Assembly: GCA_009839505.1 (NCBI GenBank)
Contig: VXPO01000013.1
Location: 1 to 40,794, forward strand
DNA: 40,794 nucleotides
Source: Gammaproteobacteria bacterium
Lineage (GTDB): Bacteria; Pseudomonadota; Gammaproteobacteria; Pseudomonadales; Azotimanducaceae
Direction: 5' to 3'
Shown here piece after piece: positions 1-40,794 of this stretch. The position numbers and the translations under genes were made by a program. Numbering within the stretch: position 1 is the first letter of the stretch; each line of letters starts with the position of its first letter. The notes under the pieces were generated by a model that saw only the letters and a program-made list of their open reading frames with translations, was not told the DNA's origin and searched no databases.

Positions 1-32
1 TATATTACATATTATTCGCGGGGGGTGCTCTG

Positions 33-53
33 CCGGCGCGCGGGGCGCGCCGG
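33..53. other. GC-rich hairpin downstream of the TPP enzyme gene
   Basis: An 8-bp perfect inverted repeat (CCGGCGCG / CGCGCCGG) with a 5-nt loop lies about 70 bp beyond the stop codon of the leftward TPP-enzyme gene. No T-run follows on the minus strand, so it is not a classical intrinsic terminator. Nothing else is recognisable in bases 1-125. Confidence 0.35.
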
Positions 54-125
54 GGGCGGCGTGGCGGCGGTGTTGCTTATTCTCCCTAGCTATTTCTCGG
101 GGCGATGGCGAAGCGGTCGCGTCGT

Positions 126-1769
126 TCATTTGGCGAACCGGGCCGGCGAACGGGAGTCCTCGGCGCGGCTCTTGACGTCGATCAGCACCGTCTTGCCGTC
201 GGCGTTCAGGTGTTTCGCCCGTTCCAGCGCCGGTCCCATCTCGGCAGCTTGTGCGACGTGGATTCCTTCGGCACCCATGGCCTTGGCGAGACCCGCATAG
301 TCGCCCTGCATGAGGGATACGCCGAACTGCTCGCGCGCCGTGGGAAAGCCGCCCGGGTACGTGGCCATGATGCCGTTGTTGAGCACGATGGTGGTGATCG
401 GGATCCCCGCCCGCGCCGAAGTCTCGATATCGAGGCCGGACATTCCGAAGGCACCGTCTCCCATCAGGTTGACGCACATGCGTTCCGGTGCCGCCATCTT
501 GGCGCCGATCATCAGCGGGATGGAAAAGCCCAGGTGCGTGGTCTTACCCCAACCCACGTAGCTGTGCGGCGTGGTGGCGTTGTAGAACGGCACGATCTGG
601 TCTCGCGGCGCGCCGGCGTCGTGGGTGACGACGCTGGTTTCGCTGTCGAGCACCTGGTTCATCTCGTGAATGACCCGGTATGGCGACAGCGGCCCGTCGT
701 CGCTGGTGAGATACGGCTGCCAGGCGGCGAGCCACGAATCTCGCGCGGCCTTGACGCGCGCACGCACGCCCGTGTCGCGTCCGGCTTCGCCGATCAGTCC
801 CTTGACCGCGTCGAGCAACGCTTCGAGGGTCAGCTTGGCATCACCCACGAGTCCGATGTCGGCCACGGTGTCCTTATTGATCTCGTCGTCCGCGATCACC
901 GAGTGGATGAGGAACTTGTCGCGCGAGAACCGCTGCCCGTAGGGTGTCGCGGTCAGCGACGTGCCGATGGCGAACAGCACGTCGCAGCCATCGAGCCATT
1001 GCCTGGCGGGCCCCGCGACCGTGCTGCCCCCGGCACCCACCGAGAGCGGATGACGTTCGTCGAAGGCGGACTTGCCCGGCATCGAGGTGTACACGGGCAC
1101 GTCGAGCAGCTCCGCCAAGGCGCGGAGCTCAGAAGTCGCCCCGGCGGTCATCACGCCCGCGCCAGCCCATATCAGCGGGTCTTGCGCGTCGACGAGCTTT
1201 CGCGCGGCCTCCGCGACCGCGCTGGCGGACGGAGAGTAGAGCGCCACCGAGGGCGAGGCGTACGCCGGCGCGTTCTCCGGAATCTGCTGTGCACACACGT
1301 CCCCTGGCATCTCCACCAGCACCGGACCGGGCCGTCCGGATCGCAGCGCATGGAACGCCCGGCGCATGACGTTGCCTGTCTGGTCCGGACGGGTGATGAC
1401 CTCGGCGCGCTTCAGCACGGGCTCCCAGGTCCTGGCGGCAAAGAAATTGGGTCGGACGAACAGCATGTCCAGCGAGTTCCCGCCGGGCAGCGCCAAGATC
1501 GGCACGTTGTCGGCGTTGGCCTGTGCGAGACCGCCGAGAGAGTTCTCCGCGCCCGCCTGCGACTGCACCGCGACCACTCCGAACTGGCGCCGGTCGGAAA
1601 GCCTCGAGTAGCCGTCGGCGGCCATCACCGCGCCGCGCTCGTGGCGGAATGCCACGGGCCGAATGCCCTCCCGCGCCACCGCCTCGATGAGAGGGTTGGA
1701 TGGGTAGCAGGACATCCAGGTGACTCCCTCGTCCTTCAGGATCTTCGCCACGTACTCGACGCTGTTCAT
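126..1769 (-). CDS. Thiamine diphosphate-dependent enzyme, acetolactate synthase-like
   Basis: A protein of 547 aa with the three-domain plan of the TPP enzyme superfamily (acetolactate synthase, benzoylformate decarboxylase, oxalyl-CoA decarboxylase relatives). The N-terminal PYR domain carries the cofactor-activating glutamate in RHERG (Glu44). A central nucleotide-binding-like domain follows. The C-terminal PP domain has the Mg/TPP motif GDGAFGMSG ending in the asparagines of VLNNG. Substrate cannot be deduced: many such stand-alone copies are annotated acetolactate synthase large subunit, but no small subunit is adjacent. The ATG at 1769 was preferred over an upstream in-frame TTG at 1793 because family members begin close to the NSVEYVAKIL segment. 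It is transcribed divergently from the rhomboid gene. Confidence 0.85.
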   Translation of the reverse strand: MNSVEYVAKILKDEGVTWMSCYPSNPLIEAVAREGIRPVAFRHERGAVMAADGYSRLSDRRQFGVVAVQSQAGAENSLGGLAQANADNVPILALPGGNSLDMLFVRPNFFAARTWEPVLKRAEVITRPDQTGNVMRRAFHALRSGRPGPVLVEMPGDVCAQQIPENAPAYASPSVALYSPSASAVAEAARKLVDAQDPLIWAGAGVMTAGATSELRALAELLDVPVYTSMPGKSAFDERHPLSVGAGGSTVAGPARQWLDGCDVLFAIGTSLTATPYGQRFSRDKFLIHSVIADDEINKDTVADIGLVGDAKLTLEALLDAVKGLIGEAGRDTGVRARVKAARDSWLAAWQPYLTSDDGPLSPYRVIHEMNQVLDSETSVVTHDAGAPRDQIVPFYNATTPHSYVGWGKTTHLGFSIPLMIGAKMAAPERMCVNLMGDGAFGMSGLDIETSARAGIPITTIVLNNGIMATYPGGFPTAREQFGVSLMQGDYAGLAKAMGAEGIHVAQAAEMGPALERAKHLNADGKTVLIDVKSRAEDSRSPARFAK

Positions 1770-1834
1770 GCGGATTGCGCTCGCTGTTGCCAACCCGCGA
1801 TCTTACTCGATCAACACCTGCCGACCGTGCCAAC

Positions 1835-2719
1835 ATGACCGTCATGTCCGACGACGAAGACTGGCTGGTACTGCGTAGCGGGCGCGAACGGCGGGATTTG
1901 CGGACTTTCGAACTCGTCCTGACGGCCAGGGGGATCGACAGCCGCATCGGCCACGAAGCCGGCGTCTGGCGACTGCTCGTGGCGCAGGAGGATCTCGAAG
2001 CGGCGGCCGCGGAGATCGCCGCCTACGAGGGCGAGAACGTCCCCCAACCACCGCCGGTGCTGCCGGTGCGGATCGACAGCGGCTGGGCGGGCGTGGCCGC
2101 GTACCTGGGCATCATCTGGGCGGTAATGTTCGCGCAGCGGGCCGATCTCTTCGGTTTGGACTGGAACGCCATCGGCCGGATACACGTGGCGGCGGTGACG
2201 TCCGGGGAGTTCTGGCGCTTGGTGACCGCCCTCACCCTGCACGCCGACCTGCCCCACATCGTCGCCAATTCGTTGTTCGGCGGGCTTTTCGGGGTCCTTG
2301 CCGGACGCTACCTGGGATCCGGTCTGGCGTGGATGTGCATCGTCCTAGGCGGGGCTGCTGGCAATGCCCTCAACGTCCTGGTGCGGCCGGAGTTCTTCAT
2401 GTCCATCGGTGCATCCACAGCCACGTTCGCGGCCGTGGGCCTGGTCGGGTCATTCATGTGGCGAAGCGGCTACTTCCGCCGCGGTCGCTGGCAACACCGC
2501 TTTGCACCGGTGTTCGCAGCCTTCGCGTTCTTCGCCTACACCGGGACCGCGGGGCAGGACACCGACGTGGTCGCGCATCTTACCGGGCTGATCGCCGGTT
2601 TCCTGATCGGGTTGCAGGTGGCCAAGTCGCGGCTGCACCTCGCGGGCCCGAGGGCGCAGCGCTTCTTCGCCTGGACGGCCGTCACCGTCGTCGGAATGGC
2701 CTGGGCGCTCGCCAGCTGA
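1835..2719 (+). CDS. Rhomboid-family intramembrane serine protease
   Basis: A protein of 294 aa. The first ~75 residues form a soluble domain, followed by about six or seven hydrophobic segments. Rhomboid signatures, numbered from the 1835 ATG, are WRLVTALTLHADLPHIVAN (WR 127-128, His136, His141, Asn145), the catalytic serine in GAST (Ser194) and the catalytic histidine in AHLTG (His248). The protein should cleave transmembrane substrates within the inner membrane; substrates are unknown. A second ATG at 1844 (MSDDED) is an equally possible start and neither has a clear Shine-Dalgarno sequence. It converges on the PQQ dehydrogenase across a short gap with repeats. Confidence 0.9.
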   Translation: MTVMSDDEDWLVLRSGRERRDLRTFELVLTARGIDSRIGHEAGVWRLLVAQEDLEAAAAEIAAYEGENVPQPPPVLPVRIDSGWAGVAAYLGIIWAVMFAQRADLFGLDWNAIGRIHVAAVTSGEFWRLVTALTLHADLPHIVANSLFGGLFGVLAGRYLGSGLAWMCIVLGGAAGNALNVLVRPEFFMSIGASTATFAAVGLVGSFMWRSGYFRRGRWQHRFAPVFAAFAFFAYTGTAGQDTDVVAHLTGLIAGFLIGLQVAKSRLHLAGPRAQRFFAWTAVTVVGMAWALAS

Positions 2720-2796
2720 AGCGGTCGCAGCAGCCGGCGTTGCCGGGACCGCGCTGTCGTGCAACGAACGTGCGTTTGTCTGACGGCTGCTCGCGA

Positions 2797-2840
2797 GGGT
2801 GGGTGTCCCTTTTTTCCCAAAGGGTGGATGTCCCTTTTCC
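2797..2840 (-). repeat. Two inverted copies of the AAAAGGGACATCCACCCT repeat
   Basis: Read on the minus strand, this gap between two convergent genes carries one exact AAAAGGGACATCCACCCT unit and one degenerate unit (AAAAGGGACACCCACCCT) about 25 bp apart. The same unit forms the tandem array at 40549-40794, in the opposite orientation. The rest of the 2720-2853 gap shows nothing recognisable. Confidence 0.75.
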
Positions 2841-2853
2841 TCGGGGAACCTTC

Positions 2854-4992
2854 CTAGCGCCGTGAACGCGGCGGTGGGGGTTCGGCCCGCGCCCTGATGG
2901 CCGCTGCGATCACGTACTGACGGATGAGTTCCGTTTCCTCCTCGGTGACCGCCGCGGCGAACGACAGCATGCCCTTGTCGCTGAGCACACCCCCGCGCAC
3001 GATCTCCTGGAAGCGCTCGTGGGTCTCGGCGGTCATCATCCTGAGATCCGCATTGATGGTCGCCACCGCACCGATTCCGTGGCAGCCGACGCAGACCCGG
3101 TTGTAGAGCGTCTCGCCTCGCCGCACGTCGTCCTCGCTGGCCGTCAGCGGCGGAGGTTCCGGGATGGCGACGTCGCCGAGCGTCTTCGAGATCTCTCCTT
3201 GTGCTCCCACCTTGAACACCAACAGGCGACCGTCGCTGTCCTCGCGTCGCCATGCGCGATCGACCAGGACCGCGAGGTACTGCTCGCCATCGAGTTCGTA
3301 GCTGATGGGCGACCCCGGCGTGCTTCCCTGGGTTGCGTACTCCCACAGCGTCGACCCATCGTCGGCATCGTAGGCGGCAAGCGTACCGGCCGCATCGCCC
3401 TGGAACACGAGCCCGCCCGCGGTCGCCAGTGCGCCGCCGTTGTAGGGAGTCGCCCGCCGCACGCTCCACAGGATCTTCCCGGTGAGCGCGTCGATCGCCT
3501 TCAGGAAACCCTTGTCCTCGGGCTTGGGCGGAAGGGCCTCCCCCCGACCGAATTCGACGCCGAGACTCATGGTGTCCGGATTGAGGGCGTACTCGCCGGT
3601 CTCCAGGAACGACTTGGGCAGCCTGAAGAAAGCCGCCATCTCCTGCACGGGTACGTAGGCGACGCCGCGGTTCGGATCCACCGCCATGGCCTGCCAACTG
3701 TGCGCCCCAGAGTTGCCCGGCATGACCCACTTGGGGTTCTCGTCGTACTGTTCGGGGTGCTCCACCGGCCGGCCCGTCTCCATGTCGATGTGGGTCGCCC
3801 AGTTCTGGTTCATGAAGGGTGCGGCAGTCAGAAGTTCGCCGTCTTCCCGGTCGAGCATGTAGAAAAAGCCGTTCTTGGGCGCTTGAACCAGCACCGAACG
3901 CATCGTGCCGTCCACCTCGATGTCAAGCAGCGCGATGTCCTGGGCGGCGTTGAAGTCCCAGTTGTCCGCCGGCGTCATCTGGTAGAACCAGTTCATCCGC
4001 CCGGTGTTCGGGTTCACCGACATGACGCCGCCCAAGAACAGGTTGTCTCCGCCTCCTGGAGAACGGATCTTGCGCGGCCACGGCGCGCCGTTGCCCGTGC
4101 CGAAGATGAGCTGGTCGAACTTGGCGTCGTAGACGATGGCGTGCCACGGCGTGCCGCCGCCACCCAGTTTCCACCACTCGCCCGACCAGGTCTTGGCGGC
4201 TTCCTCGAGTTCGGGATGCTCGAAGGGCTTGGAGGGATCACCGGGTACGGTGAAGAACCGCCAGGCGAGCTCGCCAGTGTCGGCATCGTAGGCGGACAGG
4301 TGCCCGCGCACACCGAACTCCGAGCTGCTCTGGCCGATGAAGACCTTGCCGTGCACGGCCCGGGGCGCCCCGGTGATGGTGTACGGCGTGTGCGTCGGGT
4401 AGTGCGTCGTGTCCACGTCCCAGACCTTCTCGCCGGTCGCCTGGTCGAGAGCCACGAGGCGGGCGTCGAAAGTCGCGAAGTAAACGCGGCCCTTGTAGGC
4501 CGCGACGCCGCGGTTGGACGGGCCGCCGCAGCACGAGTAGCGCATGAAACGGCGGTCGGTCTCGGGGTCGAACCGCCAGATCTCCTCGCCGGTCCGGGCA
4601 TCCACCGCGTAGGCCACGCTCCACGAGTCGGTGAAGTACATCACTCCGTCGATCACCAGCGGCGTCGCCTGCAGGCGGAACGGGATGTTCAGATTCTTGA
4701 CCCAGGCCAGGCCGAGCTCGCCCACGGTGTCCCTGTTGATCTGGGTGAGGGTCGAGAATCGCAGTTCGTCGTAGGTCTGCCCATGGGCCAGCCAGCTCCC
4801 GGACTCCGCTTCGGCGGCGGCGACCAGCCTTGCCTCGTCCACCCAGCCCGCCGGCCGCGCTGGACGTTCCGGATCCGCGACGTCCGTCGACTGTTCGCCC
4901 CAAAGCTGCCCGCCGAGGACCGTGGACAACCCCAGCAGCAACGCCCCGGCCCGCAATGTCCACACGTGCGCGATCCCGGTTTCCGACACCAT
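2854..4992 (-). CDS. PQQ-dependent alcohol dehydrogenase with C-terminal cytochrome c domain (quinohemoprotein)
   Basis: A protein of 712 aa that should oxidise an alcohol or related substrate in the periplasm using pyrroloquinoline quinone and pass electrons to its own heme. A signal segment (about 9-30) precedes an eight-bladed propeller with repeated YxxDxxTGExxW-type tryptophan-docking strands. The adjacent-cysteine disulfide typical of PQQ alcohol dehydrogenases is at Cys154-Cys155, and the catalytic aspartate lies in DNWDFN (Asp346). Position 348, which is Asp in lanthanide-dependent XoxF/ExaF enzymes, is Asn here, arguing for a calcium-type site. A c-type heme motif CVGCH (634-638) follows, with Met675 a plausible axial ligand. 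No PQQ synthesis genes are nearby. It is divergent from the SDR gene with a 78-bp gap. Confidence 0.9.
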   Translation of the reverse strand: MVSETGIAHVWTLRAGALLLGLSTVLGGQLWGEQSTDVADPERPARPAGWVDEARLVAAAEAESGSWLAHGQTYDELRFSTLTQINRDTVGELGLAWVKNLNIPFRLQATPLVIDGVMYFTDSWSVAYAVDARTGEEIWRFDPETDRRFMRYSCCGGPSNRGVAAYKGRVYFATFDARLVALDQATGEKVWDVDTTHYPTHTPYTITGAPRAVHGKVFIGQSSSEFGVRGHLSAYDADTGELAWRFFTVPGDPSKPFEHPELEEAAKTWSGEWWKLGGGGTPWHAIVYDAKFDQLIFGTGNGAPWPRKIRSPGGGDNLFLGGVMSVNPNTGRMNWFYQMTPADNWDFNAAQDIALLDIEVDGTMRSVLVQAPKNGFFYMLDREDGELLTAAPFMNQNWATHIDMETGRPVEHPEQYDENPKWVMPGNSGAHSWQAMAVDPNRGVAYVPVQEMAAFFRLPKSFLETGEYALNPDTMSLGVEFGRGEALPPKPEDKGFLKAIDALTGKILWSVRRATPYNGGALATAGGLVFQGDAAGTLAAYDADDGSTLWEYATQGSTPGSPISYELDGEQYLAVLVDRAWRREDSDGRLLVFKVGAQGEISKTLGDVAIPEPPPLTASEDDVRRGETLYNRVCVGCHGIGAVATINADLRMMTAETHERFQEIVRGGVLSDKGMLSFAAAVTEEETELIRQYVIAAAIRARAEPPPPRSRR

Positions 4993-5070
4993 GGGTCCCT
5001 CCGCGGCTGTGCCAAGCGGCGGATGCTACGCTGTAGCCGGTCGAAACGCCAAAAGCCGGGAGGAACCCGC

Positions 5071-5877
5071 ATGGATCTGGCGGACAAGCACGCCATCATC
5101 ACCGGCGGTGCCAGCGGTATCGGGGCCGCCACGGCGCGGGAATTCGCGCGCTTAGGAGCCCGCGTCGTGTTGGCGGACGTGAACGGCGATGGCGCCCAAG
5201 CCGTGGCCCGGGCGATCGGTGGACGCGCAGTGGCGTGCGACGTAGGACGCGAAGCCGACGTCAACGCCCTGGTTGCCGAGGCCGAGCGCGCCAACGGCCC
5301 GGTGGACCTGTTCTTCTCCAACGCCGGCATCGCCACCGGCGGAGCGCCCCTCGACACCGACATCGACGTCTGGGACGAGCAGTGGCAGGTCAACGTCATG
5401 GCCCATGTGTTCGCGGTACGCGCCGTCCTGCCTTCCATGCTGGAACGCGAGTCCGGCTATCTGCTCCACACGGCGTCGATCGCAGGCATCCTGACAAGCC
5501 ACGGCAACCTGACCTACGCGGTTACCAAGCACGCGGTCGTGGGACTCGCCGAGTGGCTGTCGATCACCTACCACGACAGCGGAATCCGAGTGTCGCTGCT
5601 CGCTCCACTGGGCGTGCGCACACCGATGCTGGGCGACTCGTCGTCGGCATTCACCAGCAATGCCGCGGGTCCGATCAAGGAGCCGGAAGAAGTGGCGCGG
5701 ATGGTCTCGGACGCGGTCTACGCGGAACGCTTCCTGATCCTCACCGACCCCATCGCCGAGACCTGGATGGCACGCAAGACGAGCGACCTGGAGCGTTGGT
5801 TGAACGGCATGCGACGGATGCAGGCGAGGATCGCCGGCCAGCGGGAATCTCCTGGTAGCGACTCACCCGCCCGTTAA
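5071..5877 (+). CDS. Short-chain dehydrogenase/reductase (SDR)
   Basis: A protein of 268 aa with classical SDR marks: the NAD(P)-binding TGGASGIG (11-18), an aspartate after the second beta strand (LADVN) that suggests NAD preference, the NAG motif, a catalytic serine in HTASIAG and the catalytic YAVTK pair. The start at 5071 has GGGAGG 7 bp upstream. Substrate cannot be inferred from sequence. Placement back-to-back with the PQQ alcohol dehydrogenase would fit co-regulated alcohol/aldehyde metabolism, which is inference only. It ends 16 bp before the convergent transporter operon. Confidence 0.9.
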   Translation: MDLADKHAIITGGASGIGAATAREFARLGARVVLADVNGDGAQAVARAIGGRAVACDVGREADVNALVAEAERANGPVDLFFSNAGIATGGAPLDTDIDVWDEQWQVNVMAHVFAVRAVLPSMLERESGYLLHTASIAGILTSHGNLTYAVTKHAVVGLAEWLSITYHDSGIRVSLLAPLGVRTPMLGDSSSAFTSNAAGPIKEPEEVARMVSDAVYAERFLILTDPIAETWMARKTSDLERWLNGMRRMQARIAGQRESPGSDSPAR

Positions 5878-5893
5878 CCCCTAGCTCGCGCAG

Positions 5894-7402
5894 TCAACCG
5901 CCGCTGTTCGACGCGCGGAGATGCCCCGGCACTAACCAACGTTCGACCTGTTCGAACACCAGCTCGGTGACGACCGCCAGCAACGCGGCCGGAACGGCAC
6001 CCTCGAGGATCAGCCGGGTGTCGTTCAAGGCGAGTCCCTTGACGATGGGATCTCCTAGGCCGCCGGCACCGATGAATGCGGCCAGCGTCGCCGTACCGAT
6101 GCTGATCACCGCCGCGGTGCGTACCCCGGCGATGATGCTCGGCATGGCCAGCGGCACGAAGACGTGCCGCAGTTCCTCGGCGGGCGACAGTCCCATGGCC
6201 ACCGCCACGCGTCGGAGCGTCGGCTCGATGGACGTCAACGCGGTGACCGTGTTGCGCAGAATGGGCAGTAGCGCGTAGAGGAACAGCGCCACCACCGCCG
6301 GCAGCACGCCGATCCCCGCAAGCGGGATCAACAGCGCCAATAGCGCAATGGACGGCACGGTCTGCAGCAGCCCGGCGACGTAGACGGCACCCCGCGAGAG
6401 CAGCGGCAGTTTGAAGATGCCGAGCGCCAGCAGCACGGCCAGAACGGTGGCCGGCAACAACGCGAGCACCACCAGTTCCAGATGCCGCGTCGTGTTCGCG
6501 GCAAGCCGACCTGTCAGTGTGTCGCGGAACTGCGTTGCGGCGGACGAGCCGTCTCCCGCGACGATGCCTTTTTCCGCGAGGTAGGTCGTTGCCACCGCGA
6601 CCGTGGTCTCACCTCCCAGTACCGCTCGTGCATTCATTTCGCGCATCTCGGAGTCGTTCAGGGTGTTGGCGAGACGCCGGAGCGTGTCCTTGGCACGGTC
6701 GTCCAGGTCGACACGCACCAGGGGAACGGCTAGGTAGACAGGGAAGAACCCGAGATCATCGTCGAGTACGGTCAGCGCGTAGCGGTTCAATTCGCCGTCG
6801 GTCGAGTAGGCATCGGTCAGGTCGATGGCACCATCGGCGATGGCCTGGTAGGCGAGTGCATGTTCGATGCCCGCGGGAATTTCCTCGATGCCGTAGGCCC
6901 GCTGCAGGCTGGGCCAGCCGTCGCCGCGCTCGAGAAACTCGTGCGACACCGCCATGCGCAGGTCCGGATGCGAACGCAGGTCCGAGATCCTCGTCAGGCC
7001 GCGCGCCGTCGCCACCTGCTCCGACACCGCGAGCGCGTAGGTGTTGTTGAAGCCGAATGTTTCGAGCATCTCCACGCCGTCGGGCGTGAGCACTTCGGCG
7101 AGGCGTTCGCGGGTGGGTTGGCCGTCGATGTTCTTGATGGCCTCGGCGATGGTTCCGGTGTACTCCACGTAGACGTCGATGTCGCCTGCAACCAGCGCGT
7201 CGTAGCAGATCTTGGTGCCGCCGAGGCCCAGTCTGCGATCGACGACGAACCCTTCGCTCTCCAAGAGCTGCGCCACGGCTTCGCCCAGGATGTAGGCCTC
7301 GGTGAAGTTCTTGCTGCCAACGACGATGGTCTCGTCCGCCGTACGCGCAGGCACGGCCGCGAAGGCCAGTGCGACCACGATGGCGAGCACCAGCGATCTC
7401 AC
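5894..7402 (-). CDS. Osmoprotectant/choline-type ABC transporter, fused substrate-binding protein and permease
   Basis: A protein of 502 aa. A signal peptide (about 1-22) leads into an OpuAC/ProX-like binding domain (about 23-290; begins IVVGSKNFTEAYILGE and contains VEYTGT). The C-terminal half is an ABC permease with about five membrane helices and the ATPase-contacting EAA loop (MGLSPAEELRHVFVPLAMPS). Such binding-protein/permease fusions are known in the glycine betaine, carnitine and choline (QAT) family. The aromatic cage that would define the ligand cannot be assigned by eye. The start is GTG and overlaps the ATPase stop as GTGA, so translation is probably coupled. It is the last gene of a three-gene operon with the ATPase and exonuclease I. 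Confidence 0.88.
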   Translation of the reverse strand: MRSLVLAIVVALAFAAVPARTADETIVVGSKNFTEAYILGEAVAQLLESEGFVVDRRLGLGGTKICYDALVAGDIDVYVEYTGTIAEAIKNIDGQPTRERLAEVLTPDGVEMLETFGFNNTYALAVSEQVATARGLTRISDLRSHPDLRMAVSHEFLERGDGWPSLQRAYGIEEIPAGIEHALAYQAIADGAIDLTDAYSTDGELNRYALTVLDDDLGFFPVYLAVPLVRVDLDDRAKDTLRRLANTLNDSEMREMNARAVLGGETTVAVATTYLAEKGIVAGDGSSAATQFRDTLTGRLAANTTRHLELVVLALLPATVLAVLLALGIFKLPLLSRGAVYVAGLLQTVPSIALLALLIPLAGIGVLPAVVALFLYALLPILRNTVTALTSIEPTLRRVAVAMGLSPAEELRHVFVPLAMPSIIAGVRTAAVISIGTATLAAFIGAGGLGDPIVKGLALNDTRLILEGAVPAALLAVVTELVFEQVERWLVPGHLRASNSGG

Positions 7403-8136
7403 TGGGCCGACTCCAGCAGGCGCTTGACCAGGCCGTCCGCCGGTGCTGCCACGACCGCGTCGGTGGGGCCCGCCTGTACCACCGAGCCCTCCCCCATGAT
7501 GACCAGGTAGTCGGCGAGTCGGCGTGCCTCGCGAATGTCGTGGGTCACGAGCACGGTGGTGACCGGTTCGTGACCTCGCAGATTCTCGAACTGGGCGTAG
7601 ATCTCAGTGCGGGTGATGGGATCAATGGCCGAGAACGGCTCGTCCAGGAGCATGATGTCGGGTTTGAGCATCATCGCCCGGCATAGTCCCGCTCGATGCT
7701 GCTGTCCCCCGGACAACTGGTGCGGATAGCGATCGTCCAGATCCTGGCCGAGGCCCACAAGGTCGAACAGTTCACCGCGCCTCGCGTCGATCTCCCCAGG
7801 ACTCCATCGTTCCAAACGCGCAAGCAGCGAGACGTTCGCCTCCAGGGTCAGGTGCGGAAACAGTCCTGCGCCCTGAACGGCGTAGCCGATCCGTCGCCTG
7901 AAGGCTTCCAAACCGTGGTCGGGCACGGGCTCGCCGAGAACGTCGACACGGCCCTCATCGGGACGAAGGACGGCATTGACGAGCTGCAGCAGGGTGGTCT
8001 TGCCGCAGCCGCTCTCACCCACGATGGCCGTGGTCCGTCCCGCCGGCAGGGCAAGATCGATTCCGCGAAAGACCCAGTCGTCGAACCGTTTGCCGACCCC
8101 TTCGAAGACAATCGCGCTGTCGACCGACGACGTCAT
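7399..8136 (-). CDS. ABC transporter ATP-binding protein, osmoprotectant (OpuCA/ProV-like)
   Basis: A protein of 245 aa containing one ABC nucleotide-binding domain: Walker A GESGCGKT (40-47), Q-loop Gln88, signature LSGGQ (141-145), Walker B IMLLDEP with Asp165-Glu166, and the H-loop histidine in LVTHD. It lacks the C-terminal CBS domains found on many ProV/OpuCA proteins. The start ATG at 8136 overlaps the exonuclease I stop by 4 bp (ATGA) and its own stop overlaps the permease start, so the three genes are tightly coupled. It should energise uptake by the downstream fused permease. Confidence 0.9.
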   Translation of the reverse strand: MTSSVDSAIVFEGVGKRFDDWVFRGIDLALPAGRTTAIVGESGCGKTTLLQLVNAVLRPDEGRVDVLGEPVPDHGLEAFRRRIGYAVQGAGLFPHLTLEANVSLLARLERWSPGEIDARRGELFDLVGLGQDLDDRYPHQLSGGQQHRAGLCRAMMLKPDIMLLDEPFSAIDPITRTEIYAQFENLRGHEPVTTVLVTHDIREARRLADYLVIMGEGSVVQAGPTDAVVAAPADGLVKRLLESAQ

Positions 8137-9614
8137 GGCTGTGGTTCGTACGCGGCCAGTTCGCCGAGCAACCCACGGCGCGCCGGATCGGACTCCGAAC
8201 TCAGCTTGTCCGCCACGTCCCTCGTGAAATCGGCGAGCGACTGCCGACGTCCGAAGCCCTCGGCCAGGCATCGTTCGACGTGCCCCTGCCAGCGTTCGCG
8301 CTCGTCCGCTGACAGGTCTGCCGGACGGATACGGGCCTTGAGACGCTCCGCCAACGTGCGCAGACGCTTGTCCCGCGGCTGGAAGTCGGGCCAAGGTGCG
8401 CCCGCCGCCAGCGCCCTTCCCAGGCGTTCCATCGCGAACCGGTCCGCGTCGGCGACGAAGCCGTCGTACAGACCGAGTTCGGCGTCCTCGGCCGCGCCGC
8501 GTTCTTCGGCTGGCCGGTAGATCTCGGCGATCTTCTCGGCGATCCCGGGCTGCATCGCTTTGAGGGTCTTGCGGCGGTGCTCGATCTCTTGCAGGTCGAA
8601 ACCCAACCGACCGGCATCCTGCTCCCGCACCACGTTGATCGGCGCGAGGAACGGGCAACGGTTCGTCTGCAACACCTTGATCGGGGGACGTTCCTCCTCC
8701 TCGGGGAGATCCTGGGCGAACAGGCGTTCGGCGAGTTCGGCGGCATCGCAGTCGATGAGCTGCGAGACGTCGCGAGATAGATCCGCAACGACATACCGGT
8801 TGTCGAACTGGGGGTGCATCGCCACGGACGCCACGGGTGCCGTGCAGAACCGCCCGTTCGGGTAGCGGTTGGAGACGTGCACGCACAGGTTCTCGCCCAA
8901 GGGCATTAGCATCGCCCCGGCCGCGTGCCGGAATCGCTGGCCCAGCGCGTAGTTCCAGAGCTTCGGCTGGGCCTTGCGAACGATCCGAGCGAATCCCAAG
9001 GTGGCATGGACGTCGGCCAAGGCATCGTGGGCATTGCCGTGGTCTATGCCATTGGCGGCACACAGGCGTTCCAGCGCGAACGTCACGATGCCCTCCTCGT
9101 CCTTCGGCCAGTTGACGCCGGCCGGACGCAGGGCGCAGGTGGCCCGGACGAGATCGATGAGATCCCAGCGGGAGTTGCCCTCCTGCCACTCGCGCGCGTA
9201 GGGATCCATCAAATTGCGGTACAAGGCATGGCGTAGGAACTCGTCGTCGAAGCGCAGGTTGTTGTAGCCGACGACGCAGGTACCGGGCACCCGCAGGGTG
9301 GCGTCGATCTGGCGCATCGCTTGCCACTCGTCCACACCCTCGGCGTTGACCCGTTGCGGCGTGATCCCCGTGATCAGGCACGCGTCCGGAGTCGGCAGCA
9401 CTTCCGGACCGAGGCGGATGTAGGTGACGTAGGGCTCGTCGACGGCGTTGAGATCCGTGTCGGTTCGACATCCCGCGAACTGCATGATGCGGTCGCTGGC
9501 CGGATGGGTTCCCGAGGTCTCCAGGTCGTACCAGTAAAAGCTCGCCGGCGCCGGTGTGCCCCTCGCGCGTGCCATGCCCCCATCCGTTTCCTGGACCATC
9601 CCGGTATCGGACAT
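8133..9614 (-). CDS. sbcB: Exodeoxyribonuclease I
   Basis: A protein of 493 aa of the exonuclease I family, which degrades single-stranded DNA 3' to 5' in mismatch repair and recombination. The DEDDh nuclease domain is visible: YDLETSG supplies the first Asp/Glu pair and HDALADVHAT the conserved His-x4-Asp of Exo III. The extended C-terminal half is that of the SH3-like and helical ExoI_C regions. The ATG at 9614 has GGGGA upstream; family alignments would also allow ATGs at 9599 or 9575, since homologues begin just before FYWYDLETSG. It is the first gene of an operon that oddly continues into an osmolyte transporter. Confidence 0.92.
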   Translation of the reverse strand: MSDTGMVQETDGGMARARGTPAPASFYWYDLETSGTHPASDRIMQFAGCRTDTDLNAVDEPYVTYIRLGPEVLPTPDACLITGITPQRVNAEGVDEWQAMRQIDATLRVPGTCVVGYNNLRFDDEFLRHALYRNLMDPYAREWQEGNSRWDLIDLVRATCALRPAGVNWPKDEEGIVTFALERLCAANGIDHGNAHDALADVHATLGFARIVRKAQPKLWNYALGQRFRHAAGAMLMPLGENLCVHVSNRYPNGRFCTAPVASVAMHPQFDNRYVVADLSRDVSQLIDCDAAELAERLFAQDLPEEEERPPIKVLQTNRCPFLAPINVVREQDAGRLGFDLQEIEHRRKTLKAMQPGIAEKIAEIYRPAEERGAAEDAELGLYDGFVADADRFAMERLGRALAAGAPWPDFQPRDKRLRTLAERLKARIRPADLSADERERWQGHVERCLAEGFGRRQSLADFTRDVADKLSSESDPARRGLLGELAAYEPQP

Positions 9615-9730
9615 GTTACGGCTTTCCCCGTGCCAAGGCAGTGCGGATGCCTCCTCGCCGGGAGGCGACGGCTCTCGCCGCTTCTTGGGACCAGCTAAGC
9701 TAGGGGATTGTCCAGACGTATGGAGAAGAC

Positions 9731-11971
9731 ATGGAACACGACCGGCTATTCGACGGAATCATCAAGCCGACGGTGGACGAGTCCACGGCATCGTGGTCGC
9801 CGACGCCATCGGTGCTCGAACGCCGTCCCAACATCGTCATGATCGTCCTCGACGACGTCGGCTACTCCCAACTCGGCTGTTACGGTTCGGAAATCGATAC
9901 CCCGGCACTGGACAGCCTGGCGACCGACGGCCTGCGCTACGCCAACTTCCATGTCACGCCTATCTGTTCGCCCACCCGGACCTGTCTGCTCACCGGCCGC
10001 AACCACCACAGCGTCGGCATGGGTCGCGTCGCCGAGATGGTGAACGGATTCCCCAACACGCGTGGATTCGTGTCGAAGGAGGCGGCGAACATCGCGGAGA
10101 TGCTGCGTCCCCACGGCTACCACACCCTCGCTGCGGGGAAGTGGCACCTCGCTTCGATCAACGAGACGAGCCCCGCCGGGCCCTACGACCACTGGCCGCT
10201 GCAGCGGGGTTTCGACCGCTTCCACGGATTCCTCGCCGGTGAGACCAACCAGTGGAACCCGGAACTCATCCAGGGCAACGAACGGATCGAGCCGGAGGGC
10301 GACGGCTACCACCTCTCGGAGGACATCGTTGACCAGGCCTGCAAGTGGTTGCGCCAGCTTGTCTCCGCAGACACCGAGCGACCGTTCTTCCTGTACGTCG
10401 CGTTCGCCGCCGGACACTCTCCGCACCACGTGCCCCGGGCCTACGCCGACAAGTACGCCGGCCGTTTCGATGCCGGTTGGGACGCGGCACGCACGCGAAC
10501 TCTAGAGCGGCAGATCGCTTCCGGCCTGATGCCAGCGGACCAGCGCCTCGCACCCCGCAACCCGGGAGTGCAGGTCTGGGACGAACTCGACGCCGACGAG
10601 AAGCGACTCGCGGCACGGTTCGAAGAAGTGTTCGCCGGCTTCCTCGACCACACCGACGTCCAGATCGGTCGCCTGCTCGAGCAGATCGATGCCCTCGGCA
10701 AGCGCGACGACACCATCGTCCTGGCGATGTCCGACAACGGCGCCAGTTCCGAGGGCGGACCCCACGGTACCTACGACCACCAGCGGGCGCGCAACGGCTT
10801 CGGCAACAGCGTCGAGGAGAACCTCAAACGTCTCGACGACATGGGCGGTCCGCTCACCTACAACCACTACCCGTTCGGCTGGGCCATGGCCGGCAACACG
10901 CCGTACAAACGCTACAAGGGGAACACCTACGCGGGCGGCGTGCGCGCGCCCCTGCTCGTCCGATGGCCCAACGGCATCCATGCCTGGGGCGAGACCAGGC
11001 GACAGTTCTACCACGTCGTGGACGTCACGCCGACGCTGCTTGACCTCTTGGGAGCCCCGCTACCGAGCCACGTGAACGGCGTCGAGCAGATACCGTTGCA
11101 CGGCGTTTCCATGGCGCACACGCTGAACGACAACGACGCCCACACGCGCAAGACGATCCAGTACTTCGAGACCATCGGCCAGCGTGGGATCTGGCACGAG
11201 GGCTGGAAGGCGGTCACGTTCCACCATCGCGGCACCTCCTTCGACGACGACATCTGGGAGCTCTACCACCTGGACAAGGACCTCGCGGAGATCGACAACC
11301 TCGCCGACGAACATCCGCAAAAGCTCGAGGAACTCATCGACCTCTGGTGGCGGGAGGCGGAGCGTTACGGGGTTCTGCCGCTGGACGACCTGACGGGCCG
11401 GCGCGGCGTCGGCTGGTGGCCGGAACCCGGCAATCGCTGGGTGCTGTACCAGGATGCCGTGCTGCCGCATTTCTTCCGCGCGGGACCGCGGGTACGTGGC
11501 GTCTCCCACCGCATCACCGCCCGCATCGAACGCGAGTCCACCGAGTCGGGCGGCGCCATCATCGCCGATGGCGGTCGTTTCGGGGGTTGGAGCATCTACC
11601 TTCTCGGCAACCGGCTGCACTACACCACCAACAACTTCGGTGACCGCTGCCGGGTCTCGTCTCCTGTCGCCATTCCGCCGGGTGCCGTCACCCTCCGTGC
11701 CGACGTGGTCCGGACGGGCACGGACGAAGGCCGGGTGCAGTTCTTCGTCGACGGCGAGAGCGCGGGCGTTGGCACGCTGTCGCCGTTCCGCTACCACAAC
11801 TTCGTCAACGAACCGCTCGACGTGGGTCGCGACAGCCAGACGCCGGTCGACGACGCCTACGAGTCGCCGTTCGTCTTCGAAGGGCGGATCATCGATGTCG
11901 TGATCGAGGCGGTGGGTACCGAGGTGGTCGACCAGGAGACCCTGCTCGAGGAGTTGATGGGCAGTCAGTGA
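9731..11971 (+). CDS. Large arylsulfatase (type I, formylglycine-dependent)
   Basis: A protein of 746 aa that should hydrolyse sulfate esters. The sulfatase signature CSPTR (79-83) has the cysteine that is oxidised to formylglycine by an FGE or anSME-type enzyme, neither encoded here. Metal ligands are Asp41-Asp42 near the N-terminus and the later SDNG. Active-site Lys137 and His139 lie in GKWH. The C-terminal ~190 residues after the sulfatase fold look like a concanavalin/jelly-roll domain, as in the ~780-aa mycobacterial AtsA-type family. No signal peptide is seen, so the enzyme is probably cytoplasmic. GGAGAAG lies just upstream of the ATG. It is divergent from sbcB; the 116-bp gap shows nothing else. 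Confidence 0.9.
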   Translation: MEHDRLFDGIIKPTVDESTASWSPTPSVLERRPNIVMIVLDDVGYSQLGCYGSEIDTPALDSLATDGLRYANFHVTPICSPTRTCLLTGRNHHSVGMGRVAEMVNGFPNTRGFVSKEAANIAEMLRPHGYHTLAAGKWHLASINETSPAGPYDHWPLQRGFDRFHGFLAGETNQWNPELIQGNERIEPEGDGYHLSEDIVDQACKWLRQLVSADTERPFFLYVAFAAGHSPHHVPRAYADKYAGRFDAGWDAARTRTLERQIASGLMPADQRLAPRNPGVQVWDELDADEKRLAARFEEVFAGFLDHTDVQIGRLLEQIDALGKRDDTIVLAMSDNGASSEGGPHGTYDHQRARNGFGNSVEENLKRLDDMGGPLTYNHYPFGWAMAGNTPYKRYKGNTYAGGVRAPLLVRWPNGIHAWGETRRQFYHVVDVTPTLLDLLGAPLPSHVNGVEQIPLHGVSMAHTLNDNDAHTRKTIQYFETIGQRGIWHEGWKAVTFHHRGTSFDDDIWELYHLDKDLAEIDNLADEHPQKLEELIDLWWREAERYGVLPLDDLTGRRGVGWWPEPGNRWVLYQDAVLPHFFRAGPRVRGVSHRITARIERESTESGGAIIADGGRFGGWSIYLLGNRLHYTTNNFGDRCRVSSPVAIPPGAVTLRADVVRTGTDEGRVQFFVDGESAGVGTLSPFRYHNFVNEPLDVGRDSQTPVDDAYESPFVFEGRIIDVVIEAVGTEVVDQETLLEELMGSQ

Positions 11972-11984
11972 ACTGCGCCCTCCT

Positions 11985-14900
11985 TCATCCAGACTCGTCC
12001 GAGAGACTGGCCGCGAGCTTCCTCGCCACGCTGTTGGGCGACCCCGTTCGCCGCGCTAGCAGGGCGTAGAAGGACGGCACCACGAACAACGTCAGGAAGG
12101 TCGCCAGCGACACGCCCGAAAAGACAACGATGCCGAGCACGGTACGGCTCTCGGACCCGGCGCCGACGGCGAGGATGAGCGGAATGGAACCCATCACCGT
12201 CGAGATCGTCGTCATGATCACGGGGCGTAGGCGGACGCCTGACGCCTCGATGATCGCCTCCTCGAACGACATGCCGGCATCACGCCTCTGGTTGATGAAC
12301 TCGACGATGAGCACGCCGTTCTTGGCGGCGATCCCGATCAGCATGACGATGCCGATCTGGCTGTAGATGTTGATCGACGAACCGGTCAGGTAGAGCCCGA
12401 GAAGTGCCCCGGTCATGGCCAGCGGCACCGTGACTAGGATGACGAGGGGATGCACGAAGCTCTCGAACTGGGCAGCCAGGACCAGGAACACGATCAAGAG
12501 CGCCAGGCCGAAGGTGAACAACAAGCTTCCGGTCGCTTCCCGGTACTCCAGCGACTCGCCCTGGTAGTCGATGCGGGCCTGGTCGGGAAACGACTCGCGA
12601 ACGATCTTCTCAAGGAACTCCAGCGCGTCGCCCAAGGCCACACCCGGCGCTAGGCTCGCCGAGATGGTGACCGAGCGAAGCCGGTTGTAGCGATTGAGCG
12701 AACCCGGCCCCGCAAGCTCCTCCACGCGAATGAGGTTCGCCAGCGGTACGAGCTCGCCGCTCGGGTCCGAGCGGACGTAGATGTTGGCGAGATCCTCTGC
12801 GGAGGCGCGCTGATCGTCGCGCGCCTGGAGGATGACGTCGTACTCCTCCCCGTCCTTGACGTACGTGGTGATGCGCTGTTCGCTCATCATCGCGGAGAGC
12901 GTCCGGCCGATGTTCTGAACCGAGACCCCGAGAGCGGCGGCACGGTTCTTGTCGATGCGAACGACGGCTTGCGGTCGCGTCTCCCTAAGGTCGGCATCGA
13001 GGCGAGTGAGGCCCGGAAACTCCAACGCACGCTCTAGGATCACGTCCCTCCACCGGGCAAGGGTGTCGTAGTCGGGACCGCCGAGCACGAACTGCACCGG
13101 CTGACCTCCGCCGATGCGCGATAAGCCGGAGCGTACGAATGCGAACGCCCGGACGCCGGCGACGTTTCGCCACTCGGCGGTCGCGCGGGCTGCCGCCGCC
13201 TGCGTGCTCACCTCCCGCTCTCCCCAGGGTTTCATCACGACCATGATCACACCGCTGTTGGAGGCGTTGCCGCCCCATCCCGGAACGGCCATCACGACCA
13301 CGTCCGCGATGCCCTCCTCCACCATCTGTAGGGCCGGCAGCTCCAGCTTCAGCGCCTCGGTCTTCATCCGCTCGATGCCCATACCCTCCGCACCGGAGAA
13401 CATCGCCATGAAGGCGCCCTGGTCTTCCTCCGGCACGTATTCCCGAGGGATCGATTCGAACAGCCAATAGGCGGCACCCAGCGCCGCTACCGCCGCCAGG
13501 ACCGCCGCCCAAGCATGCCGGATGAGAACACGCAGGATGCGTCCATAGCCTCGCCGTATGGCGGCGAATCCCCGGTCGATGACCCGGGACATCCGGTTCT
13601 CGACAGACGCCGGGCGAAGCAGCTTCGAGCACATCACCGGCGTCAGCGACAGCGCGAGCACGCTCGAGAACACGACGGCGGCAGCGATGGTCACCGCGAG
13701 TTCGCCGAAGATGACCCCGATGTTGTCGGTGAGAAACATGATGGGTGTAAACACCGCCACCAGAACCGCCGTGGTGGCGATGACAGCGAAGGCGACCTGC
13801 CGGGATCCACGATACGCCGCCACCAGCGGCGACTCCCCTTCCTCAATGCGGCGGTGGATGTTCTCCAGCACGACGATCGCGTCGTCCACCACCAGGCCGA
13901 TGGACAGCACCAGGGCCAGCAACGTAATGAGATTCACCGTGAACCCGAATGCGGCCAAGGCGATGAAAGCCGATACCAGGCACACCGGAATCGTGACCGC
14001 CGGGATCGCCATGGTCCGGAGCGAGCCGAGAAACACCAGGATCACCAGGCTCACCAGCACCGTGGTCACCGCGATGGTCCGGTACACGGAGTTGATGGCG
14101 GAGCGGATGAACACCGAATCGTCGGATCCCGTTGACAGCCGTATGTGATCAGGCAGGGTGTCGTTGATCCGGTCGATTTCCTCCTTGACCTGCTCCAACG
14201 TCTCGAGCGTGTTGGCGTTGGACTGCCTGATGATGCCAATGCTCACCGTCGGCAGACCGTTGGCGCGGTAGATGGAGCGATGGTCCATGGACGCCACCTC
14301 GACGCGGGCCACCTCCCCTAGGCGGATGAGGTGACCATCCTCGCCCCTGGCGATGACAAGCTCGCGAAACTCCTCGGCGGACTCATAGCCGCGGGCGATG
14401 CGCACCGCGAGTTCACGATCCGCGGTCTCGATGCGCCCGGCGGGCAGTTCCAGGTTCTCTCGCCTCAGGGCCGACTCGATGTCGTTCACCGTCAGTCCCC
14501 GTGCCGCGAGTGCCAGCCGGTCCACCCAGATGCGCATTGCCGGCCTCGCCCCGTACACGCCAGCGTTGGCTACCCCCGGAATCGCGGCGAACCGGTCGGC
14601 GATGTAGCGGTCGGTGTAGTCCGTCAGCTCCATCCGGCCGAGCACGGTGCTGACGACGCTGATGTACATCACCGGACGGGCGTCGGAGTCCTGCTTGCGG
14701 ACCTCCGGTGGCCGTGTGTCCTCCGGCAGGTCGCGCAGAGCCCGGGCTACCCGATCGCGGACATCGTTCGCCGCCTTGTCGATGTCCCGACCGAGGTCGA
14801 ACTCGAGGTTGATGGATGAGCCGCCGTCCCGGCTCGACGAGCGCACGGATTTGACGCCCGGGATGCCGCTGATCTCATCCTCGATGACGGTCGTCACCCG

Positions 14901-15083
14901 GCTCTCGACCACGTCCGCGGACGCCCCCGGATAGGCGGTGCTGATGGACACCACGGGCGGCGTGATGTCGGGGTACTCACGTAGCGGCAACAGGCTGAAC
15001 GACAGAATGCCGAATGCGACCAGCGCCAAGGCGATGACCGTGGCGAACACCGGCCGTTTGACGGAGGTATCCGAAAGCCACAT
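11985..15083 (-). CDS. RND efflux transporter, inner-membrane pump (HAE1/AcrB family)
   Basis: A protein of 1032 aa, the usual length for hydrophobe/amphiphile efflux pumps. It has a first membrane helix at 10-32, a large periplasmic porter domain, a central block of membrane helices, a second porter domain and a final block of helices. The proton-relay aspartates are Asp400-Asp401 in GLVVDDAIVVLENIH, and the relay lysine is in GIAAKNGVLIVEFINQR. It exports small molecules by proton antiport, working with the adaptor gene immediately upstream (2-bp gap). No outer-membrane TolC-type gene is in the window. Its 3' end nearly touches the convergent sulfatase. Confidence 0.93.
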   Translation of the reverse strand: MWLSDTSVKRPVFATVIALALVAFGILSFSLLPLREYPDITPPVVSISTAYPGASADVVESRVTTVIEDEISGIPGVKSVRSSSRDGGSSINLEFDLGRDIDKAANDVRDRVARALRDLPEDTRPPEVRKQDSDARPVMYISVVSTVLGRMELTDYTDRYIADRFAAIPGVANAGVYGARPAMRIWVDRLALAARGLTVNDIESALRRENLELPAGRIETADRELAVRIARGYESAEEFRELVIARGEDGHLIRLGEVARVEVASMDHRSIYRANGLPTVSIGIIRQSNANTLETLEQVKEEIDRINDTLPDHIRLSTGSDDSVFIRSAINSVYRTIAVTTVLVSLVILVFLGSLRTMAIPAVTIPVCLVSAFIALAAFGFTVNLITLLALVLSIGLVVDDAIVVLENIHRRIEEGESPLVAAYRGSRQVAFAVIATTAVLVAVFTPIMFLTDNIGVIFGELAVTIAAAVVFSSVLALSLTPVMCSKLLRPASVENRMSRVIDRGFAAIRRGYGRILRVLIRHAWAAVLAAVAALGAAYWLFESIPREYVPEEDQGAFMAMFSGAEGMGIERMKTEALKLELPALQMVEEGIADVVVMAVPGWGGNASNSGVIMVVMKPWGEREVSTQAAAARATAEWRNVAGVRAFAFVRSGLSRIGGGQPVQFVLGGPDYDTLARWRDVILERALEFPGLTRLDADLRETRPQAVVRIDKNRAAALGVSVQNIGRTLSAMMSEQRITTYVKDGEEYDVILQARDDQRASAEDLANIYVRSDPSGELVPLANLIRVEELAGPGSLNRYNRLRSVTISASLAPGVALGDALEFLEKIVRESFPDQARIDYQGESLEYREATGSLLFTFGLALLIVFLVLAAQFESFVHPLVILVTVPLAMTGALLGLYLTGSSINIYSQIGIVMLIGIAAKNGVLIVEFINQRRDAGMSFEEAIIEASGVRLRPVIMTTISTVMGSIPLILAVGAGSESRTVLGIVVFSGVSLATFLTLFVVPSFYALLARRTGSPNSVARKLAASLSDESG

Positions 15084-15085
15084 GC

Positions 15086-16147
15086 TCAGGCGTCGCTCGG
15101 TTCGGGCAAGGTTTCGGCATTCTCGGCGGTGCGGACCGGACCCCCGTCACGTACCTTGACCAGTCCCGTGGCGATCACTACCTGTCCCGGTGCCAGACCC
15201 CGGCGCACCTCCGCCCGACCGCCACGACGCACGCCCAATTCGATGGCCGTGGATCGGGCACGGCCATCGTCTAGTAGGTAGACGAAGGTCTCCGCACCGC
15301 GTTGCAGAAGCGCGGTTTCCGGCACCATCACCGCATCCCGGCTTGTCGTTGCAAGACGCACCGTCATCAGCATTCCGGGCCTCAAGAGCGCTTCCGGATT
15401 GTCGATGTGAGCCCGCACCTGCACCGCCCGCGTGACCGGGTTTACCCGTGATCCCACGGTCCGTACCACTGCATCGAACTTCCGCTCCGGAAACGCCGCA
15501 CTCGCCGCCGTGAGTTCAAGCCCCGGATGTACGCTACCGAGATAGACCTCGGGCAATGCGAAGTCGAGCTTGATGATGGAGACGTCGTCGAGCGTTGTGA
15601 TCGCGGTACCCGGCGTGATCAGGCTGCCGGCGCTGACCTGGCGGAACCCCAGCACACCGGCGAACGGTGCGCGGATAAGTCGATCGTCCAACCGCGCGAC
15701 GATGGCCTGGTAGCGGGCCCGGGCACCCGAAAGACGAGCTCCTGCCTCGTCGACCTCGGACACCGGTACGCTCTGCTGGTCGAGCAGATCCTTCAACCGC
15801 TCGTATTGCGTCCGTGCATCCTGAAGATCGGCCTCGGCCTCCTTGAGGAGTGCAGTCTGTTCCTCGTTGGTGAGTTCGACGAGTACGTCCCCCTGGTCCA
15901 CGAAGTCGCCGTCTTCGAAGCGCACGTGTCGGATTGAGTCGGTGACCTTGGCGGTGACCGTGACCGACTCGTTGGCCCGGGTGGTGCCGACCGACTCGAC
16001 AATGTTCGAAAGGGGATGAACGGTCGCCACGGCGGTGGTGACAAGCGGCGGCTGGGGACTGAATCCGCCCGGACCCGAAGCGTCCTCCTCGGTGCATCCT
16101 CCCACACCAAAGATCAGGATCAAGCAACTGCGACGAAGGCTGTGCAT
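15086..16147 (-). CDS. RND efflux periplasmic adaptor (membrane fusion) lipoprotein
   Basis: A protein of 353 aa from the ATG at 16147. The n-region MHSLRRS and the lipobox ending GVGGC predict a lipoprotein. The body has the order expected of AcrA/MexA-like adaptors: a half lipoyl motif (VRFEDGDFVDQGDVLVEL), an alpha-helical hairpin, the second lipoyl half (RAPFAGVLGFRQVSAG), and beta-barrel and membrane-proximal domains. It should bridge the pump encoded 2 bp downstream to an outer-membrane channel. An in-frame ATG at 16168 adds seven residues and has AGAGGA upstream, so the start is uncertain. It is divergent from the DUF2059 gene. Confidence 0.9.
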   Translation of the reverse strand: MHSLRRSCLILIFGVGGCTEEDASGPGGFSPQPPLVTTAVATVHPLSNIVESVGTTRANESVTVTAKVTDSIRHVRFEDGDFVDQGDVLVELTNEEQTALLKEAEADLQDARTQYERLKDLLDQQSVPVSEVDEAGARLSGARARYQAIVARLDDRLIRAPFAGVLGFRQVSAGSLITPGTAITTLDDVSIIKLDFALPEVYLGSVHPGLELTAASAAFPERKFDAVVRTVGSRVNPVTRAVQVRAHIDNPEALLRPGMLMTVRLATTSRDAVMVPETALLQRGAETFVYLLDDGRARSTAIELGVRRGGRAEVRRGLAPGQVVIATGLVKVRDGGPVRTAENAETLPEPSDA

Positions 16148-16249
16148 ATCTAGTAGTCCGCAGGCCATGGTACTTCAGCATTCCTCTGCCGCGTTGCCGT
16201 GTGCCGTCAAGTGGCATAATGCCTCGCTCGTCCACCTTGGGGAAATGTC

Positions 16250-16795
16250 ATGCGATTGATTGCAAGCCGATGGCTGCCACGACTCGGAATGGGGTGTCTG
16301 TTGGTCGTAGGCCTGGTTGGCAATGGCGCGCTTGCCGAGGACGAACAAGCTCCCGTGACCGAGAAGCGCGCCGCCATCGAGCGCCTGATGGAGATAACGA
16401 AGGTCGCAGAAATAGGTACGCAGATGGGCCAACTGATCTCGCAGCAGATCGCGCAGATGAGCGGCATCGAAGCCAATGAAGCGGCCGCTCGTAGCGCGGA
16501 GATCGCGGCGAACGTGATCGGCGAGTCCCTTGACGATCTCATGGATGAAGTCATTCCTATCTACGAAAAGTACTTCACGCACGAGGAAATCCTGGAAATC
16601 ATCGCCTTCCACGAGTCACCGATCGGCAAGAAGTCGATCGAGGTCATGCCGCAGTTGATGGCGGAGAGCATGCAGGTGGCACAGCGCTGGGCGATGACAG
16701 TGATGCCAGAGGTCCGGGAGAAGGTCTCGGAACAGATGCGCGAGGAAGGACTGATCGAGCCGGAAGAAGAACCCAACGAGTCCGGGGAGAGCTGA
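16250..16795 (+). CDS. DUF2059 domain secreted protein
   Basis: A protein of 181 aa. A cleavable signal peptide is predicted (positively charged start, hydrophobic 14-26, cleavage near ALA-ED). The rest is helical and acidic and contains the DUF2059 core YEKYFTHEEILEIIAF-ESPIGKK. The family is common in Gram-negative bacteria and has no established biochemical role. GGGGA precedes the ATG by 6 bp, and a possible -10 (CATAAT, 16215-16220) lies upstream with a weak -35 (TTGCCG, 15-bp spacing). The acidic C-terminal tail (EPEEEPNESGES) is probably disordered. Confidence 0.85.
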   Translation: MRLIASRWLPRLGMGCLLVVGLVGNGALAEDEQAPVTEKRAAIERLMEITKVAEIGTQMGQLISQQIAQMSGIEANEAAARSAEIAANVIGESLDDLMDEVIPIYEKYFTHEEILEIIAFHESPIGKKSIEVMPQLMAESMQVAQRWAMTVMPEVREKVSEQMREEGLIEPEEEPNESGES

Positions 16796-16829
16796 TTCGC
16801 GCAGGGTCTCGCTCCCATTGCGAGCACCG

Positions 16830-17870
16830 CTACGGATCAATGCTCTTCCAACGCTGGTCCTTGGGTAACGCTGCGAGTTCCTTCACGGCGTCGTAGAACG
16901 CCGCCCAGTCTTCGCCGAGATCGCTGAACAGTCGCGCAAATCGCGGCTTGTCGTCCTCGTAGGTGGAAATCAGCGCCATGCGTGCGTTGTTGAATGGTTC
17001 GGTCATGGCAGCGTCGTACCGGCCGCCCCCGAGGCGATCCCGTTGCAACCGGTAGTCCGCATGCATCGCCGCGAATAGCTCGGCCTTGAGTTGTCGCTTG
17101 GCATCATCGCCGATGGGCTGACGGTAGAGGTCGCCGAGGCGGTGGCGCCATTCGCCCAGGAAACGGGCGTATGCCTTGGCCGACTCCACGCCCTGGCGAT
17201 AGCCCGACGCGTCCCTACCGCTGTGGGCGAGCCAGCGAAGCGCACCTTCGTTGCCGACGAATCCCGCGAACGACTCGTTGAAGGCCGAGTCTCCGGCGAC
17301 GTAGACAACGCTGTGCGCAAGCTCGTGGAAGACGAGGTCGGCGAGCGATGCCTCGTCGTAGCCGAGGAAGCTCGACAGGACGGGATCGTCGAACCAACCG
17401 AGGGTCGAATAGGCTGCAACCTCGGCGACCATCACGTCGTGTGAGACGCCCAGGCGTTCGGCCTCCCGAGCGGCCCTCGTTCGCGCGAAGTAGCCCCGGT
17501 AGACGGCGCAGCCAATCACCGGATAGCAGCGAGGAATGGCCTCGATCGAAAACTCCGGCGCCGCGACTACGCTCCACATCAGCGCGCCGTCGATCTCGAC
17601 ATAGCTCCGGTAGCGGCCCCCGACCGGCAGATGCAACTCGTCCTCGGCGTAGCGCAGCATTTCCGCGACAAGGCGAAGCTTGCGCACGACTTCGGGATCG
17701 GAAAGCGGGTCGGCGATCACGTCGCCCGCGTCACGACGCGCGAACATCAGCGATGCCTGGCCGGCAGCCGCCTGGGCGTAGAACCCGACCGTGCTGCAGC
17801 CGCCGACGCCCAACATCAGGAGTCCGACCAGTGCAGCCGTGACGTTTACGCTGCCCCGACCAAGGGGCAC
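16830..17870 (-). CDS. Putative zinc aminopeptidase lipoprotein (COG4324-like)
   Basis: A protein of 346 aa if started at the GTG at 17870, which has AGGA about 6 bp upstream. The N-terminus is a lipoprotein signal with lipobox LGVGGC (Cys25). A zinc-metallopeptidase motif HELAH is followed by NESFAGFVG, giving the downstream glutamate expected of gluzincin-type sites. Size and motif arrangement match the predicted aminopeptidase family COG4324, whose substrate is not established. It is attached to the membrane facing the periplasm. Its start codon is 1 bp from the start codon of the divergent acyltransferase. No in-frame ATG lies near the signal sequence, so the GTG is preferred. Confidence 0.78.
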   Translation of the reverse strand: MPLGRGSVNVTAALVGLLMLGVGGCSTVGFYAQAAAGQASLMFARRDAGDVIADPLSDPEVVRKLRLVAEMLRYAEDELHLPVGGRYRSYVEIDGALMWSVVAAPEFSIEAIPRCYPVIGCAVYRGYFARTRAAREAERLGVSHDVMVAEVAAYSTLGWFDDPVLSSFLGYDEASLADLVFHELAHSVVYVAGDSAFNESFAGFVGNEGALRWLAHSGRDASGYRQGVESAKAYARFLGEWRHRLGDLYRQPIGDDAKRQLKAELFAAMHADYRLQRDRLGGGRYDAAMTEPFNNARMALISTYEDDKPRFARLFSDLGEDWAAFYDAVKELAALPKDQRWKSIDP

Positions 17871-17871
17871 A

Positions 17872-18753
17872 ATGATCCTGGCAAGCGGCAACCCGGGCTG
17901 CACGGGCGTGGTCGATTTGTTTCGAGGAATCCTGGCATTCGCGTTCATCATCGTGAACAGCGTCCTTTGGTGCTCGCTGATATTCTGCCTTGGACTGGCG
18001 CGTCCGTTCTTGCCGAGGCGTGGAAGACACCGGATTGCCCTCGGCAACGCCATGGTGCGGGCCATGGACGGCTGGGTAGTCTGCGCCCGTTGGATGGTGC
18101 GGGTACTCGGCCTTTGCCGGGTTAGCGAAGCCGAGGGAACGGACGGTCTACGGCGCGATGCCTGGTACGTCGTGGTGTCCAACCACCAGACCTGGGCCGA
18201 CATCCTCGTGCTGGTCCTCTCGCTCTACGGCCGGGTTCCGCAGTTCAAGTTCTTCACCAAGCGGGAACTGATCTGGTTGCCGTTCCTGGGCCTCGCCATG
18301 TGGTTCCTGGAGTTTCCCTATGTCCACCGCTACAGCCGGGAACGACTCGAGGCCGACCCGGCATTGCGCGAGCGGGATCGCGAGGCGACGTTGCGGGCCT
18401 GCCGGGTGTTCAGGGACCGTCCCACAAGCGTGTTGATCTTCCTCGAAGGCACGCGTTTCACGCCGGCGAAACGCGATGCCCAGGACTCGCCCTACCAGAA
18501 CTTGCTGATCCCCAAGACCGGTGGCCTGGGTCTTGTGCTGCAGAACCTCTCCGATCTCATGGACGCCGTCGTCGACGTCACCATCCGCTACCCGGGCGCC
18601 GCGCCGGGATTCTGGGACTTCTGCTGTGGACGTTGCCCGCACGTCGACGTCGCGATACGTCCACTGGCTCCGCCGTCACCCGAACCCGAGGCCGTCCGGG
18701 CCTGGGTCGACGATCTCTGGCGACACAAGGACGCCCACCTGACGTCCCCGTAG
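17872..18753 (+). CDS. 1-acylglycerol-3-phosphate acyltransferase-like membrane protein (PlsC/YihG type)
   Basis: A protein of 293 aa. The N-terminus is hydrophobic (about 15-40), as in E. coli YihG-like PlsC paralogues. Acyltransferase motifs are NHQTWADI (the catalytic His-x4-Asp), FFTKREL and EGTRFT. It should transfer an acyl chain to a lysophospholipid at the inner membrane. The ATG at 17872 has AAGGGG upstream; a GTG near 17904 is an alternative start closer to homologous N-termini. The TAG stop codon is formed by the GTAG edge of a REP-like palindrome. Confidence 0.85.
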   Translation: MILASGNPGCTGVVDLFRGILAFAFIIVNSVLWCSLIFCLGLARPFLPRRGRHRIALGNAMVRAMDGWVVCARWMVRVLGLCRVSEAEGTDGLRRDAWYVVVSNHQTWADILVLVLSLYGRVPQFKFFTKRELIWLPFLGLAMWFLEFPYVHRYSRERLEADPALRERDREATLRACRVFRDRPTSVLIFLEGTRFTPAKRDAQDSPYQNLLIPKTGGLGLVLQNLSDLMDAVVDVTIRYPGAAPGFWDFCCGRCPHVDVAIRPLAPPSPEPEAVRAWVDDLWRHKDAHLTSP

Positions 18754-18785
18754 CGACCCGTGGTCGCCCGTCGAGTCGCCCCTAC
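18750..18785. repeat. REP-like palindrome between two convergent genes
   Basis: It starts with GTAGCGACCCGTGGTCGCCC and ends with GTCGCCCCTAC, so GTAG/CTAC marks both edges. The left TAG is the stop codon of the acyltransferase and the right CTA (TAG on the minus strand) is the stop codon of the coiled-coil gene. It belongs to the same family as the copies at 19584-19667 and 40509-40532. Confidence 0.75.
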
Positions 18786-19510
18786 GGGACGCGCAGACGC
18801 AGGGCGTCGACGTCGCGGCGGAGGGTTGCCAGATCGTTGTTGACCTGTGTGCGATGGGCGTCGATGGCACGGATCGCCGTCTCGTTGTCGGCGACCTTGG
18901 TCGCTAGGGAAGCCTGGAGACTCGATGCCATCTGGAAGGCCGAGTTCGCCTTGTCGACCGCGTCCTGCAGATCGTTGGTCAGCCGTCTTGACTGCATGTC
19001 CAACGCCGTCACCTTGTCGGCGACATCGCGTTGGCGCGCCAGAACGGCGTCCATGGAAGCGATCTTGCTGGCGTTGTTCTTGGCACTCCCGTCGACCCGG
19101 TTGAGGGCTGCCGTCAGCGCCTTCGTCTCCTTGTCGAGATCGGCGATGTCGTCACGGTGGCGCCGGTAGTTGGCCCACAGCTTGTCGACCTCCGAGATCC
19201 ACTCGGTCAGCTTTGCCGTGATGTCCGTGTCGGAGTTCGCCATCGCCTCGTCCGTCACCCGAAGCCGGGTCTCCAAGACGCCCAAGCGGTCGGCCGCTTC
19301 GGCGAGCGCCACACTCGCCCGATCGAGTTGCTCCTGCTGGTTGAAGATGAACCAGCCCGCACCGGCCAGACCCGCGATCAGCACCACGAGCACCGCATTG
19401 ACGACCAGCGACCCGGACGAACTCCTACGGGATCGTCCTCGGCCGCCTCGACCGTAGCGGCCGGCATCCTCCGGGTTGGCAGCGATGGTGGGTAACGAGT
19501 CCTGATCCAT
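18782..19510 (-). CDS. Single-pass membrane protein with long coiled coil, function unknown
   Basis: A protein of 242 aa. A short Arg/Gly/Ser-rich cytoplasmic N-terminus (about 18-34) precedes one membrane helix (about 35-56). Residues ~60-240 are almost entirely heptad-like, with repeated hydrophobic spacing and many Asp, Lys, Ala and Leu residues, so a long periplasmic coiled coil is likely. No family was recognised; such proteins are often misannotated as chromosome-partitioning ATPases. GGGAGAG precedes the ATG. Its stop codon lies in the REP-like palindrome at 18750-18785. Confidence 0.75.
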   Translation of the reverse strand: MDQDSLPTIAANPEDAGRYGRGGRGRSRRSSSGSLVVNAVLVVLIAGLAGAGWFIFNQQEQLDRASVALAEAADRLGVLETRLRVTDEAMANSDTDITAKLTEWISEVDKLWANYRRHRDDIADLDKETKALTAALNRVDGSAKNNASKIASMDAVLARQRDVADKVTALDMQSRRLTNDLQDAVDKANSAFQMASSLQASLATKVADNETAIRAIDAHRTQVNNDLATLRRDVDALRLRVP

Positions 19511-19583
19511 ATGGACTCTCCCGCTATGGACAGATGCGACAGACTACAACCGGTCCGCCTTCGGCGCTAGCATCTCGCATCGT

Positions 19584-19667
19584 ACGGGCGACCCTTGTGG
19601 TCGCCCGTCTTGACTTAACGCACGGTTGGGATTCACCAACACGGGCGACCACAAGGGTCGCCCCTAC
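19584..19667. repeat. Pair of inverted REP-like palindromes (BIME-like)
   Basis: Two copies of a palindrome with core GGGCGACC-cttgt-GGTCGCCC face each other (19584-19608 and 19641-19667), separated by 32 bp. The second copy ends in CCCCTAC, whose CTA is the TAG stop codon of the leftward PuuD-like gene. The rest of the 19511-19663 gap shows no gene. Confidence 0.85.
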
Positions 19668-20329
19668 AGGTTGGCGACGACCAGTCCCATCACGACCGTC
19701 AGCACGAGGCTGGAGACGATCACGCCGCGCACGGTGGTCAGGACCATCGTCTTGCCCCAGATCGCGTTGGCCTCAATGGCGGCGATGATGACGATGCCCA
19801 CCCACAGCGACGTCATGCTGGCAAGTCCCGAATCGCCAACCGCACCGAGCATGAAGTGGCCGTGCGATCCCATGAGGAAGAGCATCGGCATGGAGAAGAA
19901 CGTGTTCGTACGGGAGGCCAGAAGCGCCTTGGCGGCAGCCCCGGCGGCAGCCGGATCCGCCTCGCCGCCGTCGCGCACCGACTCGTTGGAGGCGATCACG
20001 ATCTTCTGGTTCGGCCAGATGATGCCCCAGACATTGAGGAACATCAGCGTCGCCATCAAGGCAGCGAGCAGGAGGTCCACGGACAGGCCGGTCATCGCGA
20101 GGTACAGCAGGTAGAGGCCGGTCAGGAACGTAAACGCCGCCCCCCAGCGGAACCACCACAGCGCCTTGGGGACCAGCTTGGTGAACGCATCCACCTTGGC
20201 CTCGTCCGACGCCGCCGCCATATAGCCGCCCTGGACGAAGTTGAAGTAGTAGAGCAGACCGATCCACGTGATGCCGAACAGGTAATGACCCCAGCGCACG
20301 GCGTAGTCGAACAACCCCATGAAGTCCAT
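19664..20329 (-). CDS. Urate hydroxylase PuuD-like membrane domain protein (Urate_ox_N)
   Basis: A protein of 221 aa with about six to seven membrane helices and conserved histidines (GHYLFGITWIGLLYYFN, GSHGHFMLG). It matches the N-terminal membrane domain of PuuD. Characterised PuuD proteins carry a C-terminal cytochrome c domain needed for electron transfer; here the protein stops after the membrane domain, with the stop codon inside a REP-like repeat. No purine catabolism gene is nearby, so urate oxidation should not be assumed. It lies downstream of groEL on the same strand but behind a terminator, so it probably has its own promoter. Confidence 0.8.
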   Translation of the reverse strand: MDFMGLFDYAVRWGHYLFGITWIGLLYYFNFVQGGYMAAASDEAKVDAFTKLVPKALWWFRWGAAFTFLTGLYLLYLAMTGLSVDLLLAALMATLMFLNVWGIIWPNQKIVIASNESVRDGGEADPAAAGAAAKALLASRTNTFFSMPMLFLMGSHGHFMLGAVGDSGLASMTSLWVGIVIIAAIEANAIWGKTMVLTTVRGVIVSSLVLTVVMGLVVANL

Positions 20330-20370
20330 AGCACTCCCCCTACGGAAAATTCCAGCGTTGCTCGATCATA

Positions 20371-20400
20371 GCAAACAAAAACCCCGCCGGAGGCGGGGTT
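20371..20400 (-). terminator. Rho-independent terminator downstream of groEL
   Basis: Read on the minus strand, AACCCCGCC-TCC-GGCGGGGTT forms a 9-bp GC-rich stem with a 3-nt loop, followed directly by TTT and a T-rich tract (TTTGTTTG). It sits about 100 bp past the groEL stop codon and upstream of the PuuD-like gene, in the right orientation to end the groESL transcript. Confidence 0.9.
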
Positions 20401-20450
20401 CCTGTCGGTCTTGAACGACCCATGCAACACAACATTGCGCGATCACCGAA

Positions 20451-20495
20451 CGGATTTCGCATAGCGAAATCCGGGGCGACCGCGCAAGCGGTCGC
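20451..20495. other. Two adjacent perfect hairpins just past groEL
   Basis: Hairpin one is CGGATTTCGC-ata-GCGAAATCCG (10-bp stem, 20451-20473). Hairpin two is GCGACCGC-gcaa-GCGGTCGC (8-bp stem, GCAA loop, 20476-20495). They lie within 55 bp of the groEL stop codon. No U-run follows, so they may be REP-like units or an mRNA 3' stabiliser. Confidence 0.7.
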
Positions 20496-20503
20496 GTTGG
20501 CGT

Positions 20504-22463
<1,960 letters not shown>

Positions 22464-22508
22464 GACTAGCTTCTCCCAATGCTGCTCAAACACCTATCCG
22501 ATCATGGA

Positions 22509-22535
22509 TTAGCACTCGCGCGGTGAGAGTGCTAA
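22509..22535. promoter_or_regulatory. CIRCE operator (HrcA binding site)
   Basis: An exact match to the CIRCE consensus: TTAGCACTC, nine bases, GAGTGCTAA. It lies just downstream of the predicted groESL transcription start and 46 bp before the groES start codon. CIRCE is the operator of the HrcA repressor, which is released on heat shock; hrcA itself is not in the window. Confidence 0.98.
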
Positions 22536-22549
22536 TCCACGCGGCGCTA

Positions 22550-22577
22550 ATCATAGGGGCGGATTCGGCGAATTCAA
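22550..22577 (-). promoter_or_regulatory. Predicted sigma70 promoter of groESL
   Basis: On the minus strand, TTGAAT, 16 bp and TATGAT give a good -35/-10 pair. The predicted start site is ~7 bp downstream, directly upstream of CIRCE, which is the standard arrangement for HrcA-controlled groESL operons. Confidence 0.75.
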
Positions 22578-22671
22578 CCCCCCCCTTGAGGGGGCTTCGC
22601 CGGTCGACGGCGAGCGACTCTCTACAAGACCAAATGAAGGCGGAGGGCTGCATCGACATCGTGCATTAACG

Positions 22672-22700
22672 CTAGCAGCCTGTGGCAAAAGTCGATCGAG
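22672..22700 (+). repeat. Solo left end of the IS found at 24262-25768
   Basis: The first ~29 bp match the left end of the intact IS with three mismatches (CTAGCAGCC..TGGCAAAAGTC.ATCGAG). No right end or transposase follows. The match stops at ATCGAG, where the truncated ABC-F sequence begins, suggesting a junction by short homology. The neighbouring 22578-22671 stretch holds a CCCCTTGAGGGG palindrome and no gene. Confidence 0.7.
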
Positions 22701-22940
22701 TCCATGTCGCCCGGTCAGCAGAAGAAGGTGGAGCTGGTCGGTTCGTTCGTGGCCTCCGCAGATCTGCTCCTTTGGGACGAGCCACTCAACTATCTCGATA
22801 TCGATGCGCGGGAAGCGATCGAGGACGTGGTGCTCCGCGATGCCTCCACCCTGGTTTTCGTGGAACACGACGCGGCATTCGTGGACCGCGTCGCTACGCA
22901 GGTCGTGGGACTGCGCCCGCGGTCCGTTGGTTTTCAGTAG
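22695..22940 (+). pseudogene. C-terminal fragment of an ABC-F ATPase (antibiotic-resistance-like subgroup)
   Basis: Only the last ~80 residues of a normally ~500-aa protein remain: the ABC signature MSPGQQKKVEL, Walker B LLLWDEPLNYLDI and the switch region LVFVEHDAAFVDRVATQV. The SPGQ signature and WDEPLNYLD/FVEHD wording resemble the Lsa/Vga/Msr ribosomal-protection ABC-F group more than housekeeping EttA/Uup, judged from memory of those motifs. The N-terminal ATPase domain and linker are missing. The 5' side is replaced by an IS end. An ATG at 22704 could still start translation, but no function is expected. Confidence 0.8.
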
Positions 22941-23122
22941 CGACGGACAAGAGTCGAGTTCGCGTTCTTCGCCGATTCGGCCAAGTTGTGGTTGGATTGA
23001 CTGAAGGCGTGTGCCGTTCGACACCGTCAGCGCCAGGTACTCCAGGGAACGTGCACTTGTGGCATGACGCTTGCCTGTCCTGCCATTACCGACCCGGAAT
23101 CCGACTTGACGAGGTAGTTGTG

Positions 23123-24265
23123 ATGAGCCAGGAAACGCCGACACGCACAGCACACAGACGGGCGCGCGGCGCCCTGTGGGCATCAACGGGATTTTATGTC
23201 CTGATCGCCTTCGAGTTCTTTTACATGGCCTCCCCCTTCGCCGCATATCTCTATGCGGTCTACGGCCCGGGGCTCGACTGGCTGCAAGCCTCCTGGGCAA
23301 CCAGCTGGGCCATCCACTTCTTCCTGCCGCATATTGTTGCCGAGACGCGATCCGTGCTGGTCAACGCCCTGGAATCCGTCGGTTTCGCTCTCTTCGGGGC
23401 GGGTCTGGCCGGTTTCGCGGCCGGAGTGTTCCAGATCTACCGTGCCAAGCTGCGCCGCAGCGACGCCGTGATGGGCGGGCTGTACCGGCATATCCGACAC
23501 CCCCAGTACCTGGCCCTGATCGTCGCGAGCGTGGGCATGCTCCTGATCTGGCCGAGATACCTGGTGGTGATCGCGACCGTCACGGTCATCTTCGTCTACA
23601 TCGCGCTGGCCAAGGCGGAAGAACGCATCTGCCTGAGGCAGTTCACCGGCTACGCCGATTACATGCGGCGAACCGGAATGTTCCTTCCTGCATTCCTGAC
23701 ACCGGACTTCCCGCTGCCTGACGGAACCCGCATCGCTACGCGTGTTGCGGCATGGTCGTTCACGTACGCCGCTGTCCTTGCATCAGCCTTGCTCGCCGCA
23801 TCCATGTTGCGCACCTACGCCCTCGACTCGCTCTATCGCACCGAGGTCGAAGACAACGTCTACTTGTCTGTCGTCGAAATCAGTGACGGGGACCTGGAGG
23901 CCGTCGCAACGCTTGCAAGTTCCGCCGCCGGTGCCAAGCAATCACTGGCCGGCCGGCAACACCTGTTGAATTTTGTCATCCCCGCCGAGATGTACATCTC
24001 AGAGATCCCCATGAACCTGCCACCGGGGGCGTCGTTCGGTCACGAGGTGCCCGAAAACCGAGATCCCGCGCTGTACAAAGTCGTCTTCACCGAACCGATC
24101 TTCGATGGAGACGGACTGCCGCCGGATGGGGATGTGCTGGCGCATGCCGTCAACAAGATGCCATTGGTCGAGGTGCATGTGGATCTGGCCGCAAACGAAG
24201 TCAGCGTGGTGATTCCGCCACCCGAAAAACCGTTCTACGGCAATCGGCAGGTGCCGGTGTTCTAG
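23123..24265 (+). CDS. Isoprenylcysteine/phospholipid methyltransferase-like membrane protein with novel C-terminal domain
   Basis: A protein of 380 aa. It has four or five membrane helices in the first 190 residues, then the ICMT/PEMT-family SAM-binding motif GLYRHIRHPQYLALI (119-133) and the C-terminal partner EE...QFTGYADYMRRTGMFLP (167-189). A further helix (about 208-228) is followed by ~150 residues of a soluble domain that I do not recognise (EDNVYLSVVEISDGDLEAV to the end). The methyl acceptor is unknown: lipid, prenyl-cysteine or a small molecule. GAGG lies 9 bp before the ATG. The TAG stop codon is the CTAG at the left boundary of the IS. It sits inside an island bounded by IS sequence. 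Confidence 0.8.
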   Translation: MSQETPTRTAHRRARGALWASTGFYVLIAFEFFYMASPFAAYLYAVYGPGLDWLQASWATSWAIHFFLPHIVAETRSVLVNALESVGFALFGAGLAGFAAGVFQIYRAKLRRSDAVMGGLYRHIRHPQYLALIVASVGMLLIWPRYLVVIATVTVIFVYIALAKAEERICLRQFTGYADYMRRTGMFLPAFLTPDFPLPDGTRIATRVAAWSFTYAAVLASALLAASMLRTYALDSLYRTEVEDNVYLSVVEISDGDLEAVATLASSAAGAKQSLAGRQHLLNFVIPAEMYISEIPMNLPPGASFGHEVPENRDPALYKVVFTEPIFDGDGLPPDGDVLAHAVNKMPLVEVHVDLAANEVSVVIPPPEKPFYGNRQVPVF

Positions 24266-25768
24266 CAGCCCCTGGCAAAAGTCCATCGAGCATCGGTCCG
24301 ATCAAAGGTAAAATTCGTTGGCAAGTAAACGGCTGGAAATCAGTATGGCAGTCGGTAAGCGATCGGCGGGACGGCAAGACGAGATGTTCGTTGCAACGAG
24401 TGAGATTCGCCGCCTGAGCCACCCGTTCTACCAAGCACTGGAGCGGATGCTGAAAAACGAGGGATTCGACGCCTTTGCCGAAGCAACGTGTCGCGAGTTC
24501 TATGCGGAGAAAAACGGTCGGCCGGGGATTCCGCCGGGCATGTATTTCCGCATGCTGCTGATTGGCTACCTGGAAGGGATCGGTTCGGAACGCGGCATTG
24601 CGTGGCGGTGCGCGGACTCGATTTCGCTGCGCGACTTTCTCGGCTACGGGTTGTCGAAGAATCCGCCGGATCATTCGAGTGTATCGAGGACGCGCCGGCG
24701 GTTGAGCCTGGAGGCGCACGAGGCGGTGTTCGGCTGGGTGCTTGAGCGGCTGCACTCGTCGGGTCTATTGATCGGCAAGACACTGGGCGTGGACGCGACG
24801 ACGCTGGAAGCCAACGCGGCGCTGCGTTCGATCGTGCGTCGGGACGACGGGACCGGCTACGAGGACTGGCTTGAGGAGTTGGCGCAGGCGTCGGGGATCG
24901 ACACGCCGACGCGCGCGGAGTTGGCAAAGCTGGACCGCAAGAGGCCGAAGAAGGGATCGAACGACGACTGGACGCACCCGGGAGACCCCGAGGCCCGGAT
25001 CACGAAGATGAAGGACGGCCGCACGCATCTGGCGCACAAGCTGGAGCAGGCGTCGGACATGGATTCCGGGGCGGTTGTGGCGGTGACGGTGCAGACCATG
25101 GACGGGGACGATTGCGCCTCGATGCCCGTGACGCTTGACGAGGCCGGGCGACAGTTGTCGGCCTTGGCAATCGAGCCGCGAGAGGCGGTGGCCGACAAGG
25201 GGTATCACAGCAACGCCACGATGAAACGACTCAAGGCGGGTGGCTTGCGCAGCTACGTCAGCGAACCCGACCGGGGCCGGCGCAGCTGGAACGCGATCCG
25301 GACGCAAAGGACCCGACCTACGCGAATCGCCGCCGGGTCCGGGGCGCTCGGGGCAAACGGCTGTTGCGTCGGCGCGGCGAGATTCTTGAGCGGGCGTTTG
25401 CACATCTTCTGGAGACCGGCGGGCTGCGTCGCGTGCATCTCCGAGGGCAGGAGAACATCCGCAAACGCATGCTGGTTCATGCGGCGGCCTTCAATCTCGG
25501 GTTGCTGATGCGGAGCCGATTCGGATACGGGACCCCGCGAGCCATGCAGGGACACGCGATTGCGCAAGCCGAACTGGCGAAACGGGCGGCAAGGGCCGCA
25601 ATTCGGCCTGTCATTCGCTTGACAATCCGTTTTCTGAGCATTTTTCCGCCGAAAATGGGACGATCATCGAAGTTGAAGACTAACAAGTTTACGCACGTCC
25701 ACCTGAGGTCGCCGTTTCGTGGGTATGAGTCTCTTGCCTCAAAAGCAGGTTTTGCCACGGGCTGCTAG
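24262..25768 (+). mobile_element. Complete insertion sequence, CTAG target, IS1182-like/IS4-superfamily
   Basis: The element is 1,499 bp (24266-25764) between two CTAG tetranucleotides, consistent with a 4-bp target duplication, although CTAG is palindromic and could also belong to the ends. Terminal inverted repeats are 15 bp with one mismatch: CAGCCCCTGGCAAAA left, CAGCCCGTGGCAAAA right. It carries one DDE transposase with a frameshift. The left CTAG contains the stop codon of the preceding methyltransferase-like gene. The family name is assigned from remembered transposase motifs and should be checked. Confidence 0.88.
24345..25768 (+). pseudogene. DDE transposase, frameshifted
   Basis: The first frame (24345 to ~25292) gives the N-terminal helical domain and two catalytic aspartates, in GVDATTLEAN and VADKGYHSN. 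Around 25290 the reading frame must shift by -1 to continue into ANRRRVRGARGKRLLRRRGE and the third catalytic residue, the glutamate in RGQENIRKRML. The second frame ends at the TAG of the right-hand CTAG. Without the shift, the first frame runs to a stop at 25508 with unrelated sequence. No classical slippery heptamer was seen at the junction, so this looks like decay rather than programmed frameshifting. Confidence 0.85.
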
Positions 25769-25773
25769 GGCAT

Positions 25774-25992
25774 TCATGGTCCCAAGCCGTCGGACACGGA
25801 ACGATCCCAAGTTTCGCCATCGTCGTCGGCCTGCTCAGCCCACGCGGAAACGTAGTCGTCAATCAACGCGGATGTACGCAGCAACTGCAGTGCTGCCCGA
25901 ATGACGCCCGATCTCGAACCGATACCTTGGGTTTGTGCATACGAATCCAAGAATCGGATGTCCTCGCCAGGCAGGCTGATACTCAGTTTCAT
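25774..25992 (-). CDS. Ribbon-helix-helix antitoxin-like protein (MazE/ParD type), orphan
   Basis: A protein of 72 aa. The N-terminal beta strand and helix MKLSISLPGEDIRFLDSYA and the following SRSGVIRAALQLL are the ribbon-helix-helix DNA-binding fold of small antitoxins. The acidic C-terminal tail (ADDDGETWDRSVSDGLG) is typical of the toxin-binding part. The start at 25992 removes a poor 13-residue extension. The toxin gene, normally directly downstream, is absent: the stop codon is 5 bp from the right edge of the IS. Its autoregulatory operator may be the imperfect inverted repeat near 26003-26028 (TAGTA...TACTA). Confidence 0.7.
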   Translation of the reverse strand: MKLSISLPGEDIRFLDSYAQTQGIGSRSGVIRAALQLLRTSALIDDYVSAWAEQADDDGETWDRSVSDGLGP

Positions 25993-26069
25993 GGTGTGAG
26001 CTTGAGTAGTACAAAGTGCTCCTACTATCACACTACCAAGAGGAAGACCTGCCGATTAGCGTACACCCA

Positions 26070-26375
26070 ATGGTCGAACCTACTCCCGACGAACGGATCT
26101 GGCAGGTCGTTGCCAGCATTCCCTACGCCCGTGTCGCGAGCTACGGCCAGGTGGCCGAACTCGCCGGTCTCCCCGCTTCTGCGCGGCGGGTTGGACGCAG
26201 CCTCGCCGGCTTGCCCGCCGACAGCCGATTGCCTTGGCACCGCGTGATCAATGCCGCGGGTCGAGTGTCCCTACCCGGAGCCGCCGGGGAGCGGCAGCGG
26301 CAACGGTTGCGAGAGGAAGGCGTAGCTTTCACGGACGGCCGCGTAGACCTCGAGCGCTACGGCTGGGTCCCGTAG
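26070..26375 (+). CDS. Alkyltransferase-like protein (ATL), MGMT family without active cysteine
   Basis: A protein of 101 aa. The DNA-binding domain of O6-alkylguanine-DNA alkyltransferase is recognisable, with the arginine-finger segment ARRVGRSL and the active-site loop. The normal PCHRV motif reads PWHRV (Trp56), so no alkyl transfer is possible. Known ATL proteins bind O6-alkylguanine lesions and recruit nucleotide excision repair. The start at 26070 fits the family N-terminus; an in-frame GTG at 26016 is an alternative. It is divergent from the antitoxin. Confidence 0.88.
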   Translation: MVEPTPDERIWQVVASIPYARVASYGQVAELAGLPASARRVGRSLAGLPADSRLPWHRVINAAGRVSLPGAAGERQRQRLREEGVAFTDGRVDLERYGWVP

Positions 26376-26403
26376 ACCCCCCCACGGGCACGTTGTGGTC
26401 CGT

Positions 26404-26886
26404 TCAATCCCGGAAGTTGCTGAACTGCAGCGGCACGCCGAACTCGCCGTCCTTCAGCTTCGCGATCACCGCCTGCAGGTCGTCGCGTTTCTTGCCCGTG
26501 ACACGCACCTTGTCGCCTTGGATCTGCGACTGCACCTTAAGGCGGGTGTCCTTGACGGTCTTGACGATCTGCTTGCTCGCGTCGCGGTCGATACCCCGCT
26601 TCAGACCGAACGGCTGACGCTTCTGCTTGCCCGATGCTTCCAGCGGTCGGGGATCCAGGGCACCGACATCCACGGAGCGGCGGGTCATCTTGTCCCGGAG
26701 GATGTCAACCAGTTGATCGACCTGGAACTCCTCCTGCGCCCATACCGTGACTGTCTCCCCCTCTAGTTCGAAGCCGGCGTCGACGCCGCGAAAGTCGAAC
26801 CGGGTCCTAAGCTCGCGCATCGACTGGTCGATGGCGTTGCGCACCTCCTGCAGGTCGACTTCGGATACCACGTCGAAGGCAGGCAT
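26404..26886 (-). CDS. yajQ: YajQ family nucleotide-binding protein (UPF0234)
   Basis: A protein of 160 aa, close to E. coli YajQ. It starts with the conserved MPAFDVVSEVDLQEVRNAID and contains FDFRG, the DILRDKMTRRSVD segment, the KRGIDRDASKQIVKTVKDT helix and the terminal KDGEFGVPLQFSNFRD. The fold is a tandem RNA-recognition-like pair. Family members bind nucleotides, and a Xanthomonas member binds cyclic di-GMP; the role here is unproven. The ATG at 26886 is chosen from family alignment. It is divergent from the cobalamin adenosyltransferase gene. Confidence 0.95.
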   Translation of the reverse strand: MPAFDVVSEVDLQEVRNAIDQSMRELRTRFDFRGVDAGFELEGETVTVWAQEEFQVDQLVDILRDKMTRRSVDVGALDPRPLEASGKQKRQPFGLKRGIDRDASKQIVKTVKDTRLKVQSQIQGDKVRVTGKKRDDLQAVIAKLKDGEFGVPLQFSNFRD

Positions 26887-26922
26887 AATCGACTCGCTTT
26901 CCGTGACAAGCCCGTTTTTTAC

Positions 26923-27507
26923 ATGAACGAACGCCGACGCCGCAACCGAATAGACCGGGTCACGACCCGGAGCGGCGATACCGGCGAGACGTCGCTGGCC
27001 GATGGTCGCCGCTACCCCAAGCACCACTCGAAGATCGAACTGGCTGGTGCCCTCGACGAGGCCAACACTTTCATGGGGGCACTGGCGGAAGAGACGGACG
27101 CATCGGTCACCAGGCGCCTGCGCGCCCTGCAAGCGCGGCTCTTCGACCTCGGTGCCGTCGTCGCCACTGGACACTCGGAAATCGACTGGCACTCCCTCGC
27201 GGCGAACGTGGACCAGGACACTGCGAAACTCAACACGAATCTGAAGCCGCTGCGGGAGTTCATCCTGCCTGGTGGCGGGCGGGCGGCCGCGGCAGCGCAC
27301 GTCGCCCGCGCTGCGGTCCGCCGCGCCGAACGCGCCTGGTGGGCGGCAGCGGACGAATCAAGCGACCTCGCCGCAACCGGTGCCGGCGTCTTTCTGAACC
27401 GCCTTTCGGATCACCTGTTCGTGTTGGCGCGGACGCTGGCCAACACCGAAGTGGTTTGGGAACCGCTACAACACCAGGCGCCGGACGTCTCCGAGAAGCC
27501 GACCTAG
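26923..27507 (+). CDS. ATP:cob(I)alamin adenosyltransferase, PduO type
   Basis: A protein of 194 aa. It transfers the adenosyl group of ATP to cob(I)alamin, making coenzyme B12. The N-terminal ATP loop reads TRSGDTGETSLADGRR, and the conserved helices ARAAVRRAERAWW and FLNRLSDHLFVLAR carry the arginine, asparagine and aspartate residues of the active site. The gene starts at an ATG 36 bp from the yajQ start, on the opposite strand. Its last 42 bp overlap the convergent aceF 3' end. No other B12 gene is in the window. Confidence 0.92.
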   Translation: MNERRRRNRIDRVTTRSGDTGETSLADGRRYPKHHSKIELAGALDEANTFMGALAEETDASVTRRLRALQARLFDLGAVVATGHSEIDWHSLAANVDQDTAKLNTNLKPLREFILPGGGRAAAAAHVARAAVRRAERAWWAAADESSDLAATGAGVFLNRLSDHLFVLARTLANTEVVWEPLQHQAPDVSEKPT

Positions 27508-29034
27508 CTCGACGACGAACCTTCCAGCCTCGGCGCCGTTGATGGCGCGATGATCGTAGGACAGCGATACCGGGAGGATCTTGCGGGGTTGGAACGCACT
27601 GCCGTCCCAGACAGGCCGCGTGTCGAGCCGCGCGACGCCGAGGATGGCTACTTCCGGGGCATTGACGATGGGTGTGAAACCCGTACCGCCCACGGCGCCC
27701 AAGCTCGAGATGGTGAAGCTGCCGCCCTGCATCTCCTCCGGCTTGAGCTTCTTCGAGCGAGCCGCGTCCGACAGCCGGGCGATTTCACGGGCGAGTTCGT
27801 AGATTCCCTTGCTGCCGGCGTCGCGCACCACGGGAACAACGAGCCCGTCCTCGGTGTCCACCGCGAAACCGATGTGGTGATAGCGCTTGAGAATCAGTGA
27901 GGTGACTGTTGGGTCGAGGGACGCGTTGAATTGCGGATGGGTCCTTAGCGCGTGGACGCACGCCATCACGATGAACGGCAGCGGCGTCAGCTTGACCTCT
28001 CGGGAAGCCGCCTCCTCCTTCAACGCCGCGCGGAATGCCTCTAGGTCCGTGACGTCGATGTCGTCGTGCTGGGTGACATGAACGACGTGCTGCCAACTGC
28101 GGTGCAGGTTCGCGGCACCGCGGGCACGGATGCGCGACAGCGGCACAGTCTCGATGTCCCCGAATCGGGAGAAGTCCACCGCCTCCATGGGTGCGATACC
28201 CGGGGTCGCGCCTGTTCCCAGGCTCTGCTTCACGAACGCCTTGACGTCGTCCTTGACGATGCGCCCACGCGCCCCGGAGCCGTTCACGGCGACGAGGTCG
28301 ACTCCGAGTTCCCTGGCCAAGCGGCGCACCGCCGGACCGGCGTAGACCTTGCTTCCCGTTCCGGTCGTGGACTCTTCGGGCGGCACAGGTTGCACGGGCA
28401 CGGTCGCTACCGTTGTCGCCGAGGCCCCTTCGGCTTCGGGCGCGGCCGACGAGCGCGGCCCTTCGACCTCGCCCTCGAGGACCACCAACAGGGTCGACTC
28501 CTCGACCCCATCGCCTTCCTTCACCGCCACTTCGACCACCGTGCCCGCGAACGGCGTTGGAATCTCCATGGAGGCCTTCTCGGATTCCACCACCACCAGC
28601 AGATCGTCCACGCCGACCTGCTGGCCCTCGGCCACCGCCACCTCGATGACCGAGACGTTTTCAGCCTCGCCGATGTCCGGCACGCGGATCTCGATCCGTT
28701 CCCTCGCCGTGGAAGGCGCATCGACTACCGGTGGCGTGTCAGGAAGCGCGATCGAACCGTCGGCGGCGTCGGGTGGAACGACGGCCTCGGCCGACTGTTC
28801 GTCCTCCACCGCATCCATGCGCAGAATCGGATCGCCGGCATTCACCAGATCGCCCAGTGTCACCAGCACGGCATCGACGGTACCGGTGAACGGTGCCGGA
28901 ACCTCCATGGACGCCTTGTCCGACTCGATGACGATAAGCGCGTCGTTTTCGGCCACGGCGTCTCCCGGCCCGACGCAGATCTCGATGACCTCCACGTCCT
29001 GGGCATCGCCGATGTCCGGGATGGTCACATCCAT
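27466..29034 (-). CDS. aceF: Pyruvate dehydrogenase E2, dihydrolipoamide acetyltransferase
   Basis: A protein of 522 aa. Two lipoyl domains are present, with lipoylated lysines at Lys40 (ESDKASME) and Lys153 (ESEKASME). A flexible Ala/Pro linker, a peripheral subunit-binding domain (about 229-267, VYAGPAVRRLARELGVD) and the acetyltransferase core follow. The catalytic motif reads DHRAING near the C-terminus; asparagine in place of aspartate is the Azotobacter/Pseudomonas form of this enzyme. It transfers acetyl groups from lipoamide to CoA. Its start overlaps the aceE stop by 1 bp (TGATG). No E3 (lpd) gene is in the operon. Confidence 0.96.
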   Translation of the reverse strand: MDVTIPDIGDAQDVEVIEICVGPGDAVAENDALIVIESDKASMEVPAPFTGTVDAVLVTLGDLVNAGDPILRMDAVEDEQSAEAVVPPDAADGSIALPDTPPVVDAPSTARERIEIRVPDIGEAENVSVIEVAVAEGQQVGVDDLLVVVESEKASMEIPTPFAGTVVEVAVKEGDGVEESTLLVVLEGEVEGPRSSAAPEAEGASATTVATVPVQPVPPEESTTGTGSKVYAGPAVRRLARELGVDLVAVNGSGARGRIVKDDVKAFVKQSLGTGATPGIAPMEAVDFSRFGDIETVPLSRIRARGAANLHRSWQHVVHVTQHDDIDVTDLEAFRAALKEEAASREVKLTPLPFIVMACVHALRTHPQFNASLDPTVTSLILKRYHHIGFAVDTEDGLVVPVVRDAGSKGIYELAREIARLSDAARSKKLKPEEMQGGSFTISSLGAVGGTGFTPIVNAPEVAILGVARLDTRPVWDGSAFQPRKILPVSLSYDHRAINGAEAGRFVVELGRLLGDVRRLVL

Positions 29035-31757
29035 CAGGACAGCCTCGGGTTGTCCTTGTCCGGAGAAATGTCCATGGCCGTCATGGCATCGACCACCTCG
29101 GCGGCCGATACCACCTGCCGGTCCTGCAACTCGCGCAGCGCCGCCAGCGTGACGAAGCGCTCGTCCACCTCGAAGAAGTCGCGCAGCTTCTCCCGGGTAT
29201 CGCTACGCCCGAACCCGTCCGTGCCGAGCACCCGATAGGCAGGCGCCCTAAAATAGCCACGAATCGATTCGGCATGCGCCTTGATGTAGTCCGTGGAGCC
29301 GATTACCGGCCAGTCCCCATCCAGGCATTCGGCCACATGACTGCGGCGCGGCGCTTCCGCCGGATGCAGCAGGTTCCAACGCGCCACATCGGCCCCGTCG
29401 CGCGCGAGTTCGATGAAGCTGGTCACGCTGTAGACCTCGGTCGAGACGCCATAGTCCTCGTACAGCCGTCGCGCTGCCTTCTGCACTTCGCGCAGGATGG
29501 TTCCGCTGCCCAACAGGCGCACCTTCTTGGAACGGCTTCGTCCATGGCTTTCCAGCCGATACATCCCCTTGAGAATTCCATCTTCAACGCCCTTCGGCAT
29601 TGCCGGTTGGGGATAGTTCTCGTTCATTACCGTGATATAGAAGAAGACCCGCTCGCGGTCCTCGAACATGCGCTTCAAGCCGTCCTGGACGATCACCGCC
29701 AGCTCGTAGGCGAAGCAAGGATCGTAGGCGACGCAGTTGGGGATCGCCGACGCCAACAGGTGGCTGTGGCCGTCCTGATGCTGCAGACCCTCACCGTTCA
29801 ACGTCGTGCGGCCGGCCGTGGCACCTAGAAGAAAACCGCGCGCCTGCATGTCGCCCGCGGCCCAGGCCAGGTCGCCCACCCGCTGGAAGCCGAACATCGA
29901 ATAAAAGATGTAGAACGGAATCAACGTGTAGCGGTGGGTGCTGTAGGACGTCGCCGCGGCCAGCCACGCCGCGAAGGAGCCGGCCTCGTTGATCCCTTCC
30001 TCCAGCACCTGGCCATCCTTGGACTCCCGGTACGAGGCGATTTCGCCGAAGTCCTCCGGCTCGTACAGCTGGCCCTCGGAGGAATAGATGCCGAGTTGCC
30101 GAAACATGCCCTCCATGCCGAAGGTCCGCGCCTCGTCGGGAATAATGGGCACGACGCGGTTGCCGATGCCCTTGTCGCGCGCCAAGGTCGACAGCATCCG
30201 GACGAACGCCATGGTCGTCGAGACGGCTCGGTCGCCGGTACCGTTCAGCTGCTGCTCGAATACCTCGAGCGCCGGGACACCGACTTCGCCTTCGTCGCCG
30301 ACCCGCATCGGGATCGGTCCGCCGAGACCCTCGCGCTGGCGCTTCAGGTAGATCGACTCCGGCGCGTCCGGCGGCGGCCGGTAGTAGGGCACGTTCTCGA
30401 GTTCACCATCCGTCAGCGGTACCGCGAAGCGGTCGCGGAAATGCTTCAGATCCTCGAGTTCGAGTTTTTTGACCTGATGTGTGGTGTTCTCGGCCTCCCC
30501 GGCATCGCCCATGCCGTAGCCCTTGACGGTCTTGGCGAGGATCACGGTGGGTTCGCCACGGTGGTTCATCGCTGCGTGGTAGGCGGCGTAGACCTTGAAC
30601 GGATCGTGCCCGCCGCGGTTTAGGCGCATGATGTCGTCGTCCGACAGGTGCTCGACGAGCCGCTTGAGGTCGTCATACTTGCCGAAGAAGTGCTCCCGGG
30701 TATAGGCACCTCCCTTGGCCTTGTAGTTCTGGTACTCGCCATCCACGGCCTCGTCCATGCGCTGCTGCATGAGGCCTTCCGCGTCGTTGGCGAACAGCGG
30801 ATCCCAGAGTCGCCCCCAAACCACCTTGATGACGTTCCAGCCCGCGCCGCGGAACGCTCCTTCGAGTTCCTGGATGATCTTGCCGTTGCCGCGGACGGGG
30901 CCGTCGAGCCGCTGCAGATTGCAGTTGACCACGAAGACCAGGTTGTCGAGCTTCTCCCTTCCGGCGAGACCCAGCGCCCCCAGGGATTCCGGCTCGTCAC
31001 ATTCGCCGTCGCCGAGGAACGCCCAGACCTTGCGATCGCCCATGGGAATCAACCCGCGACTGTCCAGGTACTTCATGATGTGTGCCTGGTAGATCGCCTG
31101 GATCGGTCCCAGACCCATGGACACCGTGGGGAACTGCCAATAGTCCGGCATCAGCCACGGGTGCGGATACGATGGCAGGCCGTCGCCACCCACCTCTTGC
31201 CGGAAGGCGTCGAGCGCAGCCTCGTCGAGTCGACCTTCGAGGTACGAGCGGGCGTAGATCCCGGGCGAACTATGGCCCTGGAAGTAGATCAGGTCGCCCG
31301 CCTGATCGTCGGTGGGTCCGCGGAAGAAGTAGTTGAAGCCAACGTCGTAGAGCGTCGCAGCGGAGGCAAAGGTCGAAATATGGCCGCCGAGATCGCCGCT
31401 CTTGCGGTTGGCGCGCACCACCATCGCCAGTGCATTCCAACGGATCAATGACCGGATGCGGCGCTCCATGAAGAGATCCCCGGGCATCATCGCCTCGTGG
31501 TTCGCGGGGATGGTGTTGCGGTAGGGCGTGGTGATGGTGTACGGCAGCCGCGCGCCGGTCTCCGTCAACCGCGACGACAGTCGTTCCAGAAGGAAGTTGG
31601 CGCGCTCGATCCCCGCGTTCTCGAGTACGTACTCGAGGGAGTCGAGCCACTCGCGGGTCTCTTCGGGATCCGGATCCGCGCCGTTGACCGCACTCGGCCG
31701 ATCGAGGCGTTGTTGGCCATCCGATTCGGAAGGTGAAGCCTGTTCCCTAGCCCGCAT
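29034..31757 (-). CDS. aceE: Pyruvate dehydrogenase E1, homodimeric type
   Basis: A protein of 907 aa, normal for the single-chain gammaproteobacterial E1. It decarboxylates pyruvate with thiamine diphosphate and loads E2. The TPP motif starts at GDGECDEPES (249-258) and ends at VVNCNLQRLDG. Homology to known AceE begins around residue 29 (DPDPEETREWLDSLEYVLE); residues 1-28 are not conserved. The ATG lies inside the terminal repeat of a ~250-bp element, preceded by an in-frame TGA at -6, with GGTGAG as its ribosome-binding site. I see no other ATG, GTG or TTG in frame before the conserved region. Confidence 0.95.
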   Translation of the reverse strand: MRAREQASPSESDGQQRLDRPSAVNGADPDPEETREWLDSLEYVLENAGIERANFLLERLSSRLTETGARLPYTITTPYRNTIPANHEAMMPGDLFMERRIRSLIRWNALAMVVRANRKSGDLGGHISTFASAATLYDVGFNYFFRGPTDDQAGDLIYFQGHSSPGIYARSYLEGRLDEAALDAFRQEVGGDGLPSYPHPWLMPDYWQFPTVSMGLGPIQAIYQAHIMKYLDSRGLIPMGDRKVWAFLGDGECDEPESLGALGLAGREKLDNLVFVVNCNLQRLDGPVRGNGKIIQELEGAFRGAGWNVIKVVWGRLWDPLFANDAEGLMQQRMDEAVDGEYQNYKAKGGAYTREHFFGKYDDLKRLVEHLSDDDIMRLNRGGHDPFKVYAAYHAAMNHRGEPTVILAKTVKGYGMGDAGEAENTTHQVKKLELEDLKHFRDRFAVPLTDGELENVPYYRPPPDAPESIYLKRQREGLGGPIPMRVGDEGEVGVPALEVFEQQLNGTGDRAVSTTMAFVRMLSTLARDKGIGNRVVPIIPDEARTFGMEGMFRQLGIYSSEGQLYEPEDFGEIASYRESKDGQVLEEGINEAGSFAAWLAAATSYSTHRYTLIPFYIFYSMFGFQRVGDLAWAAGDMQARGFLLGATAGRTTLNGEGLQHQDGHSHLLASAIPNCVAYDPCFAYELAVIVQDGLKRMFEDRERVFFYITVMNENYPQPAMPKGVEDGILKGMYRLESHGRSRSKKVRLLGSGTILREVQKAARRLYEDYGVSTEVYSVTSFIELARDGADVARWNLLHPAEAPRRSHVAECLDGDWPVIGSTDYIKAHAESIRGYFRAPAYRVLGTDGFGRSDTREKLRDFFEVDERFVTLAALRELQDRQVVSAAEVVDAMTAMDISPDKDNPRLS

Positions 31758-31996
31758 ATCTCACCAAGGGCCACGATGATCGCGGAGGATTCCGGCCCTG
31801 TGCGCGTGCTCGCGACCGAGAGCATAGCGGGGCCTACGCCCGAGGGAGCACGTGCGCGCACAGGGCCGGGAGACCCGCGAGGGCGTGGCCAGCGCCGCCT
31901 GTTCACCCCCAATGGTTCCAAAACGCCCGAAAATACGTGAAGAACCAGTCAGTTGAGTCATGGCCACGAGCGACTTGGTGAGATATGCGGGCTAGG
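31746..31996. mobile_element. ~250-bp MITE-like element with 23-bp perfect inverted repeats, overlapping the aceE start
   Basis: Arms 31746-31768 and 31974-31996 are perfectly complementary over 23 bp. Each contains CTAG near its outer edge and GGTGAGATATGCGGGCTAG on the strand reading outward. The 205 bp between them has no convincing gene and contains a long imperfect hairpin. CTAG at both edges matches the other two elements of the window, suggesting a non-autonomous transposon at a CTAG target. The left arm supplies the aceE ribosome-binding site and start codon. An invertible promoter or a regulatory leader are alternatives. Confidence 0.7.
31779..31880. other. Long imperfect hairpin inside the 250-bp element
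   Basis: TCGCGG / CCGCGA pair at the base, then CCGGCCCTGTGCGCG pairs perfectly with CGCGCACAGGGCCGG (31792-31806 with 31855-31869), then TGCTC with GAGCA, leaving a ~35-nt apical region with further weak pairing. I could not match it to 6S, RNase P, SRP or tmRNA. It could be the fold of the mobile element or of an aceE leader RNA. Confidence 0.65.
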
Positions 31997-32028
31997 TGTT
32001 GCCATGGCGTTCCTTCTACGGGGCCCGG

Positions 32029-32034
32029 ATTATA
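32029..32034 (-). promoter_or_regulatory. Perfect -10 hexamer (TATAAT) pointing toward aceE
   Basis: Read on the minus strand, TATAAT occurs in a GC-rich context 33 bp outside the right arm of the 250-bp element. No good -35 was found at 16-18 bp. If used, the aceE leader would be ~265 nt and include both inverted-repeat arms. The remaining part of the 31997-32060 gap shows nothing else. Confidence 0.3.
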
Positions 32035-32060
32035 CTCCCGCCCCGATACTCCGACCCCGG

Positions 32061-32972
32061 TCAGCCGGATCGGTTCGGCCACAGGCGGGCGGCGCCGAGA
32101 ACGCCGCTGGAGTCGCCGTGCTCGGCAACCACCACCGTAGTCTCGCCCTCATGGGTGAAGCCGTAGCGGCCGAGTCGCTCAGACACGCGTTCGGCCAGAT
32201 GGTCCAGGTTCGACAGCCCGCCGCCTAAGACGATGGTGTCGGGATCCAGCACGTTAACGATCTGGGCCAGTGCCCGGCTCAGCATGGTGACGTAGAGGTC
32301 GACACTTGGCGCGTGGGGGTCAATCTCGTCTGCTGCGAGGCGCTCCCCGGTCAGCTGGCGATGCGTCTCCGCGAGCCCCTTTCCAGACAAGAAGGTTTCC
32401 ACGCAATTCTGCCGACCGCAGTAGCAGGGCCGATCACCCATGGTCCCCTCCTCCGACCGCGTGTACGGGTCGGCACGCAGATACGGCAGCGGCGTGTGCC
32501 CCCACTCCCCGGCGACGGCATTCGGCCCCTTGAGAAGACGACCGTCCACCACGATTCCGCCACCGACGCCGGTTCCGAGAATGACACCGAACACCACGTG
32601 CGCATCACGCGCGGCCCCGTCGAGTGCCTCGGACAGGGCGAAACAGTTTGCGTCGTTTTCAATACGCACACGCTCGCCGAGAACCTCGATGAGATCGTCC
32701 AGGAGCGGCTTGCCGTTGAGCCAGGTCGAGTTGCAGTTCTTCATGGAACGCGATGACTCCACCCACGCACCGGGGGTGCCGATGCCGACTGGCGGCCGCG
32801 CGTCGCAGGCCGCATCGATCCGCCCCACGAGTTTCGCGACCGCCGTGATCGTGCCCGCATAGTCCGGGGGCGTAGCTAGGCGCTCGCGCATGGGCACTCC
32901 GCCATCAGGGGCAAGCAGCACGGCCTCGGTCTTGGTGCCGCCCAAGTCGACGCCGATGCGCCCGCGCGTCAC
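32061..32972 (-). CDS. ROK family sugar kinase (fructokinase/N-acetylhexosamine kinase-like)
   Basis: A protein of 303 aa. It has the N-terminal phosphate-binding loop GVDLGGTKTE, the ENDANCFALSE motif with the catalytic aspartate, the second phosphate loop GTGVGGGIV, and the ROK zinc site built from GEWGH and the cysteines of CYCGRQNCVE. It should phosphorylate a hexose or amino sugar. The GTG start at 32972 overlaps the ampD stop (GTGA), so the two are coupled; an N-acetylhexosamine substrate from murein recycling would fit that neighbour but is inference. Confidence 0.9.
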   Translation of the reverse strand: MTRGRIGVDLGGTKTEAVLLAPDGGVPMRERLATPPDYAGTITAVAKLVGRIDAACDARPPVGIGTPGAWVESSRSMKNCNSTWLNGKPLLDDLIEVLGERVRIENDANCFALSEALDGAARDAHVVFGVILGTGVGGGIVVDGRLLKGPNAVAGEWGHTPLPYLRADPYTRSEEGTMGDRPCYCGRQNCVETFLSGKGLAETHRQLTGERLAADEIDPHAPSVDLYVTMLSRALAQIVNVLDPDTIVLGGGLSNLDHLAERVSERLGRYGFTHEGETTVVVAEHGDSSGVLGAARLWPNRSG

Positions 32973-33517
32973 GGTGTGAGCATTGTCAGGAGTCGGGGCC
33001 AATCGAACGCCCGCCCCGGATCGGTCTTGCGCCCCGGGGCGACTTCCGCATGGCCGACGACGCCCGCCAGCGACAGCCGCGGGTACCGCGAAAAGAGCGC
33101 CTTCAGCACCTCCATGAGCCGCCGATACTGGGAGTCCGTGTACGCAGTCCGATCCGTTCCCTCGACTTCGATGCCGATGGAATAGTCGTTGCAGTTCGGA
33201 CGACCCCTGTGGCTGGACTCGCCGGCATGCCAAGCCCGGCGGTCGAAGGGCACGAACTGGGTGAGTCGACCCCGGCGCGAGATCAACAAATGGCTGGACA
33301 CCCGCACGCCGTTCAGGTCGGCCAGCGCCGGATGCCGTGTCGTGTCGAGCGTGTTGGTGAACAACGCCTCCACCTGGCCGGTGCCGAACTCCCCGGGCGG
33401 CAGCGAGATCCCGTGCACGACCACGAGCGAGATGTCCTCCGGATCGGGACGGGCGTTTGCATTCGGCGACAGCCGGCGTCGCACGCCTTGAAGCCAGTGA
33501 TCGTCGGTGACCTTCAT
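32969..33517 (-). CDS. ampD: 1,6-anhydro-N-acetylmuramyl-L-alanine amidase AmpD
   Basis: A protein of 182 aa, matching E. coli AmpD (183 aa). It is the cytoplasmic zinc amidase that removes the peptide from anhydro-muropeptides during cell-wall recycling. Zinc ligands are His35 (VVVHGISLP), His156 and Asp166 (VGHAEVAPGRKTDPG), and Glu117/Glu119 in IEVEG lies near the active site. The AWHAGES segment is also typical. The start at 33517 is from family alignment. It is divergent from nadC, as in Pseudomonas, and overlaps the downstream ROK kinase by 4 bp. Confidence 0.96.
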   Translation of the reverse strand: MKVTDDHWLQGVRRRLSPNANARPDPEDISLVVVHGISLPPGEFGTGQVEALFTNTLDTTRHPALADLNGVRVSSHLLISRRGRLTQFVPFDRRAWHAGESSHRGRPNCNDYSIGIEVEGTDRTAYTDSQYRRLMEVLKALFSRYPRLSLAGVVGHAEVAPGRKTDPGRAFDWPRLLTMLTP

Positions 33518-33608
33518 CGTCTTGGAGCGAACCGCCTTGGACAAGGCAGACACTCTAACCCCCGCCGCTGCAACGGCACCACAGGAGCCGACCGCTATAC
33601 TCGCCGCC

Positions 33609-34439
33609 ATGCAGATCGATCCAGACACCGTCACTCGGGACGTCCGGGTTGCGCTCACCGAAGACATCGGGTCCGGCGACCTCAGCGCCGACCTGATTGC
33701 GCCCGACGTCCAGGTCGACGCACGGGTCGTCACCCGCGACGCCGGTGTTTTCTGCGGTCGGCCTTGGGTGGACGAAGCCTGCCGACAGGTGGACCCAGAG
33801 ATCGCGCTGCATTGGCGCGTCCAAGACGGCTCGAATATCGCCCCGGGCGATGCGCTGGTCGACCTCGACGGCCCAGCCCGAAGTCTGCTGTCCGTGGAAC
33901 GCACCGCCATCAATTTCATGCAGCTCCTGTCCGCCACCGCCACGCAAGCACGCCGCTACGTGGATGCCGTCGCCGGAACCGGCGCAGTGGTCCTCGACAC
34001 CCGAAAGACCTTGCCGGGGCTCCGTGCGGCGCAGAAGTACGCCGTTCGCATGGGCGGTGCGCAAAACCACCGCTTGGGCCTCTACGACGCCATCCTGCTC
34101 AAGGAGAATCACCTGGCGGCCGCCGGGAGCATCGACGCGGCAGTACGCGAGGCCCGGCGCATCCATCCCCGGGAACCCGTCGAGATCGAAGTCGAGAATC
34201 ACGACGAATTGCGTGCCGCCATCGCCGCAGGTGTGGACCGGGTGCTGCTCGACAACTTCGCCCTCGCCGATCTCGAAGAGGCGGTCGCCATCACGGCCGG
34301 GCGCGTACCCCTGGAAGCCTCCGGCGGCATCGCGCTCGACAACGTGGCTGCCATCGCGCGGACGGGCGTCAGCTATGTCTCGATCGGTGAGATCACCAAA
34401 CGCGTGGTGCCCCTCGACCTATCCATGCGAATCGGCTGA
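33609..34439 (+). CDS. nadC: Nicotinate-nucleotide pyrophosphorylase (quinolinate phosphoribosyltransferase)
   Basis: A protein of 276 aa. It makes nicotinate mononucleotide from quinolinate and PRPP in NAD synthesis. Conserved stretches are ALTEDIGSGDLS, ERTAINFMQLLSATAT, LDTRKTLPGLRAAQKYAV with the catalytic and PRPP-contacting Arg/Lys residues, GGAQNHRLGLYDAILLKENH, EVEN, LLDNF and EASGGI. The ATG at 33609 is chosen because the in-frame upstream region is not conserved. Its stop codon lies 1 bp from the 3' end of the convergent tRNA gene. Confidence 0.97.
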   Translation: MQIDPDTVTRDVRVALTEDIGSGDLSADLIAPDVQVDARVVTRDAGVFCGRPWVDEACRQVDPEIALHWRVQDGSNIAPGDALVDLDGPARSLLSVERTAINFMQLLSATATQARRYVDAVAGTGAVVLDTRKTLPGLRAAQKYAVRMGGAQNHRLGLYDAILLKENHLAAAGSIDAAVREARRIHPREPVEIEVENHDELRAAIAAGVDRVLLDNFALADLEEAVAITAGRVPLEASGGIALDNVAAIARTGVSYVSIGEITKRVVPLDLSMRIG

Positions 34440-34440
34440 T

Positions 34441-34517
<77 letters not shown>

Positions 34518-34586
34518 ACTAAGAGAGGTGGGTGCGCAGGGCGGCGAAGCTTACTCCGTTGCGTGGCGGTGCGCCATTGTCGCGGG

Positions 34587-35000
34587 TCATTCCAGGCAGG
34601 GCGTACCTGCGGGGAAGATGCGGCAGATTTCGCGACCGTCCTGCGCGGTGGCCGTCACCGTCCAAGTCTCCCCACGCGTCGCCGTTACCCGATACGCAAC
34701 GCCGTCGGCGCCGGACGGCTTCCACCCGATCGCCTCGGACAAGGTGGCGATGCCGGCGTTCGCGTCGTAGACGCCTGCGCCGTAGTTGCCCGTGCGCAGT
34801 TTCAGGTCCTCCTGGAACACGGCCATCGCGGCCATCTGTTTCAACAGCGTGGCATCGCGGGCCGTGTCGGTGTAGTTCCGGTAGACCGGCACGGCGACTC
34901 CCACCAGCACCGCGACGATGGCCAACGCTATCAACAGCTCGAGCAGCGAGAAGCCCGTTCGCGTCCTCGTCGTGCAAGTTCCACGAATGAGACCGCTCAC
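34587..35000 (-). CDS. Type IV pilin-like protein (second gene of the pilin pair)
   Basis: A protein of 137 aa. A 16-residue basic leader ends in Gly, followed by the class III pilin N-terminus [20 protein letters not shown] with Glu at position 5 of the mature protein, the residue needed for assembly and methylation. The C-terminal part is a short globular domain with two cysteines ([11 protein letters not shown]) that could form a small disulfide loop. It may be a minor pilin (PilE-like) or a second major pilin. The GTG start overlaps the stop of the upstream pilin gene (GTGA). It is processed by the prepilin peptidase encoded at 39.1 kb. Confidence 0.88.
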
Positions 35001-35455
35001 GCATCCGCCCAGGCGATGTCCCGCGTCTCGGCGGCCGCGAAGTCGCCGAACATGGGGCGTGTGATCGTGACGACGACGTCGTTGGCGGCGAACGTACCAC
35101 TGGTTGCAACACCGACGACCCCGGCGGCGTCGTCCACGGTCTCGGCATACGCGGCTCCACCACCGGGCGACCTTCCACCGTCGCCGTTCAACGACGCGAT
35201 GCGTGCGGTGTTGGTGTAGCGCGTGTCCGCCTGGGTCGCGGTCAGGGTACCCATGGACATCTCCGCGCGCATGCGCCGGAACTCGTTCTCCACGAAGCGG
35301 ATCCCCTGCCGGTAGTGGGCATCGACCTTGGCCATGTTGGAGTTCTCGATGTAGCTCCGATAGGCGGGGATCGCGGCCGCTGCGAGAATCCCGATGATGG
35401 CGACGGCGATCATCAACTCGATCAGCGAAAAGCCGTGCATTCGCTTGGTTTTCAT
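34997..35455 (-). CDS. pilA: Type IV pilin (PilA-like)
   Basis: A protein of 152 aa. The short leader MKTKRMHG is followed by mature [20 protein letters not shown] and [12 protein letters not shown], a canonical type IVa pilin with Glu5. A strong ribosome-binding site, GGAGGAAG, lies 7 bp before the ATG, as expected for a highly expressed subunit. The globular domain has no cysteine, so the C-terminal disulfide-bonded loop of typical PilA is absent. It is divergent from pilB. The 35456-35670 gap shows no clear sigma54 promoter. It could also be a PilE-like minor pilin, so the gene symbol is tentative. Confidence 0.85.
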
Positions 35456-35670
35456 GTTCTTGCTTCCTCCGTATTGCTCTGCTCGCCGATTGGCGACAAG
35501 GCGTTAAACGGTCGGTCAAGAAGGGGGTAGCTGTAAACGGCATCGGGCGTACATGGTGAATGGCGCTTTTCCGTCGAAACCTTGGGACATCTCGCATCTT
35601 TTCGACGCGCGTCGGGGTCAACATCCAACGATCGACGTCGCCGCCCTTCAACGTTTCAAGGAATGCCTCG

Positions 35671-37287
35671 ATGGCCCTGTCAGCCGAACCCGGAACGGAT
35701 CGCACGCCGGCCCGTGCATCCCCTCTCCTGAACACCGCCGCCGAGTTCGGGATGCCGTTGCTCGATCTGGAGGCCATCGACGTCGAGGCCGTCCCGAAGG
35801 ATCTCGTCGACCCTCAGGTCGTGCAGCGCCGGCGCGTCCTGCCCCTGGGCAGGAACGGTAAACGCCTGTTCCTCGCGATTGCAGATCCCGCCAGCTCCGC
35901 GGTCCTCGACGACATCAAGTTCCGAACGGGGCTCGAGCCGTCACCTGTGCTGGTCGCGGCGGATCAGCTTGCGATCGCGATCGAACGGTTCCGGCGCCGG
36001 CCGCCGTCGCCTGGCAACCGTGCCAAGGAAGACAAGCCGGCGGCTACGCCAACCACCGCGATCAACGACACGGTCGATGGCGCAACCGTGGTGAAGTACG
36101 TCCACGAGACCTTGGTCGGTGCAGTCGAGGCCGGGGCGTCGGACATCCACTTCGAGCCCTACGAGCACGCCTATCGAGTTCGCATTCGAGTCGACGGCAT
36201 TCTGCGCGAGACCCATCGCCCACCGCTGGCAATGGCTAGTCAACTCGCCGCGCGCCTGAAGGTGATGGCGCAGATGGACATCACCGAACGCCGCATACCG
36301 CAGGACGGGCGCATCACATTGGATCCCATCCGCGCACCCCGGACCCGTGGCCGTCGCTCGGACACGGGTCGCGGGGGTGTGAACATCCGCGCGAGCACGC
36401 TGCCCACCCTGCACGGCGAGAAGATCGTGCTGCGGATTCTCGACTCCACGGCCGCACATCTCGGCGTGGACGACCTGGGCCTCGAGCAGGACCAGCGGAA
36501 ACGGTACCTGGAGGCGCTCGGTCGACCCCAGGGCATGGTCCTGGTTACCGGGCCCACGGGGAGCGGCAAGACGGTGACGCTGTATGCGGGTCTAGGGCTC
36601 CTCAACGGCGAGGATCGCAACATCGCCACGGCGGAGGATCCGGTGGAGATCAACGTCGAGGGCATCAACCAGGTCCAGGTCAATCCCAAGGTCGGATTGG
36701 ACTTCGCCACCGCACTCAGGGCGTTTCTGCGCCAGGATCCCGACGTCGTGATGGTCGGCGAGATTCGCGACCTGGACACCGCCGAAACCGCCGTCAAGGC
36801 GGCACAGACAGGGCATCTCGTGTTGTCGACCCTGCACACCAACTCCGCCGTCGAGACGCTCACCCGGCTCCGTTCCATGGGAATCCCAGCGTTCAACCTC
36901 GCAACTTCGGTGTCGCTGATCGTGGCACAGCGTCTTGCCCGTGTGCTCTGCCCGCGCTGCCGACGTCCGCTCGACGTACCGTCGGATACGCTGCTGCACG
37001 AGGGCTTCACCGAACGGGATCTCGACCGTGGGCTGCGCATCTTCGACGCCAACGATGGCGGCTGCGACGGATGCGACCACGGCTATGCGGGGCGTACGGG
37101 CATATACGAGGTCGTGACCGTGACTCCGGAGCTTCAGCAGCATCTGCTCGCCGACCGCGACAGCGTCGTGCTAGCGCGGGAAGCCCGTGGCCTCGGCTAC
37201 GAGGATCTGCGGCGAAGTGGTCTCAACAAGGTGATGCAAGGCATCACGAGTCTGCGCGAAGTCAACCGCGTCACCGCGCGGAGCTAG
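35671..37287 (+). CDS. pilB: Type IV pilus extension ATPase PilB
   Basis: A protein of 538 aa from the ATG at 35671 (AAGGA 9 bp upstream). It is the hexameric ATPase that powers pilus assembly. It has part of the MshEN N-domain (about 20-108), Walker A GPTGSGKT (294-301), an atypical Walker B with Glu364 (VVMVGEIRD), the His box STLHTNSAVETL, and the zinc-binding cysteines 427, 430, 465 and 468. The usual first ~40 residues of the N-domain are missing; the in-frame extension to ATG 35560 does not resemble them. An Arg-rich insertion (about 222-236) interrupts a normally compact strand region. The TAG stop is the CTAG edge of the 400-bp element. Confidence 0.94.
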   Translation: MALSAEPGTDRTPARASPLLNTAAEFGMPLLDLEAIDVEAVPKDLVDPQVVQRRRVLPLGRNGKRLFLAIADPASSAVLDDIKFRTGLEPSPVLVAADQLAIAIERFRRRPPSPGNRAKEDKPAATPTTAINDTVDGATVVKYVHETLVGAVEAGASDIHFEPYEHAYRVRIRVDGILRETHRPPLAMASQLAARLKVMAQMDITERRIPQDGRITLDPIRAPRTRGRRSDTGRGGVNIRASTLPTLHGEKIVLRILDSTAAHLGVDDLGLEQDQRKRYLEALGRPQGMVLVTGPTGSGKTVTLYAGLGLLNGEDRNIATAEDPVEINVEGINQVQVNPKVGLDFATALRAFLRQDPDVVMVGEIRDLDTAETAVKAAQTGHLVLSTLHTNSAVETLTRLRSMGIPAFNLATSVSLIVAQRLARVLCPRCRRPLDVPSDTLLHEGFTERDLDRGLRIFDANDGGCDGCDHGYAGRTGIYEVVTVTPELQQHLLADRDSVVLAREARGLGYEDLRRSGLNKVMQGITSLREVNRVTARS

Positions 37288-37687
37288 TGTCGTGTCCCGC
37301 AAGTTTCTAGTACTTCAGCGCGTCCCACGGGTTCTGTGGCAAGGCGCGTGCAAACCCCCGCCGGGAATGGCGGGTCATTGCCAAGGGGCGCAACACAGCC
37401 ACAGGACCCGTGGGGCGCGCCCTTCGGGAGCTCGCCCTGCACGCCACTGCTGCGTTGTGGCCCTTGCCAATAACCCGCTATTGCCTGCGGGACCACGCCC
37501 ATCATGGAACAAACGCATACGGGAGCAACGCGACCGGATGCGATTGTTCATTGATGGGTCGGCGTGGCTGGGTCGGAGGCGAAGGCGGCGCACAGCGAAT
37601 GCGAAGCGCCGGCCCGGCTTTGGGGCGCTTGCATTGACGCACAGGGCGAGCTCTGAAGCACTAGAAACTTGCGGGACACGACACTAG
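37284..37687. mobile_element. ~400-bp MITE-like element between pilB and pilC
   Basis: CTAG at 37284 and 37684 bracket a 396-bp element with 31-bp terminal inverted repeats differing at one base (TGTCGTGTCCCGCAAGTTTC...). The interior has a second, imperfect inverted repeat (about 37363-37405 with 37438-37481). No transposase is present; open frames inside are low-complexity. It is therefore a non-autonomous element. The left CTAG contains the pilB stop codon, so insertion left PilB intact. It puts 466 bp between pilB and pilC, where homologous operons have a short gap. Confidence 0.88.
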
Positions 37688-37753
37688 GTTCCTTGAGCGA
37701 CGTTGTTCTACGCGCAGGTGGCACTCCTCGATCAACAGCCTGAGGCGCCTGGC

Positions 37754-38980
37754 ATGGACCAAGGTGCGGTCTATCTCTGGCAAGGCCGGGACGGCTTCGG
37801 TCGCAAGCTGTCCGGCGAGATTCGCGCAGATTCGCAAGGGGATGTACGAGCTTCCCTGGATCGCCGAGGTATCCGCGCCACCCGTGTTCGCCGTCGGACG
37901 GCTAACGGCGCGCGAAGGCCGGCCAGGCGTATCGGGAAGCGAATCAAGGCCAGCGACATTGCCCTGTTCAGCCGCCAGACGGCCACCCTGATCCGTGCCG
38001 GGGTACCGCTGGTGCAGGCGCTCGACGTGGTTGCGGACGGTGTGCACAACGACAAGCTCCAAGCACTGGTGAAGGACATCCGCACAGACCTGTCGGCCGG
38101 GGAGTCGCTGTCGGTGGCGCTGGCGCGGTCGCCAACGCATTTCGACGCCCTGTACCGCAATCTGGTATCCATCGGTGAGCATTCGGGCACGCTCGAGTCC
38201 ATGCTGGAGCGTATCGCCACCTACCAGGAGCGCACCCAGGCCACCATGCGCAAGCTCAAGAAGGCGATGAGCTACCCGTTGATCGTCACCACCGTGGCCG
38301 TGGTCGTCACCGCGATCCTGTTGATTCACGTCGTGCCACAGTTCGAGGCCGTGTTCGCGAGCGTCGGCGCGGAATTGCCGGGCTTCACGCGATTCGTCCT
38401 CGGCATCTCCGATGGGTTCCGCGACCACGGGTTGGCGCTTTTCGGGGGCATGGCGCTCGCTGTCGCGGGTGTTTTCCTCGGGCGGCGCCGCTCCGCCCGG
38501 TTCCGCAACCTGCTGGAACGGATGCTGCTGAAGTCGCCCATCGCCGGCGACATCCTCGTCAAGGCGTCGATATCTCGGTATGCGCGCACCCTCGGCACCA
38601 CCGTGGCCGCGGGTGTGCCGCTTGTTGACGCGCTGCGGTCGATCGCCGGCTCGACCGGAAACTCCGTCTATGCCGCCGCGGTCGAACGGCTGTCCGACGC
38701 CGTCGCCACGGGCGAGCCCCTGCAGGCAGCCATGCGCGAGAGTGGTTTGTTTCCCGACCTGATGATCCAAATGGTTGCGATCGGCGAACAGTCGGGCAGC
38801 CTCGACGACATGCTTGGCCGCGCCGCGGCGCACTTCGAGTCACTGCTCGATGCCGCGGTGGACAACCTGACCACCCTTGTCGAGCCGCTGATGATGGCCG
38901 TGCTCGGCGCACTGATCGGAGGCCTGATCGTGGCGATGTACCTGCCCGTGTTCCAGCTCGGCTCGGCATTCGGAGGCTGA
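37754..38980 (+). CDS. pilC: Type IV pilus inner-membrane platform protein PilC
   Basis: A protein of 408 aa, the usual PilC length. It has two GspF-type repeats: the first around KASDIALFSRQTATLIRAGVPLVQALD and the second around SRYARTLGTTVAAGVPLVDALR, each followed by IGEHSG / IGEQSG segments and membrane helices (about 190-215, 235-255 and 385-405). It transmits PilB ATPase motion to pilin extraction. The ATG at 37754 has GAGG upstream; an in-frame TTG at 37703 gives an unconserved extension. A 400-bp mobile element separates it from pilB and could reduce or alter its expression. Confidence 0.94.
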   Translation: MDQGAVYLWQGRDGFGRKLSGEIRADSQGDVRASLDRRGIRATRVRRRTANGARRPARRIGKRIKASDIALFSRQTATLIRAGVPLVQALDVVADGVHNDKLQALVKDIRTDLSAGESLSVALARSPTHFDALYRNLVSIGEHSGTLESMLERIATYQERTQATMRKLKKAMSYPLIVTTVAVVVTAILLIHVVPQFEAVFASVGAELPGFTRFVLGISDGFRDHGLALFGGMALAVAGVFLGRRRSARFRNLLERMLLKSPIAGDILVKASISRYARTLGTTVAAGVPLVDALRSIAGSTGNSVYAAAVERLSDAVATGEPLQAAMRESGLFPDLMIQMVAIGEQSGSLDDMLGRAAAHFESLLDAAVDNLTTLVEPLMMAVLGALIGGLIVAMYLPVFQLGSAFGG

Positions 38981-39066
38981 TAGCTGGCTCCCCCGCCCTC
39001 CGGGGGCTATACAATCGCCTCGCTGCACGCAAGGAATCCGCCATCGACCATCTGCTTACCCACGGC

Positions 39067-39897
39067 TTGACGGTGCTCGTCCTCGCGATCGTCGCGGGAT
39101 CGTGCGTCGGCAGCTTCCTCAACGTGGTGATCGACCGGCTGCCGACCATGCTCGACCGACGCTGGCGGGACGACGCGCTGTACGCGCTGCACATCGCCCC
39201 CGCGCACCCACGCCCGACGTTCAACCTCGCCTTACCCGGATCCCACTGTGGTGCATGTGGATCACCCATCAAGCCTCGGGACAACATCCCGGTGTTTAGT
39301 TGGATCATGCTCCGGGGACGTTGCCGTCATTGCACGGCACGCATCTCGGCACGCCTGCCCGCCATCGAGGTCGCCGGGGCAGCCCTCCTTCTAGCCGTCC
39401 TTGCCGTGTGGGGCTACACGGTCAGCGCACTCGCGTTCTACGTCCTGTTGATGGCGCTTCTTGCGGCCGCGACGATCGACGCCAAGACACAACTCATCCC
39501 CGACGAGATCACGCTGCCGCTCGTCTGGTTGGGACTCCTGGCCGCAGCCTTCCTGGACACGACGCCGACGCCGGTGGACGCCATCGTCGGTGCGGTCGCC
39601 GGTTACGCGGCGCTGTGGCTCATCTACCAGGTTCACAAGCGTGTGATGCGGCGGGAGGGCATGGGCTACGGGGACTTCAAGCTGCTTGCCGGACTGGGTG
39701 CCTGGCTCGGCTGGCAGGCGCTACCCACGATCGCGTTGATCGCCGGCCTGCTCGGCATCGGCTACGCCGCCATCGGCCTTGTCCGAGGCAGCAGCAATCG
39801 GCTCACGCCACTACCCTTCGGGCCGTTCCTGGCCCTCGGCGGGGTGATCGCGCTGTTCTTTGCGTCGCGACTGCCGTTGCTCCTAACCTTGGGTTGA
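39067..39897 (+). CDS. pilD: Prepilin peptidase / N-methyltransferase PilD
   Basis: A protein of 276 aa from a TTG. It cleaves prepilin leaders and methylates the new N-terminus in the inner membrane. The cytoplasmic zinc domain has CGAC and CRHC pairs. The aspartyl protease residues are in TIDAKTQLIPDE and GMGYGDFKLL. Eight or so membrane helices follow GSCVGSFLNVVIDRLP. Homologues have about eight more N-terminal residues, and the in-frame sequence upstream (IDHLLTHG) fits them, but no ATG, GTG or TTG exists there. An ATC at 39043, with AAGGA 7 bp upstream, may be the real start. It is 62 bp after pilC. Confidence 0.93.
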   Translation: MTVLVLAIVAGSCVGSFLNVVIDRLPTMLDRRWRDDALYALHIAPAHPRPTFNLALPGSHCGACGSPIKPRDNIPVFSWIMLRGRCRHCTARISARLPAIEVAGAALLLAVLAVWGYTVSALAFYVLLMALLAAATIDAKTQLIPDEITLPLVWLGLLAAAFLDTTPTPVDAIVGAVAGYAALWLIYQVHKRVMRREGMGYGDFKLLAGLGAWLGWQALPTIALIAGLLGIGYAAIGLVRGSSNRLTPLPFGPFLALGGVIALFFASRLPLLLTLG

Positions 39898-39900
39898 GTC

Positions 39901-40512
39901 GTGGCGAAGTTCGTGGTCGGCATCACCGGCGGCATCGGCAGCGGCAAGACCGCCGTCTCGGATCGGTTTCGCGAGCTCGGGGTCACCGTCGTCGACGCCG
40001 ACGTGGCCGCACGGGTCGTGGTGGAACCGGGCCAACCGGGACTGGACGACATCACCGCTCGTTTCGGCACCGACATCCTGAACGGAGACGGCACCCTGGA
40101 CCGCGCGGCATTGCGTGCACGCGTCTTCGAGAATCCGGCCGAGCGGCACTGGTTGGAGCGCACCCTGCATCCACGCATCAATCGGCTGATCGCCGACGAC
40201 CTCGCGGCAGCCGCATCCGCTTACGCCGTGCTGGTCAATCCGCTAATGCGCGGACGGGATCCGCGTGCGGACCGAATCCTGGTGGTGGACGTCCCGGAGG
40301 AGTTGCAGATCGCACGCACCGTGGCGAGGGACAACGTCGACGAGGAACAGACCCGGGCAATCATCGCGAGCCAACTGGACCGCGCGTCCCGCCGCCACCT
40401 GGCCGACGACCTCGTCAGCAACGACGGCAGCCTCGCCGACCTCCACGCCGCGGTAGATCGTCTCCACCGCTGCTACCTGCGACTGGCAGCCAAGGGAACG
40501 GAAACCGCGTAG
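39901..40512 (+). CDS. coaE: Dephospho-CoA kinase
   Basis: A protein of 203 aa with a P-loop GGIGSGKT (10-17), the VVDADVAAR substrate region and the downstream HPRI and LVNPLM segments. It phosphorylates dephospho-CoA in the last step of CoA synthesis. The GTG start is 3 bp after the pilD stop, so it is co-transcribed with pilBCD as in Pseudomonas. The TAG stop is formed by GTAG at the edge of a REP-like repeat. The yacG gene that often follows is not seen before the window ends. Confidence 0.95.
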   Translation: MAKFVVGITGGIGSGKTAVSDRFRELGVTVVDADVAARVVVEPGQPGLDDITARFGTDILNGDGTLDRAALRARVFENPAERHWLERTLHPRINRLIADDLAAAASAYAVLVNPLMRGRDPRADRILVVDVPEELQIARTVARDNVDEEQTRAIIASQLDRASRRHLADDLVSNDGSLADLHAAVDRLHRCYLRLAAKGTETA

Positions 40513-40532
40513 CGCCCTTGTGGTCGCCCGTC
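40509..40532 (+). repeat. REP-like repeat overlapping the coaE stop codon
   Basis: GTAGCGCCCTTGTGGTCGCC and the following bases match the family at 19584-19667 with a short internal deletion. Its TAG is the coaE stop codon. Confidence 0.7.
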
Positions 40533-40548
40533 CTAGCCGACCGACATT

Positions 40549-40794
40549 GGCTCCCCGGAAAAGGGACATCCACCCTGCGGCGGAAAAGGGACATCCACCC
40601 TGCGGCGGAAAAGGGACATCCACCCTGCTACTTGTTGGTGTGTCGTTCCATCTCGAACCTCCAGCGGCAGAGGCTCCCCGGAAAAGGGACATCCACCCTG
40701 CGGCGGAAAAGGGACATCCACCCTGCGGCGGAAAAGGGACATCCACCCTGCTACTTGTTGGTGTGTCGTTCCATCTCGAACCTCCAGCGGCAGA
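40549..40794 (+). repeat. Two perfect 123-bp tandem repeats made of 25-bp subunits
   Basis: Units 40549-40671 and 40672-40794 are identical. Each contains three head-to-tail 25-bp subunits with core AAAAGGGACATCCACCCT and spacer GCGGCGG, then a ~47-bp unique tail (CTACTTGTTGGTGTGTCGTT...). The window stops exactly at a unit boundary, which suggests an assembly break in a longer array. The minus-strand open frame through it is repetitive and not a credible protein. No gene lies between coaE and the end. Confidence 0.95.

Follow-up and report, generated by a model that had tools for sequence, protein, structure and literature searches.

The stretch of DNA that we analysed (hereafter the window; 40,794 nucleotides) contains the pyruvate dehydrogenase genes aceE and aceF on the minus strand. 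The translated aceF ORF matches PDHac_trf_long above and PRK11854 below the cut-off, and the best named record for AceE outside our genome set comes from the metagenome-assembled gammaproteobacterium COS4_bin_44. An earlier note on this DNA had claimed that two perfectly complementary 23-bp arms, 205 bp apart, are the terminal repeats of a mobile element, and that one of them holds both the ribosome-binding site of aceE and its only in-frame start codon before the conserved region. Alignment of the arms (31746-31768 and 31974-31996) bears this out: they are 23 nt each, 100% complementary and separated by 205 nt, and the number of chance matches of the arm pattern expected within the window is 0.00. 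The mobile unit was refined to 31751-31991, a 241-bp MITE of a multi-copy family, flanked by duplicated CTAG and ending in an 18-nt terminal repeat, CCCGCATATCTCACCAAG; each 23-nt arm therefore has an outermost base that is not part of the element. On the minus strand the gene-side arm carries GGTGA (31765-31761) and ATG (31757-31755), with an in-frame TGA-GAT directly 5' of this ATG, and no further ATG, GTG or TTG was found in the aceE frame of the sequence read ahead of the conserved AceE region. The features of the locus, each with the evidence used in brackets, are as follows.

27466..29034, minus strand: aceF, 522 aa (family search)
29034..31757, minus strand: aceE, 907 aa, pyruvate dehydrogenase E1 (ORF, family search)
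31747..31750, no strand: gene-side CTAG target duplication (flanks of other copies)
31751..31991, minus strand: MITE, 241 bp (near-full-length copies, flanks, repeat counts)
31751..31768, minus strand: gene-side terminal repeat with outward-reading GGTGA and ATG (arm alignment, repeat scan)
31755..31757, minus strand: start codon of the present aceE ORF, inside the repeat (sequence, ORF)
31761..31765, minus strand: GGTGA, putative Shine-Dalgarno sequence, inside the repeat (sequence, 16S-tail duplex)
31792..31869, minus strand: inverted repeat within the MITE, with 36-nt arms that are 72% complementary (arm alignment)
31958..32005, minus strand: 15-codon ORF from the old start, with its TGA inside the element (leader analysis)
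31974..31991, plus strand: far terminal repeat, the complementary arm (arm alignment, repeat scan)
31992..31995, no strand: far-side CTAG target duplication (flanks of other copies)
32003..32005, minus strand: old start codon of aceE, which serves as the start in relatives (relatives' loci)
32011..32015, minus strand: old ribosome-binding site AAGGA (sequence, relatives' loci)
32029..32034, minus strand: TATAAT, putative -10 element of the old promoter (sequence, relatives' loci)

In relatives of the same genus aceE is uninterrupted and starts at the ATG that corresponds to position 32005 here. In particular, G001, whose AceE is ~95% identical, has the same promoter region, the same AAGGA, and ATG GCA ACA running straight into CCC AGG GAA CAG, while in G003, G010, G011, G002, G004 and G006 the gene reads ATG GC(A/C) GAC CCN AGG GAA CAG; G010 and G002 have CTAG at the exact insertion site. 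From these uninterrupted genes it follows that the window reads ATG GCA ACA C-(CTAG)-MITE-(CTAG)-G GAA CAG. The MITE thus sits inside codons 4-5 of aceE and turns MATPREQ into MRAREQ, with the repeat ATG in frame; the old start now encodes MATPSPHISPSRSWP and runs to a stop at 31958. That the element interrupts aceE itself had been overlooked in the earlier note, which held that an AceE starting elsewhere in relatives would refute it; relatives do start elsewhere, at the ATG now at 32005, and this argues against an old conserved device. The TATAAT that the earlier note had pointed to is present, and the eight nearest of the relatives compared (L032-L039) likewise have a TATAAT a short distance upstream of where aceE starts. 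Of the other genus genomes, 14 had an aceE locus that could be checked (in G009 the sequence is truncated there); none of these loci contains the repeat, even with up to four mismatches allowed, and the insertion is therefore lineage-specific.

The element has the features of a MITE: it is short (241 bp, and thus too short to encode a transposase), has perfect 18-nt terminal repeats, duplicates its target and occurs in dispersed copies. The genome of the window (G000) holds eight other near-full-length copies of 79-91% identity, and the 18-nt repeat gave 74 matches with at most three mismatches, the reversed pattern none. Identical 4-bp flanks were found for 12 of 22 paired copies (nine CTAG, three CTAA) and differing flanks for the remaining 10. 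The fact that one copy has TTAG on both sides, and others CTAA on both sides, identifies the outer four bases as duplicated target. CTAG itself is scarce in the sequence read (291 occurrences against ~516 expected from trinucleotides). By BLAST the family is present in seven of 16 genus genomes, G000 included; the exact YTAR-plus-repeat pattern occurs in one of 293 genomes of the order, that one being G000, in a sample that contained no other member of the genus. Rfam returned two weak matches below their gathering scores.

We looked for a parent transposon with matching ends and saw none at the DDE_Tnp_1 loci inspected in this genome, the IS1380 loci inspected in five genomes or the DUF772 loci inspected in this genome and the genus, all of them draft genomes. 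No transposase was recognised on inspection among the listed ORFs of a viral contig that carries one repeat match. Inverted repeats flanked by YTAR occur at nine of 18 DUF772 loci, and the MITE likewise has a 4-bp YTAR target. It resembles IS5/IS1182-like insertion sequences of the same genus in this target and in the 4-bp duplication but differs from them in its terminal repeats, and none of them was found with the repeat of the MITE; having no terminal repeat in common with such an element, it was not filed as IS5/IS1182-derived. At 24262-25768 the window also contains a pair of near-perfect inverted repeats, CTAGCAGCCC(C/G)TGGCAAA, which enclose an IS1182-like transposase ORF (24318-25508, with a score below the NCBIfam cut-off); this element thus shares its CTAG target with the MITE. 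Beside several MITE ends on contigs C164, C151, C165 and C67 of G000, another repeat follows CTAG, beginning near CGCCGCCAAGACGCCTCGC and yielding a recurring peptide, MRASAAKTPRGLGVRPQPPP; it is possibly a second family or a composite. At gspI (contig C136) and at a locus of genome G011 (L104), the duplicated YTAG is directly preceded, in the far flank itself, by ATGCGGG, a heptamer identical to the element's own end.

The repeat places of G000 were fetched as 55 groups, and 77 ends were scanned with up to four mismatches; GGTGA-NNN-ATG is intact in 54 of them. Among 20 repeat-started ORFs submitted to Pfam, 16 gave matches. Those with the repeat ATG present are a thiamine pyrophosphate (TPP) enzyme, PGI, an ABC permease, an M20 peptidase, TilS, a kynureninase-like protein, PEP mutase, a ParA-like ATPase, an SDR, PgsA, RuvC, CxxCxxCC (YcgN), GspI and DivIC (FtsB); the tRNA-synt_1b match has ATC rather than ATG in the repeat, and the HpcH_HpaI match lies far inside an ORF whose frame was not called coding. 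NCBIfam placed RpiA, the TPP enzyme, PgsA, TilS, YcgN and YciK above the cut-off and ParA and FtsB below it, and gave no hit for the C69 and kynureninase-like ORFs. (The RpiA repeat is more diverged and is not among the 77 ends.) The family profiles begin a few residues from the repeat ATG, for example in the TPP enzyme, PgsA, RuvC, RpiA, YcgN and GspI. Some of the in-frame ORFs, namely those at C86, C67:15247 and C114, probably have their start past the element. The iscS and pilM cases in G001 were judged by eye.

When the element is bridged in the frame of the gene, an old start can still be seen at eight loci, two to four codons ahead of the site. With a slash for the element, these read MATP/REQ (aceE), VT/SQDEL from a GTG (rpiA), MVA/RIN (tilS), MA/KSEP (ycgN), MPGA/EHD (the YciK-like SDR), MS/SAPS (the lipoprotein-like C69 ORF), MRA/RPAS (gspI) and MRT/GFPS (pgsA). 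No old start was seen nearby at ruvC, pgi and the C10 permease, three of the 10 loci drawn, nor at the TPP enzyme. The far-side YTAG completes the TAG stop of the upstream gene at tilS, pgsA, gspI, the YciK-like SDR and the C10 permease, and at pgi (C130:16921), where a 31-bp remnant is left, the repeat plus CTAG provides, as judged by eye, both the TAG of the preceding ORF and the ATG of pgi. (Upstream gene names were likewise assigned by eye.) In relatives rpiA begins near the same place and several copies overlap the upstream stop; pgsA of G006, with no element ahead of it, overlaps the upstream stop likewise; and ruvC of six relatives has an ATG start two codons downstream of the new one. 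A MITE copy lies just past the 3' end of pgsA in G006 (L096), the G000 element being at the 5' end of that gene. Element lengths range from 241 bp at aceE through 54-78 bp at ycgN, tilS, gspI, the yciK-like gene and ruvC and 31 bp at pgi to ~27 bp at the parA-like gene and ftsB. We make no claim that the gene-facing repeat is selectively retained, because many single repeats face no gene.

These observations lead us to favour, with good though not full confidence, a reading in which a CTAG spanning codons 4-5 of aceE was the target of the MITE and was duplicated on its insertion, and the repeat supplied a replacement Shine-Dalgarno sequence and start codon. Outward from each intact end the sequence is GGTGA-NNN-ATG-CGG-G and, once joined to CTAG, ATG CGG GCT AGN; a gene with CTAG in the NCT-AGN phase would for that reason gain a Shine-Dalgarno sequence and a start and lose just its first few residues. 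Since CTAG contains TAG, a target that is also the stop of an overlapping upstream gene would leave that stop in the far copy. With a start supplied and a stop kept, insertion at gene starts and at stop/start junctions would be nearly non-destructive. Start replacement, the core of this reading, is well supported by the sequences, from which site, duplication, frame, recurrence and frame bias can be read; we infer that the new aceE start is used.

To assess the frame bias we trained a coding model, using 154 long ORFs. Of the 77 ends, 31 face sense coding, 28 antisense and 17 none, and one was too short. Among the 31 sense-facing ends, 19 are in the ATG frame, where 17 have ATG and two have ATC, and the other frames hold 10 and two. 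For comparison, insertions were simulated in both orientations at 209 CTAG sites remote from the element; these gave 29, 83 and 23, or 29 of 135 in the start frame. The difference between 19/31 and 29/135 has a Fisher p of 3.5e-5 and, for the ATG-bearing ends (17/27), 4.0e-5; both values are post hoc, as the test was devised once the pattern had been seen and its null comes from CTAG sites only. In other genomes 43 distinct ends gave frames of eight, two and two (8/12 in the start frame, p=0.002). (The statistic uses all ends; a count confined to the insertions within coding sequences, which were found through in-frame ORFs, would be circular.) As a point against the favoured reading, a possible start two to seven codons past the element is seen at three ends that are out of frame too (C67:15387, C181:4962 and C93:52900). 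Survivorship alone is the probable source of this bias: the element would insert in any frame, gene-breaking insertions would be lost, and the repeat would not have evolved to donate starts. Transposition by itself already requires that the repeat be conserved, and for 58 of the 77 ends there is no sense coding in frame (46 do not face it and 12 face it out of frame, counts that also weigh against start replacement). Survivorship is compatible with start replacement at aceE, since a working start is still needed; it differs from it in evolutionary purpose alone.

We then considered the aceE leader, for which a transcript start at 32022 was assumed. The earlier note had predicted that the whole leader would fold so as to hide the ribosome-binding site and AUG, and in the fold model it does: GGUGAGAUAUG is fully paired (probability unpaired 0.0), and the leader has an energy of -154.1 kcal/mol (z -8.2). 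In the same model a ribosome covering the far arm raises the accessibility of the new start to 0.49 or 0.53 (0.48 for the native site of G001); against the favoured reading, it stays at 0.0 when the ribosome sits on the old AUG or on the stop of the short ORF. The duplex with an assumed 16S tail is predicted at -7.4 kcal/mol for the repeat versus -5.7 for the old site. A transcript from the old promoter would carry both arms, the arm duplex would hide the new start, and ribosomes on the 15-codon ORF would cover the far arm and expose it. We regard such coupling as plausible, somewhat short of an even chance, and as an addition to start replacement rather than part of its core. In erm-type leader-ORF attenuation, too, a short ORF overlaps an arm that hides the next start; the aceE case differs in having no inducer, stall site or conservation, and its geometry comes from an insertion.

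Transcription might instead begin inside the element, so that the mRNA would have the gene-side arm only and form no hairpin. In the fold model the new start is about half accessible in transcripts beginning at 31960 or 31860 (0.50 and 0.43), and an outward promoter is described in passages on MITEAba12 (PMC6382973), but a consensus scan of 31700-32150, for one promoter type only and one that missed the old promoter too, found none; we consider an internal start unlikely. Still less likely is that aceE is silenced or nearly so, its start cut off, the new one blocked by the hairpin and a second AceE taking over. The new start is indeed wholly paired in the full leader, and loss of aceE would be survivable because the genome encodes a second AceE, 51% identical (C146:5105-7681). 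(Each of the 15 other genus genomes likewise has a listed second match, at 50-53%, which in G015 is broken into pieces.) The aceE frame, however, is intact across 907 codons, rpiA and ruvC, each with a single match in G000, have the same repeat-start arrangement, and no relaxation of constraint is evident in aceE on this branch (polarised changes 10 N/54 S, against 15 N/44 S on the G001 branch; p=0.19), although none would be expected to show if the insertion were very recent. The domesticated switch of the earlier note, a hairpin kept because it regulates the pyruvate dehydrogenase operon on a signal, retains its computed occlusion and release and the low energy of the leader but is very improbable, since the element is not conserved and is missing at aceE in 14 relatives, a recent insertion already predicts perfect arms, and the same ends stand at unrelated genes.

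That the ends of a MITE can donate starts has a precedent: MITEAba12 of Acinetobacter, read outward from its repeat, is reported to give the first four residues MQQS to three neighbouring coding sequences (PMC6382973). The two elements are alike in having start codons at their ends; the duplications of MITEAba12 are 9 bp and AT-rich, with no CTAG target, and the passages covered describe no ribosome-binding site in the repeat, old start across the element, frame test or preserved upstream stop. Rickettsia palindromic elements are also small mobile repeats that enter genes in frame, but, in the passages covered, they add an internal peptide, whereas the present MITE replaces the start (PMC10969869). 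QMITE1/2 of Coxiella (PMC5896051) and pneumococcal BOX (PMC3049150) are likewise multi-copy, MITE-like repeats that overlap genes. According to the parts of these papers covered, QMITEs are without effect on the 5' ends of genes of known function (PMC5896051), and in BOX stop codons are frequent and a start is encoded three times, the ORFs that begin there having neither good Shine-Dalgarno candidates nor known relatives (PMC3049150). As far as we have searched, and within the portions of the literature covered, what is new here is the presence of ribosome-binding site and start together in a repeat, core genes whose old starts can be seen past the element, a bias of frame throughout the genome, and a target duplication that keeps the upstream stop.

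More generally, the ends of this MITE could be portable translation starts with a stop-containing CTAG target: overlapping junctions would be split with the upstream stop kept, the downstream gene would be given a ribosome-binding site and AUG, and copies would then shrink to the start-bearing repeat. We hold this view tentatively, at close to but below an even chance. MITEs are known for promoters, for in-frame peptides and, with MITEAba12, for a few 5' fusions. Ends with a ribosome-binding site and AUG, a frame bias and a stop-protecting target would explain how such an element spreads in gene-dense genomes, and would also explain the separation of overlapping genes and core-protein N-termini that differ among close relatives. 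The annotation of starts needs care in such genomes and, if this view is true, transposon ends are a recurrent source of new gene starts.
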